Part shown: positions 1 to 64,000 of the stretch, one piece after another
How the letters are laid out: each line of letters opens with the position of its first letter
Position numbering within the stretch: position 1 is the stretch's first letter
NCBI RefSeq assembly: GCF_011065895.1
Contig: NZ_JAALCR010000004.1
Span: 310,001-374,000 of the forward strand
Reading direction: 5' to 3'
DNA length: 64,000 bases
Source: Paludisphaera rhizosphaerae
GTDB taxonomy: Bacteria; Planctomycetota; Planctomycetia; Isosphaerales; Isosphaeraceae
Translations under genes and position numbers: made by a program
The notes under the pieces: model-generated
What the model saw: only the letters and a program-made list of their open reading frames with translations
What the model was told of the DNA's origin: nothing
The model's database searches: none

Positions 1-268
1 CGCCGAGTATAAAAAAATCGGAAGCCATGCCAGGCTCCTCGCCGGCTATCAAAGGCATGGTTTTGGATTCGAGATGTATCAACACCTCGACTACGAGTAT
101 TACGGCTCATCCGTCTCCAGCCCCGCCTGGGTTTTCTCCCAGATCGCCACGGTGGGAGGGCTGCGGACCGTGCATTTCGCCGAGATGGCCTGGGACAGCA
201 ACCAGGACTGCTACGCCTTCGTCCGCGACGATTCACACCGCGCAGAGGTCGCTCAAATCGCTCAGTAA
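1..268 (+). CDS. C-terminal fragment of an unidentified protein, possibly a methyltransferase
   Basis: The frame is open from the window edge (first full codon at base 2) to a TAA at 266-268, so only the last 88 residues of a longer protein are present. An internal ATG at 74 exists, but the reading frame upstream of it looks equally protein-like, so it is probably not the start. The tail contains the motif WDSNQDCYAFVRD. A similar ending is common in class I SAM-dependent methyltransferases, which is only a weak hint. No catalytic motif is visible in the part present, so no function is assigned. Confidence 0.5.
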   Translation, partial: AEYKKIGSHARLLAGYQRHGFGFEMYQHLDYEYYGSSVSSPAWVFSQIATVGGLRTVHFAEMAWDSNQDCYAFVRDDSHRAEVAQIAQ

Positions 269-388
269 AGCCAGTGCGTCGGGAATGGCGTTTGCAGCGA
301 TTGTGAAAGAAGGTCAGGACAGGATTGCACCCGGATGGCCGTCGCAGTAACCTGTCGCCGGAATCGACTGGTCCGGAGCTCACCCTTC

Positions 389-952
389 ATGCCCAGTTTT
401 CTGATGATCGCCGGCGACGCCGCCGAGGCCCTTGAGGTCTTCTACCCCAAGTACCGACTTGAGGAAGAAGGCTGGACGGTCCATCTCGCCGCCCCCGAGA
501 AGCGCACGATTCAGACGGTGGTGCACGATTTCGAGCCGGGGTTCGACACGTACACGGAAAAACGAGGCTACCGCCTCGACGCCGATCTCGCGATCGACGA
601 CGTCAAGGCGGAAGCCTACGATGGGCTGATCCTCCCCGGCGGGCGGTGTCCGGAGTATCTCCGGAACATCCCCCGGGTGTTGCAGATCGCCCGCCACTTT
701 TTGGAAGTGGGCAAGCCGCTGGCGGCCATCTGCCACGCCCCGTTGATCCTTGCGGCCGCGGGGACGCTGGAAGGCAGGATCCTTACGTGCTATCCCCAAT
801 GCGCTCCGGACGTCCGGGCGGCGCGAGGGGAATTCGTCGATCGCGAGGTGGTCGTCGACGACAACCTCGTCACGGCCCGCGCATGGAACGACGATGCGCC
901 CTGGATGCGCGAGTTCGTGAAACTGGTGAAGCTGCGAGTCAAAGGGGCCTGA
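389..952 (+). CDS. DJ-1/PfpI family protein (class I glutamine amidotransferase-like)
   Basis: This is a 187-residue single-domain protein of the DJ-1/PfpI superfamily, whose members act as glyoxalases, deglycases, chaperones or proteases. It carries the nucleophile-elbow motif AICHAP, with the reactive cysteine at residue 115. It also has the conserved acidic residue near position 17 and the GLILPGG strand-turn at about 79-85. The length fits the stand-alone family. The frame is open upstream to a start at 335, but those 18 residues are arginine-rich and unlike the family, so the ATG at 389 is preferred, with only a weak ribosome-binding site. The family is clear; the substrate is not. No partner gene is evident next to it. 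Confidence 0.88.
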   Translation: MPSFLMIAGDAAEALEVFYPKYRLEEEGWTVHLAAPEKRTIQTVVHDFEPGFDTYTEKRGYRLDADLAIDDVKAEAYDGLILPGGRCPEYLRNIPRVLQIARHFLEVGKPLAAICHAPLILAAAGTLEGRILTCYPQCAPDVRAARGEFVDREVVVDDNLVTARAWNDDAPWMREFVKLVKLRVKGA

Positions 953-981
953 TCAGCGAACGGCTGAGCCGGTTCGGTCGG

Positions 982-1188
982 TCAGGGGGTGGTCGTCCGG
1001 GAGCCCTGGTCTTCCGACCGGGCTTGACTCTGCTGGATCGCCTCGTAGACCTCGCGACGGTGGACCGCGACGTCCTTGGGAGCGTCGATTCCCAGCCTTA
1101 CCTTGTCGCCGCGGATCTCGATCACCGTCACGGTGATCCGATCGTTGATGATGATGGTCTCGTTCTTCTTACGGGAGAGAACCAGCAT
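982..1188 (-). CDS. csrA: carbon storage regulator CsrA
   Basis: CsrA is a small dimeric RNA-binding protein that binds GGA motifs in mRNA leaders and alters translation or stability. The 68-residue product begins [14 protein letters not shown], the hallmark first strand, and contains [23 protein letters not shown] with only minor changes from consensus. The family-conserved RREV segment used in RNA contact is intact. The C-terminal extension of about 15 polar residues is typical of planctomycete and proteobacterial forms. The frame extends upstream to 1230, but the ATG at 1188 has an AGAGGAG site about 5 bases upstream and matches the family start exactly. The gene sits downstream of a leader with several GGA motifs and a possible short ORF, which suggests autoregulation. 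Confidence 0.96.
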
Positions 1189-1207
1189 CGCCGCTCCTCT
1201 CTGGTGC

Positions 1208-1285
1208 CTATCGCGCGGTGCGCGAACCATCCGATGTCAGGACCAGAACGCCGAGAGAAGACCTCCTCGCGCTAAGACGAAGCAT
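1208..1285 (-). CDS. possible 25-residue leader ORF upstream of csrA
   Basis: An ATG at 1285 follows a perfect AAGGAGG Shine-Dalgarno sequence (1290-1296, minus strand) at 4-base spacing. The frame runs 25 codons to a TAG at 1208-1210, ending 19 bases before the csrA ATG. The peptide is short and arginine/serine-rich, with no recognisable motif. The SD is much stronger than chance for this position, so the ORF may be translated and tune csrA expression. It could equally be a GGA-bearing CsrA site that happens to look like an SD. This is inference from sequence alone. Confidence 0.35.
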
Positions 1286-1302
1286 GGTCCCTCCTTGCAA
1301 CA

Positions 1303-1330
1303 ACTGTACATGCGGAAGATGGGTGGTCAA
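1303..1330 (-). promoter_or_regulatory. candidate sigma-70-type promoter for the csrA leader
   Basis: On the minus strand TTGACC (1325-1330) is separated by 16 bases from TACAGT (1303-1308). The first is a 5/6 and the second a 4/6 match to the consensus hexamers. A start site about 7 bases downstream would fall at the AAGGAGG of the leader ORF, which is uncomfortably close, so another promoter further upstream is possible. Confidence 0.35.
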
Positions 1331-1433
1331 GGGTACGAGGGAATTTTCATCACGAAAGGAAAAGCCGTGCAATCCCGCGAAGGCGGCGATTCTTAGCTTA
1401 TTCGTTCGCCCAAGCCCTTCCCCGATCTAGCCT

Positions 1434-2159
1434 TTATGCGTCTGCGCCGGACGTGTATCGGCGGTAGAGGCGCCCCAGGCCGAGGTCGTTGATCTCGGCT
1501 TCCACGTCGGCGTTGTCGGTGGGATGGATGGTCTCTTTGAGTTCGAGGACCAGCAGCTCGATGAATTTGGCGCGGGCGCGCTGGAGGTTCTTGCGAAAGG
1601 CTTCCGGCGTGACCGGAGCGCCCACGATCTCGGCGAGCCGCTCGGCGATGTCGTCGATCGAGGCCTTCGGGTTGTCGCGGCGAAGCTGCAAAACGGTGGC
1701 GTAACGGTTCTTGGGAGTGGTGGCCTGGTAGGTTTCCAGCCGCGACCAGACCCGGTTCAGCACGGCCTCTCGCCAGACGCGGTCGAAGTCCTCGTCAGGT
1801 TGAGAGGCGTCCAGAAGGTCGCCGGGCGGAAGGGACTGGAGCCTGCGAGTGCGGAAGTGGTCGATGATGAGGCGGTGCAGAACGGTCCGCAGATAGTCGC
1901 GGAATCGTCCCTTGGACTTGTCGGCTCCGGCGAGCTTGCCGGTGAGGAGCTTGGTCCAGAATTCCTGGAGGACCTCGTCGGCCAGGTGGCGGTCGCGGAC
2001 CTTCAGGTGGATGTACCGTGTGAGGGCGTCGTGATATCGGCCCACGAGTTCGCCCATGGCCTGCTGGCTCTTGGGGCCCGCGCCATGGGCGCTGCTGATG
2101 GTCGTCCAGTTGGTCTGGATCTCGGTCAGCCGTTCTTCGGGAGTAGGCATCGAGGGCAT
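1434..2159 (-). CDS. ECF-type RNA polymerase sigma factor
   Basis: The protein directs RNA polymerase to a specific promoter set. Region 2 is visible in the N-terminal half as RYHDALTRYIHLKVRD and ADEVLQEFW, followed by GRFRDYLRTVLHRLIIDHFR, the usual planctomycete region 2.4 pattern. Region 4 is the C-terminal part with SIDDIAERL and the helix AFRKNLQRARAKF. No transmembrane segment or anti-sigma gene lies beside it. The frame is open to 2246, but the extra 29 residues are proline/arginine-rich and not family-like. ATGs at 2159 and 2150 lie just before the conserved region, and 2159 is chosen without a convincing SD. The downstream neighbour csrA is on the same strand but more than 200 bases away, so it is probably a separate unit. 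Confidence 0.85.
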   Translation of the reverse strand: MPSMPTPEERLTEIQTNWTTISSAHGAGPKSQQAMGELVGRYHDALTRYIHLKVRDRHLADEVLQEFWTKLLTGKLAGADKSKGRFRDYLRTVLHRLIIDHFRTRRLQSLPPGDLLDASQPDEDFDRVWREAVLNRVWSRLETYQATTPKNRYATVLQLRRDNPKASIDDIAERLAEIVGAPVTPEAFRKNLQRARAKFIELLVLELKETIHPTDNADVEAEINDLGLGRLYRRYTSGADA

Positions 2160-2318
2160 CCCAGGGGCCAGGGCCGGGGCGCGACGCACCAGGCCGGCCG
2201 GCGTTTCGCACTCGGAGACTGGGCGCCGCGACGTCCCAGGGTCCATCCAAATTGTACGACGTGGAGCCGAGAAGTCGTACCGTCTGGATGAGCCTTCGAG
2301 AAAACGACGCGCACGAAA

Positions 2319-2392
2319 TACGCCCGGCAGGACTCGAACCTGCGACCGACGGTTTAGAAAACCGTTGCTCTATCCACCTGAGCTACGGGCGC
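2319..2392 (-). tRNA. tRNA-Arg (anticodon UCU)
   Basis: The minus strand folds as a complete cloverleaf. The 7-bp acceptor stem ends in a G-U pair at 1-72, the D arm is GCTCAGGTGGATAGAGC, and the T arm is GCAGGTTCGAGTCCTGC. The anticodon stem ACGGT/ACCGT closes the loop TTTCTAA, giving UCU, which reads AGA. The discriminator base is A. The 3' CCA is not encoded (AAA lies on the plus strand at that point), so it must be added post-transcriptionally. Confidence 0.96.
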
Positions 2393-2462
2393 GTGAATGA
2401 TGTGACGGGCGAGCCCTCGACGGCTGAAACGGTCGGCCCGCCGTCAACGGCGGCGAGTGGGA

Positions 2463-2536
2463 TGCGCCCGGCAGGATTCGAACCTGCGGCCTGCGGTTTA
2501 GGAAACCGCCGCTCTATCCACCTGAGCTACGAGCGC
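2463..2536 (-). tRNA. tRNA-Arg (anticodon CCU)
   Basis: A second cloverleaf lies 70 bases from the first on the same strand. The anticodon stem GCGGT/ACCGC closes the loop TTCCTAA, giving CCU, which reads AGG. The acceptor stem pairs over 7 bp with one U-G pair, the discriminator is A and CCA is not encoded. The D arm is identical to that of the neighbouring tRNA-Arg and the T arm nearly so, consistent with an old tandem duplication. The pair is probably co-transcribed, with this copy first. Confidence 0.96.
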
Positions 2537-2725
2537 CTTGCTGGGGACCGATTCTCGTCTCCGTCCCCCCTGCTGTCAACCGGCCGGCGGAAGCCCCCTG
2601 TCCCATCCCGCCCTTCCCCGCATACTATTTTAGAAGAGGGAAGCCGAGCTCTTCCGGTTCGTCCGCCGTCGAGCCCTTCGCCCGATTCGCTGCACGCATT
2701 CAAACTCCCTGATTCTGGAGAACGA

Positions 2726-5700
2726 ATGGGAGATGCTCCGAGTTCGGACGTATTAGGTTCGGAGGAGGATCGGCGCGAGGCCGACCGGAGATCGCCCACA
2801 CTGCGAGGAGCCATGGCCGACGTCGAGCCGTCCAGACTCGGGCCCTTCCGTTTCCAGATCGGGAGTTACGGAGTTCTGCACCCGCTAGGATCGGGAGGCA
2901 TGAGCTCCGTCTTCTACGCGGTCCACGTCGAGACTGGACACGAAGTCGCGCTGAAGGTTCTCCCGACGGCGATGGCCCGGAACCCGACGATCCTCAAGCG
3001 GTTCGTCGCCGAAGCCCGCAGCGTCGAATCGTTGCAGCACCCGAACATCGTCCAGATCTTCGACCGGGGGAGCGACGACGGGCGGTACTACCTGGTACTG
3101 GAATACGTCCAGGGGGGCGATCTTCACGAATACGTTCAGCACCAGGGCCCCCTGCCCGCCGTGGAGGCCGCCGGTCTGATCGCCCAGGTGGCGCGAGGAC
3201 TGGAATACGCCGCCTCGCGGGGAGTGATTCACCGCGACGTCAAGCCGTCGAACATCCTCCGCACGCCGCAGGGCGAGGTGAAGATCGCCGACCTTGGACT
3301 GGCCGTCCGCCCCGAGGAAGACGACGAACGCGTCACCCGCGAGGGGACCACCGTCGGCACGGTCGACTACATGTCCCCCGAACAGGCGCGGGACAGCCGG
3401 GCCACCAGCCTCCAGAGCGACATCTACTCGCTTGGCTGCACCCTGCACTACCTGCTGACGGGTCTGCCCCCTTACCCGGGCGGCGACATCACCGAGAAGC
3501 TGACGAAGCACGCGCGGAATCCCCCGCCCGACGTCCTGGCCGTCCGGCCGGACCTCCCCCCCGCGTTGGGGACGCTCCTCGTCCGGATGATGGCGAAACA
3601 TCCCGCGGATCGCTTCGCCAGTTACAGCGAGTTGCTGAGCGCCCTGAGTTCCTGGCTGGGAAACGAGTCGAGCGTCTCCCTGGTGCCGATCGACGATGCG
3701 CCTCCCGCTCCTCGCCCTGCTCCGCGAATCGCCTCCCCACAGCCGCCGGTGCCGGATTCGCAATCGCTGCCGGAGATTTCGCTGTCGTCGCTGGCGCCGG
3801 GGTTCCTGCACGAAGCCGAGCCATCGGTCGACTCGATCCCCAAACGCCCGACTCCGACACTGGCCCCAACGCCCCGGACGCCGCCGAGGCGGACGGCCGA
3901 GATCGGCTCCACGGTTTCCGACGACGTCTGGATCCTGCGATGCGTGCTGATCGGCGCGGCGGTCGTCGCCTCGGTGATCGGCCTCGATCTGATTTTTCGC
4001 CCGTTGCCCGACGTGATTCCCCCTCACTCCACGGAACCCTCGCGCAATAAGGCGGTCGTGGAACGTGGAGGGACGCCTCCCCAGCCGGTCGTCGAGTCAA
4101 GCCCGCCGATCGCCCAGCGCCCGCAGCCCGCGACCGCCCCGCCCCCCGTCGCTAAACCGGCGTGGGAGGAACCCGTCGACCCGCCGGCTGAGAGCATCGC
4201 CCCGAAGGTTTACTCCGCCGGCGTTCGCTCGGCTTACCTGCCGGCATGGGCTCAGGAGCCTGTCCCGTCCGAGATACCAGGCCCGCGGACGATCATCCGC
4301 CGCGTCTCCGGGACGGAGGAGCCCGGGGCGATCGCCTCGCTCCGGCAAGGACTCGACGTCACCAAGGGGGTCGTTGAACTGGCGGACGTCGGGCCGTTCA
4401 TGCTCGACGACCTCCGGATCCCCGGGGAGACGCGGCTGGTCCGTTCGCGTCCCGGCTATCGCGCGGCGGTCCGAATTGGGTCGCCTCGGATCGACCTGGT
4501 CCGAAACCAACCTGGCGTCTTCGCTCTCGATGGTCGGACCCTGATCCTGGACTCGCTTGACCTGATGGTCAACGTCCGCGACCTGTCGACGCACCAGAAG
4601 GCCCTCTTCCACGGATCGGGCTTCAATCTGACGCTACGGAACTGCACGGTCACGATCTTCAATCCCTCGCGCACGCCGTTCGCGTTCGTCAGGGCCGACG
4701 ACGCGGCGGGGCGGTCTTCGCGGGTGCGGATCGAGGACAGCGTCATTCAGGGCGACGTCTCTCCCCTGTTCGACCTCGGCCGGGGGGCCGTCGAGGTCGC
4801 CGTGGTGCGATCGTTCCTGGCGTCTGACGGGTCGATCGTGCGGACGCCCGATGCGTCTCCGCAGGCGAAGCACCGTTTCTACACGCTGGGGTCGGCGCTG
4901 GGGGGCCGGGGACCGCTCATCGATCTGGCCGGCGGACCGAAGAGCGATCCGGACGCGCAGCGGTTGATCGTCCGGGCCTATGATACGCTTTTCGCCCGCA
5001 TCGCAGGGTCGGGCGTCGCGAGCTTGACCGTCGCCGATTCCGCCTCGGCTTCCCTCGACCGTCAGCTCGACTGGCTCGGCGCGAAGAACATGTACGCGGG
5101 ATGGGTCGGGTACTTCTCGACAGGACCGGAGCGCAAGATCCAGGTCGGAACGCTGGCCGCGTTTGGTTCCACGTGGAGCGCGGAGGAGGATTCGCAATCT
5201 CTGATCGTGGAATGGCCGGCCTCCGAATCGATCGCCGAGCTTGCGCCCACGATCGTCGCACCGTATTCCCCCGGATGGGACGAGCTGATCAAGCGCCTCC
5301 CCGTTCCCCGGCCGAAGAGTCGCGAGCGCGTCCTCTACGGGTTCGCCCCTCCACCCGAGGCGACGATCGCGCCGCTTGCCGAGCCCGCGCCGCGGGGAAC
5401 CGTCGAGCTGACCTTCGACGCCGAGGCGGCTGGAACCGGTGGCGGGGATCTGGGTGCCTTCCTGCGCGCCCGCGTCGGCAAACCGGAGGGACGACTGCGG
5501 GTGCGCGTGACCGGCTCCGGCCCTCACCCGTTCACGCCCGTCCGGTTGGCGGCGGGCTCGACGGTGGAGATCGTCGTCGAGCCCGCGCCTCCTGATCACC
5601 CTCCGCTCGTCTTCGTCCCGGACGCCTCGGCGACGCCCGACGCGCTCATCTCGATGGAAGGCGGCACGCTATCGATCCTCGGCGGTCGCTTCCGCATCGA

Positions 5701-6577
5701 CCGACCGACGTCGCTCGAATCGCTGATCCGGGTGGACGACGGATCGCTGGCCCTCCGTCGTTGCGAGATCACGGCGCCCCAGGCGCTCGATCAGCCGCCG
5801 CCGCGACTCGTCGATTTCCGGGCGAGGACGACCCGCCCTCGCCCGCCGGCTCCTCACTCCCCCATCGTCGGGGCTGGCGACCGTCCGGCCTGCGTGATTT
5901 CCGAGTGCGTCCTGATCACGACCGGAGACGCCGTCCGAGCCGCGGTCGGCCGGGGGATCGTGGCGGTCTCAAGGAGCGCGATCGGAGCGCGAGGGGACGT
6001 CTTCACGCTCGAACCGGCCCCGGTGGCTCGCGCTCGTTTCGACGCCGATTTGACCATCTACCATTCCACGATCGCGACCGCTCGGACGGCCGTTCGAGTC
6101 GTCGATTGGCCCGGCGAGGCTCCGGGGCCCGACCGGCCCTGGCTCGTCACCAGCACGCATACGGCCTACGTCGACCTCTCGCCCGAGCGTTCGTCCCGAG
6201 AAAGCGTCCTCTGCCGAGCCGACGCCGAGGCGTTCGCCCAGGGTCAATTCTTCTGGCGCCAGCGCTACGACGCGATCGAACTCGCCGCATTCGCGGCGGC
6301 CGGCGAGGCCCCACCGCCGAACCGCATCCGGGACGTCGCCGCCCAGTGGGCCGATCTCTGGGGCGATTGCAACGTCGACGACGTCGCCGGCCCCCACCCC
6401 GGCAGCGCTTCGACGAGCGTCAGGCTTCAGAGTCGTCCTCGCCCCGGACGCCTGGAACCCTCCGATCTCACACTCGATCCGGAGCAGCACCTCGGCCGGG
6501 GAAATGAGTCCGTCGGGGCCGACCCGTCCGTCTTCGTTCTCGACCGCCGCTCAGGCCAACCCCATCGTCGTCGCTGA
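2726..6577 (+). CDS. membrane serine/threonine protein kinase with a large beta-helix-like ectodomain
   Basis: This is a eukaryotic-type (Hanks) kinase of about 1283 residues. The kinase domain (about 44-312) has the glycine loop GSGGMSSVF (55-63), catalytic Lys77 and HRDVKPSN (169-176). It has DLG rather than DFG at 189-191, and SPEQ in the activation segment. A proline-rich linker (about 318-395) leads to one membrane span (402-424). The remaining 850 residues are predicted outside the cytoplasm. They contain two stretches rich in short hydrophobic strands of the kind seen in right-handed beta-helix domains (roughly 520-830 and 900-1170). The ATG at 2726 has GGAG at 5-base spacing; an ATG at 2813 preceded by GAGGAG is the alternative. 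The frame upstream overlaps the tRNA genes and is not coding. The ligand is unknown. Confidence 0.88.
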   Translation: MGDAPSSDVLGSEEDRREADRRSPTLRGAMADVEPSRLGPFRFQIGSYGVLHPLGSGGMSSVFYAVHVETGHEVALKVLPTAMARNPTILKRFVAEARSVESLQHPNIVQIFDRGSDDGRYYLVLEYVQGGDLHEYVQHQGPLPAVEAAGLIAQVARGLEYAASRGVIHRDVKPSNILRTPQGEVKIADLGLAVRPEEDDERVTREGTTVGTVDYMSPEQARDSRATSLQSDIYSLGCTLHYLLTGLPPYPGGDITEKLTKHARNPPPDVLAVRPDLPPALGTLLVRMMAKHPADRFASYSELLSALSSWLGNESSVSLVPIDDAPPAPRPAPRIASPQPPVPDSQSLPEISLSSLAPGFLHEAEPSVDSIPKRPTPTLAPTPRTPPRRTAEIGSTVSDDVWILRCVLIGAAVVASVIGLDLIFRPLPDVIPPHSTEPSRNKAVVERGGTPPQPVVESSPPIAQRPQPATAPPPVAKPAWEEPVDPPAESIAPKVYSAGVRSAYLPAWAQEPVPSEIPGPRTIIRRVSGTEEPGAIASLRQGLDVTKGVVELADVGPFMLDDLRIPGETRLVRSRPGYRAAVRIGSPRIDLVRNQPGVFALDGRTLILDSLDLMVNVRDLSTHQKALFHGSGFNLTLRNCTVTIFNPSRTPFAFVRADDAAGRSSRVRIEDSVIQGDVSPLFDLGRGAVEVAVVRSFLASDGSIVRTPDASPQAKHRFYTLGSALGGRGPLIDLAGGPKSDPDAQRLIVRAYDTLFARIAGSGVASLTVADSASASLDRQLDWLGAKNMYAGWVGYFSTGPERKIQVGTLAAFGSTWSAEEDSQSLIVEWPASESIAELAPTIVAPYSPGWDELIKRLPVPRPKSRERVLYGFAPPPEATIAPLAEPAPRGTVELTFDAEAAGTGGGDLGAFLRARVGKPEGRLRVRVTGSGPHPFTPVRLAAGSTVEIVVEPAPPDHPPLVFVPDASATPDALISMEGGTLSILGGRFRIDRPTSLESLIRVDDGSLALRRCEITAPQALDQPPPRLVDFRARTTRPRPPAPHSPIVGAGDRPACVISECVLITTGDAVRAAVGRGIVAVSRSAIGARGDVFTLEPAPVARARFDADLTIYHSTIATARTAVRVVDWPGEAPGPDRPWLVTSTHTAYVDLSPERSSRESVLCRADAEAFAQGQFFWRQRYDAIELAAFAAAGEAPPPNRIRDVAAQWADLWGDCNVDDVAGPHPGSASTSVRLQSRPRPGRLEPSDLTLDPEQHLGRGNESVGADPSVFVLDRRSGQPHRRR

Positions 6578-6678
6578 ATCCCGCGTCGAAACGCTGTTCC
6601 CTTCCAGGACTCCCCCCGCGATAATTAGGACTAGAAGCCCGTCTTGATGCTGCGCGGTCGACATGGAGTCCCGACGCC

Positions 6679-7599
6679 ATGACCACGAGGATTCTGCTGG
6701 CCGGCGTATTAACTTGCGTGGCAGCCGCTTCCATTCTTCCCCCCGCGACGTTCGGTCAGGCGACGGCCGGCGGCTCAGGAGCCGGGGCGTCGAGCGGCAA
6801 AGGGAGCGAAGGTTCGACGGGCGGCGATCCCACCCAGATTCCAGCCGCCGTCTCATCCGGCTGGAGTTGGTATCGTCCTTATGTGATTACCGAGGCCACC
6901 CCCAACGGCCTCGTCTCCACGCTGCATGGCCCGAACGGCCAGTTGATCGTCCCTCGCCCGTACGGCGAACTGCCGATGTCGTACGGCCCCAGGATCGCGG
7001 CACCGCCTCCAGGCTTCATCCGTCCTGTCTCCACGCCGAAACGGGTGATTCGAGTTTCCAAGGCCGACGCTGAGCGAGCCGAGACCCTCGTCACGTTCGG
7101 TGAGCGTCTCTTCCGCACCGGCAACTTCAAACGGGCCGAGGAGCGGTTGGAGCAGGCGCTCCACCTGAATCCCTACGTCGCCGCGCCCCGGATTCGGCTG
7201 ATGCAGATCGCGGTCGTCCGCGAACAATATCCGCTGGCCGCCTCATTGCTCCGAGAGGCCGAGACTGCGGAGCCCGGATGGATCACGACCGCGAGCGACG
7301 TGCAGGCGCTCTACACCGAGCCGGCCGAGTTCGCTCGGCATCTGGCCAAACTGGAGGCCCACCTGCACCAGCACCCGGAAGACCGCGACGCCTGGCTCGT
7401 CCTGGGCGCCCAGTTGTTTCTCTCACGGCGCGAGAGCAAGGCGGCCGACGTCTTCCTCCGGCTCGACGAACCACGACGCAAACCGGATATCGCCCTCGCG
7501 GCTTTCCTCGACGCCGCCCGGCTCCGCAAGGAGCGAAAGATCCCGCCGCCGCCCTCGCCCGCACCGGGGGTCGATCCTTTCCAGCCTCCGGCCCCCTGA
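6679..7599 (+). CDS. secreted TPR-containing protein
   Basis: The 306-residue protein starts with a clear signal peptide (hydrophobic LLAGVLTCVAAASIL, likely cleavage near residue 26). A glycine/serine-rich stretch follows, then a proline-rich segment to about residue 115. Residues 130-275 hold about three tetratricopeptide-like repeats, the clearest being FRTGNFKRAEERLEQALHLN. Such repeats mediate protein-protein contact, so a periplasmic scaffold role is inferred. The C-terminus is proline-rich. The stop lies 7 bases before the start of the nitrilase-family gene, so the two are probably one operon and may be translationally linked. No enzyme motif is present. Confidence 0.8.
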   Translation: MTTRILLAGVLTCVAAASILPPATFGQATAGGSGAGASSGKGSEGSTGGDPTQIPAAVSSGWSWYRPYVITEATPNGLVSTLHGPNGQLIVPRPYGELPMSYGPRIAAPPPGFIRPVSTPKRVIRVSKADAERAETLVTFGERLFRTGNFKRAEERLEQALHLNPYVAAPRIRLMQIAVVREQYPLAASLLREAETAEPGWITTASDVQALYTEPAEFARHLAKLEAHLHQHPEDRDAWLVLGAQLFLSRRESKAADVFLRLDEPRRKPDIALAAFLDAARLRKERKIPPPPSPAPGVDPFQPPAP

Positions 7600-7606
7600 C
7601 CATCCC

Positions 7607-8539
7607 GTGACCCAGCGCTACTACGCAGCCGCCTGTCAGACCGACCTTCCCTGCCCGCGCTCGCGATCCGAGATCCCCGGTCGAGTCGACCGGCTGCTCG
7701 CGATGATCGATCACGCGGTCGTCGGCTACGCTCCGTTCTTCGACGTCCGCCTGGTAGTCTTCCCCGAGTTCGCCCACGCCGCACCGATCTACGAGACGGC
7801 CGACGAGCTTCGCGACAAGCTCGCCCTGCCGATCCCCAACGAACACACCGACCGCTACATCGCCAAGGCCCGCGAGCGGAACGTCTTCATCCAGACGGGG
7901 ACGTTCCTGGAAGTCGACCCACGCTGGCCGGGCTCCGTCTTCAACACGACGTGCCTGATCGGCCCCGATGGGTTGTTGAGCCGTTACCGGAAGGTGAACC
8001 CCTGGCTGCCGTGGGAAATCCACGCCAGTCCCCACGACCTGCCCGGCTACGACGAGCCGCTCTTCCCTGTCGTCGAAACCGAGATCGGCCGACTGGGCGC
8101 TGCGATCTGCTACGACTGGCTTTTTCCCGAGGCCATCCGGGCGCTCGCCCTGGCCGGCGCGGAGGTGCTCATCCGCGTCTCCGCCTACATGGACCCCTGG
8201 GGCGCGACACCTCCCATGGACTGGTGGACGCTGTTCAACCGGGCCCGCGCCGTGGAGAACCTGGCCTACGTCGTGGCGGCCAATCAGGGGGCGTCGCTGG
8301 CGAACTACCCGCCGTTCTCCTGGCCGGGCGGGAGCATGATCGTCGACTTCGACGGCCGGATCCTGGCTCAGGCCGACCCGGGACCGGGCGAAAAGATCGT
8401 CGTCGGTCCCGTCGACATCGCCGCTCTCCGCGCCGAGCGCGAACGCCGGCGCGGCCATCACATGCTTTCGCAGCTTCGGACCGAGGCCTATACTGGCCTC
8501 TATTCGCGGCCCATCCACCGTCCTCCGGGCCGAGATTGA
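7607..8539 (+). CDS. nitrilase superfamily carbon-nitrogen hydrolase
   Basis: The 310-residue enzyme has the full Glu-Lys-Cys triad of the superfamily: E54 in VFPEF, K129 in SRYRKVNPW and C168 in AAICYDWLFPE. Family members hydrolyse nitriles, aliphatic amides or N-carbamoyl compounds; the substrate here cannot be read from sequence. Length and motif spacing are those of a single-domain cytoplasmic member, and no signal peptide is seen. The start is a GTG at 7607, forced by the preceding gene's stop 7 bases upstream and by the family's N-terminal strand (YYAAACQTDL). It sits between a secreted TPR protein and a small lipoprotein gene on the same strand. Confidence 0.9.
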   Translation: MTQRYYAAACQTDLPCPRSRSEIPGRVDRLLAMIDHAVVGYAPFFDVRLVVFPEFAHAAPIYETADELRDKLALPIPNEHTDRYIAKARERNVFIQTGTFLEVDPRWPGSVFNTTCLIGPDGLLSRYRKVNPWLPWEIHASPHDLPGYDEPLFPVVETEIGRLGAAICYDWLFPEAIRALALAGAEVLIRVSAYMDPWGATPPMDWWTLFNRARAVENLAYVVAANQGASLANYPPFSWPGGSMIVDFDGRILAQADPGPGEKIVVGPVDIAALRAERERRRGHHMLSQLRTEAYTGLYSRPIHRPPGRD

Positions 8540-8556
8540 GCCTCGAGGATCGTCGA

Positions 8557-8718
8557 ATGCGTCGCTGGTTGTTGGTCGTTTCGGTGTGCCTGTCCCTGGC
8601 GTCCCTCGGTTGCGGCGGAAGCGGCGAGGAGCCGACGGAAATCCCCAAATCGCCGCCCAAGGGGAAGTCGCTGCCCCGGTTCGTTGCGAGAGTTGCCTCG
8701 CCTGCCATTCGTACATAA
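8557..8718 (+). CDS. small lipoprotein
   Basis: A 53-residue product begins MRRWLLVVSVCLSLASLGC, a type II signal peptide with the lipidated cysteine at residue 19. A short glycine/proline/lysine-rich tail follows. GAGGA lies 7 bases before the ATG, and the gene starts 17 bases after the nitrilase-family stop, so it is likely the third gene of that operon. The mature part is too short to carry a fold and no family is recognised. Small lipoproteins of this type are common beside planctomycete secreted proteins. Confidence 0.65.
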   Translation: MRRWLLVVSVCLSLASLGCGGSGEEPTEIPKSPPKGKSLPRFVARVASPAIRT

Positions 8719-8754
8719 CCCTGTGGCTAGGTTGTCTATAAAGCGATCACCGAC

Positions 8755-8930
8755 TCCAAGTCCCCTGTCCCCCCGGGAGAGGGTGGCCCGAAGGGCCGGG
8801 TGAGGGTCGTCGGATTGGTAAGCCTAGCCATGAGTCCGCGATCGCCTGCCTCCGAAACGCATTCCGAGATCCGATGACCCTCACCCGCCGCTACGCGGCA
8901 CCCTCTCCCGAGGGAGAGAGGGGACCAAGT
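8755..8930. repeat. inverted palindromic repeat, CCCTCTCCC subfamily
   Basis: Two similar units of about 50 bases face each other: 8760-8808 and 8876-8925. Each has a CTCCCGAGGGAG-like palindrome, then a second short palindrome (GCCCGAAGGGC or GCCGCGTAGCGGC), then GGGTGAGGGTC. The spacer of about 67 bases shows no gene. The architecture matches the repeats at 26707, 36489, 52474 and 59771, although the bases differ enough to be a separate subfamily. It lies between a lipoprotein gene and the UnbV gene and accounts for most of the 284-base gap there. Confidence 0.8.
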
Positions 8931-9002
8931 TGGGTCTCGAATCGGGGCATCGACGAGCAACCCCCTGAGTCATCCGCCGCCCTGCTCTCCCGAGACTGCA
9001 CC

Positions 9003-12000
9003 ATGCGCCTGCCATCGCGTATCACGCGACTTCTCCTCCTGGCCGGCCTCCTTGGAATCTCCGGCTGCGGCCGCGAGTCGCCCCCACCCGTCGCGCCGCC
9101 GCCGGCCGTGGCGGCCCCACTCAAGGACGAAATTCCCGCGGAGAAACTCGACGCCGTCGCCACCGCGCACCTCCGCGGTCTCGGCCTCATGGAGCAGTAC
9201 GAGTACCGAAAGGCGGCCGAGGACTTCCGCGAGGTCCGCCGTCTCGCCCCCGGCTGGACGCCTGGCGCGGTGAACCTGGCGATCGCCCTCTTGAACGACA
9301 GCGGCGCGCAGGCTGAGCAATCGAAGGGCGGCGAGAAACCGCAGTCCAATTTCGACGAGGCTCTCGGCCTGCTGGACGAGGTCCTCAAGACGAAGCCCGA
9401 CGACCCCCGGGCCCTCTTCTGCAAAGGGATCATCCTGGCTCAGCAAGGCCAGGCGGCCGAGGCCCACCCGCTCTTCCTCAAGGCGACGGAGATCGACCCG
9501 CTCGACGCCGCGTCCTGGCTCTGGGCGGCCAACACCCTGACGAACGCCGAGGATCCCTCGCGTCCCACCGGCCCGGCCGAAGCCCCGCGGAAAATCGAGC
9601 TGCTGAACAAGGCCCTGGCCATCGACCCACACCTGGCCTCGGCCCTCTACCCCCTGGCCTTCGCCTACCGGATGGCCGGCCAACCTGACAAGCAGCGCGA
9701 GATCCTCGAACGCTGGAAGCAACTCGACCCCGACCGCCCCGGCCCCGTCCCCGGCGTTGGGAACGTCGTCGAGACCTCCTACGGCGAGATGGGCCGATAC
9801 GGCTCGATCGTCAATCCGCCGGGCCTGTCGACCATCGGCCGCGTCGAGCCGAAGGGCATGATGAGCGAGACGACCTCGCCGCAATTCGACCTCCCGAGAC
9901 CGCTCAACGTGACCTTGCCCGAGGGCGCCCGTTGGGTGAAGCCCGATGACTTCACCGGCGACAGGGCCGTAATCGACCGCGTCCGCCGCCGCTTCGGCGC
10001 GGCCGTCGTCCCGTTCGACGCCGACGGCGACGGCCGGACCGACCTGTTCCTCGCTTCGGCGGTCGTCGGACCGAAAGGCCCTCGGGACGCCCTGCTCCTG
10101 AACAAGGGCGAAGGCCGGTTCGAGGACGCCTCGGCCGCCTTCGGTCTCCCCGAGGACCGCGCCAGCACGGGCGCCGCCGCAGCCGACTTCGACGCCGACC
10201 GCCGCATCGACCTGTACCTGACCGGCCTGGGCGATCGCCTCCTGCGGAACAAGGACGGCAAGACCTTCGAGGACCTCACCTCGATGTTGAAGCCCCCTGC
10301 CCCCGCGGCTCTTTCGCTGACGGCCCGCTGGCTGGATCTCGACCAGGACGGCGACCTGGACCTATACGTCGTCAACTACACAACGGCCGACCGCGCCGGC
10401 GACGCCTTTGCCGACGACGACAAGACCCCTCCTCCTGGCGTCCCCAACTCAGCGTATCGCAACGACGGCAAGCCGCCGGCGATCGCCGGCAAGCCCGAGC
10501 CCTCCTGGACGCCGCTGGCCACCGCCGACAACGTCCAGACAACCGCCGGCCTCTCGTTGGCCCTTGTCCCCTGGACGGGCCAGGACGACCTGCTCGGCGG
10601 GATCGCCCGCCATACCGGGCTGGCCTTCGCCGACTTCGACGGGGACCGCGATCTGGACCTGATCCTCGCGTCCGACGACGGCCCGCTCTCGGCGGTTCTC
10701 AACGAGCGGCTCGGAAGGTTCCGAGCGTCGCCCCTCCAGGGCGTTGATTCGAGCATCCGCCTGTCGTCGCTGCTGACCTTCGACGTCGACAACGACGGCC
10801 GCCCCGACCTGGCTGGCCCGACCGCCGACGGTCCGCCTCGGATCTGGCGCAACGTCACCCCACGAGCCGACGCCCGGACGCTCTCGCTGGCATTCGAGGA
10901 GACACCCGCTCCGATTGTCGCCGTCTACCCTCGCCTGCCGCTCGCCACCGTCCATCGCTCGCTCATCGCCGCCGACCTCGATCTCGACGGCTGGTTCGAC
11001 CTGCTGGGCCTCGATGCGCGGGGACAAGGCGTGACGCCGGAGGGGTTCGGACAGGCCCTTGCGAACCCCGCCGGTCGCCCCCCTCCGACCTACTCCCGGC
11101 CGCCGGCCCCCTGGATCCGAAACCCAAACGCGGCGCGGACGACCTCGATCCCGATGGGCGAGGATCTGCTCGCCGAGGGGCTGGCCCTCGTCGACCTCGA
11201 CGGCGACGCCCTTCCGGACGTTCTCACGACCACGCCTGGCGCGGCCCCCGTCTGGTCTCGCCGCGGTGACGGCGGCGCACGTTGGCTAGCCCTGGACCTC
11301 TCCGGCCGCTGGCGGGTCCAACCGGAGTTGATGCGGACGAACCCGCACGGGATCGGGGCCCGGGTCGTGGTTCAGGCCCGAGGGATCGACGCAGTCTACG
11401 ACCACACCACGCCGTCGGCCGCGCTCGGTTCGGCTCCAGGGCCGGTGGTGATCGGGCTCAAGGGGAACTCGGCGGCTGACGTCGTCCACGTCCGCTGGCC
11501 GGACGGCGTGATGCAGGCCGAGCTGAACGTGGCCGCCGACCAGAAGGTGGAGCTGGCCGAGCGGAACCGCAAGACCGGGAGCTGCCCGGTACTTTTCACG
11601 TGGAACGGTGAGCGGTTCGTTTGCCTGGGCGACTTCCTGGGGGGCGGCGGCCTGGGGTATCTCGTCGCTCCTGGGGTCTACGGCCAGCCGGATCGAGATG
11701 AGGCCGTGGCCATCGGCGAGGATCAACTGAAGGCCGAGCACGGCGTCATCCGGCTCTCGATCACCGAGCCGATGGACGAGGTCGCGTACCTGGACCACCT
11801 CACGCTGGAGGTCGTCGACCGACCGCCGGGCGTCTCGGTGGCCCTCGACGAACGGTTCGCCCCGACAGGCCCACGGCCGACGGGCGAGCTTCGTGCCTGG
11901 CGGACGGCCGTCGAGCCCGTCCGCGCCACGGACCTGAAAGGCGTCGACCAGACCGAAACCCTCAAGGCCTGGGACCGCAAAACCGTCGACGGCTTCGCCA

Positions 12001-12872
12001 GACTCGCCGGCTGGACGGGCTACGCGGAGGAACACGGGATCGTCCTGGACTTCGGCGACCGCCTCGCCGGCTACGGCCCCCACGACCGACTGTCGCTCTG
12101 CCTGGCGGGCTGGGTCGAGTATCCATACTCCCAGACCAACTACGCCGCCGCGACGGCCGGCGTCGTGCTGACGCCGCCGACGATCGAGCGGCTCGGCGAG
12201 GACGGTTCCTGGCACGTCATCGAGCCCCACGCCGGCTATCCCGCCGGGCTGCCGAGGATGACGACGCTCGACCTGACCGGGAAGCTCACAGGCCCGCGCT
12301 GCGTGCTGCGGATCCGGACAAATATGGAGTGCTACTACGACCAGGCTTTCATCGCCGTCCGTGACGCCGACGCCGAGAAGGCCCTGCGGACGACTCGGCT
12401 CCCGGTCGCCAGAGCTATCCTTGGGGCTCGGGGATACACTCGCGAGGTCTCGCCCGACGGCCGCCTGCCATTGCTGTACGATTACGCCCACGTCGACCCG
12501 GCTCCGCTGGCTCGGATGTCCGGAACGCTGACGCGGTTCGGCGACGTCGCCGATCTGCTGCGAGCCGACGACGATCGGCTCTGCGTGGTCGGCCCCGGCG
12601 ACGAGGCTCGCGTCGAGTTCACAGCCGACGGCCTCCCCGCGCTCCCGGAAGGCTGGCGGCGGAGTTACGTCCTGCGGAGCGTCGGCTACTGCAAGGACGC
12701 CGACCCGTTCACGGCCGGCAGCGACGACGTGGGGCCGCTTCCGTGGAAAGGGATGCCCGACTATCCCTTCGCCGACCCGAAGGCGTCGCGGCCGTTGGAC
12801 ACGGCTTACTCGGAGTACCTCCGGACCTATCAGACCCGGCCGGCTGGCGGTCCTCGGGGCGACTCGCGCTGA
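9003..12872 (+). CDS. TPR/FG-GAP/UnbV (CRTAC1-type) lipoprotein
   Basis: This is a 1289-residue cell-surface or periplasmic lipoprotein with a type II signal (LLLLAGLLGISGC, Cys22). Residues about 55-260 hold TPR-like repeats. Residues about 320-770 contain repeated FG-GAP/VCBS blades with calcium-binding DxDxDG loops, such as FDADGDGRTDLFL and LDLDQDGDLDLYV. These blades build a beta-propeller. An ASPIC/UnbV domain follows near 810-880 (GIGARVVVQ and VHVRWPDG). The last 400 residues are an unrecognised region beginning FTWNGERFVCLGDFLGGGG. The frame is open upstream through the palindromic repeat, but the ATG at 9003 gives the signal peptide. Function is unknown; adhesion or surface scaffolding is inferred. 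Confidence 0.88.
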   Translation: MRLPSRITRLLLLAGLLGISGCGRESPPPVAPPPAVAAPLKDEIPAEKLDAVATAHLRGLGLMEQYEYRKAAEDFREVRRLAPGWTPGAVNLAIALLNDSGAQAEQSKGGEKPQSNFDEALGLLDEVLKTKPDDPRALFCKGIILAQQGQAAEAHPLFLKATEIDPLDAASWLWAANTLTNAEDPSRPTGPAEAPRKIELLNKALAIDPHLASALYPLAFAYRMAGQPDKQREILERWKQLDPDRPGPVPGVGNVVETSYGEMGRYGSIVNPPGLSTIGRVEPKGMMSETTSPQFDLPRPLNVTLPEGARWVKPDDFTGDRAVIDRVRRRFGAAVVPFDADGDGRTDLFLASAVVGPKGPRDALLLNKGEGRFEDASAAFGLPEDRASTGAAAADFDADRRIDLYLTGLGDRLLRNKDGKTFEDLTSMLKPPAPAALSLTARWLDLDQDGDLDLYVVNYTTADRAGDAFADDDKTPPPGVPNSAYRNDGKPPAIAGKPEPSWTPLATADNVQTTAGLSLALVPWTGQDDLLGGIARHTGLAFADFDGDRDLDLILASDDGPLSAVLNERLGRFRASPLQGVDSSIRLSSLLTFDVDNDGRPDLAGPTADGPPRIWRNVTPRADARTLSLAFEETPAPIVAVYPRLPLATVHRSLIAADLDLDGWFDLLGLDARGQGVTPEGFGQALANPAGRPPPTYSRPPAPWIRNPNAARTTSIPMGEDLLAEGLALVDLDGDALPDVLTTTPGAAPVWSRRGDGGARWLALDLSGRWRVQPELMRTNPHGIGARVVVQARGIDAVYDHTTPSAALGSAPGPVVIGLKGNSAADVVHVRWPDGVMQAELNVAADQKVELAERNRKTGSCPVLFTWNGERFVCLGDFLGGGGLGYLVAPGVYGQPDRDEAVAIGEDQLKAEHGVIRLSITEPMDEVAYLDHLTLEVVDRPPGVSVALDERFAPTGPRPTGELRAWRTAVEPVRATDLKGVDQTETLKAWDRKTVDGFARLAGWTGYAEEHGIVLDFGDRLAGYGPHDRLSLCLAGWVEYPYSQTNYAAATAGVVLTPPTIERLGEDGSWHVIEPHAGYPAGLPRMTTLDLTGKLTGPRCVLRIRTNMECYYDQAFIAVRDADAEKALRTTRLPVARAILGARGYTREVSPDGRLPLLYDYAHVDPAPLARMSGTLTRFGDVADLLRADDDRLCVVGPGDEARVEFTADGLPALPEGWRRSYVLRSVGYCKDADPFTAGSDDVGPLPWKGMPDYPFADPKASRPLDTAYSEYLRTYQTRPAGGPRGDSR

Positions 12873-12961
12873 TTCCTCGGCCGTCAGGCGTTAAGCTGGA
12901 GATCCACGCCGCGGCCCAGCGGGTCGCGCCCACTCACCGAGCGCGGACGGAACAGACGACC

Positions 12962-15085
12962 ATGGCCAGCGACGACGCGACGACCAATCTACGCCGGATC
13001 CGGAACATCGGGATCATCGCCCACATCGACGCCGGCAAGACGACAACCACCGAGCGGATCCTCTACTACACGGGCGAGATCCACCGGATGGGCGACGTCG
13101 ACAAGGGAAATACGACGACCGACTACCTGGAGGAAGAACGCGAGCGCGGGATCACCATCGTCGCCGCCGCGATCACCTGCCACTGGAAAGACGCCGACGG
13201 TCAACCGACGACCATCAACATCATCGACACCCCCGGCCACGTGGACTTCACGGCTGAGGTCGAGCGTTCGCTCCGCGTGCTCGACGGGGCCGTCGTGATC
13301 TTCTCGGGCGTCGAGGGCGTCGAGGCCCAGAGTGAGACCGTCTGGCGCCAGGCGGGCAAGTATCACGTGCCCCGAATCTGCTTCATCAACAAGATGGACC
13401 GGATCGGCGCCGAGTTCGAGCGCGTCTACGAGGAGATCAAGGATCGGCTCGACAGCCATCCGATCCCGCTTCAGATCCCGATCGGCGCCGGGCCCGAGGG
13501 CTCGATGGGCGCCTTCCAGGGGCTCATCGACCTGATCCAGATGAAGGCCCTGTTCTTCGAAACGGCCGACCTGGGCTCCACGTTCACCGTCCAGGAGATC
13601 CCCGAAGACCTGAAGCTCGACGCCGAAGCCTGGCGTGAGACGATGCTCAACTCGCTCTCCGAGTTCGACGAGACCTTCGCCGAACAGTACATGGCCCATC
13701 TTGACGGCGGTGAACTAACCGTCGAGATGATCCACCAGGCCCTCCGACGCGCCACGCTGACGGGCGGCGCTCAGCCGGTGTTGTGCGGGTCCAGCTTCAA
13801 GTACGTCGGCGTACAGCAGCTTCTGGACGCCGTCTCGTACTACCTGCCGAGCCCGCTGGACAAGCCCCCGGTGGTCGGCATTCACCCCAAAAAGGGAACG
13901 GAACTCTCCCGCAAACCGGATCCCGACGAGCCATTCTGCGGCCTCGTCTTCAAGATCACCAACGACGCCCACGGCGACCTCTCGTTCGTGCGGGTCTACT
14001 CGGGCGTCCTGAAGGCGGGGAGCCGCGTCTTCAACCCGGGTCGTGAGGAGAAGGAGAACTGCTCGCGGCTCTACCACATCCGCGCCGACGACCGCGAGCA
14101 GATCACCGAGGCGATCGCCGGCGACATCGTCGGCGTCGTGGGCCTCAAGAAGTGCGTCACCGGCGACACCCTCTGCGACGCCACGCACACGATCCTCCTG
14201 GAGCGGATCGAGTTCCCCGAGACGGTCATCAGCATGTCGATCGAGCCCGTCAGCTCGGCCGACAAGGGGAAGCTCTCCGACACGCTCAACGCGCTGGCCC
14301 GTGAGGACCCGACGTTCACGTTCAAGGTCAACGAGGAGACCGGCCAGACGCTCATCTCCGGCATGGGCGAGCTGCACCTGGAGATCCTCAAGAACCGGAT
14401 GACGCGCGACTTCAAGCTGAAGGTCCACGTCGGCCGCCCGCGCGTCAGCTACCGCGAGACGATCAAGAAGGCCGTCAAACGGATTGAGGGGACGTGCATC
14501 CGCCAGACCGGCGGCACCGGGCTGTACGCCAAGATCAAGATCGACGTGGAGCCCGAGGTCCAGGCCAAAGGCGCGCCGGTGATGCACTTCCAGAACAAGA
14601 TGAAGGGGGGTGTGATCCCCGGCGAGTTCATCCCGGCCATTGAAGCCGGACTCCGCGAGGAAGCCAAGTCGGGCGGCAAGACGGGCTACCCGCTCGTCGA
14701 CCTGAAGGTGACGCTCGTCGACGGCGACGCCCACGACGTCGACTCCAACGACATGGCCTTCCGCTTCGCCGCGTCCGACGCCCTCCGCAACGCCATCGAG
14801 GAGGCCGGGCCGGTCCTACTGGAACCCATCATGCGGTTGGAGGTCGTCACCCCCGAGGACTACCTGGGGAACATCACGGCCGACCTCGCCAGCCGACGGG
14901 CGCTCATCGAGCGGACCTCGACCCGTGGCAAGCTGATGGTCATCGACGCGCGGGCCCCGCTGAAGGAGATGTTCGGCTACTCGACGGCCGTCCGCAGCCT
15001 CTCGCAGGGGCGGGCCAGTTACACCATGGAGCCCCTCGAATACGCCGCCGCGCCGGAGAGCATGCTGGAGGCCCTCACGGGCTGA
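12962..15085 (+). CDS. fusA: translation elongation factor G
   Basis: EF-G is the GTPase that drives ribosomal translocation and helps recycle ribosomes. The 707-residue protein has all GTPase motifs: AHIDAGKT (20-27), the RERGIT switch region (about 60-65), DTPGH (89-93) and NKMD (143-146). EF-G domains II-V follow to the C-terminus. The ATG at 12962 matches the family N-terminus; the open frame upstream to 12743 lies inside the preceding gene. Unusually, none of rpsL, rpsG or tuf is nearby, and the next gene is a secreted glycosidase-like protein. It may therefore be one of the additional EF-G paralogues that planctomycetes often carry rather than the str-operon copy. Confidence 0.95.
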   Translation: MASDDATTNLRRIRNIGIIAHIDAGKTTTTERILYYTGEIHRMGDVDKGNTTTDYLEEERERGITIVAAAITCHWKDADGQPTTINIIDTPGHVDFTAEVERSLRVLDGAVVIFSGVEGVEAQSETVWRQAGKYHVPRICFINKMDRIGAEFERVYEEIKDRLDSHPIPLQIPIGAGPEGSMGAFQGLIDLIQMKALFFETADLGSTFTVQEIPEDLKLDAEAWRETMLNSLSEFDETFAEQYMAHLDGGELTVEMIHQALRRATLTGGAQPVLCGSSFKYVGVQQLLDAVSYYLPSPLDKPPVVGIHPKKGTELSRKPDPDEPFCGLVFKITNDAHGDLSFVRVYSGVLKAGSRVFNPGREEKENCSRLYHIRADDREQITEAIAGDIVGVVGLKKCVTGDTLCDATHTILLERIEFPETVISMSIEPVSSADKGKLSDTLNALAREDPTFTFKVNEETGQTLISGMGELHLEILKNRMTRDFKLKVHVGRPRVSYRETIKKAVKRIEGTCIRQTGGTGLYAKIKIDVEPEVQAKGAPVMHFQNKMKGGVIPGEFIPAIEAGLREEAKSGGKTGYPLVDLKVTLVDGDAHDVDSNDMAFRFAASDALRNAIEEAGPVLLEPIMRLEVVTPEDYLGNITADLASRRALIERTSTRGKLMVIDARAPLKEMFGYSTAVRSLSQGRASYTMEPLEYAAAPESMLEALTG

Positions 15086-15168
15086 TGGCGGCCGCAGGCG
15101 CCTTGGGTCGGGGCAACCGCCGGGGTAGGATGAGGCTTCCGCCCGCATCCCTCCCCGGAGCCCTCCCC

Positions 15169-17784
15169 ATGCAGCGATCCTTCCTCGTCTCGACGCTCCT
15201 GGCGGCGTGCCTGTCGTCCACGGCGCTCGCACTGACGGTCCGCGTGGAGGTCCGCGACGGCGTCCCGCTGCTGGTGGTGGACGGCAAGCCCGTGCGCGGG
15301 CGGATGTTCTTCGGCATCCCGGGCTCGTCGCCGCTCCGGGTCGGTCCCGAGGGGAAGGTCGTCCGCTTCGAGTTCGTCGCCGCCGAATCGGCCGACAACG
15401 GCACGATGCACATCCGATGCGGCCCGCAGGCCGGGACGGTCGACCTGGACGATCTCCGGGTCGTCGACCTGACCGACGGCCGCGAGGTGATCCCGCTGCG
15501 CGACTTCGAGGCTGGGCCGTCCTCGTTCGCGAAGGACTGGACCTACTGGCCGACCGGCGCGAAGAACACGACGGGCGCCGCCGAAATCCAGCCGGGCGTG
15601 GGGAAGGGGGGCTCAGCCGGGATGCGGATCACGATCCAGGATCCGCCCAGGGGAAGCGAGCCTCCCGACTTCCACGTCTATCACCAAACCCGGCTGAAGC
15701 TGTTGAAAGGCCGTCGATATGAGGCCACGATCTGGCTGCGGTCCAGCGTCGACCGCGACCTGACGATCGCCTTCTATCGCCCCGGCTCGTCGTTCGTCTA
15801 CCTCGGCGGCCCTCCCGGCCCTTATGAGACCGAGATCAAGCTGGCCGCCGACGCGGGGGTGGACTTCGTCAGCTTCCCGATCGGCTTCCCCTGGCCCGAA
15901 CCCGGCAAGGAGGCCGATTTCTCCGCCGTGGACTCGGCCTGCGAGCAGGTGCTCCGCGTGAACCCCAAGGCGCTGCTGCTCCCGAGGATCGGCGTGTATG
16001 CCCCCGCCTGGTGGTCGGCCCAGCACCCCGGCGAGGCGATGCAGTGGGAGGACGGCAAGAGGCTCGACGCGGTACCCGCCTCGCCGCGATTCCGCGAGGA
16101 CGCCGCTCAACGGCTCCGCCTCCTCGTCGAACACCTGGAAGCGAAGTTCGGCGACCACATCGCCGGCTATCATCCGACCGGTCAAAACACCGGGGAATGG
16201 TTCTATCACGAAACCTGGGGCCGCCCCCTCAACGGCTACGCCCCGGCCGATCTCGCCGCCTGGCGTGCCTGGCTCGCCGTTCGCTACAAGACGGACGCCG
16301 ACCTCCGCAAGGCTTGGAGCGATCCCCGCGTCGCGCTGGAGACCGCTGCGGTCCCGACGCCCAGGGAGCGTCACGCGTCGCCCCATGGTGTCTTCCGCGA
16401 CCCGAAGACCGAGAAGCCGCTGCTTGACTGGGCCGACTTCCAGCAAGAAGGAATGGCCGACGCCGTGCAGACCTTCGCGAAGGCCGTTCGGCAAGCGTCG
16501 GCCGGGCGGAAGCTCGTCGTCTTCTTCTACGGCTACGTTTTCGAGTTCGGCCCAGTCGGGAACGGCCCGGCGACGTCCGGCCACTACGCGCTGCGGCGAC
16601 TGCTGGACTCGCCCGACGTGGACGTTCTCTGTTCGCCGATCTCGTACTTCGATCGTGGCCTGGGGGAATCGGCCCCATCGATGACCGCGGCGGAGAGCGT
16701 CGCGCTGGCGGGGAAGCTCTGGCTCAACGAGGACGACACCCGAACCTACCTGGCGAAGGGTAGCACGTTCCCCGGCGCGCAGGCGGGCGCCGACACCTAT
16801 GAAGACACGGTCAAGATGCTGACCCGCAACGTCGGCCAGGAGGCCGTGCGGAACTTCGCGACCTGGTGGATGGACCTGGGTGCGACCGGCTGGTTCAACG
16901 ACCGCCGGCTCTGGGACCAGATGCGTCGGCTCGAAGCCGTCGACCGTCTCATGATCGATAAGCCGTCCGCCTACAGGCCCGAGATCGCCGCCGTGATCGA
17001 CGAGGAGAGCATGAAGCGCCTCGCTCCGGCTGGGGTGGCCGTAAGCCGGCCCGGGATCTACGAGGCTCGCCGCGCGCTCAGCCTGGCGGGAGCGCCATTT
17101 GGTCAATATCTCCTCGACGACGTGATCGCCGGCAAGGTGGACGCGAAGTTGTACGTGATCCTCAATGCGTGGAGCCTCAATCAGGAGCAACGCTCCGGAC
17201 TCAGAAAGGCGACGCAGAACAGGGGGGTCGTGTGGTGCTACGCCCCGGGCTGGTTCGACGGCGATTCTCCGTCTCCCGCGTCGATGCAGGAGCTGACGGG
17301 CTTCAAGCTGGAGCCCTCACTGGCTGCCCAGGCTCATGGCGAGCCAACTCAGGCCGGCCGTCTCCAGGGGCTGTCTCAGCCGATCGGTCCCAAGGTCCAG
17401 ATCCGGCCGACGTTCGCCGCCGTCGACGCGACTCCCGACGAGGTCCTCACCAGATATCCGGACGGTTCGGCGGCGGTCGCTCTCCGGAACGGCCAGGCTC
17501 CGGGCTTCTCGCTGTTCGTCGGCGCCCCGGGGATGACTTCGGAGTTGATCCGGCTGGCGGCTCGAAAGGCCGGCGTTCACCTCTACACGGACTCCGATTG
17601 CGTCGTGTACGCCAATGGGCCGCTCCTCGTCCTGAGCGCCTCGCGGGACGGCGAGATCCGCGTCACGCTCCCGCCGGGCCGCACCGAGCTGGAGGACGCC
17701 CTCGACGGCAAGCCCGCAGCAGGGAACGCCCCGTACATCCTTCCGATGCAGAAGGGAGACGTGAAGATCTTCCGTTTCCCGTGA
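15169..17784 (+). CDS. secreted glycoside hydrolase-like protein
   Basis: The 871-residue protein has a signal peptide (MQRSFLVSTLLAACLSSTALA). It then has a beta-sandwich carbohydrate-binding-like region (about 25-210) and a TIM-barrel-like region (about 220-560). The barrel contains TGQNTGEWFY with Glu343, placed like the acid/base of clan GH-A beta-galactosidases such as GH42. A region near 590-740 resembles the trimerisation domain of that family. This is recognition by pattern; the second catalytic residue was not pinned down. A role in polysaccharide breakdown outside the cytoplasm is inferred. The frame opens at 15085 on the fusA stop, but the ATG at 15169 preceded by CGGAG gives the signal peptide. 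It may be co-transcribed with fusA. Confidence 0.75.
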   Translation: MQRSFLVSTLLAACLSSTALALTVRVEVRDGVPLLVVDGKPVRGRMFFGIPGSSPLRVGPEGKVVRFEFVAAESADNGTMHIRCGPQAGTVDLDDLRVVDLTDGREVIPLRDFEAGPSSFAKDWTYWPTGAKNTTGAAEIQPGVGKGGSAGMRITIQDPPRGSEPPDFHVYHQTRLKLLKGRRYEATIWLRSSVDRDLTIAFYRPGSSFVYLGGPPGPYETEIKLAADAGVDFVSFPIGFPWPEPGKEADFSAVDSACEQVLRVNPKALLLPRIGVYAPAWWSAQHPGEAMQWEDGKRLDAVPASPRFREDAAQRLRLLVEHLEAKFGDHIAGYHPTGQNTGEWFYHETWGRPLNGYAPADLAAWRAWLAVRYKTDADLRKAWSDPRVALETAAVPTPRERHASPHGVFRDPKTEKPLLDWADFQQEGMADAVQTFAKAVRQASAGRKLVVFFYGYVFEFGPVGNGPATSGHYALRRLLDSPDVDVLCSPISYFDRGLGESAPSMTAAESVALAGKLWLNEDDTRTYLAKGSTFPGAQAGADTYEDTVKMLTRNVGQEAVRNFATWWMDLGATGWFNDRRLWDQMRRLEAVDRLMIDKPSAYRPEIAAVIDEESMKRLAPAGVAVSRPGIYEARRALSLAGAPFGQYLLDDVIAGKVDAKLYVILNAWSLNQEQRSGLRKATQNRGVVWCYAPGWFDGDSPSPASMQELTGFKLEPSLAAQAHGEPTQAGRLQGLSQPIGPKVQIRPTFAAVDATPDEVLTRYPDGSAAVALRNGQAPGFSLFVGAPGMTSELIRLAARKAGVHLYTDSDCVVYANGPLLVLSASRDGEIRVTLPPGRTELEDALDGKPAAGNAPYILPMQKGDVKIFRFP

Positions 17785-17795
17785 AACGACGGCGA

Positions 17796-18698
17796 TCAGT
17801 AGTCGCCGATGGCGGCTTCGCCGCCCGCCCGGGTGGCGAGCGCCCGCCAGACGTCGTGCGCGATCGAATCCTTCACGAACCGGACGGTGCCGTCCAGCAT
17901 CAGGACGTTGCCGCCGCCGCCGTGCAAACTGCCGGCCGTGATCGCATTGAGGTCGGGAACGGCGCGACAAGAGGGCTGATCGGGGGGGAGGGCGTGAGTA
18001 TAGAGCGAGGCCCCCAGATGCCCGCTATACCAGTAGGCTCCCTTGAACGCCATGAGGGCAGGGCCGGGATCTCGGCCCGAGATCGCCTCACATGAACGCT
18101 GGAAGTGGTCGAAGCCCCCCGGAGTATCCGGGAATTCGCCGTCGAGAATGTGGATCGAACCGAGCCGTGAAGCCCGATAGCGATCGCCGTCCCCGACGAT
18201 CCATTCCGAGACGGCGACCGTCAAGCTCAGGCCGTCGGTCACGTCTCTGGCCGCGATCGGCGTCTCGGCGAAGACGCCTTCCCAGGCTCCCGGAGGATTG
18301 CGCGCGACGACGCCAGCGTTGCCCGCGTAATTCGTCGCGAACCGTGAGTCGGGATCGCGACGAGCCGAGTCCGAGGGGCAAAGGTAGACGGAAGGGACCG
18401 GAACCGCGATCGTCTTTCCGTCAACGCCCGGACTGTACCTCGGCTCCTCGCCGATGAAGGGGAGGATCGACCAGAGGACCGACTGCTCGCCGACCCCTGA
18501 AGGTAGCGTCCCCCGAGTGCTGATGAAGTGGTTCAGCCCCAGGCCCACGTTCTTGAGGTTCGACGCGCATTGGGTTCGTCGGGCGGCCTCGCGCGCGTGA
18601 ATCAACGCCGAGAGGAGCAGGGCGAGCAGGAAGCCGACGAGGAAGACGACCACCAGCACTTCGATCAGGCTGACGCCCCGGCGCGAGTCGGAAGTCAT
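17796..18698 (-). CDS. DUF1559 type II/IV pseudopilin-like protein
   Basis: The 300-residue protein starts with a short basic leader and a prepilin-type hydrophobic helix (RGVSLIEVLVVVFLVGFLL). The DUF1559 signature REAARRTQCASNLKNVGLGL follows. The C-terminus has the family's H-X9-DG element (HGGGGNVLMLDGTVRFVKD). Such proteins are expanded in planctomycetes and are thought to be exported through a type II secretion-like pathway; their role is unknown. The Glu after the processing site is present, so prepilin peptidase cleavage is likely. It ends 11 bases from the convergent glycosidase-like gene. The frame is open to 18896, but the ATG at 18698 gives the standard N-terminus. It lacks the small lipoprotein partner seen with the two other copies here. 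Confidence 0.93.
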   Translation of the reverse strand: MTSDSRRGVSLIEVLVVVFLVGFLLALLLSALIHAREAARRTQCASNLKNVGLGLNHFISTRGTLPSGVGEQSVLWSILPFIGEEPRYSPGVDGKTIAVPVPSVYLCPSDSARRDPDSRFATNYAGNAGVVARNPPGAWEGVFAETPIAARDVTDGLSLTVAVSEWIVGDGDRYRASRLGSIHILDGEFPDTPGGFDHFQRSCEAISGRDPGPALMAFKGAYWYSGHLGASLYTHALPPDQPSCRAVPDLNAITAGSLHGGGGNVLMLDGTVRFVKDSIAHDVWRALATRAGGEAAIGDY

Positions 18699-19086
18699 GA
18701 CAGCGGGCTCCAGACCGAACACGCGCGCCGTTGAGCGGCATCTTCTCCATTGCGTCCAAATGCGGCGGCCTCGCCGCCGGCCCGCGCTACGACGACGGGC
18801 AGAGAAACCGCGTCGTGCACGAACCGTACCGCTCTCTCCACCATCATGACGACCCCGCCGCCAGGATGGTAGTACAAGCGCGAGGAAGATGAACACACAA
18901 CGGGCATCGAATCCCGGGCGGGGGGCGCGTCGGAGCGGGGGGGATGCTACAATGGAGCATGTCTGCGGGCCGGGACGGAGATTGCTCCGTCACGGGGCCG
19001 CCCCTTCCGGGGAACGCACGCAGGGCTTCGGCCGGCGACGCCCCCAGCCGATCCTCCGACCGAAGGATGGAAAGGGTCGCACCGAA
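18699..19086. other. divergent intergenic region between DUF1559 and M16 genes
   Basis: These 388 bases separate two divergently transcribed genes. Both frames that continue upstream into this space are arginine-rich and not protein-like. The only clear signal is an extended -10 element on the plus strand at 18945-18953. No repeat or RNA gene was recognised. Confidence 0.5.
18945..18953 (+). promoter_or_regulatory. candidate extended -10 promoter for the M16 peptidase
   Basis: TGCTACAAT matches the extended -10 pattern TGnTATAAT at 8 of 9 positions in a very GC-rich setting. No good -35 hexamer precedes it, as expected for extended -10 promoters. It lies about 130 bases before the ATG at 19087. 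Confidence 0.4.
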
Positions 19087-21768
19087 ATGGCTCGACGGCT
19101 CAAATCTCACTCCACCGCCGCAAGGGTGGGTTCCCAGCCGGTTTTCGAACGCGTGCTGGGGAACGGATTGAAGGTTCTCGTTCTACCGCGCAAAGGGGTC
19201 CGGATCGTCGTCTGCGACCTCTTTTATCCGGTCGGCTCGTTCGACGAGCCTCCCGGCAAGACGGGGATCGCGCACTTCCTGGAGCATATGCTCTTCAAGG
19301 GAACCGATCGGTTTCCCAAGGGAAGCATCGACCAGCTTGCATTTGTGGCCGGCGGCCAGGCCAACGCCGATACGGGGGAAGATCGCACCCACTACTGGTT
19401 CTCCCTGCCCGCCGACCAGTGGGAGCTGGCCCTGGAGATCGAGGCGGACCGTATGACCTCCGCCTGCTTCGACCCTCGCGAGGTCGAAGCCGAGCGCCAG
19501 GTCATCGGCGAGGAACGCGCTCGGGACGTGGAATCCGCGCTGGCGAGGCTCGACCAGCAACACCAGGCGCTGTCGTATCTGAGGCACCCCTACCGGAACC
19601 CGGTCCTGGGCTGGCCGCACGATCTGGCGTCGATCACGGCGGCCGACCTGGAGGCGTTTTATCGTCGGCACTACCGACCTGACGGGGCCGTCCTGGTCTT
19701 CGCCGGCGACATCGACCCTGACCGGGTGCTCGCCCGGGTCGAGGAACGGCTGGGCGGCACGGCTTCCTCGCGGATCCGGCCGATTCGCCCGATCGACGAT
19801 GAACCGCCGCAGGCGGGCCGCCGATCGTTCGTCCTCGCCGAACCCGACGCCTTGCCGCGCGCCATTCTTGGCTGGCACTCCGTCGCCTCGCAGCATTCGG
19901 ACGCCCCGGCGCTCGAGGTCCTGGCGGACGTCCTTTCCGCCGGCCGACGCTCCCGGCTCTGGCGGACGCTGGTGGAGGATCATCGCCTCGCCGGTTGGGT
20001 GGAAGCCCTTCAGGCGCCGGGAAGGCGAGGCGGCCAGTTTCTCGTACAGCTTGAGGCCGCCGACGACCGCATCGACCCCACCGAGGTCGAGGCGGCCGTA
20101 TTCCAGATCATCGCCGATTTGACCGCCCACGGTCCGACCGATGAGGAAATGCGGCGCGTCCGCAACCGCTTCGAAGCCGGGTGGCGCTGGGACCAGGAGG
20201 ACTTGCTCGCTCTGGCCAGCGGCGTCGGCGAGGCCGCTCTGTGGGGAGACTGGCGGGACTGGCAGGCCGAGCATGCCGCCGCGCTCGCCGTGGACGCACA
20301 GGCCGTCCGCCGCGTCGCCGCGAAATACCTCGTCGAGTCCAACCTCACCTCCGGTTGGCTCCTTCGGTCCGACGACGCGCCGGCCTTCACGGGTCGCTCC
20401 GGCTCGGTGCGTAAGAGCAGGGGAGTGAGCCCCGCGCCTGCCCCTCCGCCGAGCTTCGCCGCCGACCTCCACGCGCCGGCCGTCGCCGTTCGACCGAAGC
20501 TCGTCGACTACCACCCTCGACGGTTCACCCTCGCGAACGGCCTGCGCGTCATCCATGAGCGGCGGCCGGGCGTAGGCGTGGCGGCCGTCGACTTCTACGT
20601 CGAGGGCGGGTGGGTCCGCGAAGCCGCTCCCGGCGTCGCCGCCCTGACGAGCCGAATGATGGAGGAGGGGAGCGAAGGGCGTTCCGCCCAGGAGATCGCG
20701 GCGGCGATCGAGGACGTCGGCGGCTCGCTGGAGCTTAGTTCGGCCTGGAGTGCGCTGCGAACCCGATCGGAAGACCTGGCCCTGGGGCTGGAGGTCCTCG
20801 CCGACGTCGCCCGCCGTCCCGCCTTCCCGGAACAGGCTCTGGACTGGACCCGGCAGCGATTGATCGGCGAGTTGAAGGCCGACCTGGAAGACCCCGCCTT
20901 CCGCGCCGATCAGGAATTTCGCCGCCTCGTGTACGGCGACCACCCGCTGGGACGCGACTACCGCGGCGGAGTTCGCGACCTCCGGCGACTCACTCGAGAC
21001 GACGTGGTCGCCCACCACCGACGCCACTTCTCGCCCGAGAACGCCTGCCTCGTCGTTGTCGGCGAGTTCGACCCGACCCGGCTCCGCCGGCTGGTCGAAG
21101 CCCACTTCGGAGGCTGGAAATCGTTCGGGGAGGCTCTCCCCGAGTGGCCCGAGCTGCCGGCGATCGGCCGGCCAAGGTCCCGACGGATCGACTACCCTGG
21201 CGAACAGGTGCACATCGTTCTGGGACATCGGGGGATCACTCGCCACGATCCCGATTTCGACCCTTTGCTCATCCTGGACCACATCCTGGGGAGCGGTCCG
21301 GGCTTCTCCGATCGGTTGGGGCGGATCGTCCGCGATGAGATGGGCCTCGTTTACAGCATCGGCGGCGGAGCGACCGACTCGGCCGACGTGCTGCCGGGCC
21401 TCTTTCGGATCTACGCCGGCACCATGCCCGACGAGGCCGACCGCGTCGTCGCCGCCGTCGCCGAGCAGGTCCGCGCCGTCCACGTCGGCGATTTCTCCGA
21501 CGAGGAAGTGGCGCGAGTCCAGCGGTATCTCGGCGGTGCTGCGCTCTTTGAGCTTCAAACCGTCGAACAGCGGGCGGAGCGACTCGTCGACCTGGAACGT
21601 CTGGGCCTTCCCCTCGACGAGCCCAGAACATGGCCCGCGCGCGTCGCCGCGGTGACGCCGGAGCAGGTTCGCGACGCCGCCCGTCGACGGCTCCATCCCG
21701 AAGCCATGTTTCGCGTGGAACTGGGCCCCATCGCCCGACGCCCAGCCCGTCGCCGGATCCGCGCCTGA
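19087..21768 (+). CDS. double-domain M16 (insulinase-like) zinc peptidase
   Basis: The 893-residue protein contains two M16 units in tandem. The N-terminal unit (about 20-440) keeps the inverted zinc motif HFLEH (63-67). A downstream EVEAERQVIGEE provides the third ligand near residues 142-143, so it should be catalytic. The C-terminal unit starts near 475 (RRFTLANGLRVIHERR) and has TSRMMEEG where the motif would be, so it is non-catalytic. An active plus inactive pair forming a clamshell is usual in this family. No signal peptide is evident in the annotated start; the ATG at 19087 was chosen because conserved sequence begins about 20 residues later. Substrates are probably unfolded peptides. 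The convergent downstream gene begins its stop at 21856. Confidence 0.93.
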   Translation: MARRLKSHSTAARVGSQPVFERVLGNGLKVLVLPRKGVRIVVCDLFYPVGSFDEPPGKTGIAHFLEHMLFKGTDRFPKGSIDQLAFVAGGQANADTGEDRTHYWFSLPADQWELALEIEADRMTSACFDPREVEAERQVIGEERARDVESALARLDQQHQALSYLRHPYRNPVLGWPHDLASITAADLEAFYRRHYRPDGAVLVFAGDIDPDRVLARVEERLGGTASSRIRPIRPIDDEPPQAGRRSFVLAEPDALPRAILGWHSVASQHSDAPALEVLADVLSAGRRSRLWRTLVEDHRLAGWVEALQAPGRRGGQFLVQLEAADDRIDPTEVEAAVFQIIADLTAHGPTDEEMRRVRNRFEAGWRWDQEDLLALASGVGEAALWGDWRDWQAEHAAALAVDAQAVRRVAAKYLVESNLTSGWLLRSDDAPAFTGRSGSVRKSRGVSPAPAPPPSFAADLHAPAVAVRPKLVDYHPRRFTLANGLRVIHERRPGVGVAAVDFYVEGGWVREAAPGVAALTSRMMEEGSEGRSAQEIAAAIEDVGGSLELSSAWSALRTRSEDLALGLEVLADVARRPAFPEQALDWTRQRLIGELKADLEDPAFRADQEFRRLVYGDHPLGRDYRGGVRDLRRLTRDDVVAHHRRHFSPENACLVVVGEFDPTRLRRLVEAHFGGWKSFGEALPEWPELPAIGRPRSRRIDYPGEQVHIVLGHRGITRHDPDFDPLLILDHILGSGPGFSDRLGRIVRDEMGLVYSIGGGATDSADVLPGLFRIYAGTMPDEADRVVAAVAEQVRAVHVGDFSDEEVARVQRYLGGAALFELQTVEQRAERLVDLERLGLPLDEPRTWPARVAAVTPEQVRDAARRRLHPEAMFRVELGPIARRPARRRIRA

Positions 21769-21855
21769 GCCGTCACGTTTCGAGGCTTCTCACCGATCCA
21801 TCGCCGCCGTCGGCGGCCGCGCGTCCATCATCCAACTCCGGCTCGATCGCAGCGT

Positions 21856-23454
21856 TTATCCTGCCCCCCCGAGCCGAGGGCGAGAGATGCGGGCGTCGGC
21901 CGTGAAGAAGGAGCCGAGGGCGTTGAACGTGTGGGTTCGGTCGAGGCCCGGGGCCCAGTCCGGCTCGATCCGGCCGGCTTCGACCTCCTCGTAGCCATCC
22001 ACGTCCCATCGGACGATCCGGTTCACGACCATGGCGTGCCCGTAGCCGAACGTGCAGTCCTGCGCAGGTCGGTGCCAGACCCCGTCCACCTGGTACAGGC
22101 CCCCGGCAGGACGAGCCGACGACACGTCCGACTTCACGGGATTGCAACGGTGCGGTCGCCAGGGCCCCATCGGGCTCGGTGCGTGGAAGAGATGCAGCTC
22201 CTCGACGTCGTTATGAGCCCCCTCCGCCGGGATGCAGGCGAACAGCCACCATCGGCCGCCGTGTTCGACGAGCGTCGAGTCGGCCGCGCGCACGTCCGGG
22301 ATCAGGACCCGATCGAAGACCCAGCGGTCAGGCGCTCCCTCGCAGCGATAGAGCTCGACCCGGCCGTTCTGGGAGGTCTCGGGGATCATGTAGATCGCCC
22401 CCTCCCACGGGAGAATCACGGGGTAGGAGAGGTGGAAGTCGGTCTCCAGCGCGAGGCGAGACGGTCCGGCTTGGCCCTGGTCGTCGATCTCCAGGACCGA
22501 AATGACGCCTCGGCGCGTGCTGTAGGGGTAGTCCTCGAAATAGATGTAGTTTCGACCGTCGATCCGTGCTGGAAAGGGGTCGGCCCAGAAGCGGTCGGCG
22601 GGAGGATAAAGGAGCCGAAGCGACGAGAGGTCGGGCAGACCGCCGCTCCAGGTTCCGTTCATCGAGTAAGCCAACACCCACTGGTCGCGCCGCCAGGCCC
22701 GGCGCAACCCTTCCGCGGCCAACCGGCCGCCGAACGCCGTCGCAAGCCGGGTCGTCTCAGCGGCTGCTGGAGGTTCGGAGATCGTCGGGGGCTGGCTCGG
22801 AGAGTCCGCGGGGGAGGGGAGACGGCCCTCGCTCCTGAGCCTCGCCAGAGCCCGGGGGACGAACTCGGCGGCCACGTTCGCAAGGTGGTCCAGATGTCGA
22901 TGCGTCGAGAGCCTGTCGGTCTTGAGCCGCGCCTCGAGGATCGGCCCGCCGTCAAGGCGGACGAGCGAGGCCGACGCTGTCGGAGAGCCTCCGAGCACCG
23001 CCCGCGCCGCGGCGGCGGTCGGGCTCTCAGACTCGGCGCCGTCCAGCCGGATCGCCCAGACGCCGAACCGGGCGGCGTCGACTGCGAACGCCGCCGTCGA
23101 CTCGGGGGCCAGGCAAAGCAGAACGTCGAGTTTCAGTTCGCGAAGAGCTTCCGGCTCCACGACCGGGACGTGGGCGAGAAGGTCGGAAGCGTCGACCGGT
23201 TCAACGGCCCTGGCTCCGCCGCCGAAGCGACGGCGGTCCAGTTCACAATAGAGGCCGAAGAGGCCCTGGCGGGCCGACTCGGCGGGCGGTACGACCGAGA
23301 CGACTCGAGCGGCCAGCGTGCAATCAGGCGAGTCGACGAGGCTTTTGATTAGCTTGCGACGCCAGCGCGGTTGGACGGCTCCACTGAGGATCAGGCCGAC
23401 TCGGAGACGTCCCTCCCCGCTGACAGACGCCTCTTCGTTCGTCTCCTGCGTCAC
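21856..23454 (-). CDS. formyltransferase-like plus GINT1-N-type beta-propeller protein
   Basis: The 532-residue protein has two parts. Residues about 17-210 resemble a degenerate formyltransferase fold (GLILSG, then a LDVLLCLA segment). A variable linker follows. Residues about 255-525 look like the five-bladed propeller found at the N-terminus of plant GINT1 glycosyltransferases and in bacterial polysaccharide loci, with FWADPFP and YIYFEDYPYSTRRG. Its ATG overlaps the stop of the upstream GT4 gene by 4 bases, so translation is probably coupled and both act in one glycan pathway. No transmembrane helix is obvious. The family call is by remembered motifs and moderately certain; the biochemical role is unknown. 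Confidence 0.68.
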   Translation of the reverse strand: MTQETNEEASVSGEGRLRVGLILSGAVQPRWRRKLIKSLVDSPDCTLAARVVSVVPPAESARQGLFGLYCELDRRRFGGGARAVEPVDASDLLAHVPVVEPEALRELKLDVLLCLAPESTAAFAVDAARFGVWAIRLDGAESESPTAAAARAVLGGSPTASASLVRLDGGPILEARLKTDRLSTHRHLDHLANVAAEFVPRALARLRSEGRLPSPADSPSQPPTISEPPAAAETTRLATAFGGRLAAEGLRRAWRRDQWVLAYSMNGTWSGGLPDLSSLRLLYPPADRFWADPFPARIDGRNYIYFEDYPYSTRRGVISVLEIDDQGQAGPSRLALETDFHLSYPVILPWEGAIYMIPETSQNGRVELYRCEGAPDRWVFDRVLIPDVRAADSTLVEHGGRWWLFACIPAEGAHNDVEELHLFHAPSPMGPWRPHRCNPVKSDVSSARPAGGLYQVDGVWHRPAQDCTFGYGHAMVVNRIVRWDVDGYEEVEAGRIEPDWAPGLDRTHTFNALGSFFTADARISRPRLGGAG

Positions 23455-24764
23455 GATCGGCTCCAGACTCGGCGTGCGCGCACCAGAGGCTCGTAGACCT
23501 CCAACAGCCGATCGATTTTCTCGTCCCAGTCGTATTCGCGGAGGATCCGATCACGGCCGGCGCGTCCGAGCTGCCGCCGAAGCTCGGGAGAACGCGCGAG
23601 TCGATCGAGCGCCGAGGTGAGCCCGGCGATGAACTCCTCGCGCGAGGTGGGCGGGACAAGCACGCCGCACGTCTCGTCGACATAGTCCGCCGGCCCTCCC
23701 CAGTCGGCGACCACGACCGGCAGGGCCGTCGCCATCGCTTCCAGGACCACGGCGCCGCCGCATTCGTGGAGGCTCGGCAGGATCAGCACGTCCGATCGCC
23801 GCAGAAGTTCCGCGCAGTCCTCCTGCGTCAGCCAGCCGACGAACTTCACGACGTCGGCCAGGCCCATTTCGGCCGCCTGACGCTCCAGTCGCGACCGCAA
23901 CCGGCCGTCGCCGGCCACGACGAGTCTCGCCGGCGTGGTCGACACGAGATTACGGAACGATTCCAGCAGCAGGTCGACCGCCTTGCAATCGATCAAGCGG
24001 CCCACGAAGACGGCCTGGAGCGGCCCGCCGGACGGGGGAGGGGTCTCCGGAGGCGACCAGACGGCCAGGTCGACCCCGTTCTCGATCATCGTCTGAACGC
24101 TTCCGCGGGTCCCCGACGGCAGGGCGTCCCGCGTCCGCTCGTTGGCGACGAGGAGGACGTCGGCCTTGAGCTTCCCCGGCATCACCCGGTTCAGGATGCC
24201 GGAGACGAATCGGCCGAAGGAGAGATAGGCCGTCACAAACGCGGATTGCCGCGACTGGAAGGCGGGCGGATACGACATCGCGCCGTTCATCGGCCCGATG
24301 ACCACCGGCGCCCCGAGGTCGTAGAGCATCGACGGTTCCCGCGGAGAGACGGGGATCGGCTGATGAACCACGTCGATCTTATGTTCCTGAACGAGCCGCC
24401 GCGCCAGCCGCCGCGCGGCCAGCGCCGTCAGCAGGCGGCTGAGATGCCCCGTACTGAAATAGCTGATCCGATCCGGCAGCCAGATTCCCAGCCGGTAAAG
24501 CACGTAGTGCGTCAAACTGTCGGAGATGAAGTGGAGCCGATCCAGATCGTCGGGGAACAACGCCTCCAACTCTCGGCGAGATCGTCCGTGGACGACGAGC
24601 CGGACGTCGAATCCGCGCCTGCGCAACCGCCGAAAGATGTGCAGGGGCAGGATCGCCTCTCCACCGAATTGCGCCGACGCGTGCTCCGCGACGATCAAAA
24701 TACGTGGGCCCTCGGCCGTAACGCCGTCACCTGCCATGGCGTAGGCCCCCCCTTCTTGGGTCAT
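23451..24764 (-). CDS. family 4 glycosyltransferase
   Basis: This GT-B fold enzyme (437 residues) should transfer a sugar from an activated donor during exopolysaccharide, lipopolysaccharide or glycan synthesis. The N-terminal Rossmann half includes AEHASAQFGGEAILPLHIFRRL with the acceptor-side glycine loop. The C-terminal half has AVFVGRLIDCKAVDLLLESF, and the donor-site motif appears as ECGGAVVLEAMATALPVV, the family's EX7E pattern. The ATG at 24764 is preferred over the open extension to 24947, which is arginine-rich; 24737 is an alternative. The 4-base overlap with the propeller gene indicates a two-gene operon. The donor and acceptor are not predictable. Confidence 0.92.
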   Translation of the reverse strand: MTQEGGAYAMAGDGVTAEGPRILIVAEHASAQFGGEAILPLHIFRRLRRRGFDVRLVVHGRSRRELEALFPDDLDRLHFISDSLTHYVLYRLGIWLPDRISYFSTGHLSRLLTALAARRLARRLVQEHKIDVVHQPIPVSPREPSMLYDLGAPVVIGPMNGAMSYPPAFQSRQSAFVTAYLSFGRFVSGILNRVMPGKLKADVLLVANERTRDALPSGTRGSVQTMIENGVDLAVWSPPETPPPSGGPLQAVFVGRLIDCKAVDLLLESFRNLVSTTPARLVVAGDGRLRSRLERQAAEMGLADVVKFVGWLTQEDCAELLRRSDVLILPSLHECGGAVVLEAMATALPVVVADWGGPADYVDETCGVLVPPTSREEFIAGLTSALDRLARSPELRRQLGRAGRDRILREYDWDEKIDRLLEVYEPLVRARRVWSRS

Positions 24765-25610
24765 GCTTCCCCCGAGGTTCCAAACCAGCTTCGCTCTCCC
24801 GCGTCCAGCCGGTCGGACATCGAGGGTCACGGATGTGCATGCATTCCTTCGCGAGGCAAGCCGAAACAAACTCCACCGAGGCCGTTTGAAGCGCCCCGAG
24901 GCCTGCCGATCCTGCTCAATCCTCCAGGATCCGAGGGCACGCAGCATCTTCGATTAGCCTCCCCGAAACCTAAAAAATTCGCGGTAAAGCACAACAAAAC
25001 CCAACATTTCATCCTCACAAGCTCGCACCGAATCAAGGAGAGTCTCATAGGGGGTAGATCGCACCTGAACATCGCCGACTCAGGACGACCGGCAAGGTCT
25101 CCCTGAGCGACCAGGCCGCCCGATCGTCCACGCCGATGCTCCACATTTGACTCTAGCCTGCATTCTTCACGCCCATAACGTCGAAGATGCAAGATGAGCC
25201 AATTTTCACATTCCTGCCATGAGAAGATGACTTGTGATATGAGCCTTAACTCAGCCTCATCGTTCGCTGGCCAAGCTTCGGCAGGGTCTAGCATATCAAC
25301 CTGGACTTCCGATCGTAACTTTGGCGACAAAAATCATCGAAATCGAGACCGTTGGCGATCTCCGCGAGGGGGGAGACGGCGGCTTGACAGCTGTGGGAAG
25401 CTCTTCTTACGATGGGTGGCGGTTTGATTCGCGAACGCTGATGGAACAAGAGATGAGGAGCCGACGCTCGCCGCGAAGTCGGCGGCCGGCCGGACTTTCG
25501 GGACGTCGATTTCGGGGTGCGGACCGGGCGAGGGAGTCGGGTCGTGCATCCCGCCGTCGTTTCGGCGACCGCGAGGCCGAAGGGCGGGCGGGGAACTCGG
25601 GAGATCGACG
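24765..25610. other. long intergenic region upstream of plsX
   Basis: These 846 bases hold no convincing gene. A stretch around 24970-25300 is noticeably AT-richer than its surroundings and contains short frames on both strands without family features. rpmF, which often precedes plsX in other bacteria, is not present. The only clear signal is the promoter candidate at 25384-25413. Confidence 0.5.
25384..25413 (+). promoter_or_regulatory. candidate sigma-70-type promoter for plsX
   Basis: A perfect TTGACA (25384-25389) is followed after 18 bases by TACGAT (25408-25413), a 4/6 match to TATAAT. It points toward plsX, whose ATG is about 200 bases downstream, leaving a long leader. Confidence 0.5.
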
Positions 25611-26651
25611 ATGCGGATTGCCCTGGACGCGATGGGGGGGGATTACGCCCCCGGACCGATCGTCGCCGGCGCGGTGGAAGCGGTGCAAGACCGGGAAGAC
25701 CTGGTCACGGTGCTGGTCGGCGACCGCGAGCGGATTGAGGCCGAACTGCAGAAGGCCCCCGACGCCCCCCGCGATCGGCTGCCGATCGTCCACGCCGCCG
25801 AGTCGATCGGCATGGACGAGAAGCCGGTCGAGGCCCTGCGCAAGAAGCGCGACAACTCCATCTCCAAAAGCTGGGGCCTGATGGCCGCCGGCGAGGTTCA
25901 GGCGATCGTCTCGGCGGGCAACACCGGCGCGATGGTCGCTTCCGCCCTTTTCGCGGGCGAACGCGCCAAGATGTTCCTGCCGGGCGTCCGTCGGCCGGGG
26001 ATTGCGGCGATCTTCCCGTCGCACCAGGGCCCGATCGTCATCATCGACGTCGGCGCCAACATGGCCCCCAAGCCGGAAGACCTCTATCAGTACGGCCTGA
26101 TGGGCTCCATCTACGCCGAGGAGATCCTGGGGATCACTGAGCCCCGGATCGGCATCCTCAACGTCGGCTCCGAGGAAGAGAAGGGGACCGACCTCACGCG
26201 CGGGACGCGGAAGCTCTTCGAGGACGGGCCCTGGGCCTCCCGGTTCGTCGGCAACGTCGAGGGCCGCGACATCTACGAAGGCCACGTCCGCGTCGTTATC
26301 TGCGACGGCTTCGTCGGCAACGTGCTCCTGAAGGCGGGGGAGGGGGCCGTCGAGTTCCTCTTCGCCGCCCTCAAGGAAGACCTGGCCCGGCTCCTGCCGG
26401 ACTTCCCCCCCGAGGTCGGGATGAAGCTCGCCGGCAGCCTCAAGGCCCTCAAGTCTCGATTCGAGTACGAGGAATTCGGCGGGGCGCCGCTGCTGGGGAT
26501 CCGCGGGGCTTGCATCATCTGCCACGGCTCGTCCAAGGCCCGCGCCATCAAGAACGCGCTGCGGGTCGCCGACCTGATGGCCGCCGACCGGATCAACGCC
26601 AAGATCGTCGACCAACTCGGGGCGACCCTGGGCGACGCGCCCAAAGCCTGA
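25611..26651 (+). CDS. plsX: phosphate acyltransferase PlsX
   Basis: PlsX converts acyl-ACP and phosphate into acyl-phosphate, the donor for the first acylation of glycerol-3-phosphate in phospholipid synthesis. It acts at the inner face of the cytoplasmic membrane. The 346-residue protein starts MRIALDAMGGDYAPG, the family signature, and contains SAGNTGAMVASALF and the C-terminal FGGAPLLGIRGACIICHGSS region that shapes the active site. The length is normal. The ATG at 25611 is preceded by GGGAGATCGACG, a weak site. fabD follows on the same strand after a 355-base gap filled by a palindromic repeat, so this is a typical lipid-synthesis neighbourhood interrupted by an insertion. Confidence 0.97.
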   Translation: MRIALDAMGGDYAPGPIVAGAVEAVQDREDLVTVLVGDRERIEAELQKAPDAPRDRLPIVHAAESIGMDEKPVEALRKKRDNSISKSWGLMAAGEVQAIVSAGNTGAMVASALFAGERAKMFLPGVRRPGIAAIFPSHQGPIVIIDVGANMAPKPEDLYQYGLMGSIYAEEILGITEPRIGILNVGSEEEKGTDLTRGTRKLFEDGPWASRFVGNVEGRDIYEGHVRVVICDGFVGNVLLKAGEGAVEFLFAALKEDLARLLPDFPPEVGMKLAGSLKALKSRFEYEEFGGAPLLGIRGACIICHGSSKARAIKNALRVADLMAADRINAKIVDQLGATLGDAPKA

Positions 26652-26706
26652 CTTTCGTCCGAACACCGAGCGTCAGTCTCATCCAGGTGCAGGCGGCGCG
26701 ACGAAT

Positions 26707-26960
26707 GGCCTTCCCCCCTCGCGGGGGAAGGATGAGGGGGGATCGGCGTCGCACCGAGAGCCAGCCGCCTGGGTGCCGTGGCCACGCTTGCGTGGCCACG
26801 TGATCGGCGACGGTCGCGCGGTCGTCCTACGCCGGGTCATGGCCACGCAAGCGTGGCCATGGCACCCGATTGAAAGCCAACCGCTGAGCAGACCTCCGTC
26901 GCAAGTCCCCCTCTTCTGATCGCTTCGCGATCTGTCTTCCCCCGCGAGGGGGGAGGACCG
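26707..26960. repeat. composite palindromic repeat between plsX and fabD
   Basis: The outer arms are 26707-26750 and 26905-26960, inverted copies of the CTTCCCCCCTCGCGGGGGAAG unit also seen at 52474. Inside them lies a second inverted pair of 29-base units, 26771-26799 and 26839-26867. These differ at two positions, and each is itself palindromic around GGCCACGC/GCGTGGCC. No frame across the region looks coding. It accounts for nearly all of the 355-base plsX-fabD gap and could act as a transcript processing or attenuation element. Confidence 0.85.
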
Positions 26961-27006
26961 TCGGACCGCCAATCCTTCACCTAGTGAGATCCTGTCTGAG
27001 GCCCCC

Positions 27007-27918
27007 ATGTCCAAGATCGCCTTCCTCTTCCCGGGCCAGGGCGCGCAGGCCGTCGGCATGTGCCGTGAGCTTGACGCCGAACTTCCGGCCGTCCGCTCCC
27101 TGTTCGACCGCGCCGCCGAGGTGCTGGGCTTCGACCTCCGCAAGCTCTGCCTGGAGGGGCCCGCCGAGGCCCTGGAGGCGACCGACGTCAGCCAGCCGGC
27201 CATCTTCGTCGCCAGCCTCGCCGCGCTCGAGAGCCTGAAGCAGACCAACCCGGAGGCCGTCGCGAATTGCCAGGGGGCCGCCGGGCTCAGCCTGGGCGAA
27301 TACACGGCGCTCACGTTCGCCGGGGCGCTCGACTTCGAGGCCGGTCTGGAGGTGGTTCGCCGTCGCGGCCAGGCGATGCAGGCGGCTTCCAACGCCTCGC
27401 CGAGCGGCATGGTCGGCGTCCTGGGGTTGGACGAGGCCAAGGTCGACGAGCTTTGCGCTCAGATCGAGCCCCACGGCCGGATCTGGAAGGCCAACATGCT
27501 CGGCCCCGGCAACATCGTCGTCTCCGGGGACGCCTCGGCGATGGAACGGGTCGAGGCCGTGGCCCAGGAGCTGGGGGCGATGAAGGCCGTCCGCCTGGCG
27601 GTGGCGGGTGCCTTCCACACCCCCCTGATGAAGCCGGCCGACGAGCAGCTCGCGGAGGTCCTCACCCGCGTCGAAGTCCGCGCCCCGCGGATCCCGGTCT
27701 ACTCCAACGTCGACGCCGCCCCGCACGACGACCCGGAAGCGATCCGCCGGATCCTCGTCACTCAGGTCCTGCACGGCGTCCGCTGGGATGAGTCGATGCG
27801 CCGGATGCTGGCCGACGGCTTCGACACCTTCTACGAAGTCGGTCCCGGCCGCGTCCTCACCGGCCTGCTCAAGCGGATCGACCGCAAGACCCCCTGCACG
27901 AGCGTCCCGGCCCGCTGA
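27007..27918 (+). CDS. fabD: malonyl-CoA:ACP transacylase FabD
   Basis: FabD loads malonyl groups from CoA onto acyl carrier protein for fatty acid elongation. The 303-residue protein has FPGQGAQ (8-14) with the oxyanion-hole glutamine. The nucleophile motif is GLSLGEY, with Ser95, and the catalytic histidine lies in AGAFHTPLM. The residue before the serine is Leu instead of the His found in the E. coli-type GHSLGE motif. From memory, cyanobacterial and plastid forms share GLSLGEY. The length is normal and the start obvious. acpP and fabG, frequent partners, do not follow; instead a terminator-like hairpin and an unrelated minus-strand gene lie downstream. Confidence 0.97.
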   Translation: MSKIAFLFPGQGAQAVGMCRELDAELPAVRSLFDRAAEVLGFDLRKLCLEGPAEALEATDVSQPAIFVASLAALESLKQTNPEAVANCQGAAGLSLGEYTALTFAGALDFEAGLEVVRRRGQAMQAASNASPSGMVGVLGLDEAKVDELCAQIEPHGRIWKANMLGPGNIVVSGDASAMERVEAVAQELGAMKAVRLAVAGAFHTPLMKPADEQLAEVLTRVEVRAPRIPVYSNVDAAPHDDPEAIRRILVTQVLHGVRWDESMRRMLADGFDTFYEVGPGRVLTGLLKRIDRKTPCTSVPAR

Positions 27919-27943
27919 GCGATCGGATCGAGCGCAAAAGGAA

Positions 27944-27977
27944 ACGGCGGTCGGGTCGCCTGAGACCCGGCCGCCGT
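27944..27977. terminator. hairpin terminator between fabD and the converging surface-protein gene
   Basis: A 14-bp stem with a 6-base loop (GCCTGA) contains one G-T pair. On the minus strand it is followed by TTTCCTTTTGC, so it best serves the gene ending at 28068. It may also stop fabD transcription, although the plus-strand tail is not T-rich. The stem is nearly identical to those at 29353 and 31713. Confidence 0.75.
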
Positions 27978-28067
27978 TCGCGTTTCGAAGGATTCGTCCG
28001 GCCCGGCGGCCGGAGCCAAGTCGGGGGCTACGTGCCAACCGTACTCGAAGCGAGGGTGACATTGACG

Positions 28068-29003
28068 TCAGGATTGGATTTGGAAATCCCAGTGGAAGCA
28101 TGTGGCCTGCGAGTCAGTAAGCGTCCCATCGGCCGGGGTGACGACCTTTATCGGGCCTGTCCTAAGTCCGCCACTATACTGAAGCGAGGTGTATTCCTTG
28201 GCAGAGTAGGAGTAACTGACGTCCACTGTGCTCGCGACACTCAAGTCCCCGAACGATGGATCGCTATAGAGAACGGTACCGGTGTCATGGTCTGTAACCA
28301 CCAACCCGGTGTGAGTATAGCTGTCATAATGAACGTCTATATACGATGACTCGATGTCGAGGGTCACATACCGGTCGAAACCTGAGTGCAACGGCGAGAG
28401 CGTTGCACTCAGGGAAACAGTCACCGAGGCCCCCGGATTAGCGGCTTGATACCAAACTGGTGCTGTCGAATAAGCGTTGGCAAGCGCAAACGGCCCGTCC
28501 GTTGGGACGCCGAATGTCCCCGTGTTCAAAAAATAGGTTCCAGGGTTGAGCACTGTGAATGAATCTGCGGTGTGCAACCTGGAATCCACTTCGATTCCGG
28601 AATAGCCGTTACCCGTCAGTGTCGTTTTGGAGCACGCGGCTTCCGAGACGAGGAGATCTGGGACGTAATATTCGTTGTAATCATCATCAAAACGCATCTC
28701 ATAAGTTCTAACGAAGTTGGCGAAAGAAGAATGCGAAATCGTTGTTCCATCTCCAGGTAGACTAAGAGTCACCGGATCCATGTACAAAATACCAGAACTT
28801 GCCAGGTTGTCGGGGCCTGTCCAGGCATCGGCGCTCGACGTCATGTAGCCTGATAAGGCACCAGAGCCCGGAGCGTTCGTGAGAGAAAAGATCGTAGCAG
28901 CCATCTCTCTCCGCTCAAGCGCGAGGGACGAATGGAAGTTTACGAACCCAGGGACATACTGCTTGTTGGGCTTGCGATTGCGACGGGAGAGGGGGAATCG
29001 CAT
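28068..29003 (-). CDS. secreted protein with planctomycete LExRxM-type N-terminus
   Basis: The 311-residue protein begins with a basic stretch (MRFPLSRRNRKPNK). The motif LALERREMA follows at 28-35, resembling the LEPR-XLL-type N-terminus of planctomycete exported proteins. The remainder is rich in Ser, Thr, Tyr and Asp and looks like an all-beta extracellular protein, with no family recognised. GGAG lies 7 bases before the ATG at 29003; the longer frame to 29120 overlaps the promoter. Base composition is visibly more AT-rich than neighbouring genes, and codons ending in A/T are common. That suggests recent acquisition or relaxed selection. A hairpin terminator lies 90 bases past the stop. 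Confidence 0.75.
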   Translation of the reverse strand: MRFPLSRRNRKPNKQYVPGFVNFHSSLALERREMAATIFSLTNAPGSGALSGYMTSSADAWTGPDNLASSGILYMDPVTLSLPGDGTTISHSSFANFVRTYEMRFDDDYNEYYVPDLLVSEAACSKTTLTGNGYSGIEVDSRLHTADSFTVLNPGTYFLNTGTFGVPTDGPFALANAYSTAPVWYQAANPGASVTVSLSATLSPLHSGFDRYVTLDIESSYIDVHYDSYTHTGLVVTDHDTGTVLYSDPSFGDLSVASTVDVSYSYSAKEYTSLQYSGGLRTGPIKVVTPADGTLTDSQATCFHWDFQIQS

Positions 29004-29091
29004 TGCAAATCTCCTGATGAGAATCGAGTTGTTGTCAAATTCGCCCAGCGATAAAAGCGATGCGATCACTTTTATCCACCAAAGCACCACC

Positions 29092-29120
29092 TTAATATGG
29101 CCCCCCGAAGCGCCTGTCAA
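29092..29120 (-). promoter_or_regulatory. sigma-70-type promoter for the 28068-29003 gene
   Basis: On the minus strand a perfect TTGACA (29115-29120) is spaced 17 bases from TATTAA (29092-29097), a 4/6 match. The predicted start near 29085 gives a leader of about 80 bases. This is the best-formed promoter seen in the window and gives the AT-rich gene its own transcription. Confidence 0.65.
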
Positions 29121-29352
29121 GCATAAACCTCGATTTTAAACTTTTAAACCATTGTTGGTTCGCGACGGATCGGCCCTTCGGTCGCCTGCCTCGCATCGCC
29201 ACTCGGACGGCGGACTAGGCGGCATCGATCCATGAAAGGGACGGGACGGACGACTCTGAGGCCTAGGCGAACTGGAAATTTTTCGAGCCCGACATCCGTC
29301 GGTCCGAGGTCAATGACCCGGGGGACGCTAACGGAGAGTATGTGAAAATGAA

Positions 29353-29388
29353 AACGGCGGCCGGGTCGCCTGAGACCCGGCCGCCGTT
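29353..29388 (-). terminator. intrinsic terminator of a DUF1559 gene
   Basis: A 15-bp perfect stem with loop of 6 is followed on the minus strand by TTCATTTTCAC. It lies 50 bases past the stop of the DUF1559 gene at 29439. The stem sequence is shared with 27944-27977 and 31713-31748. Confidence 0.85.
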
Positions 29389-29438
29389 CGTGTTTCGAAG
29401 GTCCGTCGAGCCCGCGGAACGGGCTCGACGGCCTCAGA

Positions 29439-30509
29439 TCAGTAGGCGTCGCTGGAGACGGTTTCGCCGCCGGCCTTGGTGCCGAGCGCCCAGTAAACGG
29501 TCTGCGCGATGGAGTCCTTGAGAAACCTCACGCTGCCGTCGCAGAAGGCGACGTTGACCCCGCCGGAGTGGTTGCTGTTGGCGTTGATGAAGCTGGCGTA
29601 GTCCGGCCCGTTATTGCCGTCGGTTCGGCAGCTCGACCACTGCTGATTGGGGGTGAGGACCGTGTTGAAATACGTGTACCCGGGCGAGCCGACGGCCCAG
29701 AAGGCCCCCCGGCCGTCGGAGATTGCGGTTCCGGTGGCAAAGGCGGTGTTGCAGGCGGTCAGAGTGGTCTGGGCGTTCGTGTTGAGAACCTGGCCACCGT
29801 TGATGATGACGCGGGGGTCGTAATCTTGGGTGAGGGGCGTGGCGCCGACTGCCGTCCGCTTGCCCTTAGGCGTCGTGGCACCGGTAAGGCCTTCGCTCCA
29901 CATGATGGTGTTCGAGGTCCCGTCGGTCACGGAGCCGATGCCATAGGCCACGAGGTGGGCGAAGACGCCGGTGCTGTTGATGTTGCCCGTCCTGCCCCAG
30001 ATGTCCGTCGTCACGCCGTACGACCCGTAGTAGTTGTTAATGCGCTTGGCACCGGTGTTCGAAGCCGTCTGGCCGTCGGACGGGCAGAGGAAGGAGCTGA
30101 CGATCGTGTTGTTGACCGTCGTGTTCGTGTACCAGGCCTGGCCGAAGCCGGTAGCCGTTCCCGGGTTCATCATGAAGTTGGCGGCGCTGTAGAGAGCCGT
30201 CTGCTCCATGAATGGGAGCATCATCGCCTGGCCGCTCCAGTTCGCCCAACTGCTGACGACGGTCAGCGAGCCGGCGGAGTTGCCGTAAACGTTAGTGGCG
30301 TTGCTCAACGGATAGCTCTGGTTCGACGACTCGTAGTTCGCCGCCGCCAGGCCCATCTGCTTCAGGTTGTTGATGCACTGGGATCGCCGGGCGGCTTCAC
30401 GCGCCGCCTGGACGGCCGGCAGTAGGAGAGCGATGAGGACGGCGATGATCGCGATCACCACCAGCAATTCGATCAGGGTGAAACCGTGACGAGGCTTAAT
30501 GATTTTCAT
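29439..30509 (-). CDS. DUF1559 pseudopilin-like protein (module 1)
   Basis: The 356-residue protein has a prepilin-type N-terminus (HGFTLIELLVVIAIIAVLIALL). It is followed by the DUF1559 signature AREAARRSQCINNLKQMGLA. The C-terminal H-X9-DG element is present (HSGGVNVAFCDGSVRFLKD), followed by the usual WALGTKAGGE end. The middle is Asn/Thr/Gly-rich with aromatic residues, as in other members. Export via a type II-like pathway after prepilin cleavage is inferred. The ATG at 30509 gives the standard leader; the frame to 30797 overlaps the lipoprotein gene in another frame. The small lipoprotein gene 73 bases upstream on the same strand is probably co-transcribed, and an intrinsic terminator follows. 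Confidence 0.95.
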   Translation of the reverse strand: MKIIKPRHGFTLIELLVVIAIIAVLIALLLPAVQAAREAARRSQCINNLKQMGLAAANYESSNQSYPLSNATNVYGNSAGSLTVVSSWANWSGQAMMLPFMEQTALYSAANFMMNPGTATGFGQAWYTNTTVNNTIVSSFLCPSDGQTASNTGAKRINNYYGSYGVTTDIWGRTGNINSTGVFAHLVAYGIGSVTDGTSNTIMWSEGLTGATTPKGKRTAVGATPLTQDYDPRVIINGGQVLNTNAQTTLTACNTAFATGTAISDGRGAFWAVGSPGYTYFNTVLTPNQQWSSCRTDGNNGPDYASFINANSNHSGGVNVAFCDGSVRFLKDSIAQTVYWALGTKAGGETVSSDAY

Positions 30510-30582
30510 GACCCGATGGTTCTCCGCGGAATGAGATAGGGCCGCAGCCCCATGAGTTATGGATCCTGGAACCCGAGCAAGA

Positions 30583-30783
30583 TTAGCGTGCAGACTTGAG
30601 GCGCCGATTGGCCTCGCCACCGGCCTTGTCATTGGCCGCGGCCGAGTCCTGGACCGCCTTGTCGTCCGCCTTCCGACCCTCGTCGGTCTCGGGCGTATTG
30701 ACGTCCGAGGAGCAACCCGAGAATCCAAGGGTCGCCGCAACGCCGAACAGCGCCGCCGACTGAAGAAACCGCCTTCGCTGCAT
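30583..30783 (-). CDS. small lipoprotein paired with DUF1559 (module 1)
   Basis: The 66-residue product has a type II signal peptide ending in LGFSGC (lipid-bearing Cys24). A short charged tail rich in Asp, Lys and Ala follows. GGGAGG lies 6 bases before the ATG at 30783. The N-terminal MQRRRFLQ also resembles a twin-arginine context, but the lipobox is the stronger signal. The mature tail of 43 residues has no recognisable fold. Its position directly upstream of a DUF1559 gene is repeated at 32937-33179, which supports both its reality and a shared role such as anchoring the pseudopilin-like partner. That role is inference. Confidence 0.8.
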   Translation of the reverse strand: MQRRRFLQSAALFGVAATLGFSGCSSDVNTPETDEGRKADDKAVQDSAAANDKAGGEANRRLKSAR

Positions 30784-31796
30784 TCCATGCCTCCCAAATC
30801 GAGTGATCGCTACCCCGCCCCGTCGGATGACGGGGTTCACAACGGAGAAACAATTGTTGAGCACGACGACCTCGCGCCCAAAGTGTATGATTTAATGCTT
30901 GCTTACACAAGGGAGTGCATGCCAGCTAGATTGCACGGGGACGTTCGCCGAACCCAAGCACGGGCGGCATTGCCCCGCCTGGTGCCCGTTGATCTTGGCA
31001 TCGAGGACCCTTTTAGGATGGTCACGCGCCGGTATTCAGGAGGAAAAGGCAGGGGGCCATCGCATTCGACCTCGCGTAAGGTTCGTTAGCGAGGGCAAGT
31101 CCGCGATCGCATCACCCCGACCTCACCAAGCCCCCGGTTCAACCGGGACGGGAGGCGAAGAGCGAAATCATGGTTGTCAGTCGACGCCAGGCTTTGCACG
31201 ACAGTAAAAGAAGAAGCCAGACATCCAGAAGCTAGCGTGTTGTATACAAGAAAGCAACAACAATCGGGCAGGCGATGTTCGTCGCTTGTGTGCATAGGCG
31301 ACATTGCCGGTTAAGAGGGCAGGATTTCCTGCTGGAGTATCCGCAGAAAGCAGGGCTACTTTCCCCATCAACCAACGATCGAACTGGCCCTCAACCTCTA
31401 ACGAATCGCTATTAACCTCATCAGACCGAATCGATCTTCAAACAGTCCATCAAAGGCGGATCGTGAGTAGGCCGACATAGTGCTTTCGCTCACCAGAGGA
31501 AAAGATTCGGCTTGAGCCAGGGTCGTTGACCGCCTCAGCGCGAGAAGGGGACGACGAACGAAGCCATTCGGGGTCGTCGACGCCTCCCGGCGTATCGATC
31601 CGATGTGCGCGAGGCGGTGCGTAGGGTGCATGCTCACCAGGCGGCTCTAGCGCATCGACCGCAAGCGAACGTGCACAAGCGTCAGAACTCATCAAGAGAC
31701 CGAGCGCACGAAAACGGCGGCCGGGAGGCAAGCGTCCCGGCCGCCGTTCGCGTATCGGAGCCTGGTCGAGCCGGAAGCCCCCTCGACCGCGCTGAA
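30784..31796. other. 1-kb intergenic region between the two surface modules
   Basis: No convincing gene was found. Upstream of the lipoprotein gene there is a hairpin at 30818-30835 (7-bp stem, 4-base loop). A weak promoter candidate lies on the minus strand (TTGTGT, 17 bases, TACACT, around 30883-30911). The far end carries the terminator at 31713-31748. Short frames between 31086 and 31731 lack family features or good start sites, and the area is mixed in composition, perhaps decayed sequence. Confidence 0.5.
31713..31748 (-). terminator. intrinsic terminator of the second DUF1559 module
   Basis: A perfect 14-bp stem with an 8-base loop starts 48 bases past the DUF1559 stop at 31797. It is followed on the minus strand by TTCGTGCGC. 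The outer 13 bases of the stem are the same as in the terminators at 29353 and (with one change) 27944, while the loop differs. Confidence 0.8.
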
Positions 31797-32873
31797 TCAG
31801 TAGCTGTCCGCCGAGATGACTTCTTCACCGGCTCGGGTTCCGAGGGCCCACCAGACGGTCTGGTTGGTGGAGTCCTTGATGAACTTCACGCTGCCGTCGC
31901 CGAGGCAGACGTTGGCGCCTCCGGAGTGCATGCTGGAGGAGTTCACGATCTGGGAACCGTCGGTGCCGCAGGCGGCGCAGTCGTTCCGGCACGATCCCCA
32001 GGTCTTCACCCGGGCGTTCGGCGGAAGGATCGGGGAGAAGAGGGACCAAGACGGAGTCCCCATCGCCCAACGGACCCCGATTGACGTCTTGAAGTCGTTG
32101 TTGGGAGTCCCCGCCTGCCACTTCGCGTCGCATGCGTCGATGAACGTCTTGATGGCCGCCGGATTGGACTGCACGTTGGCCATGCCAGAACCGGCCGAGG
32201 CCCCGACGTTCACCACCCCGTTCCGCGGGAACACGGTGTTGTCGTTCGACCCGGAGGACGTGCACGCCTCGGAGAAGGCGATCGTGTTCGAGGAGCCGTC
32301 GATGCAGTCCCGGATGCCGTACGATTTGTGGAAGGTGAAGAGCCCGGGACCGCCGGGGCCGGTGCCGGCGTCGTTTCCCTGGCTGGCCCCCTGAGAGTTG
32401 GGGCCGATGCTCGCCATGTAATTGTTGATGTTCACCCGGCCGCCCGACGGATCGGACGGGCAGAGGAAGGCCGCCAGGCGGGTGTCGAAGACGGTCCGAT
32501 TGCCGTAGTAGCCCAACGGCGTCCGGCCGTCGTGCCAGACGGCCAGTTGGAAGTTGGCGGCGTTGTACAGGGCCTGTTGCTCCAGGCCGCCGAGCAGCAG
32601 CGCCTGGACGCTCCAGTTGTTCCAGCCATAGATCACGCCGGCCGGAGTGCTCAACGTCCGCGACGCCCCCATCGGGAAGGAGTCGTGGGTGGAATGGTAG
32701 TTGTGAAGCGACAGGCCGATCTGCTTCAGATTGTTGATGCACTGCGACCGCCGGGCGGCCTCGCGCGCCGCCTGGACGGCGGGGAGGAGCAGGGCGATCA
32801 GCACGGCGATGATGGCGATGACGACGAGCAGCTCGATGAGCGTGAAGCCGCGCGGCTTCGGATTCGAGTTCAT
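31797..32873 (-). CDS. DUF1559 pseudopilin-like protein (module 2)
   Basis: The 358-residue protein has the same architecture as the module 1 protein. The prepilin N-terminus is RGFTLIELLVVIAIIAV, followed by AREAARRSQCINNLKQIGLS. The C-terminal HSGGANVCLGDGSVKFIKD ends in WALGTRAGEE. N-terminal segments of the two are nearly identical, but the middle differs in length and sequence. This copy has additional cysteines near the C-terminus (WGSCRNDCAACGTDG) that could form disulphides. AAGGA lies 7 bases before the ATG. The upstream lipoprotein gene is 63 bases away on the same strand. Confidence 0.95.
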   Translation of the reverse strand: MNSNPKPRGFTLIELLVVIAIIAVLIALLLPAVQAAREAARRSQCINNLKQIGLSLHNYHSTHDSFPMGASRTLSTPAGVIYGWNNWSVQALLLGGLEQQALYNAANFQLAVWHDGRTPLGYYGNRTVFDTRLAAFLCPSDPSGGRVNINNYMASIGPNSQGASQGNDAGTGPGGPGLFTFHKSYGIRDCIDGSSNTIAFSEACTSSGSNDNTVFPRNGVVNVGASAGSGMANVQSNPAAIKTFIDACDAKWQAGTPNNDFKTSIGVRWAMGTPSWSLFSPILPPNARVKTWGSCRNDCAACGTDGSQIVNSSSMHSGGANVCLGDGSVKFIKDSTNQTVWWALGTRAGEEVISADSY

Positions 32874-32936
32874 GGTGCGTTCCTTGTCGGTTGAAGGCTC
32901 GACGATCCGGGTGGCAGGCGAGAACAGGCGGCCGGC

Positions 32937-33179
32937 TCAGGAGCCGGGCGCGCCGGGAGACGTGGGCTCCGGACTCGACCGCTTCCCCTTGGACTTGGCG
33001 GCGGCGTCGTAGGCCGCGTCGGATCGTCGCGCGTCTTCGAGGAAGCTGCTGGGCATTTCGACGGTCGTCCCCGTCGGCGCGGAGTCGCCGCATCCCGCCG
33101 TGAGCGCAACGACGCTCAGAGCCGCGACGGCGAGGAAGGGCCTCGCCCGCCGGGCTGAAACGAATTTAATTATGAACAT
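32937..33179 (-). CDS. small lipoprotein paired with DUF1559 (module 2)
   Basis: The 80-residue product has a type II signal peptide ending VVALTAGC (Cys30). Its 50-residue mature tail is rich in Ser, Asp, Lys and Pro. No family is recognised, and the tail does not resemble that of the module 1 lipoprotein beyond composition. The ATG at 33179 has a GAGAGA-type site directly upstream. The gene order lipoprotein then DUF1559 repeats module 1, so the pair is probably a functional unit. Confidence 0.8.
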   Translation of the reverse strand: MFIIKFVSARRARPFLAVAALSVVALTAGCGDSAPTGTTVEMPSSFLEDARRSDAAYDAAAKSKGKRSSPEPTSPGAPGS

Positions 33180-33695
33180 TCTCTCACTCTAATGGCGTGG
33201 GTTTGACGCATCGCAATCCGCGCGCCGACGACATCGGCCCCTTGGGGGCCATGGCAGGCGCACAGATCCGAATCAAGCGATCAAACCGGGCGAGGCGACG
33301 GCACGACCTGTCGCCTCCGATACGGCCGGCGTCCCGACGTCGACCTCGTCGAAGCCGGGACGGCAACGAATCGATTCATGACGATCCGTCGCGAGGATCA
33401 GCCTAGAACCGGCCTGCGCCCGAGTCAAGCATCTGGCGCTTCGAGGTGCGAGCCCGAGCGACGGCGAGGCCGTCCGAGGCGTGGTGCGCCGATCGCCCCA
33501 AGAGGCTCGCCGCCGAGAGAGAGAATTGTTTTCTAATCCGTTATTCGATCAGCTTTTGCGACAACGAGAGACAGCCTGACCGCCAGGATTTGCGCCGTTT
33601 GCCATGCTCTGGGACCAGGCTGGAACCGGACCAACGCCTCGGCAAGTGTTAATCGGAATTAACCATGAACCCCACCCAAGCGACCGCGTCGTCGG
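33180..33695. other. intergenic region without recognised features
   Basis: These 516 bases separate the lipoprotein gene from the stop of the STAS gene. Short frames on both strands are arginine-rich shadows. The part 33530-33670 is somewhat AT-richer. No repeat, RNA gene or strong promoter was seen. Confidence 0.5.
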
Positions 33696-34097
33696 TCAGC
33701 GGAGGAACGTCGGGTCGGTTCCAGCGGGCTGGGCGAAGGCGGCAAGGGCCTCGGCTTCGGTCTCGTAGAGTTCGGCGAGGCGGTCGAGGCCGATGATGTC
33801 GGCGCCGACTCGGACGTCCGGGGTCATCCCGCAGAACTTGACGGAGTGTCCGAGTTCAGCCGCCCGTTTGATGACTCCCACGAGGACGGCGAAGGCGGTA
33901 CTGCCGATGTAGGCGGTTCGACTGAAGTCGATGAGCGTCTTGGCGGCCCATTCCTGGCCGATCACCAGTCCCAGCTCGTACGAGAGCGCCTGCGCCTGGG
34001 CGGGGAACCGCAGCTCGTGCGCGGTCACCTGGGCGACCGCCACGTCTCCAACCATATTCAGGGAGATCAGCTCGAACTCGGGGGTGCTGGCGGTCAT
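33696..34097 (-). CDS. STAS-domain protein (anti-sigma factor antagonist-like)
   Basis: The 133-residue protein matches the single-domain STAS fold used by anti-anti-sigma factors. It has alternating strands and helices and the central LIDFSRTAYIGSTAFAVLVGVI segment, ending in a helix and TEAEALAAF. The phosphorylation-site loop is GST (65-67) instead of the usual DSSG, so Ser66 or Thr67 could be the regulated residue, but the conserved aspartate is missing. It may therefore be a structural or signalling STAS rather than a classical SpoIIAA-type switch. GAGGA lies 9 bases before the ATG. It follows opcA by 41 bases on the same strand, so the two are likely co-transcribed. No sigma or kinase partner is adjacent. 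Confidence 0.82.
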   Translation of the reverse strand: MTASTPEFELISLNMVGDVAVAQVTAHELRFPAQAQALSYELGLVIGQEWAAKTLIDFSRTAYIGSTAFAVLVGVIKRAAELGHSVKFCGMTPDVRVGADIIGLDRLAELYETEAEALAAFAQPAGTDPTFLR

Positions 34098-34138
34098 CGC
34101 GGAGTGTCCTCGGGTCCGGAAAGGGTGGAGACGGGGAT

Positions 34139-35317
34139 TCAGGGGCGGGCCGCGGAGGCGTGCTCAAGCATCCAGAGGAGAAACGGGACGGCCTTCTCGA
34201 AGGCCGGATCGAACCGCGAAAGCTCCAGGGCCGCGGCCACACGCTGGGCGGGATCAAGGATGTCGGCTCGGACGGTGTTCGGCAGCCGACAATATCCCGG
34301 GGCGTCGACGTGAATGCGCACGTCCGGAGACTCCGGCGCCGGACGTTCCAGGCGGAACGTCTCCGGCCCCTCGTCACATCGCGAGGAGAGCGAAACGGCG
34401 GACAGCCGGGACGTGGAGGGGAGTCCGTTCGGGAGGGGGCCTGTGTGAATCTCCAGACCGATCGGTCCCTCCGGCCCCTGGAACGACGTGTGGAACGTCG
34501 AGCCGCCGTCCGCGGTCTTAAGTTCCGGCGTCCCCCATCGCTCCCAGCCCAGTTGCCCGGCGAGCCAGGCGGCGAGCCAGAGAGCCAGCCTTGGCGGTGA
34601 GGAGGGGTCGGGGGAGAGCGCCTCGATCTTGACGCCGTCGATCCGTTCCAGACTCTTCCGGTGGGTCGTGCAGTCGAAGAGTTGAGCGACGAGTTCCCGC
34701 CAGTGGGTCAGGCCGTACCAGACGGCGTCGCGTCGGCAGCGGCCGATGTTGGCGTCGAGCCCCAGCCGAAGGGCCGCCAGCGAGGCGCCGGGGTCGGGGA
34801 GGTCGAGCATGATCCGGCTGCTCTCCGCGGCGAGGGCGCGGTAGAGGGGCTCGTGGGTGGTGGGGTCGGTCGTCCACCAGAGGATCATCGGCAGGTCGGC
34901 TTCCAGCAGCGACAGCACCGCGCCGGGAAGGAGGTCCAATGAGTCCGGCCCGGCCTTCAGAACGATCCGTTCCGAGCAGACCTGAGGCGTCCCCGGCTCG
35001 GGGAGGTTGCAGACGGCGGAGACCTCCGCCGAGACCTTGCGGTCGGTCGAATCCGATTCGCGGATCACAATCGCACGGCAGGGGAATCGGCCGACGACGG
35101 TCTCGACGACCGGGCGCAGCGACTCGGCGTCGGGCGTGAGCCGTTCGACGACGAGGTTCGCCAGAACGACCCGGGTGACGGTCGGGTTCTCCAGTTCGGG
35201 CCCCCCCACGCGCTCGGCCGCCGGCCCCCAAAGCTGTTCCAGCGTGGAGTCGATCCTGGCCAGAGCAACGGGGATTCCTTGACCTTCCAGGAACGCGTCG
35301 GAACTTGCGTCGGGCAT
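34139..35317 (-). CDS. opcA: OpcA-family glucose-6-phosphate dehydrogenase assembly protein
   Basis: OpcA proteins are needed for assembly or redox activation of glucose-6-phosphate dehydrogenase, best known in cyanobacteria and actinobacteria. The 392-residue protein shows family features: NLVVERLTPDAESL, FPCRAIVIRE, SAEVSAVCNLPEPGTPQVCSE and SLLEADLPMILWW, with two cysteines in the middle motif. GGAGG lies 5 bases before the ATG at 35317, which settles the start. zwf and gnd, usual partners, are not in this window; the STAS gene follows instead. It is divergent from the GT39 gene with a 258-base gap. The family call is firm, while the physiological partner is inferred. Confidence 0.87.
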   Translation of the reverse strand: MPDASSDAFLEGQGIPVALARIDSTLEQLWGPAAERVGGPELENPTVTRVVLANLVVERLTPDAESLRPVVETVVGRFPCRAIVIRESDSTDRKVSAEVSAVCNLPEPGTPQVCSERIVLKAGPDSLDLLPGAVLSLLEADLPMILWWTTDPTTHEPLYRALAAESSRIMLDLPDPGASLAALRLGLDANIGRCRRDAVWYGLTHWRELVAQLFDCTTHRKSLERIDGVKIEALSPDPSSPPRLALWLAAWLAGQLGWERWGTPELKTADGGSTFHTSFQGPEGPIGLEIHTGPLPNGLPSTSRLSAVSLSSRCDEGPETFRLERPAPESPDVRIHVDAPGYCRLPNTVRADILDPAQRVAAALELSRFDPAFEKAVPFLLWMLEHASAARP

Positions 35318-35575
35318 GACCGCCTCCGGGATGGGTTCCTCGGGCCGACCCTTCCGGCCCCTGGGGCGTTGCCGTCCGCAGTCGCCCGCCTCAATTCCAT
35401 AGTACAACAATCACCGACCACGCGGGGGCTGAACGCCTCTTTTTGTCTCTCGCGCGGTTGGTCGCGCTCGTGAACATCTAGACCACAGACGAGTACCTCT
35501 CCAGGAGGTGGGATTCGAGGCCAGCGGACCGAGGAAATCACCGCTGGGGCGTGCGATTCGATAGAATCGTCGGCC

Positions 35576-37375
35576 ATGAGCCCAGCAGCCCCCGCCCGTT
35601 CGCATCACCCCCATCGCCGTGAATGGACGCTCGTCGCCGCCATGACGGCTCTCGGACTGCTCATTCGAATCTGGGGGCTAGGGAAGCTCGGCCTGGTCCA
35701 CTTCGACGAGGGGATCTACGCAATCGCCGGCCTCTGGCCCTTGCGGCCGGGAGGGCTCGACCCGATCGCGGTCCCCTACGCTCCTCCAGGATTCCCCTTC
35801 CTGATCGGGCTCTTTTACCTGGTCTTCGGCCCGAGCGACGCCGCGGCCATCCTCGTTTCCATCATCGCGGGGACGCTGGCGGTTCCGGTTTCGGCCTGGC
35901 TGGCGCGGCGGACCTTCGGGCCGGGGGCCGGCGCGACGGCCTCGGCCCTGGCTGCGCTCTCAGGCTTTCATGTCGCCTTCTCAAGGATGGCGCTGACCGA
36001 CGCGACGTTCACCCTGGCCTGGCTGTTGGGACTCATTGCCGCCCAGCGCTTTCTCGAAAAGCCCAACCCCGCGACGGCCGTGCTGCTCGGCCTGGCGACC
36101 GGGCTGGCGCAACTGGTGAAGTACAGCGGATGGACAGTGGGGATCGCCGTGATGCTGACCGCAGCGGCGATCACGATCCTCGATCCGTCCCGACGAACGA
36201 CCGCCGACCAGCGCCGGGTCTGGGGATGGGGCCTGTTGGCGGCCGTGGTCGCAGCGATCGTCTACGCCCCCTGGTATCGGTTCGTCGAGACCCACGGCGG
36301 CTACGCCGGGCTCATGGCGCACCATCGCGGCTACATGGGGACGCCCGCAAGCTGGCTGCCGCACTGGGCCTTGCAGATTGAGCAGGCGAGCGTCCTCTCC
36401 GGCGGTTTCTCGTGGAACCTGGCGGCGGTCGTCGCGGCCGCGGTGGGGATCTGGATCGTTGGAGCAGGGGAGCCGACGAATGGAGAAAGCGAGGGACCGC
36501 GCAGCGGCCGGATGAGGGGGGATCGGCGTCGGATTGAAGACTCCGCGCCGGATGCGCTTCCGAATCCGGTCGCCCCCTCATCCGGCCCTTCGGGCCACCT
36601 TCCCCCGCGAGGGGGGAAGGCCGTGATCCCTTTGCTCGTCCTCGGCGCCGCGACGGTCGTTGCACCGACCACCCTCTGGTGGATCGGCCTGGCGCTCGCG
36701 GCGTTCGCCTGGCGCGACGCCTCGCCGGGACTTCGATTGCTGGCCGTGGCGTGGGTCGGACTGTCAGTCCTGACACCGTTCTATCATCCTTACGCGCGGT
36801 TATGGCTGCCGATCCAGGCGCTGGGGTGGATCGCCGTGGCGGGGATCGTCGGCGAGTTGATCCGGCCTGCCGAGGCGCCTCGATGGCGGACTCCGTTCGT
36901 CCTTGCCTGCTGCGTAGCGGCGGTCGTGCAGACGTTCCTGATGGGGCCCCTGTTCGGGAAGGTCGGCGACAGGGCAGGGCTGCTCGCCCCGAGCGATTCG
37001 CTCCGGACATCGACCTCCCGCGCGTTGGCCGATCTCCCCGAGGCCGCGCCGGGCCTCCGGGTGCTGGCGCGGCCTCCAGTCTCCTTCTATATAGGAGGCC
37101 GTGCGGCGGCGCGGGTTGAGCCGGACGTCGAGGGTCTGCTGCGCGTTCCCGGCGGCGCGTGGGCCCTTGTGGACGCAGCGCAGCTCCGTCAATCTGGTGA
37201 CGTGGACGGCCTCGTCGCGAGGCTGTCGCAAGGTTGGGAGCGGGTCGGCGAATATCCTACATCGCTGAACCTGCCGACGCAGCTGGACGTCGACCCCGGC
37301 GCAGCGGCTCGTCCGCGGCCGAGAGAGGCCGACGCGCCGCTCTGGTTGTTCCGTCCCCGTCCGGGAGTCCGCTGA
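35576..37375 (+). CDS. GT39/ArnT-like membrane glycosyltransferase with a repeat-derived insert
   Basis: This polytopic GT-C enzyme (599 residues) should transfer a sugar from a polyprenyl-phosphate donor on the outer face of the membrane. The first external loop has HFDEGIYA with Asp44-Glu45, the catalytic acidic pair typical of the family. About ten hydrophobic spans are visible, followed by a C-terminal soluble part of about 130 residues. Residues about 305-349 are encoded by a palindromic repeat (36489-36621) lying between membrane spans. They are Arg/Pro/Gly-rich and unlike the family. A possible -10 (TAGAAT, 35562-35567) sits 8 bases before the ATG. The stop overlaps the pncB start (TGATG). 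Confidence 0.87.
   Translation: MSPAAPARSHHPHRREWTLVAAMTALGLLIRIWGLGKLGLVHFDEGIYAIAGLWPLRPGGLDPIAVPYAPPGFPFLIGLFYLVFGPSDAAAILVSIIAGTLAVPVSAWLARRTFGPGAGATASALAALSGFHVAFSRMALTDATFTLAWLLGLIAAQRFLEKPNPATAVLLGLATGLAQLVKYSGWTVGIAVMLTAAAITILDPSRRTTADQRRVWGWGLLAAVVAAIVYAPWYRFVETHGGYAGLMAHHRGYMGTPASWLPHWALQIEQASVLSGGFSWNLAAVVAAAVGIWIVGAGEPTNGESEGPRSGRMRGDRRRIEDSAPDALPNPVAPSSGPSGHLPPRGGKAVIPLLVLGAATVVAPTTLWWIGLALAAFAWRDASPGLRLLAVAWVGLSVLTPFYHPYARLWLPIQALGWIAVAGIVGELIRPAEAPRWRTPFVLACCVAAVVQTFLMGPLFGKVGDRAGLLAPSDSLRTSTSRALADLPEAAPGLRVLARPPVSFYIGGRAAARVEPDVEGLLRVPGGAWALVDAAQLRQSGDVDGLVARLSQGWERVGEYPTSLNLPTQLDVDPGAAARPRPREADAPLWLFRPRPGVR
36489..36621. repeat. palindromic repeat inside the GT39 gene
   Basis: The left arm, 36489-36532, lacks the first palindrome but keeps GCGCAGCGGCCGGATGAGGGGG. 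The right arm, 36572-36621, is the inverted full unit ending in CCCCCGCGAGGGGGGAAGG. The element is read through in frame. The same unit occurs in hemY (52474) and between plsX and fabD (26707). Confidence 0.88.
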
Positions 37376-38739
37376 TGGGCATCTCGCTTCCGCTCTTCCC
37401 GTCGCTTTGGCCCGACCCGGACGCCCTGGGTACGATCACCGACCTGTACGAACTGACGATGCTGGCCGGCTACCTGGCCGAGGGGATGGGGGGGCAGTCC
37501 GCGACGTTCGAGGTTTTCGTCCGCCGGTTCCCGCCCAACCGGTCGTTTCTGGTTTTCGCCGGGCTGGAACAGGCGATCGGCGACCTGTCGCGGCTGGCTT
37601 TCTCGAACGAGCAAGTGGAAGCACTCCGCCGCTGGCCGGCGTTCCAGAGCCAGCCGGCCACGTTCTTCGAGACCCTCCGCCGCTTCCGGTTTGAGGGAGA
37701 CGTCTTCGCCGTCCCCGAGGGGACCATCGTCTTCCCGGGCGAGACGCTCGTCCGCGTGACGGCCCCCCTCCCGCAGGCGCAGTGGGTGGAGACGTTCCTG
37801 CTGGCCTCGCTGGGATACCAGACGCTCGTAGCCTCGAAGGCCGCGCGGGTGGTCCTGGCCGCGCGAGGGAAGTCGTTGTTCGAGTTCGGCGCCCGCCGCG
37901 CCCACGGCCCCCAGGCCGGGCTGCTGGCGGCGCGGGCGGCCTACCTGGCGGGTTTCGATTCCACCAGCCACGTCGAGGCCGCACGGTTGCTGAACATCCC
38001 GTGCGTCGGCACGATGGCCCACTCGTGGGTCCAGTCGTTCCCGACCGAGGCCGAGGCGTTCGAGGCGTACGCCCGGGTCTTCCCCAACACGACGACGCTG
38101 TTGGTCGACACTTACGACACGCTCGAAGGCGTCCGGAAGGCCGCATCGATCGCGCCGCCGAACTCGGCCGTCCGGATCGACAGCGGCGACGTGGGCGAGC
38201 TCGCCGCGCGTTCGCGGGCGATCCTCGACGAGGCCGGCCGGTCCGACGTGAAGATCATGGCCTCGGGCGACCTGGACGAAGAGGCGCTGGAGAGGCTTTC
38301 CGCTGCCGGCGCGCCGATCGACGGCTACGGGATCGGCACTGAGCTGGTCACCTCACGCGACGCGCCGGCGATCTCAATGGTCTACAAGTTGGTGGAGCTG
38401 GACGGGCGGGGGAGGTACAAGCTCGCCCCTGGCAAGAAGACGTACCCGATGGCCAAGCAGGTCTACCGCCGCCGCGACGCCGACGGCCGCTTCGCCGGCG
38501 ATCTCGTCACTCGCGCCGACGAACCCGCGCCCGAGGGCTTCGAACCGCTATTAACGCCGGTCATGCGCGGCGGCGAACCCATCCCCCACCATCTCTCCCT
38601 GGCTGAAGCCCGTATCCGATGCCGGGCCCAGCTCGCGGCCCTCCCCGACGACCTGAGATCCCTTCACACCCAGGCCGGCTACCCCGTCGATTACAGCGAT
38701 CGCCTCGAAGCCGAGGCCGCGCGGTTGATGAGGTTGTAA
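37375..38739 (+). CDS. pncB: nicotinate phosphoribosyltransferase
   Basis: The enzyme makes nicotinate mononucleotide from nicotinate and PRPP, the first step of NAD salvage. The 454-residue protein carries TDLYELTMLAGYL at the N-terminus, FEFGARRAHGPQAG, STSHVEAARLLNIPCVGTMAHSWVQSF and the C-terminal phosphate-binding RIDSGDVGEL and IMASGDLDEE segments. These are all family hallmarks. The ATG at 37375 overlaps the preceding GT39 stop by one base, implying translational coupling. An upstream extension to 37234 would overlap that gene and is not family-like. The length fits the family. The linkage to a glycosyltransferase has no obvious metabolic logic. Confidence 0.95.
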   Translation: MGISLPLFPSLWPDPDALGTITDLYELTMLAGYLAEGMGGQSATFEVFVRRFPPNRSFLVFAGLEQAIGDLSRLAFSNEQVEALRRWPAFQSQPATFFETLRRFRFEGDVFAVPEGTIVFPGETLVRVTAPLPQAQWVETFLLASLGYQTLVASKAARVVLAARGKSLFEFGARRAHGPQAGLLAARAAYLAGFDSTSHVEAARLLNIPCVGTMAHSWVQSFPTEAEAFEAYARVFPNTTTLLVDTYDTLEGVRKAASIAPPNSAVRIDSGDVGELAARSRAILDEAGRSDVKIMASGDLDEEALERLSAAGAPIDGYGIGTELVTSRDAPAISMVYKLVELDGRGRYKLAPGKKTYPMAKQVYRRRDADGRFAGDLVTRADEPAPEGFEPLLTPVMRGGEPIPHHLSLAEARIRCRAQLAALPDDLRSLHTQAGYPVDYSDRLEAEAARLMRL

Positions 38740-38901
38740 CGCTACACCCGCGCAGGGCCGGAGTGCCTGGACGCTCGCGCGTCACGACGAGCGATCACAA
38801 GTGCACCGCCGCGTCGGGCGTTGATGCGATCCGGGCGGAGGCCGTGGCCTCCGCCCGCTCGCCAGGTTCATGGGCTGTCACGAGCACGATCGCCCAACCT
38901 C

Positions 38902-41838
38902 TCAGAGGAAGATGGGCTGGTTGTTGTTGACGGCGTCGAAGATGTTCTTCAGCGCCTCCTGGTAGATCCGGTCCGGGCCCGAGGCGATGGTCTTGGGATG
39001 CGCGATCAGCTCCAGGATGGCCGCGTTGAGGAACTGCTGGACGGTGTAGCTGGTACCGGTGAAGCCATGGCCCGCAAGCTGGGTCAGGTGGCTGGCCGTG
39101 AGCGTGGAGACGGCTGGGAGGTAGATCAGCGAGCCGGCGGCCACATAGCCCGCCAGGACGTTGAACTCCGTCGCAAGCATCTGGGCCGACAACATGTACG
39201 CCATGTTGGTGGCCGTCGCGTTCTGCAGGTAGTTGTTGATGAAGCTGTAGGAATTAAGATCCGAGAGCTTCACGTAGTTGCCGTTGGCATCGACCAGGAC
39301 CGATTTGGTCATGTCGCACGGGTTGACCAGCGCGCCTTTGGCGCCGAACAACGGGTCGTAGAAGCTCGCGAGCAACGTCGTGCCTCCGGTCTTTCCAGTC
39401 AAGACCTTCTGGCCGTTCTTGTTGCCCCAGAAACCGATCGTCTTCCCGTCCTGGGCCCCGAGGACCGTGGCCGTCTCGTTGACGCCGTCGTCCTGGGCGC
39501 CGTTGTTGTTGACGTCGCCGCTGTACACGGCTACCCACGTGTAGTTGCCGGTCTGCAGCGCCAGCTTGCCGCTGGGGTTGTTCCCCATGGTCTTCGTATC
39601 GTAAACGCCATTCCCGTTCACGGTGATCGTGTTGGTGTACACGATGCTGCTGTCGGGCGCCTTGAGCGTAAAGACGATCGTGCCGGTCGGAATGTAACCA
39701 CCGGAGAGAGTGGCCTTATCATTGAGGACCACGATCCCCACCACGCCGCTGACCGGGTAAGCCTGCGTCGTGATCGTCGGGTCGGCCTTGTCGACCGTGA
39801 AGTGCTCGTCAACACTCACGGCCCCGAAATAGTTGTCGTCGCCGGCGACCGAGGCGTTGTACGTGTAGTTGCCCGCGCCAAGCGCCCCGCTGGCCGTCGA
39901 CGTCGCGTTGAATCCGCCCTCGGTCGAACCGCTGCCGATCGAGTTGCCCTGGAGCGTGAAGCTGATCGTGGGAATCGCGAACCCCGCCACCGCGCCGGTC
40001 ACCGTCGCGTTGTCGTGGGTGTTGGTTCCCACCGCCACGTGCGCGCCCTCGGCGATTACGTTGTGGGCTGCGTCGTGCACCGTCGTCGAAATGGACAGCC
40101 TCGCCTTGTCGACGAAGAAGTGCTCGTCGACGCTGGTCGCGCCAATGTAGTTGTCGTCGCCGGCGATCGAGGCGTTGTAGGTGTAGCTGCCCGCCCCGAG
40201 CGGACTGCTACCGACCGACGTCGCGTCGAACCCGTCGTCGGTCGGGCCGCTGCCGATCGAGTTGCCCTGGAGCGTGAAGCTGATCGTGGGAATCGCGAAC
40301 CCCGCCACCGCGCCGGTCACCGTCGCGTTGTCGTGAGTCGACGTCCCCAACGACACATGGCCGTTCTCGGCAATCACGTTGTGGGCTGCGTCGTGCAGCG
40401 TCGTCGAAATGGACAGCCTCGCCTTGTCGACGATGAACGGCTCGACGTCGCTCGTCGTCGACTGATAGTTGACATCGCCGCTATAAACGGTGATGAAGCT
40501 GTAGGAACCAGCCGCGAGCGGGCCCTGGATCGCCGACTTGGGGATCGTACCGTCGGGATTGAGGTTCACCACCTGGTCGGTGTGCGGCCCGGTGCCGTCG
40601 ATCGTCGTATAGTACTGGTAGGTCAAAGTGCCGGTGGCGGGCAATCCGGCTAACTGGCCCGACAAGACCGAAGTGTCGTAGATCGAGGTTCCCAGCGACA
40701 CATGGCTGTTGATCGGGACGACCGCGTCGTTTGAGGCGTTGTGCAGGGTCGTGGCGAGTGACGTTTGAATCGTGGTGACCGTGAACGGCTCGACTGCACT
40801 GTCCGACGGAAGATAGGTGGAGTCGCCGTTGTAGTGGGCCCGATAGGAGTAGGAACCGGGCGTCAGGGCGCCCGAGGCGTCGGACGGATGCGCCACGCCG
40901 CTGGGATCGAGCATCACCGTGCCTGCACCGACCGAGGGGCCGGTACCGTCGATGGTCGAGTAGAACGTAAAGGTCACGCTGCCGGTTGGGACCTTCGACC
41001 CATTGCCGGTCACCGTGGCGCTGTCGTGCGTGGACGTGCCGGCCGGCACCACGCTATTGACCGGAATGACCGTGTCGGTGGCGTCGTTGTGGATCGTGGT
41101 GGTGATCGTGGAAGTGGTTCCACCAAGCGTGGGGGTGGCCCACTCCTCGTAGCCGTCGTTGGACGAACCGACGGTATCGCCGTCGTTCAGATTCTGGGCC
41201 CCGAAATGGGAATAGAGGTAGACGTACTGGTTGGCCCCGGTGAAGAGTTCGTTGGGAACGTCCAGGTACATGTCGGCTCCGCCGCTGCCCGGAGCCAGCG
41301 AGTAGTTGAGCTTAACCCAGTTCTCCTCGCCGGAATCGTAAATCAACGTCCCGAGGTTTGGATAGCTGGTCAGGTTCCCGGCCGCTCCGAGGAAGATCTG
41401 GACCTGGTCCAACGAGAGGAGCGGTTCGTTCTTCTCCTGATTGATGTCCAGCACGAATTCCCGATACACCTTGCCGTCGATGCTCACAAGCGGAACCGCG
41501 CTGAGCGTTAGGGAGTGGGTGAACGCACCCGATTTCGTATCGAATTGCGGCGTTCCGTCGGTATTGAAGCCTTGCTCCTGCGGGCTGTTCTGGACCCTCA
41601 CGAAGGAGTCCAGCTCTCCGCTGCCCGCCGGCTGGGTCTCGCCCTGCCGATAAATAGCCCCGTTAATGACGCCGCTGGAGCCGAGCGTGGTGAGATCGAG
41701 AGGCGTATTGCTCATCACCAGGCGATCCTCGCACACGTCGAAATTCAGATAGCGACGGGAGTCGGGACGCTGCGAGCGACGTCGCTTCCGAACGTTCCGA
41801 CTTCGCGTCGAACCAATCGTTGCGTATTGAGAATTCAT
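38902..41838 (-). CDS. large exported Ig-like repeat protein with LExRxL-type N-terminus
   Basis: The 978-residue protein starts with a basic region (RKRRRSQRPDSRR). The motif CEDRLVMS follows at 36-43, the planctomycete export-type N-terminus. Residues about 45-245 form a unique beta-rich domain. Roughly 250-790 hold five or six Ig-like units with recurring HDNATVTG and AGSYTY/YSGDxNY segments. Two of these are near-identical at DNA level. The C-terminus (about 800-978) has a GKTIGFWGNKNGQKVL domain, known from other secreted proteins of uncertain function. It is probably a cell-surface adhesin-like or matrix protein. GAGGTG lies 8 bases before the ATG. Confidence 0.85.
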   Translation of the reverse strand: MNSQYATIGSTRSRNVRKRRRSQRPDSRRYLNFDVCEDRLVMSNTPLDLTTLGSSGVINGAIYRQGETQPAGSGELDSFVRVQNSPQEQGFNTDGTPQFDTKSGAFTHSLTLSAVPLVSIDGKVYREFVLDINQEKNEPLLSLDQVQIFLGAAGNLTSYPNLGTLIYDSGEENWVKLNYSLAPGSGGADMYLDVPNELFTGANQYVYLYSHFGAQNLNDGDTVGSSNDGYEEWATPTLGGTTSTITTTIHNDATDTVIPVNSVVPAGTSTHDSATVTGNGSKVPTGSVTFTFYSTIDGTGPSVGAGTVMLDPSGVAHPSDASGALTPGSYSYRAHYNGDSTYLPSDSAVEPFTVTTIQTSLATTLHNASNDAVVPINSHVSLGTSIYDTSVLSGQLAGLPATGTLTYQYYTTIDGTGPHTDQVVNLNPDGTIPKSAIQGPLAAGSYSFITVYSGDVNYQSTTSDVEPFIVDKARLSISTTLHDAAHNVIAENGHVSLGTSTHDNATVTGAVAGFAIPTISFTLQGNSIGSGPTDDGFDATSVGSSPLGAGSYTYNASIAGDDNYIGATSVDEHFFVDKARLSISTTVHDAAHNVIAEGAHVAVGTNTHDNATVTGAVAGFAIPTISFTLQGNSIGSGSTEGGFNATSTASGALGAGNYTYNASVAGDDNYFGAVSVDEHFTVDKADPTITTQAYPVSGVVGIVVLNDKATLSGGYIPTGTIVFTLKAPDSSIVYTNTITVNGNGVYDTKTMGNNPSGKLALQTGNYTWVAVYSGDVNNNGAQDDGVNETATVLGAQDGKTIGFWGNKNGQKVLTGKTGGTTLLASFYDPLFGAKGALVNPCDMTKSVLVDANGNYVKLSDLNSYSFINNYLQNATATNMAYMLSAQMLATEFNVLAGYVAAGSLIYLPAVSTLTASHLTQLAGHGFTGTSYTVQQFLNAAILELIAHPKTIASGPDRIYQEALKNIFDAVNNNQPIFL
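39770..40430. repeat. recent tandem duplication of an Ig-like unit
   Basis: Two units with a period of 318 bases (106 residues) lie in tandem within the Ig-repeat gene. A stretch of about 89 bases is identical between them (39929-40017 and 40247-40335). The flanks differ by scattered substitutions, many silent. This indicates a recent duplication or gene conversion. Confidence 0.88.
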
Positions 41839-42598
41839 GGGAGGGCACCTCTCAGCTAATCCTGGAATGAGGCGGAACGAGACGCTTCACTTCGCCGCAG
41901 CGTATTGCGGCCGCGAAGCGCGAAAGGGGATCGCTCGCCGTGCAGCTAGCGTGCTTCGCTAGACGCTCCGGGCGGGTCGATGACCAACTTGCGCCGAGGG
42001 ATTTACTATTGCGCTTCGACGTCGAGCACAAAATTACGGGGCCGATCGGCCTTCCGTAGTAAGGTCGAGCATCGATAGCGCGACCTGATCATCTCGATTC
42101 TCAAAAATGGTGGTGTTGCCTGATTGGCTCCTCAGCCCGGCAGCGCCGGACCTGCCTGCGTGGCGCATGGAACGGGCAAGATTGAACGATTTGCGCCAAA
42201 CAGGCTGTTCTCGACCTGGCAATCGTGGCTCTGTTCTAAGACTCTGAGGAGGTGGCGCGTCGGCTGGTGTAACCTCCGTGGTTACGGATCACTCGGCACG
42301 AACACTCAATCCATCAGACGGCGTGAGGGTCCAGCACGACGGCGCGCAGCCCCCCGGGAAAGACGTAACGCGATCGCTACTTCGGCATCCTCGGACGCAC
42401 GACCGAATGAGTCGGCGGGCGACGCGTCCTCGCCACACACCGAAAAGACGCCTATTTCCGAGCACCTACGAAATGTTTTGCTACACCAATTGCACAGGAC
42501 TATGGCTCATTCAATCCCCGTCGCGTTGCAGCAGATCTGAGTCGCACGCAATCGAAACAAGGGTTTAGCTGTGAAGTTAGTCACCGCATATCTTCAAT
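41839..42598. other. 760-base intergenic region upstream of the Ig-repeat gene
   Basis: No gene is supported. A small hairpin (41946-41962, stem CTAGCG/CGCTAG, 5-base loop) lies about 108 bases upstream of the Ig-repeat gene start and would be in its leader if the promoter is further upstream. Frames between 42034 and 42568 look random. Composition is mixed and less GC-rich than coding areas. Confidence 0.45.
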
Positions 42599-42877
42599 TC
42601 AAGAGATGGTTGGCTTCACCCATGCTCGGACATAGACATGACTACCTATGGACTCGGCTTTAACATTCCAGCCGGACGTTTTTCGGATCCACTCGACATA
42701 TGCACGATCGTTATTTGCGATATCGATATTGCGGCCTCCGCAAGCCTCCAGAACAATCGGGGAGCATCGAACGGGCGACGCGTCGACTGCCGATTCGACA
42801 GCCTCAGCAAGCCAAACAAGCAACAAACAATTTGCGAGAATTCGCAGAACTTTTCCTGAAAAGCTCGCAGTCGTCAT
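42599..42877 (-). CDS. possible small secreted protein
   Basis: A 92-residue frame begins at an ATG (42877) preceded by GGAGGGG at about 7-base spacing. The N-terminus MTTASFSGKVLRILANCLLLVWLAEAVESAVDA reads as a signal peptide when taken in parts: basic Lys9/Arg12, then a hydrophobic core at 12-24. The mature part has two cysteines (ACGGRN, and RCSPIV upstream) and an IANNDRAYVEWIRKTSGW segment, with no family recognised. Base composition is lower in GC than neighbouring genes. It is isolated in a sparse region, so it could be a relic or an orphan gene. Confidence 0.42.
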   Translation of the reverse strand: MTTASFSGKVLRILANCLLLVWLAEAVESAVDASPVRCSPIVLEACGGRNIDIANNDRAYVEWIRKTSGWNVKAESIGSHVYVRAWVKPTIS

Positions 42878-43320
42878 CTCTGCGCCCCTCCGGTCCTCAC
42901 GCGCGTCAGGGGCTCGGACGGAAAGGAAACGGCGATGAAGCCCCTCCCGATTTCGTCGCGGCCCCGATGAACAGGGCACGGCGTGCAGACTGTTGGCTCA
43001 TGATTCTCGCGACGGTTCCAACCGCCGGCTCGGGGGAGGATCTTTCTGATCCAGCCGCGCTGCGTCAAACTTTCCAAAGGCGCGCCTCGGTCGGAACCCA
43101 CAAGAAAACCTTCTCCACGAGGATCGTTGATCGCGAGTCTCCTCACTCCTTCATACGGACGCTCGACTCCGTCGGCCGTCCCGGCTTCCAACCGTCGAGG
43201 TCCTCGCCTCGCATCCCCTGATGCTGGGCGTCCCGGAAATCACCATCGACGTGAGGACTCCGATTTCGGGTCCCGTCCCCTGCTGATTCGGTCTCCCCAT
43301 TAACCTCAGGAATCCCCAAC
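42878..43320. other. intergenic region upstream of the beta-helix gene
   Basis: These 443 bases carry no recognised gene; frames on both strands look like chance. The last 20 bases contain CAGGAATCC, the weak ribosome-binding site for the gene at 43321. No promoter hexamers stood out. Confidence 0.45.
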
Positions 43321-44361
43321 GTGATGAAGGAATTCGGCATCGGAACGACGGCGGTTCTGGCCGGTCTGACGTGGTTCGCGGCGAGCGCGGCGGCTGAGGA
43401 GGGCGCGGTGAAGCCGCGGCCGTCCAACAAGCTCATCGTGTCGCCCAATGGCCCGCGCGACGGGGGCGATTTCGGCCCGCACACGCCCGGGACGAAGACG
43501 TCGGGGCTCCAGGAGGCGTTCGACGCGGCCAAGGAACGCGGGATGGACCTGGAGATCGCCGGCGGCAACTGGACCGAAGGGAAGACCCCGGCCGTCGTTT
43601 ACAACCTGCACGAGACGCTCCGCATCCCCTGGATGCAGAACGCTCGCGTCGACGGCGGCCACGCGGTCATCAACTACACACCGAAGACGGGAGACGCCGT
43701 CGTCTTCGACAGCCAGATGAGCGGGTGTTATCGGTTCGGTCTCATCGTCTCCCAGTCCGACGGCGCGGTCGTCCGGATCGCCCCGAAGACGGCGGGGCCG
43801 GACGGCTTCCGCGTCGTCACAGCCTGCGAGTTCGTCTTCAACGCGCTGGTCGGCGGGGGAGGCGCCTGGCCCGGAGGGGAGCCGCACAACTCCCAGCTCG
43901 ACCGCTCCCGACGCTGGATCGGCGCCGGGCTCTGGCTCGATGGCTCCCAGGGGTCGATCGACGCCAACAAGATCACCGTGATCGAGACCGTCGGCTGCGG
44001 CTCAGGCCTGAGGCTCAGCGGGGCGGTCACGAGGAACACCATCGAGGAGGTGAACATCCACCTCTGCCAGGATCACATCCAGGTCGGCTCCGCCGACGAT
44101 GCAACCCCGGCCGACAACCGGATCTCGGCGTTCCTCGACTGCCAGGGGATCGAATCCGCGACGGGCGCCTCGGTCTTCGGGTCGCGGAACCTGCTGACCA
44201 TGAGCACCCGCCCGTTCCCACGCGGAGCCGACCTCACGCTCGGCGAGAAGGCCGTGGGCAACGTCGTCCTCTTCCAGTCGCCCTACCGACTGATCGACCG
44301 CTCGCCGGCCGGCTCCAATTTCTTCGTCGGCGTTCCGCCCGCGTCGGGGACGGTTCGATAG
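43321..44361 (+). CDS. secreted parallel beta-helix-like protein
   Basis: The 346-residue protein has a signal peptide (about 1-25, ending AASAAA). After NKLIVSPNGPRDGGDFGP comes a repetitive beta-strand body with turns such as NKITVIETVGCGSGLRL and NTIEEVNIHLCQDHIQVG. This pattern resembles pectate-lyase-type right-handed beta-helices, as in phage tailspikes and glycan lyases, but no catalytic residues could be assigned. A GTG at 43321 is directly followed by an ATG at 43324; AGGA spacing slightly favours the GTG. It is convergent with the tryptophan-rich gene. A surface or extracellular glycan-related role is inferred. Confidence 0.75.
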   Translation: MMKEFGIGTTAVLAGLTWFAASAAAEEGAVKPRPSNKLIVSPNGPRDGGDFGPHTPGTKTSGLQEAFDAAKERGMDLEIAGGNWTEGKTPAVVYNLHETLRIPWMQNARVDGGHAVINYTPKTGDAVVFDSQMSGCYRFGLIVSQSDGAVVRIAPKTAGPDGFRVVTACEFVFNALVGGGGAWPGGEPHNSQLDRSRRWIGAGLWLDGSQGSIDANKITVIETVGCGSGLRLSGAVTRNTIEEVNIHLCQDHIQVGSADDATPADNRISAFLDCQGIESATGASVFGSRNLLTMSTRPFPRGADLTLGEKAVGNVVLFQSPYRLIDRSPAGSNFFVGVPPASGTVR

Positions 44362-44424
44362 GACCTAGTCGCTTGAGCGGCCAGACAACCGAGCCCATTT
44401 CCGTCCAGAGTCGCGGGGCTCAAC

Positions 44425-44634
44425 TCAGGAAACAACGGTCCAGGAGCCATCGGGCCAGGTCCAAACCCAGGTCCAGAACCACGTTCTCGTTCTCGCGTCC
44501 CAGGTCCAGTAACCCGACCACGATGCCACCGTTTCGGAAGCAGTCTGCTTCTCGACCTCTGGCGCACGGGCAGGAGACGGCGTCCAGGCGAGGGCAAGGA
44601 CAAGCATGAGAAGCAGGGCGGGGACGAATCGCAT
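44425..44634 (-). CDS. short secreted tryptophan-rich protein
   Basis: The 69-residue product has a signal peptide (MRFVPALLLMLVLALAWTPS). A mature tail of about 48 residues contains nine tryptophans, most as W-x-W pairs: SGYWTWD, TWFWTWVWTW and GSWTVV. At DNA level the element tggacctgg recurs, so the tail may have grown by short duplications. GAGG lies 6 bases before the ATG at 44634; an ATG at 44646 is an alternative. The overlapping frame on the same strand is Leu/Arg-rich and lacks these features. No family was recognised. Membrane or glycan contact through the aromatic ladder is speculation. Confidence 0.62.
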   Translation of the reverse strand: MRFVPALLLMLVLALAWTPSPARAPEVEKQTASETVASWSGYWTWDARTRTWFWTWVWTWPDGSWTVVS

Positions 44635-44912
44635 GACGCACCTCATGAAATCTCTCAGTGATCCGGTCCAGGGCGACAGCAAGCAATATGCCGTGCTCGA
44701 CCAGGAATCGCGACAAGAATCCACTCGGAACGAACAATTTTGCAACTGATTGTTCATCGCGTCGTTGCAGCCGCGAGGCCCTTCGCCTTCACGCGTTTAT
44801 CCCTGCGAGTCTTGAAAATCGGCGGTCCATGCAAGGGTCTGAATTGCCGCGGCCGGTCAGACCCTCATCGGTCGAGGGCCCAGACGATCGAATGCAACAG
44901 CTTGCACTCCCC

Positions 44913-46061
44913 TCAACGGATCAGCTCGACGAGGCCTTCGACGGCGCGACCGGACGTCGAGGGCGTCCTGATCGTCGGCCGGATCGGGGCGAGGGTCGAC
45001 CCAACGGCGGCGTGGGCCCGGCGATCGAGACGGTCGCTGCAGAAGAGGACGTATCGGCCGTCGGGCGAGAATTCGAGGCTGGCGATTTTGTTGTCGAAGC
45101 CCTGCGCCTCCAATCGTTTCGGCGGGCCGAAGGTCCCCCGCTGGATCGAGTAGAGCGCCATCCCCTGCGGCTCCCGGGAGACGAAGACGCAACGTCCGGT
45201 GACGGGCGAGTAGATCGGGTACGACGGATTGCCGTCCAGCCGGTCCCCCTTCTTCCAGAGGATCTCCTTGATCTTCGCCTCACTCGGGTTGGTCACGTCG
45301 AGGAAGACCACGGCGGCGCCCTCGTCGGAGCTTGCGACCGCGACGAGCGTCCCGGGGCCGGCCCAGCTTGGGGACGAGTGAATCTTGTAGCCAGGGAGCC
45401 GGATCGGCTGGACTTGGTCGGACTCAACGTCCATGAGGCTCATCTCGACGGGGCTGCCGAAACGCACGATCAGAAGCTGCTTGCCGTCGGGCGACCACTT
45501 GGGGATGCCGAACACCTCGTGGCGCCTTCGGTCGGAACCGTCGCTCTGCATGGTCCAAACGCCGTATTTTAGATCGGGCGCCGCGCCATGGTTGACGAGG
45601 TACGCGATACGCTTGCCGTCCGGCGAGAACGACGGGCAATTGCCGAGGCCGAGATCGGCGACCTTCAGGCGATCGTCGGTCAGATCGATCGATTTCAGCC
45701 GGGTCTTCGACCACACCATGCCGGGCGAGGAGTCGAAGAGAATCCGGCGGCCGTCGCTCGACCAGCGGGGCGAACCGCAATACTTGCGGCCCGGGTCGGG
45801 CTCGTCGGCGATCAGCGTCACCTCTCCCTTGTCGACGTCGAGGAGGAACAGGGCGGATCGATCGGCCACCGGCGTCTGTTCGACGGGCCCCTGTTTGAGA
45901 CGCTCGGCCATGCGATCGACGGCCCCCGTGACCTGGGGGCCGACCTGTTCGAGCTTCACGGCGGGCGCGCCGTCTTCCTTGGGGCCATCCCCAGCGGCCC
46001 CTCGCACCGTCAGCATGAGGGCCGCCGCCAGAATGGAGATCCGAAGCTTCGTGGACATCAT
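44913..46061 (-). CDS. secreted TolB-like PD40 beta-propeller protein
   Basis: The 382-residue protein has a signal peptide (about 1-25). It then has a propeller built of PD40/WD40-like repeats, each with an SPDG turn: PRWSSDGRRILF, PSFSPDGKRIAYL, PKWSPDGKQLLIV and LEFSPDGRYVLFC. Such propellers bind proteins or peptides, as in TolB and the N-terminal domain of prolyl oligopeptidases, but no catalytic domain follows. AGGAG lies 5 bases before the ATG at 46061 and decides between two adjacent ATGs. It stands alone on its strand between exported-protein genes. The function is unknown. Confidence 0.85.
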   Translation of the reverse strand: MMSTKLRISILAAALMLTVRGAAGDGPKEDGAPAVKLEQVGPQVTGAVDRMAERLKQGPVEQTPVADRSALFLLDVDKGEVTLIADEPDPGRKYCGSPRWSSDGRRILFDSSPGMVWSKTRLKSIDLTDDRLKVADLGLGNCPSFSPDGKRIAYLVNHGAAPDLKYGVWTMQSDGSDRRRHEVFGIPKWSPDGKQLLIVRFGSPVEMSLMDVESDQVQPIRLPGYKIHSSPSWAGPGTLVAVASSDEGAAVVFLDVTNPSEAKIKEILWKKGDRLDGNPSYPIYSPVTGRCVFVSREPQGMALYSIQRGTFGPPKRLEAQGFDNKIASLEFSPDGRYVLFCSDRLDRRAHAAVGSTLAPIRPTIRTPSTSGRAVEGLVELIR

Positions 46062-46246
46062 CCCTTCTCCTCCCATCGACCAGGGCGCCGGCGGTCCTGC
46101 CGGATGAATCGGCGGCCCGTGCGACGTCGACCGCGCCCTGGGAGGAGGGTAACCGGATGCTCCGACGTTTGCCAGAAGGTTCGCTCGAGGGGCCGCCCAG
46201 AGCAGGCGGCCCCTCGCGATTGGTTGAGACGTTCAAACTCGGTTGG

Positions 46247-46879
46247 TCACGGCCTGTTCATAGCATCCTTGGCTCGAAAACGCCTTACACGTCCCAGGAC
46301 GGTGAGGCCGCCCAGTCCGAGCATTGCCAGACTGGCGGGCTCAGGGACGGCGGCGGTTCCGCCGACGATCAGGGTGTACGAATCCGCGTTGGCCCCACTT
46401 CCCCAAGTCCAGGTGTATGTTCCAGTCGTCAGCCCCAGGCTTGCCAGCGTTTGGCCGGTCCAAACAGCGCTGGAGGTCAGCGAGGCGCCAGAAGTGTAGC
46501 CGACGGGTAGGAAGAGTTCCCTCAGCGGGGCGTAGATTCCGGCCAGGTCGCCGGAGCTGTTCGACGCCAAGGCCATCCCACCGCTGCCGAAGCTCGCCGG
46601 GCTGGCGCTCACACCAGAATAGATGTTCATGGGAGTGAAAGAACCGCCTCCGACGCCCCCGATCAGCACGAAGGAGCTCTGAGGGATGATTTCCGCCACG
46701 GTCTGCCCTGTGAACGTGAGGCTCAGCCCGGTGTAGTTGATGCTCCCGCTCCCGGTGGCGACCACGTCGTTGCCCACCTGCGTCATGTTGACAATGAAGC
46801 TCGCGCGGACGTCCCCGCCAAGATTGAGGCCGAGGGCCAAGGCCAGAAACGCCGATCCGAAAAGACCACAATATCGCAT
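46247..46879 (-). CDS. PEP-CTERM sorting domain protein
   Basis: The 210-residue protein has an N-terminal signal peptide (about 1-27) and a Gly/Ser/Thr-rich beta-type body. A C-terminal PEP-CTERM signal ends it: VPEPASLAMLGLGGL, a hydrophobic span, then the basic tail RVRRFRAK. Such proteins are cut and processed by an exosortase and go to the cell envelope or matrix, often in exopolysaccharide-producing bacteria. No exosortase gene is in the window. GGGAG lies 8 bases before the ATG at 46879. It is divergent from the LuxR gene, with a 210-base gap. Matrix or surface location is inferred from the sorting signal. Confidence 0.88.
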   Translation of the reverse strand: MRYCGLFGSAFLALALGLNLGGDVRASFIVNMTQVGNDVVATGSGSINYTGLSLTFTGQTVAEIIPQSSFVLIGGVGGGSFTPMNIYSGVSASPASFGSGGMALASNSSGDLAGIYAPLRELFLPVGYTSGASLTSSAVWTGQTLASLGLTTGTYTWTWGSGANADSYTLIVGGTAAVPEPASLAMLGLGGLTVLGRVRRFRAKDAMNRP

Positions 46880-47089
46880 CGTGACGGCTCCCGTGATTTC
46901 CGAAGAACTTGGGCGAACAGACTCCCGCAATTGCGTGCGAAGCCGTGCACAGCTTCGCTCAATCTTTGCGGTTCTTAATCTATTCGCTGGCTGAATAAAG
47001 CTTCATCCCCTAGAATCAGGGGATGCGCGATCAGGATTCCTCTACGCCTGGAATCGCGAGACGCCCAGGTTTGGAGGGGCCTTGAGCGG

Positions 47090-47911
47090 ATGAAATCCAG
47101 GAACTTGCGAGCGGAGGATTGGCGAGACCTCCTCCGCCTTGCGGGCGAATGCCGGGAACTCGGCGACGACCCGATCGGCTGGCGGCGGCATCTGATTGAG
47201 GCGCTTTGCGGTCTGACCGATGCGCACCTCGGCTTCGCGGGTGAAATGGAGGGATGCCGTACCCTGCAGCACAAGGATCTAGGCATGGTCCCCTGGATGC
47301 GAAGCGGGACCGTCGGGCCGGAACGAATCGGGGCGGCGGTCGAGGACTTTCGCGGCGATTCGACCCACGTCCCGGCCATGCTCGATTACTTTCGGCGCGA
47401 CCCGATTCCCGAAGGAACCTGCCTGGGATGCCCCGAGGTCTTCGATGATCGGTCCTGGTACGCCTCCGACGATTACCGGGTCGTTTTCGAGCCGTGCGGG
47501 TTTGATCAGACTCTCTGGTGTTTCCGCCCGATCCTCGGCGCGGGTCACGACCAGAACACCGGCATCGTCCTCGTCCGTGCGAAGGGGGGCCGGCCGTTCG
47601 AGTCCCGGCTCTTGTTCCTCGTGCGCGAGGCGCACGCCGCGATCGCCCCGATGATCGGCGGCCCGCTCGCCCGCTTCGCCGACCCCTCGCCGATGCACCT
47701 CCCGCAGAGGGCCCGGCCGGTGCTCGCCTGCCTCCTCGAAGGAGACGGCGACAAGCAGATCGCGGCTCGCCTGGGGCTGAGCGTCCACACCGTCAACGAA
47801 TACACCAAGGCGATCTACCGACACTTCGGCGTCCGCAGCCGCCCTGAACTCCTCGCCCGATGGATCCGCCGGGGCTGGACCTCCTCGTCGTTCGAGTCAC
47901 GACCCATGTGA
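47090..47911 (+). CDS. LuxR-family transcriptional regulator
   Basis: The 273-residue protein has an N-terminal domain of about 200 residues with cysteines (GTCLGCPEVFDD) and no recognised sensor family. A C-terminal LuxR-type helix-turn-helix follows (about 222-262: GDKQIAARLGLSVHTVNEYTKAIYRHFGV). No receiver-domain phospho-acceptor or autoinducer-binding motif is visible. It lies divergent to a PEP-CTERM gene and could regulate it, although no operator was identified. The ATG at 47090 has a distant GGAGG. It is convergent with the 47919 gene, with 7 bases between the stop codons. Confidence 0.85.
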   Translation: MKSRNLRAEDWRDLLRLAGECRELGDDPIGWRRHLIEALCGLTDAHLGFAGEMEGCRTLQHKDLGMVPWMRSGTVGPERIGAAVEDFRGDSTHVPAMLDYFRRDPIPEGTCLGCPEVFDDRSWYASDDYRVVFEPCGFDQTLWCFRPILGAGHDQNTGIVLVRAKGGRPFESRLLFLVREAHAAIAPMIGGPLARFADPSPMHLPQRARPVLACLLEGDGDKQIAARLGLSVHTVNEYTKAIYRHFGVRSRPELLARWIRRGWTSSSFESRPM

Positions 47912-47918
47912 TTCGGTC

Positions 47919-48623
47919 TCATCGCAACTCCGGCGGGAGACGATCGGGCCGCATGGGCCGCCACGGCTGGAACGCCGCACTTTCGTACCACCGCCTGAGC
48001 CATGCGTGCCGCGCGGCCTGCTTACGATCGCTCGCCTTCAACTCCTCCAGACCATGATAGGCCGATTCCATTCGGCAGGACCGGTAGTGCTCTCTGGCGT
48101 GAGCCGCGAACAACGGCAGGCCGATCAGCAACGACACCACGACGGGCCACCAGGCAAGGCGTCGACGGCCGGACGACCTCCCATCCCGGCCCAAGGGATT
48201 TGCCAGGCGCCGGGCCACGGATAGGGCCAGATAGAGCCCCACGGTTGTTCCCATGGCCAGGATGATGGGGTCGCCGTCGAGTCGTGCGTGGCTCTCGTTG
48301 TAGATCGCGCTGGCGACCTTCAAGAAACCCTTGACCGCGGCGATGAACGCCAGATCCGAAGCGCCAATGATCGCCGTTGCCGCCAGCGCCGAGAGCGACA
48401 GAATTCGATACCTCTGAAACACGCCCGTCGCAAGTCCGTCCGACGTCCTCCGCGCGACGGCGCGGGAATATCGAACACACGTCAGCCCGCCGATGCAGAT
48501 GAGGACGATGACGACGCCAAAGCCTTGCGGTCCCGCCGCACGGGCCGCCGCAAGCATCGAGGCGAGGACCGCCACGACGGTCATCAATTGCCAGACCTTG
48601 ATATCCGTTCTCAACCTCCTCAT
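47919..48623 (-). CDS. planctomycete membrane protein with a conserved PW-rich C-terminus
   Basis: The 234-residue protein begins with a basic stretch and a membrane span (LMTVVAVLASMLAAARAAG). Three more spans follow (about 36-50, 75-98 and 155-172). The end AWLRRWYESAAFQPWRP with DRLPPEL resembles a C-terminal element I recognise from many planctomycete membrane proteins whose first helix follows an R-x-L-M start. The function of that family is unknown. The upstream neighbour on the same strand (48659) may be co-transcribed, with a 35-base gap. No enzymatic motif is seen. Confidence 0.72.
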   Translation of the reverse strand: MRRLRTDIKVWQLMTVVAVLASMLAAARAAGPQGFGVVIVLICIGGLTCVRYSRAVARRTSDGLATGVFQRYRILSLSALAATAIIGASDLAFIAAVKGFLKVASAIYNESHARLDGDPIILAMGTTVGLYLALSVARRLANPLGRDGRSSGRRRLAWWPVVVSLLIGLPLFAAHAREHYRSCRMESAYHGLEELKASDRKQAARHAWLRRWYESAAFQPWRPMRPDRLPPELR

Positions 48624-48658
48624 GTCTCACATCGTACCTCCGGGGAGCGACGTGGAGA

Positions 48659-49282
48659 TCAAGCTTCGGGAGGTGGTTCGGCATCCAGGCTCTTGAGCAG
48701 GACTTCCAACTCCCGCCGCCGCGGTTCCAACTCGGCTCGTATCGCGTACAGGTTCAGCCAGTAAACGAACCCGAAGACGGCCGCGAAGATAACGGCAGCC
48801 AGGAAGGCGGCGAGGACCATGAAGAGGCCGCCCGTTCGTTCCCGCCAGGTGGACTGGACCATGAAGGCCATCCCGGCCAGGGCGAGGGGGAGCAGATACC
48901 ACAGGTGGACGCTGCGGAGCAGTTGGATTTGATGGTCGACACGCGTCAGCAGATCGGCCACGAACGGGCGAAGCGGCTCGTCGGGAGAGGAACGGCGACG
49001 GTTCTGACGCACCCGGTCGATCAGCATGTAACCGGCGACCCAGGCGAAGGCGGGGATCATCAGATACCAACTCCAGGGGAGGGCCGCCTGGAATCCCAGA
49101 TAGGCCCAAAGGGGGATCATGATGAGGGCGACGCCGACCTCGCGGGCGTCACGCCAGAAGATCATGGCGTCGAAGGACCGCCCGTAGCGCCGAACCTCAT
49201 CGACGAGCACGGCGGGATCGACCGTCAGGCGGGTCTGCGACGACTGATCCCGCCACACCTGTTTCAGATCGTCAGGGTTCAT
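48659..49282 (-). CDS. membrane protein partner of the ECF sigma factor
   Basis: The 207-residue protein has a soluble N-terminus (about 1-45) starting MNPDDLKQVW. It has four membrane spans in two pairs, one pair near residues 48-85 and one near 125-170, and a charged C-terminus. It starts inside the last codons of the upstream ECF gene (11-base overlap). Planctomycete and proteobacterial ECF genes are often followed by such membrane proteins acting as anti-sigma factors, so that role is inferred. No zinc-finger anti-sigma motif (HxxxCxxC) is present. An in-frame ATG at 49294 would increase the overlap to 23 bases. It is probably co-transcribed with 49272 and perhaps 47919. Confidence 0.75.
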   Translation of the reverse strand: MNPDDLKQVWRDQSSQTRLTVDPAVLVDEVRRYGRSFDAMIFWRDAREVGVALIMIPLWAYLGFQAALPWSWYLMIPAFAWVAGYMLIDRVRQNRRRSSPDEPLRPFVADLLTRVDHQIQLLRSVHLWYLLPLALAGMAFMVQSTWRERTGGLFMVLAAFLAAVIFAAVFGFVYWLNLYAIRAELEPRRRELEVLLKSLDAEPPPEA

Positions 49283-49796
49283 GGGGTTCCCCATTGAGTA
49301 GTTCGCTCAGAGCCTTCCTCGCGCGGGTCAATCGCACGCTGACGTTCCCCTCGGAGATCCCCAGCACCTCGGCGATCTGGCGATAGCTCAGGTCGTCGAG
49401 ATAGAGGAGGACCAGGGCGGCGTCGGTTTCGGACAGTCGGCGGACGGCGGCGTAGAGGCGTTCGACGATTTCGCGATCCTGGGCCTGCCGTGCCGCGTCC
49501 GGCCCCGAGGACGGCAGTTCCTCGACCTCGATGAGCGAACGCCCATGAGAGCGGCGCCGGTGTTCCCGCCGTCGCCAGGCGATGGCGGTGTTCAGCGCCA
49601 CGCGGTAAGCCCAGGTGGACGCAACGGCCCGGCCCTCGAATCTCGGGAGCGACCGCCAGACCTGAAGCAGGATCTCCTGAACCAGGTCCTGGCGTTCCTC
49701 GGCCGTCGGCGTATAGGCGCGGGCGACTTTCAGCACGGCCCCGGCGTGTTCCGTGAGCCAGGCCTTGAAAACGGCTTCCGGGTCGTCGATCGCCAA
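49272..49796 (-). CDS. ECF-type RNA polymerase sigma factor (TTG start)
   Basis: The 174-residue protein has sigma region 2 (LVQEILLQVWRSLPRF, then ASTWAYRVALNTAIAWRRRE) and region 4 (LSYRQIAEVLGISEGNVSVRLTRARKAL). It is a compact ECF factor, shorter and more conventional than the one at 1434. The start is a TTG at 49796, supported by AGGAGG 9 bases upstream and by the family N-terminus. The adjacent membrane protein overlaps its end and is the likely anti-sigma partner. No matching promoter motif was identified. Transcription of this locus runs away from the radical SAM gene. Confidence 0.9.
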   Translation of the reverse strand: MAIDDPEAVFKAWLTEHAGAVLKVARAYTPTAEERQDLVQEILLQVWRSLPRFEGRAVASTWAYRVALNTAIAWRRREHRRRSHGRSLIEVEELPSSGPDAARQAQDREIVERLYAAVRRLSETDAALVLLYLDDLSYRQIAEVLGISEGNVSVRLTRARKALSELLNGEPHEP

Positions 49797-50353
49797 CGCG
49801 TTCGTCCTCCTCGGAAGGATTGGTCGTCCGTCACAACTGGACCTTACAGGAAAGACGCGGATCGATCGGGGCCGTCAGATTTCGGCGATCGTGCTCATAC
49901 TCCTATACGAGGGGATGATCGGCGAACCTTCGAGCCGCGCGTCCCGCCCCGAACGGTAGGACGACCGCGGGCCTTGATGGTTTCTCGCCGATCGAAGCCA
50001 GCGCTGGAGCGGACGTAATCACCATGATCCCTTCGCTTTACCAACGATCAAAGGCCTCTCGAAGTGCGGCGAACGAACCCATTTCGGAGCCGCGCGAGTC
50101 GGACGGCTGCGTGGACGTCGGCGATCGCGAACGCACGACGATCGTGGGCTTGGCTCCCCACTTCGAGGCACCCGGTTTCAACTCTCGATCCAGGAATGGC
50201 TTTCGGCGGGTGCTGGCGGACTTGAGCGCGCACTGTCCGAAAAGCGACCGAACGGAGCCAATCCCGGCGAGGGGAGATGATGGCCTTCGTGCTTGGCTTC
50301 ACATGAGTTGCGCCGAATCGGCTCTGTTTGTCCTCGCCGCGAACGAAGCCGTT
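49797..50353. other. intergenic region between the ECF and radical SAM genes
   Basis: These 557 bases show no recognised gene. Frames on both strands are chance reading of GC-rich DNA. The AGGAGG for the TTG-started ECF gene lies at its left edge. CTCATACTCCTATACGAG near 49896-49914 is AT-richer but does not form a complete promoter. No repeat was seen. Confidence 0.45.
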
Positions 50354-51508
50354 TCAGGAGGTCGTCGCGTGAGCCTGGTCCCAGGCTCGGGGGATGTGCA
50401 GGCAGTCGGGCTCAGCGGCGTAGGGGTCGCCTGTGACGGCGAAAGCCCGCGCGCGGCTGCCGCCGCAGATGTGGCGGTACTCGCAGACGCCGCACTTGCC
50501 GCCGAACGAATCCGCATCGCGCAGGCGACGGAAGACGGGCGAGTTCTGGTAGACGTCGACCACGTTGCTGTGCGGGAAGAGGCCGCAGGTCATCGGCAGG
50601 AACCCGCTGGGGTGAATCAACCCGCAGCAGCCGACGAACATGATCCCCCGGCCATCGTTCACGCCGGGGAGCCCACCGTTCCAGCCCCGCGCCGACATCC
50701 GCAACGGTTCGGCCCCGCCCGACTCCTTTCGCCTTTGCAGGACGTAACGACGGTAGTGCATCCCCTCCGTCGTCTTGATCATGAACGAGTGCTCGCGGGA
50801 AAGCTTCCAGAGCCGCTCGAACGCCTGCTCGTAACGCTCGGCGTCGAGGCGAAGGTCGGCGGTGGCCCGGCCGACCGGAATGATCAGGAAGAGCGACCAC
50901 AGGGCGATCCCGCGCAGCTCCAGAAGGTCGGCGATGGCCTCCAGTTGGGGGAACGTGCCGGGCGTCAGGGTTGTATTAACCTGAACGGGAATGCCAGCCT
51001 CGCGGGCGTCGTCCATGATCCGTTGCGTCATGTCGAAGGATCCCGCCACCCCCCGAACGCGATCGTGGGTCTCGGCGTCGACGCCGTCGAGCGAGACGGC
51101 CATCCGACCGATGCCGGCTTCCTTGAGGCGACGGATCGCGTCGGCCGTCACCAGGGGGGTCGGCGACGGGGTGATCGCCGTTTGCAGCCCGACTCCGGCG
51201 GCGTGTCGGATCAGGTCGAAGAGATCGGGCCGCTTGAGGGGGTCGCCGCCGGTGAAGACGAGCAGAGGGGGCTCGGGGAAGCTGGCGATCTGATCGATGA
51301 GCCTCAGGGACTCGGCCGTCGACAGTTCGGCGGGGTCGGGTCGAGCCTGGGCGCAGGCCCGGCAATGGAGGCAGACGAGATCGCAGGCCCGGGTGACCTC
51401 GTAAAAGACGATCATCGGGCTCTTGTCGAAGTTGCGGCGGCGGACCCAGTCAGGGGGCGATCCGCCCGTCGCACGATCGGCGTGCGGGAGGGCGTGGGGA
51501 TGGCTCAT
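50354..51508 (-). CDS. radical SAM/SPASM protein, AhbD/NirJ-like
   Basis: The 384-residue protein has the radical SAM cysteine motif in ACDLVCLHC (Cys42, Cys46, Cys49) and GGDP in the SAM-binding region. A cysteine-rich SPASM domain in the C-terminal third has CCGLIHPSG, CGLFPHS, CGVCEYRHICGG and a final Cys in EPDCLH, and holds one or two auxiliary iron-sulfur clusters. The overall pattern (FDKSPMIVFYEVTRACDLVC) resembles the family that includes heme-pathway AhbD and NirJ. The divergent neighbour at 51646 is a heme-pathway oxidase, which supports a tetrapyrrole role, but this is inference. A peptide-modifying role remains possible, with no precursor peptide seen nearby. Confidence 0.85.
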   Translation of the reverse strand: MSHPHALPHADRATGGSPPDWVRRRNFDKSPMIVFYEVTRACDLVCLHCRACAQARPDPAELSTAESLRLIDQIASFPEPPLLVFTGGDPLKRPDLFDLIRHAAGVGLQTAITPSPTPLVTADAIRRLKEAGIGRMAVSLDGVDAETHDRVRGVAGSFDMTQRIMDDAREAGIPVQVNTTLTPGTFPQLEAIADLLELRGIALWSLFLIIPVGRATADLRLDAERYEQAFERLWKLSREHSFMIKTTEGMHYRRYVLQRRKESGGAEPLRMSARGWNGGLPGVNDGRGIMFVGCCGLIHPSGFLPMTCGLFPHSNVVDVYQNSPVFRRLRDADSFGGKCGVCEYRHICGGSRARAFAVTGDPYAAEPDCLHIPRAWDQAHATTS

Positions 51509-51645
51509 GGCAGGATGAGCCGCGACCGCGGCGTGCGGCCGGCGGCGGACCTCGATAGACTAGATGTCTCTGATTCGATCCTAGCCGATCGCGATCGGGC
51601 CCTCAAGGAGCGGCTCGTCTCGATCGGCGAGACGACGAGGCGACG

Positions 51646-53259
51646 ATGCGGGACGAGGCGGCGGATCCGGGCGTGGACGTGGCGATCATCGGCGGCGGAA
51701 TCACCGGTCTGGCGGCCGCGCACCGGCTCCGCGAAATCGCCCCCGACTTGACCGTCGCCGTGCTTGAGGCCGGCGATCGCCCCGGCGGGGTCCTCGGGAC
51801 GATCCGACGCGACGGCTACCTGATCGAGCAGAGCGCGGACAGCTTCATCACCAACGTCCCCTGGGCGATCGACCTCTGCCGCCGGCTCGGCCTGGAAGAC
51901 CGCCTGATCCAGACCGACGAACGGCATCGACGGTCGTTCGTCGTCCGCAAAGGGAAGCTGGAGCCGATCCCGGACGGCCTCATCATCATGGCCCCGTCCA
52001 AGATCGGGCCGATGGCGAGGACTCGCATCCTGAGCATTCCCGGCAAGCTCCGGCTGGCGATGGAGCGAGTCCTGCCGAAAGGCGACGGCGCCGACGAGTC
52101 GCTGGCCTCCTTCGCGAGGCGTCGGTTCGGCCGCGAGGCTTATGACAGGCTCATCCAGCCGCTCGTCGGCGGCATGTACACGGGCGACCCGGAACGGCTG
52201 AGCGTGAAGGCGACCATGCCCCGCTTCCTGGAGATGGAGCAGAACCACGGCAGCCTCATCAAGGCTATGAGCGCCGCCGGTAAGAAGGAGGGGCCGAAGG
52301 CCGGCGGCTCGGGTGCGCGATACGGGCTGTTCGTCGGGCTCGAAGGGGGGATGTCCGAGCTGGTCGCCGCCCTGGTCGCGAGCCTCCCGGAAGGCGCGGT
52401 CCGGACCGGAGCGAAGGTCGAGCGGATGGAGAGAGAAGGGAACGGTTGGCGGCTGCGGATGCGGACATCAGACGTCTTCCCCCCTCGCGGGGGAAGACAG
52501 ACCGCGCAGCGGTCAGATGAGGGGGACGACCAGCGGCGGATCGCGGAATACGCTTCGGATCCGCAAGCTTCTGGACCTCCCCCCCTCATCCGGCCCTTCG
52601 GGCCACCTTCCCCCGCGAGGGGGGAAGGCCGGGATGATCCGAACGACGGTGTTCGGGCGCGAGCGGTTCTGCTGGCGACGCCCCCGAGAGCGGCGGGCGG
52701 CTTGCTGCGGGACGTGGATGCCGACGTCGCCGCAATGCTGGACGGGATCGTCTCGACTTCGAGCGCGATTGTTTCGCTGGGATACAGGCGAGAGCAGATC
52801 GCGCATCCGCTGGACGGTTTCGGGTTCGTCGTGCCTTTCGTGGAGAACCGGGCGATCCTGTCGGGGAGCTTCTCGAGCGTGAAATTCGCGGGGCGAGCGC
52901 CCGAGGGTTCGGTGCTGATTCGCGTCTTCATGGGGGGAGCGAAACGCTCCGACCTGGTCGACGCCCCAGATGTGGAACTCGTGCGGATCGCCTCGGCCGA
53001 GCTGGCCTCGCTGCTGGGGATTCGCGGCGAGCCGGAGTTGGGGAACGTCTCGCGGTGGAAGTCGGCGATGCCCCAGTACGAGGTGGGGCACCTGGAGCGC
53101 GTCGCGGAGATCGAGCGGCGGATTGAGGGGATCGACGGACTGGAACTGGCCGGCAACTGGCTGGCCGGGGTGGGCGTGCCGATGTGCGTTCGCGCAGGTG
53201 AGCAGGCGGCGGAGCGAATCGCCAGCCGCATCAGCGCGGCGGCGGGGCGGGCGGGTTGA
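51646..53259 (+). CDS. hemY: oxygen-dependent protoporphyrinogen oxidase HemY with a repeat-derived insert
   Basis: HemY (also called HemG in some schemes) is an FAD enzyme oxidising protoporphyrinogen IX to protoporphyrin IX in heme synthesis. The 537-residue protein has the FAD-binding GGGITGLAAA (17-26), ADSFITNVPWAIDL, the RFGREAYDRLIQPLVGGMYTGD core and the C-terminal NWLAGVGVPMCVRAGEQAAERI that closes on FAD. Residues about 277-329 come from a palindromic repeat (52474-52630). They are Arg/Pro/Gly-rich and have no counterpart in the family, so the rest is about normal length. The frame is unbroken, so the enzyme may be active with a surface loop or may be impaired. It is divergent from the radical SAM gene, with a 137-base gap. 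Confidence 0.92.
   Translation: MRDEAADPGVDVAIIGGGITGLAAAHRLREIAPDLTVAVLEAGDRPGGVLGTIRRDGYLIEQSADSFITNVPWAIDLCRRLGLEDRLIQTDERHRRSFVVRKGKLEPIPDGLIIMAPSKIGPMARTRILSIPGKLRLAMERVLPKGDGADESLASFARRRFGREAYDRLIQPLVGGMYTGDPERLSVKATMPRFLEMEQNHGSLIKAMSAAGKKEGPKAGGSGARYGLFVGLEGGMSELVAALVASLPEGAVRTGAKVERMEREGNGWRLRMRTSDVFPPRGGRQTAQRSDEGDDQRRIAEYASDPQASGPPPLIRPFGPPSPARGEGRDDPNDGVRARAVLLATPPRAAGGLLRDVDADVAAMLDGIVSTSSAIVSLGYRREQIAHPLDGFGFVVPFVENRAILSGSFSSVKFAGRAPEGSVLIRVFMGGAKRSDLVDAPDVELVRIASAELASLLGIRGEPELGNVSRWKSAMPQYEVGHLERVAEIERRIEGIDGLELAGNWLAGVGVPMCVRAGEQAAERIASRISAAAGRAG
52474..52630. repeat. palindromic repeat inside hemY
   Basis: The complete two-arm element has its left unit at 52474-52529 (CTTCCCCCCTCGCGGGGGAAG, then GACCGCGCAGCGGTC, then AGATGAGGGGG). 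The right unit at 52577-52630 is its inverted relative. The 47-base centre has its own small palindrome (GGCGGATCGCGGAATACGCTTC). The element is read through in the hemY frame without a stop. Confidence 0.92.
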
Positions 53260-53341
53260 ACGAGCCTCGGACGTGTGCGATCCTCGGGGACGCCGGCCGT
53301 GCGAAGGGTCGCGGCGGCCGGGGTTTCAGGGAGAACGGGCG

Positions 53342-54694
53342 ATGACGAATCGACGCGAGGCGCTGAAGGTCGGCGCGGCGGGGCTGGCGACTTCGATGCT
53401 CGGCGGCTACACGCGCGGGGCGGCCGATGAGAAGACGTATCGGGTCGGCCTGATCGGCTGCGGCTGGTACGGCAAGTCGGACCTCTTCCGGCTGATCCAG
53501 GTCGCTCCCGTGGAAGTCGTCTCGCTCTGCGACCCGGACGCGAAGCAGCTCGCCCACGCGGCCGAGATGACGGCCTCGCGGCAGAAGTCCGGCAAGACGC
53601 CCCGGACGTATCGCGACTACCGCGACATGCTGAAGGAGAAGGACCTCGACATCGTGCTCGTCGGCACGCCCGACCACTGGCACGCCCTGCCGATGATCGC
53701 CGCCGTGGAGTCGGGTGCGGACGTCTACGTCCAGAAGCCGATCAGCCACGACGTCCTGGAAGGGGAGGCGATGGTCGCCGCCGCCCGCAAGCACGGCAAG
53801 GTCGTGCAGGTCGGCACCCAGCGCAAGAGCACGCCGCACCTGATCGAGGCCAAGAAGCGGATCGTCGAGGCCGGCTTGCTCGGCAAGGTCGGCCGGGTCG
53901 AGCTTTGCTGCTACTATCATATGCGGGCGAACGGCGACCCGGAGGTCACGACCCCTCCCGATTATTTCGACTACAACCTCTGGTCGGGCCCTGCGCCGCT
54001 GCGTCCGTTCGACGGCATGCCGCACGTCCGCTGGTGGCGGACGTTCATGGAGTACGGCTCGGGCATCACCGGCGACATGTGCGTGCATATGCTCGACACC
54101 GTCCGCTGGATGCTCGGCCTGGGCTGGCCCAAGAAGATCAGCTCGACGGGCGGGATCCTCGTGCAGAAGACGGGCAAGTCGAACATCACCGACACCCAGG
54201 AGGCCGTCTTCGAGTACCCCGAGTTCGACGTGATCTGGAGCCATCGCACCTGGGGGACGCCCCCCGACCCGGATTATCCGTGGGCCCTCTTCATCTATGG
54301 AGAGAAGGGGACGCTGAAGGCCAGCACCATGCGGTACGACTTCATCCCCCAGGGGAAGGGGGAGAAGATCCACGGCGACTGCGTCTTCGAGCGTGAGAAG
54401 TACCCCGAGGACGTCACCGAGCCCGAGATCGAACTCAACGCCGCCCCCGCGACCCGGCTGCACATGCGGAACTTCCTGGACAACGTCGTCAGCCGGGGAA
54501 AGCCGGTGGCGGATATCGAGGAAGGGCACATCTCCACGGCCTCCTGCCTGCTGGCCAACATCGCCATGAAGCTTGGCCGGCCGGTCGTCTACGACCCGTC
54601 GAAGCGGCTGGTCGTCGGCGACGACGAGGCGACCCGCCTATTGCGCGGGCCGTACCGGGCTCCGTGGGTCCACCCGGCCGAGGGGCTCGGCTGA
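53342..54694 (+). CDS. Gfo/Idh/MocA-family oxidoreductase with TAT-type signal
   Basis: The 450-residue protein starts MTNRREALKVGAAGLATS, a twin-arginine-like signal, so export of a folded enzyme is likely. The NAD(P)-binding domain begins RVGLIGCGWYG. The family's catalytic-lysine motif is present as VYVQKPISHD, and the C-terminal domain includes the HMLDTVRWMLG segment. Family members oxidise or reduce sugars and inositols and hydrolyse glycosides in some cases; the substrate is unknown. GGGAG lies 8 bases before the ATG. It follows hemY by 82 bases on the same strand but is functionally unrelated by appearance. Such exported copies are numerous in planctomycetes. Confidence 0.93.
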   Translation: MTNRREALKVGAAGLATSMLGGYTRGAADEKTYRVGLIGCGWYGKSDLFRLIQVAPVEVVSLCDPDAKQLAHAAEMTASRQKSGKTPRTYRDYRDMLKEKDLDIVLVGTPDHWHALPMIAAVESGADVYVQKPISHDVLEGEAMVAAARKHGKVVQVGTQRKSTPHLIEAKKRIVEAGLLGKVGRVELCCYYHMRANGDPEVTTPPDYFDYNLWSGPAPLRPFDGMPHVRWWRTFMEYGSGITGDMCVHMLDTVRWMLGLGWPKKISSTGGILVQKTGKSNITDTQEAVFEYPEFDVIWSHRTWGTPPDPDYPWALFIYGEKGTLKASTMRYDFIPQGKGEKIHGDCVFEREKYPEDVTEPEIELNAAPATRLHMRNFLDNVVSRGKPVADIEEGHISTASCLLANIAMKLGRPVVYDPSKRLVVGDDEATRLLRGPYRAPWVHPAEGLG

Positions 54695-55028
54695 GCCGTC
54701 GCGCACGGAGTCGGCGGACGAACAGGCGCAGGCGGCGCGACTCGGCCTTCCGGGGCGCACGGCGCGACGGGCGCGACGTGAACTCGGCGGTCTCGGAACC
54801 TCGAAATCGCGGCGACTCGGGGCGGTCGACGGGACGATGACTTCACCATCGCGGTGGTTCGCGCCCCATCAACCCGCGCCTGTCGGCTGGGTGAGGGGGC
54901 CGACGACCCGTTCCGTCCGTATCCGTCTTTTCCGTGCCCCGCGACGGTTCAACCGAGAATCAAAGGCCGATGCGCGGCGGTGGCCCCGGTTATCGAGGGC
55001 CCCGCTCCGGGCCGCAGGGAGGTGTTCG
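54695..55028. other. intergenic region upstream of the CARDB protein
   Basis: The 334 bases are translatable in several frames but only as Arg/Pro-rich peptide, so no gene is supported. The right edge has AGGGAGG (55016-55022) feeding the GTG start at 55029. No promoter or repeat was recognised. Confidence 0.5.
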
Positions 55029-56156
55029 GTGTTCTCAAGGGATTCAGATCGCGCGCGTCGGGCCCGAGGGACGCGGCGACGGGCCGGGGCGACCGCGCCG
55101 GAGCGTCTGGAAGACCGGCAGTTGATGGCGTATACCTCGCTGGGCTTCTCGCTGCCCGACCTGGCGGTCTCGGGCGAGTCGGCCCCGACGGCCGCGTGGG
55201 GAGGAACGCTGACGGTGAACGTCACGCTCCAGAACCTCGGCGCCAGCACGATCACCGAGCCGACGTCGCTGGTTCCCGCGTCGGAGGTCCAGATCGGCCC
55301 CGACGGCGCTGTGGTCCCGTCGTATTACACGTCGAGCCAGGCCGATGCTCCGGCGTCGTCGATCGCCGTCTTCCTCGTCCCCAGAGGGAAGGGCCTGGCC
55401 TCCGGCATCTCGCTCGGCACGATCGACGCCCCGGCGATCGCCCAGAACAGCCTTCAGCAGTTGAGCGCGACGCTGACGCTGCCCGCCCAGCCCGCCGGCT
55501 TCCCCGCCTCGGGCGGCTATTCCATCCGGCTGATCGCCAACCCGGACCGCGCATTCCTGGAATCCAACTACCGGAACAACGTCAGCGCCCCGCTGAACGT
55601 GAGAATCCAGGCGGTGACCGCTTCGGCCCTCCGGGCGACGGCGTTTGACGTTCCAGACACGCTCGTCCCTGGGTCCACGATCCAGCCGACGATCCAGATC
55701 ACCAACCTGGGAGCGACGGCGGTGACGTCGGACGTTCAGGTCGCCGTGGTCGCCTCGACCTCGCCCGACTTCAACCTGGGCAGTACGATCGTCGGGGCCT
55801 ACACGATCAGCGGCGGCGTCAACGGGGTGAACTCCACGCCGCTCCCCAACGCCGCCCGTCACGGCCGAGGCGCCCGCTGGCTCCAGGCCAACAACGTCAT
55901 CACGCCGCAGTCGAACGTCGTGACCCTCTCCGGGCTGACGATGACCCTGCCGACGAGCCCGAGCACCTACTACATCGGCGTCGTCGTCGACCCCAACAAT
56001 CTGCTGAACCTGCCGAACCAGCCCTCGAACCGGCTTGAACTCATCAAGACGGTCACCACGAACGCGGGCCAGGCCACCACGGTTGTGACCGGGTCGGCGG
56101 CGTCCTTCGACTTTGAGAATCCGCCCGACGGCGTGCCGATCGGCATCGTCAGCTGA
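55029..56156 (+). CDS. exported CARDB-repeat protein with LExRxL-type N-terminus
   Basis: The 375-residue protein starts at a GTG with AGGGAGG 6 bases upstream; an ATG at 54837 would add 64 residues of unlike composition. After a basic leader the motif RLEDRQLMA (26-34) matches the planctomycete export-type N-terminus. Two CARDB-like adhesive beta-sandwich units follow: one starting PDLAVSG with GTLTVNVTLQNLG, the other with ATAFDVPDTLVPGST and IQITNLGAT. Regular VDPNNLLN and NPDRAFLESNYRNN loops resemble those that end such units. Surface attachment or complex assembly is inferred. It stands in the same direction as the PqaA-like gene but 255 bases apart. Confidence 0.8.
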   Translation: MFSRDSDRARRARGTRRRAGATAPERLEDRQLMAYTSLGFSLPDLAVSGESAPTAAWGGTLTVNVTLQNLGASTITEPTSLVPASEVQIGPDGAVVPSYYTSSQADAPASSIAVFLVPRGKGLASGISLGTIDAPAIAQNSLQQLSATLTLPAQPAGFPASGGYSIRLIANPDRAFLESNYRNNVSAPLNVRIQAVTASALRATAFDVPDTLVPGSTIQPTIQITNLGATAVTSDVQVAVVASTSPDFNLGSTIVGAYTISGGVNGVNSTPLPNAARHGRGARWLQANNVITPQSNVVTLSGLTMTLPTSPSTYYIGVVVDPNNLLNLPNQPSNRLELIKTVTTNAGQATTVVTGSAASFDFENPPDGVPIGIVS

Positions 56157-56411
56157 TTCAAGCCGCATTCCCAGGCGGGGCGGGTCGTTTCGACGACGCG
56201 TCCCGCCTGCGTTTGCGCGCTCTGGGAGATCTAGCGGATTTCGCTCTTGTCGGGCTTTTGACTCGACCGATTGCCCGCGTTCCGAGGGTCGTGCTACGAT
56301 TTCCGCTCCGCGACCCTCTCGGGATGTTCCGGGGGGCGGACTCGGCTCTGGGTCACGGCCGGGCGCGGCGTCGCGGGGTGCACGTCCCTTCTCCTCCCAG
56401 GAGCGCCATCC

Positions 56412-57803
56412 GTGCGGTCTTCTCTTCATCCTGGTTCCCTCGTCGCGACGCTCTGCGCAGTCGCGGCGGCCCTGACGTTCGCGACGGCTCCCTGCCGCGC
56501 GGACCTCGACGAATACGTCAAGAAGCCTGATCCCGCCTTCGCCTGGAAGCAGGTCGATGTGCAGGAAACTCCGGCCGGGAAGATCACGGCCCTCCAGCTC
56601 ACCTCGCAGGTCTGGCAGGGGGCCCCGTGGGTTCACAGCCTGCGGATCTACGAGGCGGGCAAGCCCACCTTCGAGGACGCCGCCCTCCTGTTCATCAACG
56701 GCGGCAGCACCGGCAACAAGCCGGGGCCTGATATGGAGCTGCTGACGCTCACGCTCTCCAAGCTCTGCGGCGCCCGCGTCGCGCTGCTGAGCCAGGTCCC
56801 CAACCAGCCGCTGATGGGGGGCAAGAAGGAAGACGACCTGATCGCCGAGACCTTCGTCCATTACCTGAAGACGAAGGACGAGGAATGGCCGCTCCTCTTC
56901 CCCATGACGAAGAGCGCCGTCAAGGCGATGGACGCCGTCCAGGCCTGGGCCAAGCAGGACCGTCAGGTCGACGTCAAGCGGTTCGTCGTGACCGGGGCTT
57001 CCAAGCGAGGTTGGACGACCTGGCTGACCTCGGCCGTGGACGACCGCGTCGTCGCTCTGGCGCCGATGGTCATCGTGATGCTCAACCTCGGCGCTCAGGG
57101 GCCGAATCAGCTCGACGTTTGGGGAGACTACAGCGAGCAGATCCAGGATTACGTCCGTCGCGGTCTGATGGAGGACATGAAGACCGGCGAGGGGACGAAG
57201 CTCTGGCGGATGGTCGACCCCTACACCTACCGCGACCGCCTCGCCGACAAGCCCAAGTTCCTCCTCAACGGTGCCAACGACCGTTACTGGACGCTCAACG
57301 CCCTGGACTTCTACTGGGACGGCCTCCCCGGCGAGAAGTACCTGCTGGAACTCCCCAACGCGGGCCACGGCCTCAACGGCGACCGCTCGTGGGTCATCAA
57401 CGGCCTGGCCGCCTTCTTCCGTTCGAGCGTCGCCGGCAAGCCGATGCCGAAGCTCGACTGGAAGATGGAGCCGGCCGGCAAGGCCCAGTACACGCTCAAG
57501 ATCAACGCCGACCCCGCCCCGAAGTCAGCCCGGCTCTGGACGGCCGACTCCGCCAGCCGGGACTTCCGCGAATCCAAGTGGGTCAGCACGCCGCTCGAAC
57601 CCGCGCCGATCGTCTCGGCCGTGGTCAGCGCTCCCGAATCCGGCGGCCGCGCCATCTTCGCCGACCTGGAGTATGACCACGGCGGGCTCCCCTACCACCT
57701 GACCACGACCTTCTTCGAACCCGGCCTGGACGCCAAGGTCAAGAAGAAGGAGACGAAGCCCGCCGCGGCCGCCGTTCCCGTCGGCGCGAGCTCCGCGCCC
57801 TGA
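56412..57803 (+). CDS. PhoPQ-activated pathogenicity-related (PqaA-like) secreted protein
   Basis: The 463-residue protein has a signal peptide (residues about 1-30, ending PCRA). Its body matches the PqaA family: DLDEYVKKPDPAFAWK, HSLRIY, GSTGNKP, then an alpha/beta-hydrolase-like core with TGASKRGWTTWL (candidate Ser nucleophile) and a late ELPNAGHGL histidine. The family is annotated from an expression pattern in Salmonella. Its enzymatic activity is not established, though an esterase or hydrolase fold is likely. The start is a GTG at 56412 with AGGAG 8 bases upstream, chosen because upstream frame sequence is not family-like. No regulatory link to PhoPQ is implied here. Confidence 0.85.
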   Translation: MRSSLHPGSLVATLCAVAAALTFATAPCRADLDEYVKKPDPAFAWKQVDVQETPAGKITALQLTSQVWQGAPWVHSLRIYEAGKPTFEDAALLFINGGSTGNKPGPDMELLTLTLSKLCGARVALLSQVPNQPLMGGKKEDDLIAETFVHYLKTKDEEWPLLFPMTKSAVKAMDAVQAWAKQDRQVDVKRFVVTGASKRGWTTWLTSAVDDRVVALAPMVIVMLNLGAQGPNQLDVWGDYSEQIQDYVRRGLMEDMKTGEGTKLWRMVDPYTYRDRLADKPKFLLNGANDRYWTLNALDFYWDGLPGEKYLLELPNAGHGLNGDRSWVINGLAAFFRSSVAGKPMPKLDWKMEPAGKAQYTLKINADPAPKSARLWTADSASRDFRESKWVSTPLEPAPIVSAVVSAPESGGRAIFADLEYDHGGLPYHLTTTFFEPGLDAKVKKKETKPAAAAVPVGASSAP

Positions 57804-57848
57804 GCCAGACTCAGAGAGGTCATCCTCGACCAGCCCCCGGCCCGGCGC

Positions 57849-58916
57849 TCAGGCGACGGTCGCCGGGGGTTCGGCTTTGGGACGTTCGGAAAGCACGTCC
57901 AGGATCGTCGGGCCGGGCTTGCCCCAGCGCCGGAAGAAGTAGCCGTGGCACGAGACGGCCTGCTCGCGGTAAGGCCGGTAGTTCCGCAGGATGCGGTCGG
58001 CCTCGGCCAGGTTGTAATGGGGCATCAGGCCGAAGACGTGGTGCGTCAGGTGCCAGTCCTGGCCGTAGGGGAAGATGCAGAAGTTGACCAGCGGGTGGCA
58101 GTGGAAGTTCCGCGAGTGCGAGAACTCCCCGGTCTCGGGCGCATTGCTGTGGTGGGCGATCTCGCGAAGCTGCATCAGGAACGGGTAGAGCGTCAGCAGC
58201 GGCGTCACCCAGAACAGGAAGAAGATCGGCCACGAGCCTGATAGGTGGACGAAGGTCAGCATCGGCAGCCAGTACGACCCGCGCAGGCACCGCCCGACCC
58301 GGAACCGATACGGTGCGCGGGGCTCGCGCAGGCCCATCGTCGCGTTGGCGTTCTTCGCCTGGCCGTAGAGGTATCGCCAGAGGGCCGGCAGCCAGGCCGA
58401 GAGGACCACGTAGCGATACCAGAACCGCCCCTGCGGCATCGGGAAGGGATACCGATCGCCGTCGAAGTGGAGCCGGGCGACGTCCGGGTCGCGCTCGGGG
58501 TCGTTGAGGAACTGGTGATGCCCCAGGTGTGTCACCCGGAACCGCTGGGTCATCGCCATCAGCGGAAACATGCAGAGCAGGTCCGACGCCAGCTCGTTCG
58601 CCAGCCGGTTGCGGAAGAGGGCGTAGTGGGATCCCTCATGACCCAGCCCGGAAAGCCGGTGCTGAAACACGGATACGACGAAGACCCCCAGGACCGCCAG
58701 CCCGCCGAACGCCCACGTCGAGAGCCCCCCCGACGCCCACGCCCGATAGGCCCACGTGCAACCCGCCAACGTCGAGATCAGCCCGACGTACTCGCCCAGC
58801 AGGTAGCCGATGTTCGTCCGGTCGTCGGCCCGGAGCAGGGGGACGAGCGCCCGATGGGTCTCGTCCCAGGTCCAGTCCGCCTCGACCTGCTTTTCGGTCA
58901 ATGTCGCATCTGGCAT
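57849..58916 (-). CDS. membrane fatty acid desaturase
   Basis: The 355-residue integral membrane enzyme should insert a double bond in fatty acyl chains, or hydroxylate related lipids, using a di-iron centre. The three histidine clusters are present: HEGSH (93-97), HLGHH (130-134) and HLTHH (289-293), with REIAHH (251-256) as extra. About four membrane spans surround them. The substrate cannot be assigned; carotenoid- or sphingolipid-type members share the boxes. It is convergent with the PqaA-like gene and divergent from 59054. A TAAAAT on the minus strand in that gap could be its -10 but lacks a clear -35. The start at 58916 has only a weak ribosome-binding site. Confidence 0.9.
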   Translation of the reverse strand: MPDATLTEKQVEADWTWDETHRALVPLLRADDRTNIGYLLGEYVGLISTLAGCTWAYRAWASGGLSTWAFGGLAVLGVFVVSVFQHRLSGLGHEGSHYALFRNRLANELASDLLCMFPLMAMTQRFRVTHLGHHQFLNDPERDPDVARLHFDGDRYPFPMPQGRFWYRYVVLSAWLPALWRYLYGQAKNANATMGLREPRAPYRFRVGRCLRGSYWLPMLTFVHLSGSWPIFFLFWVTPLLTLYPFLMQLREIAHHSNAPETGEFSHSRNFHCHPLVNFCIFPYGQDWHLTHHVFGLMPHYNLAEADRILRNYRPYREQAVSCHGYFFRRWGKPGPTILDVLSERPKAEPPATVA

Positions 58917-59053
58917 GGGTCGACGATCGCCTCAGGGCCTCGGGTGATCGATCACGTCCCGCCCGCTCAACCAAAGTCGATTTATTCACCGCACTCGACT
59001 CATTTTACCATTCGATAGGGTAGAGTTGAGGACAGAATTATGAGAAGGCGGCA

Positions 59054-59752
59054 ATGCGGCCGCGGAAGAATGAGGCCAGGGGGACAGGGACGATGGCGGT
59101 GGCTCCTGGACGGACGTCGAATCCTCGGGTTTCGCAAGGGGTGAAGGGCTTGATCGAGGCTGAGTCGGCCTGGGAGCCGACGGCCGACGTGGTCTTCGGC
59201 CTCAACCGCTGGCGGACCGCCCTGCGCGACGACATGAGCCGAGAGCTGGACGACCCGCGCTGGCCTCGGGCGTTGGTGGGCGTCGGCCTGACCCATCTGG
59301 CGGCGTTCCTGGTCTGCCAGTGGCTGGCCGAGCCGGTCTCCCGCCGCGACCTGCGTTACCTGGGGATCTGGTTCATCGAGCTGGTGGCCGTCTTCGTGGT
59401 GATGCGAAAGCTCGCCGGCCGGCACTGGATCCGTCGTTGCGCGTCGATCAACCTGGTGGCGAAGCTCTGGACGACGTTCCTGATTCTGTCGTTCAACGTG
59501 GTCTCGCTGAACAACCTGGTGGGGATCGAGCACCCCTGGTTCAAGCCCGTCTGGGGGACGCTGAGCACCTTCCTGTTCGCGTCGCTCGCCTGGCTCTTCT
59601 CCCCCTTGTTCTTCATCCCCGCCGTCCAGATGTGGGCCACCGGCCTCCTCATGGCGAAGTTCGACCCCTACGCCTACGCCATCTACGGCGCGTCCTGGTG
59701 CCTGGCCCTCTGCGGCCTCGCCGCCAATATCCGCCGGACAAGGTCAGTCTGA
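59054..59752 (+). CDS. uncharacterised integral membrane protein
   Basis: The 232-residue protein has a soluble, basic N-terminus of about 70 residues. Four or five membrane spans follow (about 75-93, 104-121, 134-150, 165-190 and 200-218), and it ends on a short basic tail (RRTRSV). No motif or family was recognised. AAGG lies 7 bases before the ATG at 59054. An in-frame ATG 13 codons later is an alternative start. It is divergent from the desaturase gene and followed by a solo palindromic repeat unit. A lipid-related role is only suggested by position. Confidence 0.65.
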   Translation: MRPRKNEARGTGTMAVAPGRTSNPRVSQGVKGLIEAESAWEPTADVVFGLNRWRTALRDDMSRELDDPRWPRALVGVGLTHLAAFLVCQWLAEPVSRRDLRYLGIWFIELVAVFVVMRKLAGRHWIRRCASINLVAKLWTTFLILSFNVVSLNNLVGIEHPWFKPVWGTLSTFLFASLAWLFSPLFFIPAVQMWATGLLMAKFDPYAYAIYGASWCLALCGLAANIRRTRSV

Positions 59753-59770
59753 GCGACGTCAGCGCATAAC

Positions 59771-59839
59771 GGCCTTCCCCTCTCACGGGGTAAGGTGGCC
59801 GCGAAGCGGCCGGATGAGCGGGCGATCGCCGTCGGACGG
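59771..59839. repeat. solo unit of the palindromic repeat family
   Basis: A single arm of the family: CCTTCCCCTCTCACGGGGTAAGG, GTGGCCGCGAAGCGGCCGGATGAG, then CGATCGCCGTCGGACGG. No inverted partner lies within 300 bases. It sits between two converging genes and could act as a bidirectional terminator. Confidence 0.8.
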
Positions 59840-59846
59840 TAATTTG

Positions 59847-60185
59847 TTAGCGATTCCTCGACGTCATCAACGCCCTGATCGCATCCTGCGTTTCGGGGCT
59901 GAACCCGGCGAGTTCCTCATCGGTGATCAGCCCGAGGGACCGCATCCGGATCAATTGCCAGAACGCAGTGGATCTCCGCAGCCCGTCGAAGGCCGCCGCT
60001 AGTTCGCGGTCCCGTTCCTCGATCAACTGGAACACCGCCCGATACCGCTCATGGCTGCCCTTCGCGTCATCGGTCGCGACTTGCGCGACCTCGGCCAGCA
60101 CCCGCCGGCAGAACCGATCGAGCGCGAGCGGCTGCAGGTGCTGGGACAGGTATTTCCACTCGGCTTCGCTGAGGCAGTCGTCCAT
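59847..60185 (-). CDS. conserved-looking hypothetical protein (112 residues)
   Basis: The product is an all-helical soluble protein with segments LALDRFCRRVLAEVAQVATDD and YRAVFQLIEERDRELAAAFD, and a C-terminal ITDEELAGFSPETQDAIRAL. It looks like a real gene by composition and a GGAG 8 bases before the ATG. No family or enzymatic motif is recognised. The FSPETQDAIRAL end reminds one of regulatory peptides that count residues to a motif, but this is weak. It follows a 28-residue CPPC ORF by 14 bases, so the two are likely translated together. Confidence 0.68.
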   Translation of the reverse strand: MDDCLSEAEWKYLSQHLQPLALDRFCRRVLAEVAQVATDDAKGSHERYRAVFQLIEERDRELAAAFDGLRRSTAFWQLIRMRSLGLITDEELAGFSPETQDAIRALMTSRNR

Positions 60186-60199
60186 TAAGAGGTCTCCAG

Positions 60200-60286
60200 T
60201 TAGGCAACGACCTCGATGGTCTGGCCTTCGAGATCCTTAATCACGGTGTGGCAAGGCGGACACCACCCACCATGCCTCAAATCCAT
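60200..60286 (-). CDS. possible 28-residue CPPC peptide
   Basis: The ATG at 60286 opens 28 codons: MDLRHGGWCPPCHTVIKD, then LEGQTIEVVA. A CxxC followed by His suggests metal binding or a redox pair. The end, IEVVA, is like a finished protein rather than random frame. GGGA lies immediately before the ATG, too close for a good ribosome-binding site; the same frame is open further upstream without a start codon. It lies between the 60318 and 59847 genes on the same strand. Its order and coding flavour support reality, but the evidence is thin. Confidence 0.42.
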   Translation of the reverse strand: MDLRHGGWCPPCHTVIKDLEGQTIEVVA

Positions 60287-60317
60287 TCCCGCATGAGGGT
60301 TAAGAACTGAACGCCCC

Positions 60318-60791
60318 TCACCCTTCGAGACTGACGTAGGTCTCGAAATGCGACATCACTCGATCGAACACCTGGCTTGGGTAGTCCTCCAAACTCTCGA
60401 GTAGGCAAATGGGCGTGGAGCAAGCTGAAGCAAATAAGGCGGGCCGTGAACGATCGGCCCGCGAGATCGCGAAGAGGAGTTGGGCGACGGCTGTGAACTC
60501 CGTGTTCTCCGCCGAGCGGCGCGACCAGAAGTGCCAGGCCAGGCGCTCTAGCTCGTCGCGGTCGACCACTTCGACGGCTTGATGGCGCGCCAAAGAAATG
60601 GCCGCCTCGACTTCGGGCGTCGCCTTGCCGAGTTGGCAGAGGAGTTCGCCGACGCACGAGCAGAGCCACTCGAAGACCCGGCGGTCGCTCGGCGGGTCGT
60701 CGAGGAAAGAGACGAGCGGCATCGGCCAACGCGCCCCCGCGACCTCACGGGCCCTGCGGCAATCTGCGATTGCGTCCTGTGGCGACGCCAT
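60318..60791 (-). CDS. hypothetical protein (157 residues)
   Basis: A soluble, mostly helical protein begins MASPQDAIADCRRAREVAGA. Cysteine-containing helices (FEWLCSCVGELLCQLG) and a region DELERLAWHFWSRRSAENTEF follow. No family is recognised. It resembles small uncharacterised planctomycete proteins found in strings of short genes. The ATG at 60791 has no clear ribosome-binding site, though the frame is intact and composition is protein-like. It lies 12 bases after the 60804 gene on the same strand and 31 bases before the CPPC ORF, so a four-gene transcript with 59847 is plausible. Confidence 0.6.
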   Translation of the reverse strand: MASPQDAIADCRRAREVAGARWPMPLVSFLDDPPSDRRVFEWLCSCVGELLCQLGKATPEVEAAISLARHQAVEVVDRDELERLAWHFWSRRSAENTEFTAVAQLLFAISRADRSRPALFASACSTPICLLESLEDYPSQVFDRVMSHFETYVSLEG

Positions 60792-60803
60792 ATGTACGGT
60801 CGC

Positions 60804-61133
60804 CTAGAAGGAATGGGGCGAGTCACTCGAGTTCGAGTCGATAGCATTCTCCGCCGAATCGGCAACCCGTGCCCGCTCCAACGCCCGATTCATGGGGAGG
60901 ATGAACAGCACCGGCAAGGTTCCCAGATGTCCCAACTGGTTCCAGGGACGCGGCCCCAGAAGGCCCCAACCGCAAGCGAGAGCGAGACAGGCCCAGAGGG
61001 CGACAGCCAGTCGGACGGCAAGCCTTCGCTCTCGGGGCCTGGTCGTGTTCTTGATGCCGAAGTAGGTGCCGACAAGGCCGCCCATCGTGCCGACGACGCC
61101 CCCGGCGATTCCACCGGCCATGCCTGGGTCCAC
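60804..61133 (-). CDS. small membrane protein, planctomycete MDPGMAGG-type
   Basis: The 109-residue protein begins with a Gly-rich span (MAGGIAGGVVGTMGGLVGTYFGIKNT in two short runs, about 5-25). PRERRLAVR follows, then one or two hydrophobic spans (about 42-60 and 68-80). Similar short proteins with GxxGG...SIKNT and PRER are common in planctomycete genomes, from memory. Their role is unknown. The start is a GTG at 61133 with GGAG 9 bases upstream. It follows asnB by 31 bases on the same strand. Confidence 0.72.
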   Translation of the reverse strand: MDPGMAGGIAGGVVGTMGGLVGTYFGIKNTTRPRERRLAVRLAVALWACLALACGWGLLGPRPWNQLGHLGTLPVLFILPMNRALERARVADSAENAIDSNSSDSPHSF

Positions 61134-61164
61134 GTCGTCGGGCTCCGGGTTAGGTCTGGATCGG

Positions 61165-63174
61165 TCAGACTCGCGACGGGGCGGCTCCGTCGTAGGTCGA
61201 GATTTCCAGGACGCCGGTGGGGTCGGCGGCGGCGGTGCGGATGGGGGACCAGACGGGGAGTTCGCAGAGGCCGCCGCCGAGGAACGTGTGGTGCCAGAGC
61301 TGGGTGGCCGCCACGCAGGTCAGGCTCAGGTCCATGATGATGGACTTGGGCGTGAAGCGGGGGAACTTCCCGTGCGCGGCGACCTCGCGGGCGACCTTGT
61401 CCGGGTCGAAGTAACCCGTCGCGCGAAGCGACTCGGGACTGAGCAACTGGTCGACCCAGGCGGGCCGGCTGGAATCGAGGAACGCCTCCGAGCGGCTGGC
61501 GCGGAACATCGTCTTGGGGCGGTTGGCAATCTTCTTCGGGAGCGTCCGCGCGGCCACCTGGCGGAGGATCCACTTGTCGGTGAGGCCCTTGAGCTTGTAC
61601 TCGGGGGCGATCGTCGAGCAGAAGGCGACGACGTCCTCGTCCAGCAGCGGGTAGCGGGCCTCGACCGACGAGTTCATCGCCACCCGGTCCCCCTTGCCGT
61701 GGAGCAGGAGGCCGGCCAGCATCACCTTGTAGCCGACGTACAGCGACTGGTTCAAAGGCGCCCAGCGCGTGAACCGCTCGTTCGTGATCCCCAGGTCGTC
61801 GTAGGCGGCGTAGCCCTGGATGTCGTCCCACATCGAGTCGGAGTAGAGGAACGTCCGGGCCTGGGCCATCAGGTCGTAGACGTCCTGCTGGGCCGTGCGG
61901 ACGCCCTGGAACCCGTAGCGCGGGGGCAGATGCGCGGGATTGCCGTGCATCGAGCCCACGATCACGTCGCGGACCTTCGACGGCAGCCAGTTGCCGACCG
62001 TCTTCCGCATGAGGTTGCGGACCTGCTGGCTCTTGAACCAGGGATAGCCGGCGAGCGCCTCGTCGGCCCCTTCGCCCGTCAGGGCCACCTTGTAACCCTG
62101 GGCGTGGACCGCCTTGGCGAGCTGCATCAGGCAGGCCGCCGACGAATCCATCACCGGGCCTTCCGCGGCGCGGATCAACTCGGGATAGGCGTCGATGATC
62201 GACGAGCGATCCATCGTCACCATCGTCAGCTTCGACCCCAGCGCCTCGGCCGACTCCCTCGCCTGCGAGCGCTCATCCGGCCCCGCCTTGTTCAGGCCGA
62301 TCGTGAACGAGGGCACCGCATAACCGCGCTCGCGTGAGCTGAGGCCGAGAACGACGGTCGAATCGAGGCCGCCGCTGATGTAGCTGACCACCGGCACGTC
62401 GCCACGCAGGCGGCGCTCGACGGCCTGGCGCATCAGGTGCTCAAGCTCGTCGATCAGGGGCGTCGGGTCCTTCAGCCGACGCTCGTCGCCGGCGTCGGGG
62501 AAGTCCAGGTCCCAGTAGCGAATCAGCTCGATCCGGCCGTCCTTCACCGACAGGAAGTGCCCCGGCGGGAGGATCTTGATCCCCTCGAAGAAGGTCCGCG
62601 AGGTCCCCGCGCAGAAGGTGTTGAAGAAGATGTCCAGGCCCCGCCGATCGGCGCGGGGGTCGATCAGGCCGGAGGCGAGGATCGCCTTGATCTCCGATCC
62701 CCAGAGCAGCCAGCCATCGGCCTCGGCGTAGTAGAGCGGGCAGATGCCGACGCGGTCGCGGCCGAGCAGGAGGGTCCGCTCCTTGCGATCCCAGAGCGAG
62801 ACGGCGTACTGGCCTCGCGCCTTTTCGAACATCGCCCGGCCCAGGTCCTCGTAGAAGTGGACCCAAAGCTCGGTGTCGCAGCGGGTGGAGAGCGTGTGGC
62901 CCCGGTCGAGAAGCTCGCGCTGGAATTCCGGGTACTCGAACACCTCGCCGTTCTGGGCGACCCAGATGGTGCCGTCTTCGTTGCAGATCGGCTGCCGGCC
63001 GCCGGCGAGGTCGACGATGGCCAGTCGGCGAGCCCCCAGGACGACGCCCGGCTCGCTGTGGAACTGTTCGTCTTCCGGCCCGCGGTGGGCGATCGCGGCG
63101 GTCATCGCCAGCAGGCGAGCCTCCGGAAAATCGCGCCGACCCCGTAAATCCAAGGCTCCCGCGATGCCGCACAT
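61165..63174 (-). CDS. asnB: glutamine-hydrolysing asparagine synthetase
   Basis: The 669-residue enzyme makes asparagine from aspartate, ATP and glutamine. Cys2 is the glutaminase nucleophile (MCGIAGALDL), with the glutaminase motifs RLAIVDLAGGRQP and QNGEVFEYPE. The synthetase half has the PP-loop SGGLDS (267-272) and GEGADEALAGYPWF. Length slightly exceeds the shortest family members owing to a C-terminal tail ending SPIRTAAADPTGVLEIST. Related copies in other bacteria act in glycan or exosortase loci, amidating sugars or peptides. Here the PEP-CTERM gene is too distant to argue for that. GGAG lies about 11 bases before the ATG. It leads the string of small genes downstream. Confidence 0.94.
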   Translation of the reverse strand: MCGIAGALDLRGRRDFPEARLLAMTAAIAHRGPEDEQFHSEPGVVLGARRLAIVDLAGGRQPICNEDGTIWVAQNGEVFEYPEFQRELLDRGHTLSTRCDTELWVHFYEDLGRAMFEKARGQYAVSLWDRKERTLLLGRDRVGICPLYYAEADGWLLWGSEIKAILASGLIDPRADRRGLDIFFNTFCAGTSRTFFEGIKILPPGHFLSVKDGRIELIRYWDLDFPDAGDERRLKDPTPLIDELEHLMRQAVERRLRGDVPVVSYISGGLDSTVVLGLSSRERGYAVPSFTIGLNKAGPDERSQARESAEALGSKLTMVTMDRSSIIDAYPELIRAAEGPVMDSSAACLMQLAKAVHAQGYKVALTGEGADEALAGYPWFKSQQVRNLMRKTVGNWLPSKVRDVIVGSMHGNPAHLPPRYGFQGVRTAQQDVYDLMAQARTFLYSDSMWDDIQGYAAYDDLGITNERFTRWAPLNQSLYVGYKVMLAGLLLHGKGDRVAMNSSVEARYPLLDEDVVAFCSTIAPEYKLKGLTDKWILRQVAARTLPKKIANRPKTMFRASRSEAFLDSSRPAWVDQLLSPESLRATGYFDPDKVAREVAAHGKFPRFTPKSIIMDLSLTCVAATQLWHHTFLGGGLCELPVWSPIRTAAADPTGVLEISTYDGAAPSRV

Positions 63175-63312
63175 GGTCGGTCGATCTCCTGGGCTCGTTG
63201 CGTCGTCCCCGGCCGGCCGGCTGCGCAGTCAGGACTTGCCCGGAGCGCCCGGCTTCGAACTATACCACGCCCTGACAAGGCGGGCCGGCTCAGAGTTCGT
63301 CCGCCGCGCCGG

Positions 63313-64000
63313 TCAGGAGTAGCCGTAAGGGGAGGGGGGCTCGGGTCGCCATCCCTGGGCATAGGCGTCCATCGCCTTGACCTGTTGAGCCCGGTTGTAA
63401 AACAGCAATGCGACGACGATTCCCGTCACCGCGCCGCCGACGTGAGCCAGATAGGCGACTCCGCCGGTCTCGCCCATCTTCCCAAATCCTTGCACTCCCA
63501 ACCAGATCTGTAGGACGATCCAGCCGCCGATGACGATCACGGCCGGGAGCACGGTGATGAACCGGAAAACCAAAACGCGGATGTGATTGTGGGGGAACCA
63601 GACGACGTACGCCCCCATGATCCCGGCGATCGCGCCAGAAGCTCCCAGCGTCGGGATCGTCGAGTTCGGCGCGGCGGCGATCTGGGCGAGCGACCCCATC
63701 AGGCCGCACGCCAGGTAGACGATGAAATACCGGACGCCCCCCAGCACCTCCTCGACGTTGTCGCCGACGATCCAGAGGTAGAGCATGTTCCCCAGCAGGT
63801 GCATGAGACTGCCGTGGAGGAACATCGCCGTGAACATGGTGAGCCAGACGGGGATCGGGCTGGGGGCGTGGGGGATGACTTCGCGGGGGTCAACCTGGAC
63901 TTGATCGCCGAACGGACCGCCATGCCGAACCTGAGCCCCCTGGCGGAGGATCGGCTGGTCGATGTCCTCCGCGTGGGTGATCTCCCAGGGCGTGCAGGCC
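63313..64000 (-). CDS. rhomboid intramembrane serine protease, N-terminus beyond the window
   Basis: The frame is open from the window edge through an internal ATG at 63837 to the stop at 63313, giving about 229 residues of a longer rhomboid. It contains HGSLMHLLGNMLYLWIVGDN, the nucleophile GASGAIAGIMG and the catalytic His in AHVGGAVTG, so the Ser-His dyad is intact. Five or six membrane spans are present. Before the first shown span, the loop DPREVIPHAPSPIPVWLTM resembles the region after TM1 in family members. The C-terminus is Gln/Pro-rich and probably cytoplasmic. The substrate is unknown. The ORF start is missing, so the ATG at 63837 should not be read as the true start. Confidence 0.9.
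   Translation of the reverse strand, partial: ACTPWEITHAEDIDQPILRQGAQVRHGGPFGDQVQVDPREVIPHAPSPIPVWLTMFTAMFLHGSLMHLLGNMLYLWIVGDNVEEVLGGVRYFIVYLACGLMGSLAQIAAAPNSTIPTLGASGAIAGIMGAYVVWFPHNHIRVLVFRFITVLPAVIVIGGWIVLQIWLGVQGFGKMGETGGVAYLAHVGGAVTGIVVALLFYNRAQQVKAMDAYAQGWRPEPPSPYGYS

Follow-up and report, generated by a model that had tools for sequence, protein, structure and literature searches.

Palindromic repeats that sit in frame within protein-coding genes are familiar chiefly from Rickettsiales, which are intracellular and have small genomes. The Rickettsia and Wolbachia elements (RPE and WPE) are described, in portions of two reports, as palindromes of ~100-150 bp that occur in many copies and lie in frame in unrelated genes, in exposed segments (PMC3767692, PMC10969869), and an excerpt of a Rickettsia japonica paper reports that orthologues share an insert at the same locus. 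REPs form a second group of short palindromes, surveyed in 2013 by Di Nocera (PMC3733652); in the sections of that survey available, Planctomycetes are among the phyla with tagged REPs, intragenic REPs are reported in other species, with uvrA among the invaded genes, and the CGTC-tagged REP class has no dedicated transposase gene. Here we describe a palindrome in the hemY gene of the planctomycete Paludisphaera rhizosphaerae that very probably belongs to a non-autonomous REP-dimer family spread through the genus, mostly purged in genes and tolerated at this site.

The window, a 64,000-nt stretch of DNA that was analysed as a whole, encodes protoporphyrinogen oxidase (hemY) on its forward strand at 51646..53259 (537 aa; open reading frame with matches to PF01593 and TIGR00562). 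As the first-pass annotation had stated, a 157-base palindrome at 52474-52630 lies in this gene without a stop: the frame 51646-53259 stays open across it, and its arms (52476-52496 and 52607-52627; 21 nt, 100% complementary) are the longest perfect pair in the surrounding 2.5 kb. Codon 277 starts exactly at 52474 and the element spans HemY residues 277-329; the Arg/Pro/Gly-rich composition claimed for these ~53 residues was borne out by counting (8 Arg, 10 Pro and 7 Gly among 53). The TIGR00562 match (306 bits, cut-off 97.85) is split into two stretches, and the solved homologues 3i6d and 2ivd align with HemY on either side of the insert. A second HemY-like paralogue, with 57% and 44% identity to HemY in two matched parts, is found in the same genome (G000) at C3:52852-54261 and also in four congeners.

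HemY proteins were aligned from 10 of 30 loci, own gene included, namely those with a frame matching a motif; the other 20 were left out. The orthologues of four congeners (G001, G002, G004 and G005), which share 82-84% identity with HemY in the N part and are 473-491 aa long against 537 aa here, all do without the element and have 6-8 residues at the turn (4/4); a fifth congener gave just a 59% match. A short turn also occupies the insert site in five more HemYs or paralogues of the alignment, and a Phycisphaeraceae HemY is likewise without the segment. In 3i6d, the aligned flanks end at residue 270 and resume at 277, leaving 6 residues between them. By these alignments, the hemY segment is shown to be an insertion relative to the congeners, recent with respect to species divergence only, and its site to be a short turn. 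The first-pass annotation had regarded the segment as an inserted, copied repeat, to be reread as an ancient domain should all related HemYs carry it; its absence from the orthologues and its many copies in the genome uphold the insertion. Because the AlphaFold model of HemY is poor (mean pLDDT 45.8 from a two-sequence alignment, too weak for a structure search), the loop reading rests on the alignments; strands 267-274 and 335-343 of this low-confidence model flank a low-confidence segment, 275-333, an arrangement that agrees with a turn and proves little. The extra residues probably form an exposed, tolerated loop that would be disordered, and we infer that HemY continues to function as an enzyme with the insert and that the insert is neutral.

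The hemY copy is a complete heterodimeric element (52474..52630, forward strand; covariance model R1, 163.8 bits) made of a B half, a spacer and an inverted A half. Half B (52474..52531, forward; BLAST of the half consensus and copy alignment) comprises hairpin 1 (52474..52498, forward; 10-bp stem and 5-nt loop, 99.7% of cells paired in 30 copies), hairpin 2 (52500..52514, forward; 6-bp stem, with a both-sided C-G to U-A change in 9/30 copies) and GATGAGGGGG. After the variable spacer (52532..52577, no strand assigned), half A (52578..52630, reverse, inverted relative to B; BLAST of the half consensus) consists of CCCCCTCATCC, hairpin 3 (52592..52604, forward; both-sided G-C to C-G change in 6/30 copies) and hairpin 4 (52606..52628, forward; 9-bp stem and 5-nt loop, 98.9% of cells paired). 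At the right end, 52631..52643 on the forward strand is a partial match, in the alignment and the position profile, to the CCGTTATGGTCC tail of many copies, and the hemY copy appears from this likeness to extend ~10-15 nt to the right of 52630.

Folded as single-stranded DNA, the element reaches -62.6 kcal/mol, compared with -36.7 +/- 3.3 in shuffled sequences (z -7.9, 0/200 as good), and as RNA -112.8 kcal/mol (z -8.0). All 30 aligned copies are inverted heterodimers, B plus inverted A, with REP-like double-hairpin halves. In the four local hairpins, 99.2% of cells are paired and both-sided changes occur in 15 cells, values that none of 500 shuffles reaches in either case; in the alternative fold, a long-range pairing of arm on arm, 97.2% of cells are paired and 13 of the 30 copies are unpaired at one loop position. 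For both folds, the percentage paired, the number of cells with both-sided changes and the covariation score exceed all 500 shuffles, although kinship of the copies inflates these measures, and the remaining two of five measures, the number of both-sided-change pairs and that of pair types, are not above shuffles. Compared across copies, the hairpins are shown to be conserved. Between-copy identity is ~92% in the arms against a mean pairwise 0.50 in the middle segment, or spacer, among 93 copies, which points to arms that are under selection for mobilisation or have been homogenised. The forward reading frames of these 93 copies are open in 72, 70 and 5 of them, and the reverse frames in 10, 39 and 40.

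A BLAST search of the own genome gave 40 near-full-length matches with 79-100% identity, from 40 candidates scored of 316, and the covariance model gave 148 matches from 150 candidates scored, a figure that may count both strands of one palindrome. Five congeners, which probably belong to Paludisphaera, gave 102, 117, 122, 123 and 150 model matches, each from 150 scored candidates. Under stricter filters, any match to the element was found in 20 of 59 genomes, six of the genus among them, and matches outside the genus are few and weak. On these searches, the hemY element is shown to be a member of a family that is dispersed genus-wide. Element length, read by eye from the listed matches, is ~151-161 nt in G000, 171-173 nt in G001, mostly 171-178 nt in G002, mostly 179-185 nt in G005 and mostly 197-201 nt in G004, and such species-specific lengths suggest separate spread in each species. 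The median nearest-neighbour identity among copies is 0.90, and that of the hemY copy is at most 0.866; since most copies are not near-identical, we make no claim of present-day activity. In Rfam, four matches were obtained at E up to 1, the best with 32 bits against a gathering score of 137 and none near the gathering score. The window itself holds one more copy (26707..26958, reverse strand; model R1, 71.1 bits), which has a longer spacer and overlaps no predicted gene. The same model also picked up a palindrome at 8759-8925, again outside predicted genes, whose family is distinct from this one though related to it (CCCTCTCCC.. / CCCTCACCCGGCCCTTCGGGCCACCCTCTCCC).

The G000 copies analysed are 95 listed places of the 148 model matches, 93 of them full length and two cut by contig ends, with three at contig ends having one flank. 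Loci were extracted with flanks of ~4 kb, shorter near contig ends, frames were scored with a codon model trained on the same locus DNA, and the gene caller was built on that model. By the gene caller, 58 of the 95 copies lie between unidirectional genes, 13 between convergent and 9 between divergent ones, and 11 inside genes, while 4 have one side free of genes. The spaced gene pairs of these loci comprise 160 unidirectional, 29 convergent and 45 divergent ones, and the arrangement around the copies is close to these. The 3′ gene ends near copies are a median of 37 nt away, with 47/84 within 50 nt, and the 5′ ends a median of 113 nt, with 10/76 within 50 nt. It is thus the closeness to 3′ gene ends that is special, and the gene arrangement hardly so. 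Most of the 95 listed copies are intergenic, 11 being called inside genes and one more, at locus L066, placed there by reading, the gene caller having put it outside.

The first-pass annotation had proposed a search for the repeat inside other open reading frames of the genome, and with frames read in the G000 loci, 12 of the 95 listed copies are in frame, in 11 genes. Besides hemY, the invaded genes include uvrA (L112; TIGR00630, 863 bits, over the cut-off), a CusA/CzcA pump (TIGR00914, 990 bits, over the cut-off), a polyketide synthase that has ketoacyl-synthase and FabA domains and matches the PfaA model below its cut-off, a PSCyt1/DUF1549/DUF1553 protein, a cytochrome c peroxidase-like protein and a membrane protein without a Pfam match, presumably YfhO-like, in which the element runs in the opposite direction. 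In a Ser/Thr kinase, two tandem copies (L127 2912-3233) add ~107 residues between part of the N-lobe and the HRD motif. A 1007-aa protein with weak TPR matches (L131 10243-13263) is also invaded; in addition to the element, its linker seems to include residues translated from one or more other palindromic repeats. Two paralogues (L080 and L097) carry an identical copy near the 3′ end, so that gene and element were apparently duplicated together. Where three congeners have a stretch of ~100 residues in UvrA, G002 has a shorter one and G005 none; the invaded uvrA of L112 is likewise without it and carries the element at that place. Two copies first scored in frame, L127:7368 and L107, were dropped, as the likely start of the gene comes after them. 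The frame through L076 (C6:3785) is on the opposite strand and scores weakly (0.06 and 0.05), and this copy was left uncounted.

Within the window, a second gene also carries the element in frame. It encodes a PMT_2 glycosyltransferase (35642..37375, forward; 577 aa; PF13231, 66.5 bits), in which a truncated element at 36481..36607 on the forward strand (model R1, 70.2 bits, positions 15-141 of 156) makes up residues ~280-322; all five congeneric orthologues are without it. For seven other invaded genes, L131, L080 and L097 being left out, the element is missing from 20 of 20 congeneric regions, the kinase comparison among them resting on one 52% relative that is perhaps a paralogue, and the inserts fall in length-variable linkers or loops. 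Of 26 congener copies looked at (19 from listed model hits and 7 with an open frame reported), 25 gave no intragenic copy and one is doubtful, with near-zero coding scores.

The parallel with Rickettsia RPEs drawn in the first-pass annotation is apt in behaviour, as the planctomycete element is likewise a palindrome of ~100-150 bp in many copies and in frame in unrelated genes. However, it is found in another phylum and is GC-rich and mostly intergenic. Whereas Rickettsia orthologues are reported to share an insert, congeners here are without every insert checked (hemY 0/4, seven genes 0/20 regions, PMT_2 0/5).

In structure, the element is closer to REPs, being mostly intergenic and close to 3′ gene ends as REPs in general are. 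Set against the CGTC-tagged dimers in the available sections of the survey, the likeness extends to inverted heterodimers near 3′ gene ends, some intragenic and one in uvrA. As to a dedicated transposase, the RAYT loci examined gave no candidate here. However, the tagged REPs of those sections are 20-40 nt long and have an unpaired tail after one stem of 8-9 bp, whereas the halves of the element are ~55 nt long with two hairpins each, stem 1 leading within a few bases into the second hairpin. CGTC is possible at the B end in at most 51/80 copies (C at -2 in 51/80 and G at -1 in 77/80, before TC), the A end begins GGCC, and in place of a CCA tail the element has the tails ACAGA or GGTGG. REPINs, which are mobilised by RAYTs, resemble it in having two inverted REPs, a variable spacer and many copies, and RAYT-family genes occur in G000 (four matches; 51 of 59 genomes have such matches). 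However, the profile of 80 copies has no conserved GTAG foot at either end, neither element half was found in the 29 RAYT loci examined, two of the four G000 matches included, and congener G002, rich in the element, gave no RAYT match; mobilisation by RAYT is therefore unsupported, with 0/29 loci flanked by the element and a genome that has the element and no RAYT match. Upstream of a RAYT-like gene on C45 (L031 ~1230-1460) there is a different tandem repeat (GAAATTCGGTGTCAGTTCTATTTCCTTGCGTCGTGACCGAGTTGG). MITEs, too, are short, dispersed and bounded by terminal inverted repeats, as are the 21-nt arms here, but neither a target-site duplication nor an autonomous parent was seen in the hemY flanks or the position profile.

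Short palindromic repeats are also present in Rhizobiales, Bru-RS of Brucella being one of them. Plasmid records gave 294 element matches in 150 records, and with the exception of one planctomycete record, the organisms listed all belong to Alphaproteobacteria (by first name word, Rhizobium 95, Azospirillum 28 and Shinella 17, with two names not displayed). The matches listed cover ~50 nt of half A at 86-94% identity in Rhizobium, Shinella, Phyllobacterium and others; two of them, H20 and H21, lie under an annotated gene. Half A is 94% identical to repeats on two Rhizobiales plasmids (L187 1424-1548 and L188 1501-1547), and one Shinella plasmid copy is an inverted dimer with the same layout as the element. 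The Rhizobiales repeats thus resemble the element in half A and, for the Shinella copy, in layout, but differ in the partner half and the spacer. This likeness of half A may reflect shared descent, transfer or convergence.

It had been suggested that the element tolerates or exploits coding sequence. In a neutral model where copies land at random, out-of-frame copies are all lost and in-frame copies are neutral (open frames 236/558), ~29 of 95 copies are expected in genes at the measured coding fraction of 0.76, versus 12 observed (p 3e-5); 23.5 are expected at a coding fraction of 0.70 (p 0.003) and 42 at 0.85. The binomial test was run first with 9 copies and repeated with 12 and 10. Either most in-frame copies are lost as well, or the element inserts preferentially between genes. 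As in-frame copies are fewer than the neutral expectation, the data agree with a repeat that inserts, is purged and is tolerated, and not with one that exploits genes: tolerance stands as the simplest reading of the in-frame copies, and the exploitation part of the suggestion is not supported. Along-gene orientation, seen in 11/12 in-frame copies versus 62% expected from open frames, has p 0.028 by copy and p 0.062 by independent event, and we hence claim no preference for gene direction.

Three other accounts of the hemY insert were weighed. The insertion could have harmed HemY and left a decaying gene, the second HemY paralogue carrying heme synthesis; that paralogue exists and the codon score of hemY falls from 0.24 before the insert to 0.10 after it, but we consider this unlikely, as G001, G002, G004 and G005 also keep both paralogues, hemY has no stop or frameshift, and dN/dS 3′ of the insert (~0.22-0.29 versus congeners, mostly reflecting pre-insertion time) is not above that of congener pairs (~0.30-0.40). 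Still less probable is a domestication in which a very stable RNA hairpin or the added peptide tunes expression or function: the RNA fold and the conserved hairpin pairs would suit it, but intergenic copies have the same hairpins, the invaded genes belong to different families, and arm conservation in 9 of the 12 intragenic copies does not exceed that in the other 84, which include 3 intragenic ones (p 0.70 and 0.82). That the segment is an ancient HemY domain, palindromic by chance, accords with its open frame and has next to no probability; the same DNA recurs at many other places, and the alignments ruled this account out, the segment being absent from the 4/4 close orthologues, the five further HemYs or paralogues and the Phycisphaeraceae HemY.

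Under the preferred reading, a dispersed repeat tolerated in hemY, two different double-hairpin units, inverted and joined by a variable spacer, would make up the element. Copying and insertion at many sites would be the work of an enzyme, perhaps one that acts on single-stranded hairpin DNA, and intragenic insertions would mostly be purged. The hemY copy would have survived for three reasons: its length preserved the reading frame; the element is rich in GC, and most copies lack stops in two of the three forward frames; and the landing site was a short turn with a beta strand on either side.

In the literature searched, which took in parts of the Paludisphaera genome paper (PMC5352709), we found no description of this repeat family or of in-frame copies in a planctomycete, and a text search for a stretch of the repeat found nothing. 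The earlier statement that nothing comparable is described in planctomycetes thus holds for this family and for in-frame copies, but not for tagged REPs, which the available part of the 2013 survey reports in Planctomycetes (PMC3733652). The kind is known, from REP dimers and RPEs; the family is apparently new, and the in-frame set is the first from a planctomycete within the literature searched. A bolder and rather doubtful reading is that of a transposase-orphan REP-dimer family that is still spreading in a planctomycete genus, steadily donates disordered segments of 50-100 residues to working proteins and nearly shares one half with Alphaproteobacteria; if it were true, the repeat would cross phyla, and the RPE route to new protein segments would operate beyond Rickettsiales. 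This planctomycete, whose genome of 8 Mb has at least 12 in-frame copies in housekeeping and other genes, provides an independent case, and with empty orthologues in up to five congeners, the tolerance, fate and cost of protein segments derived from selfish DNA become testable.
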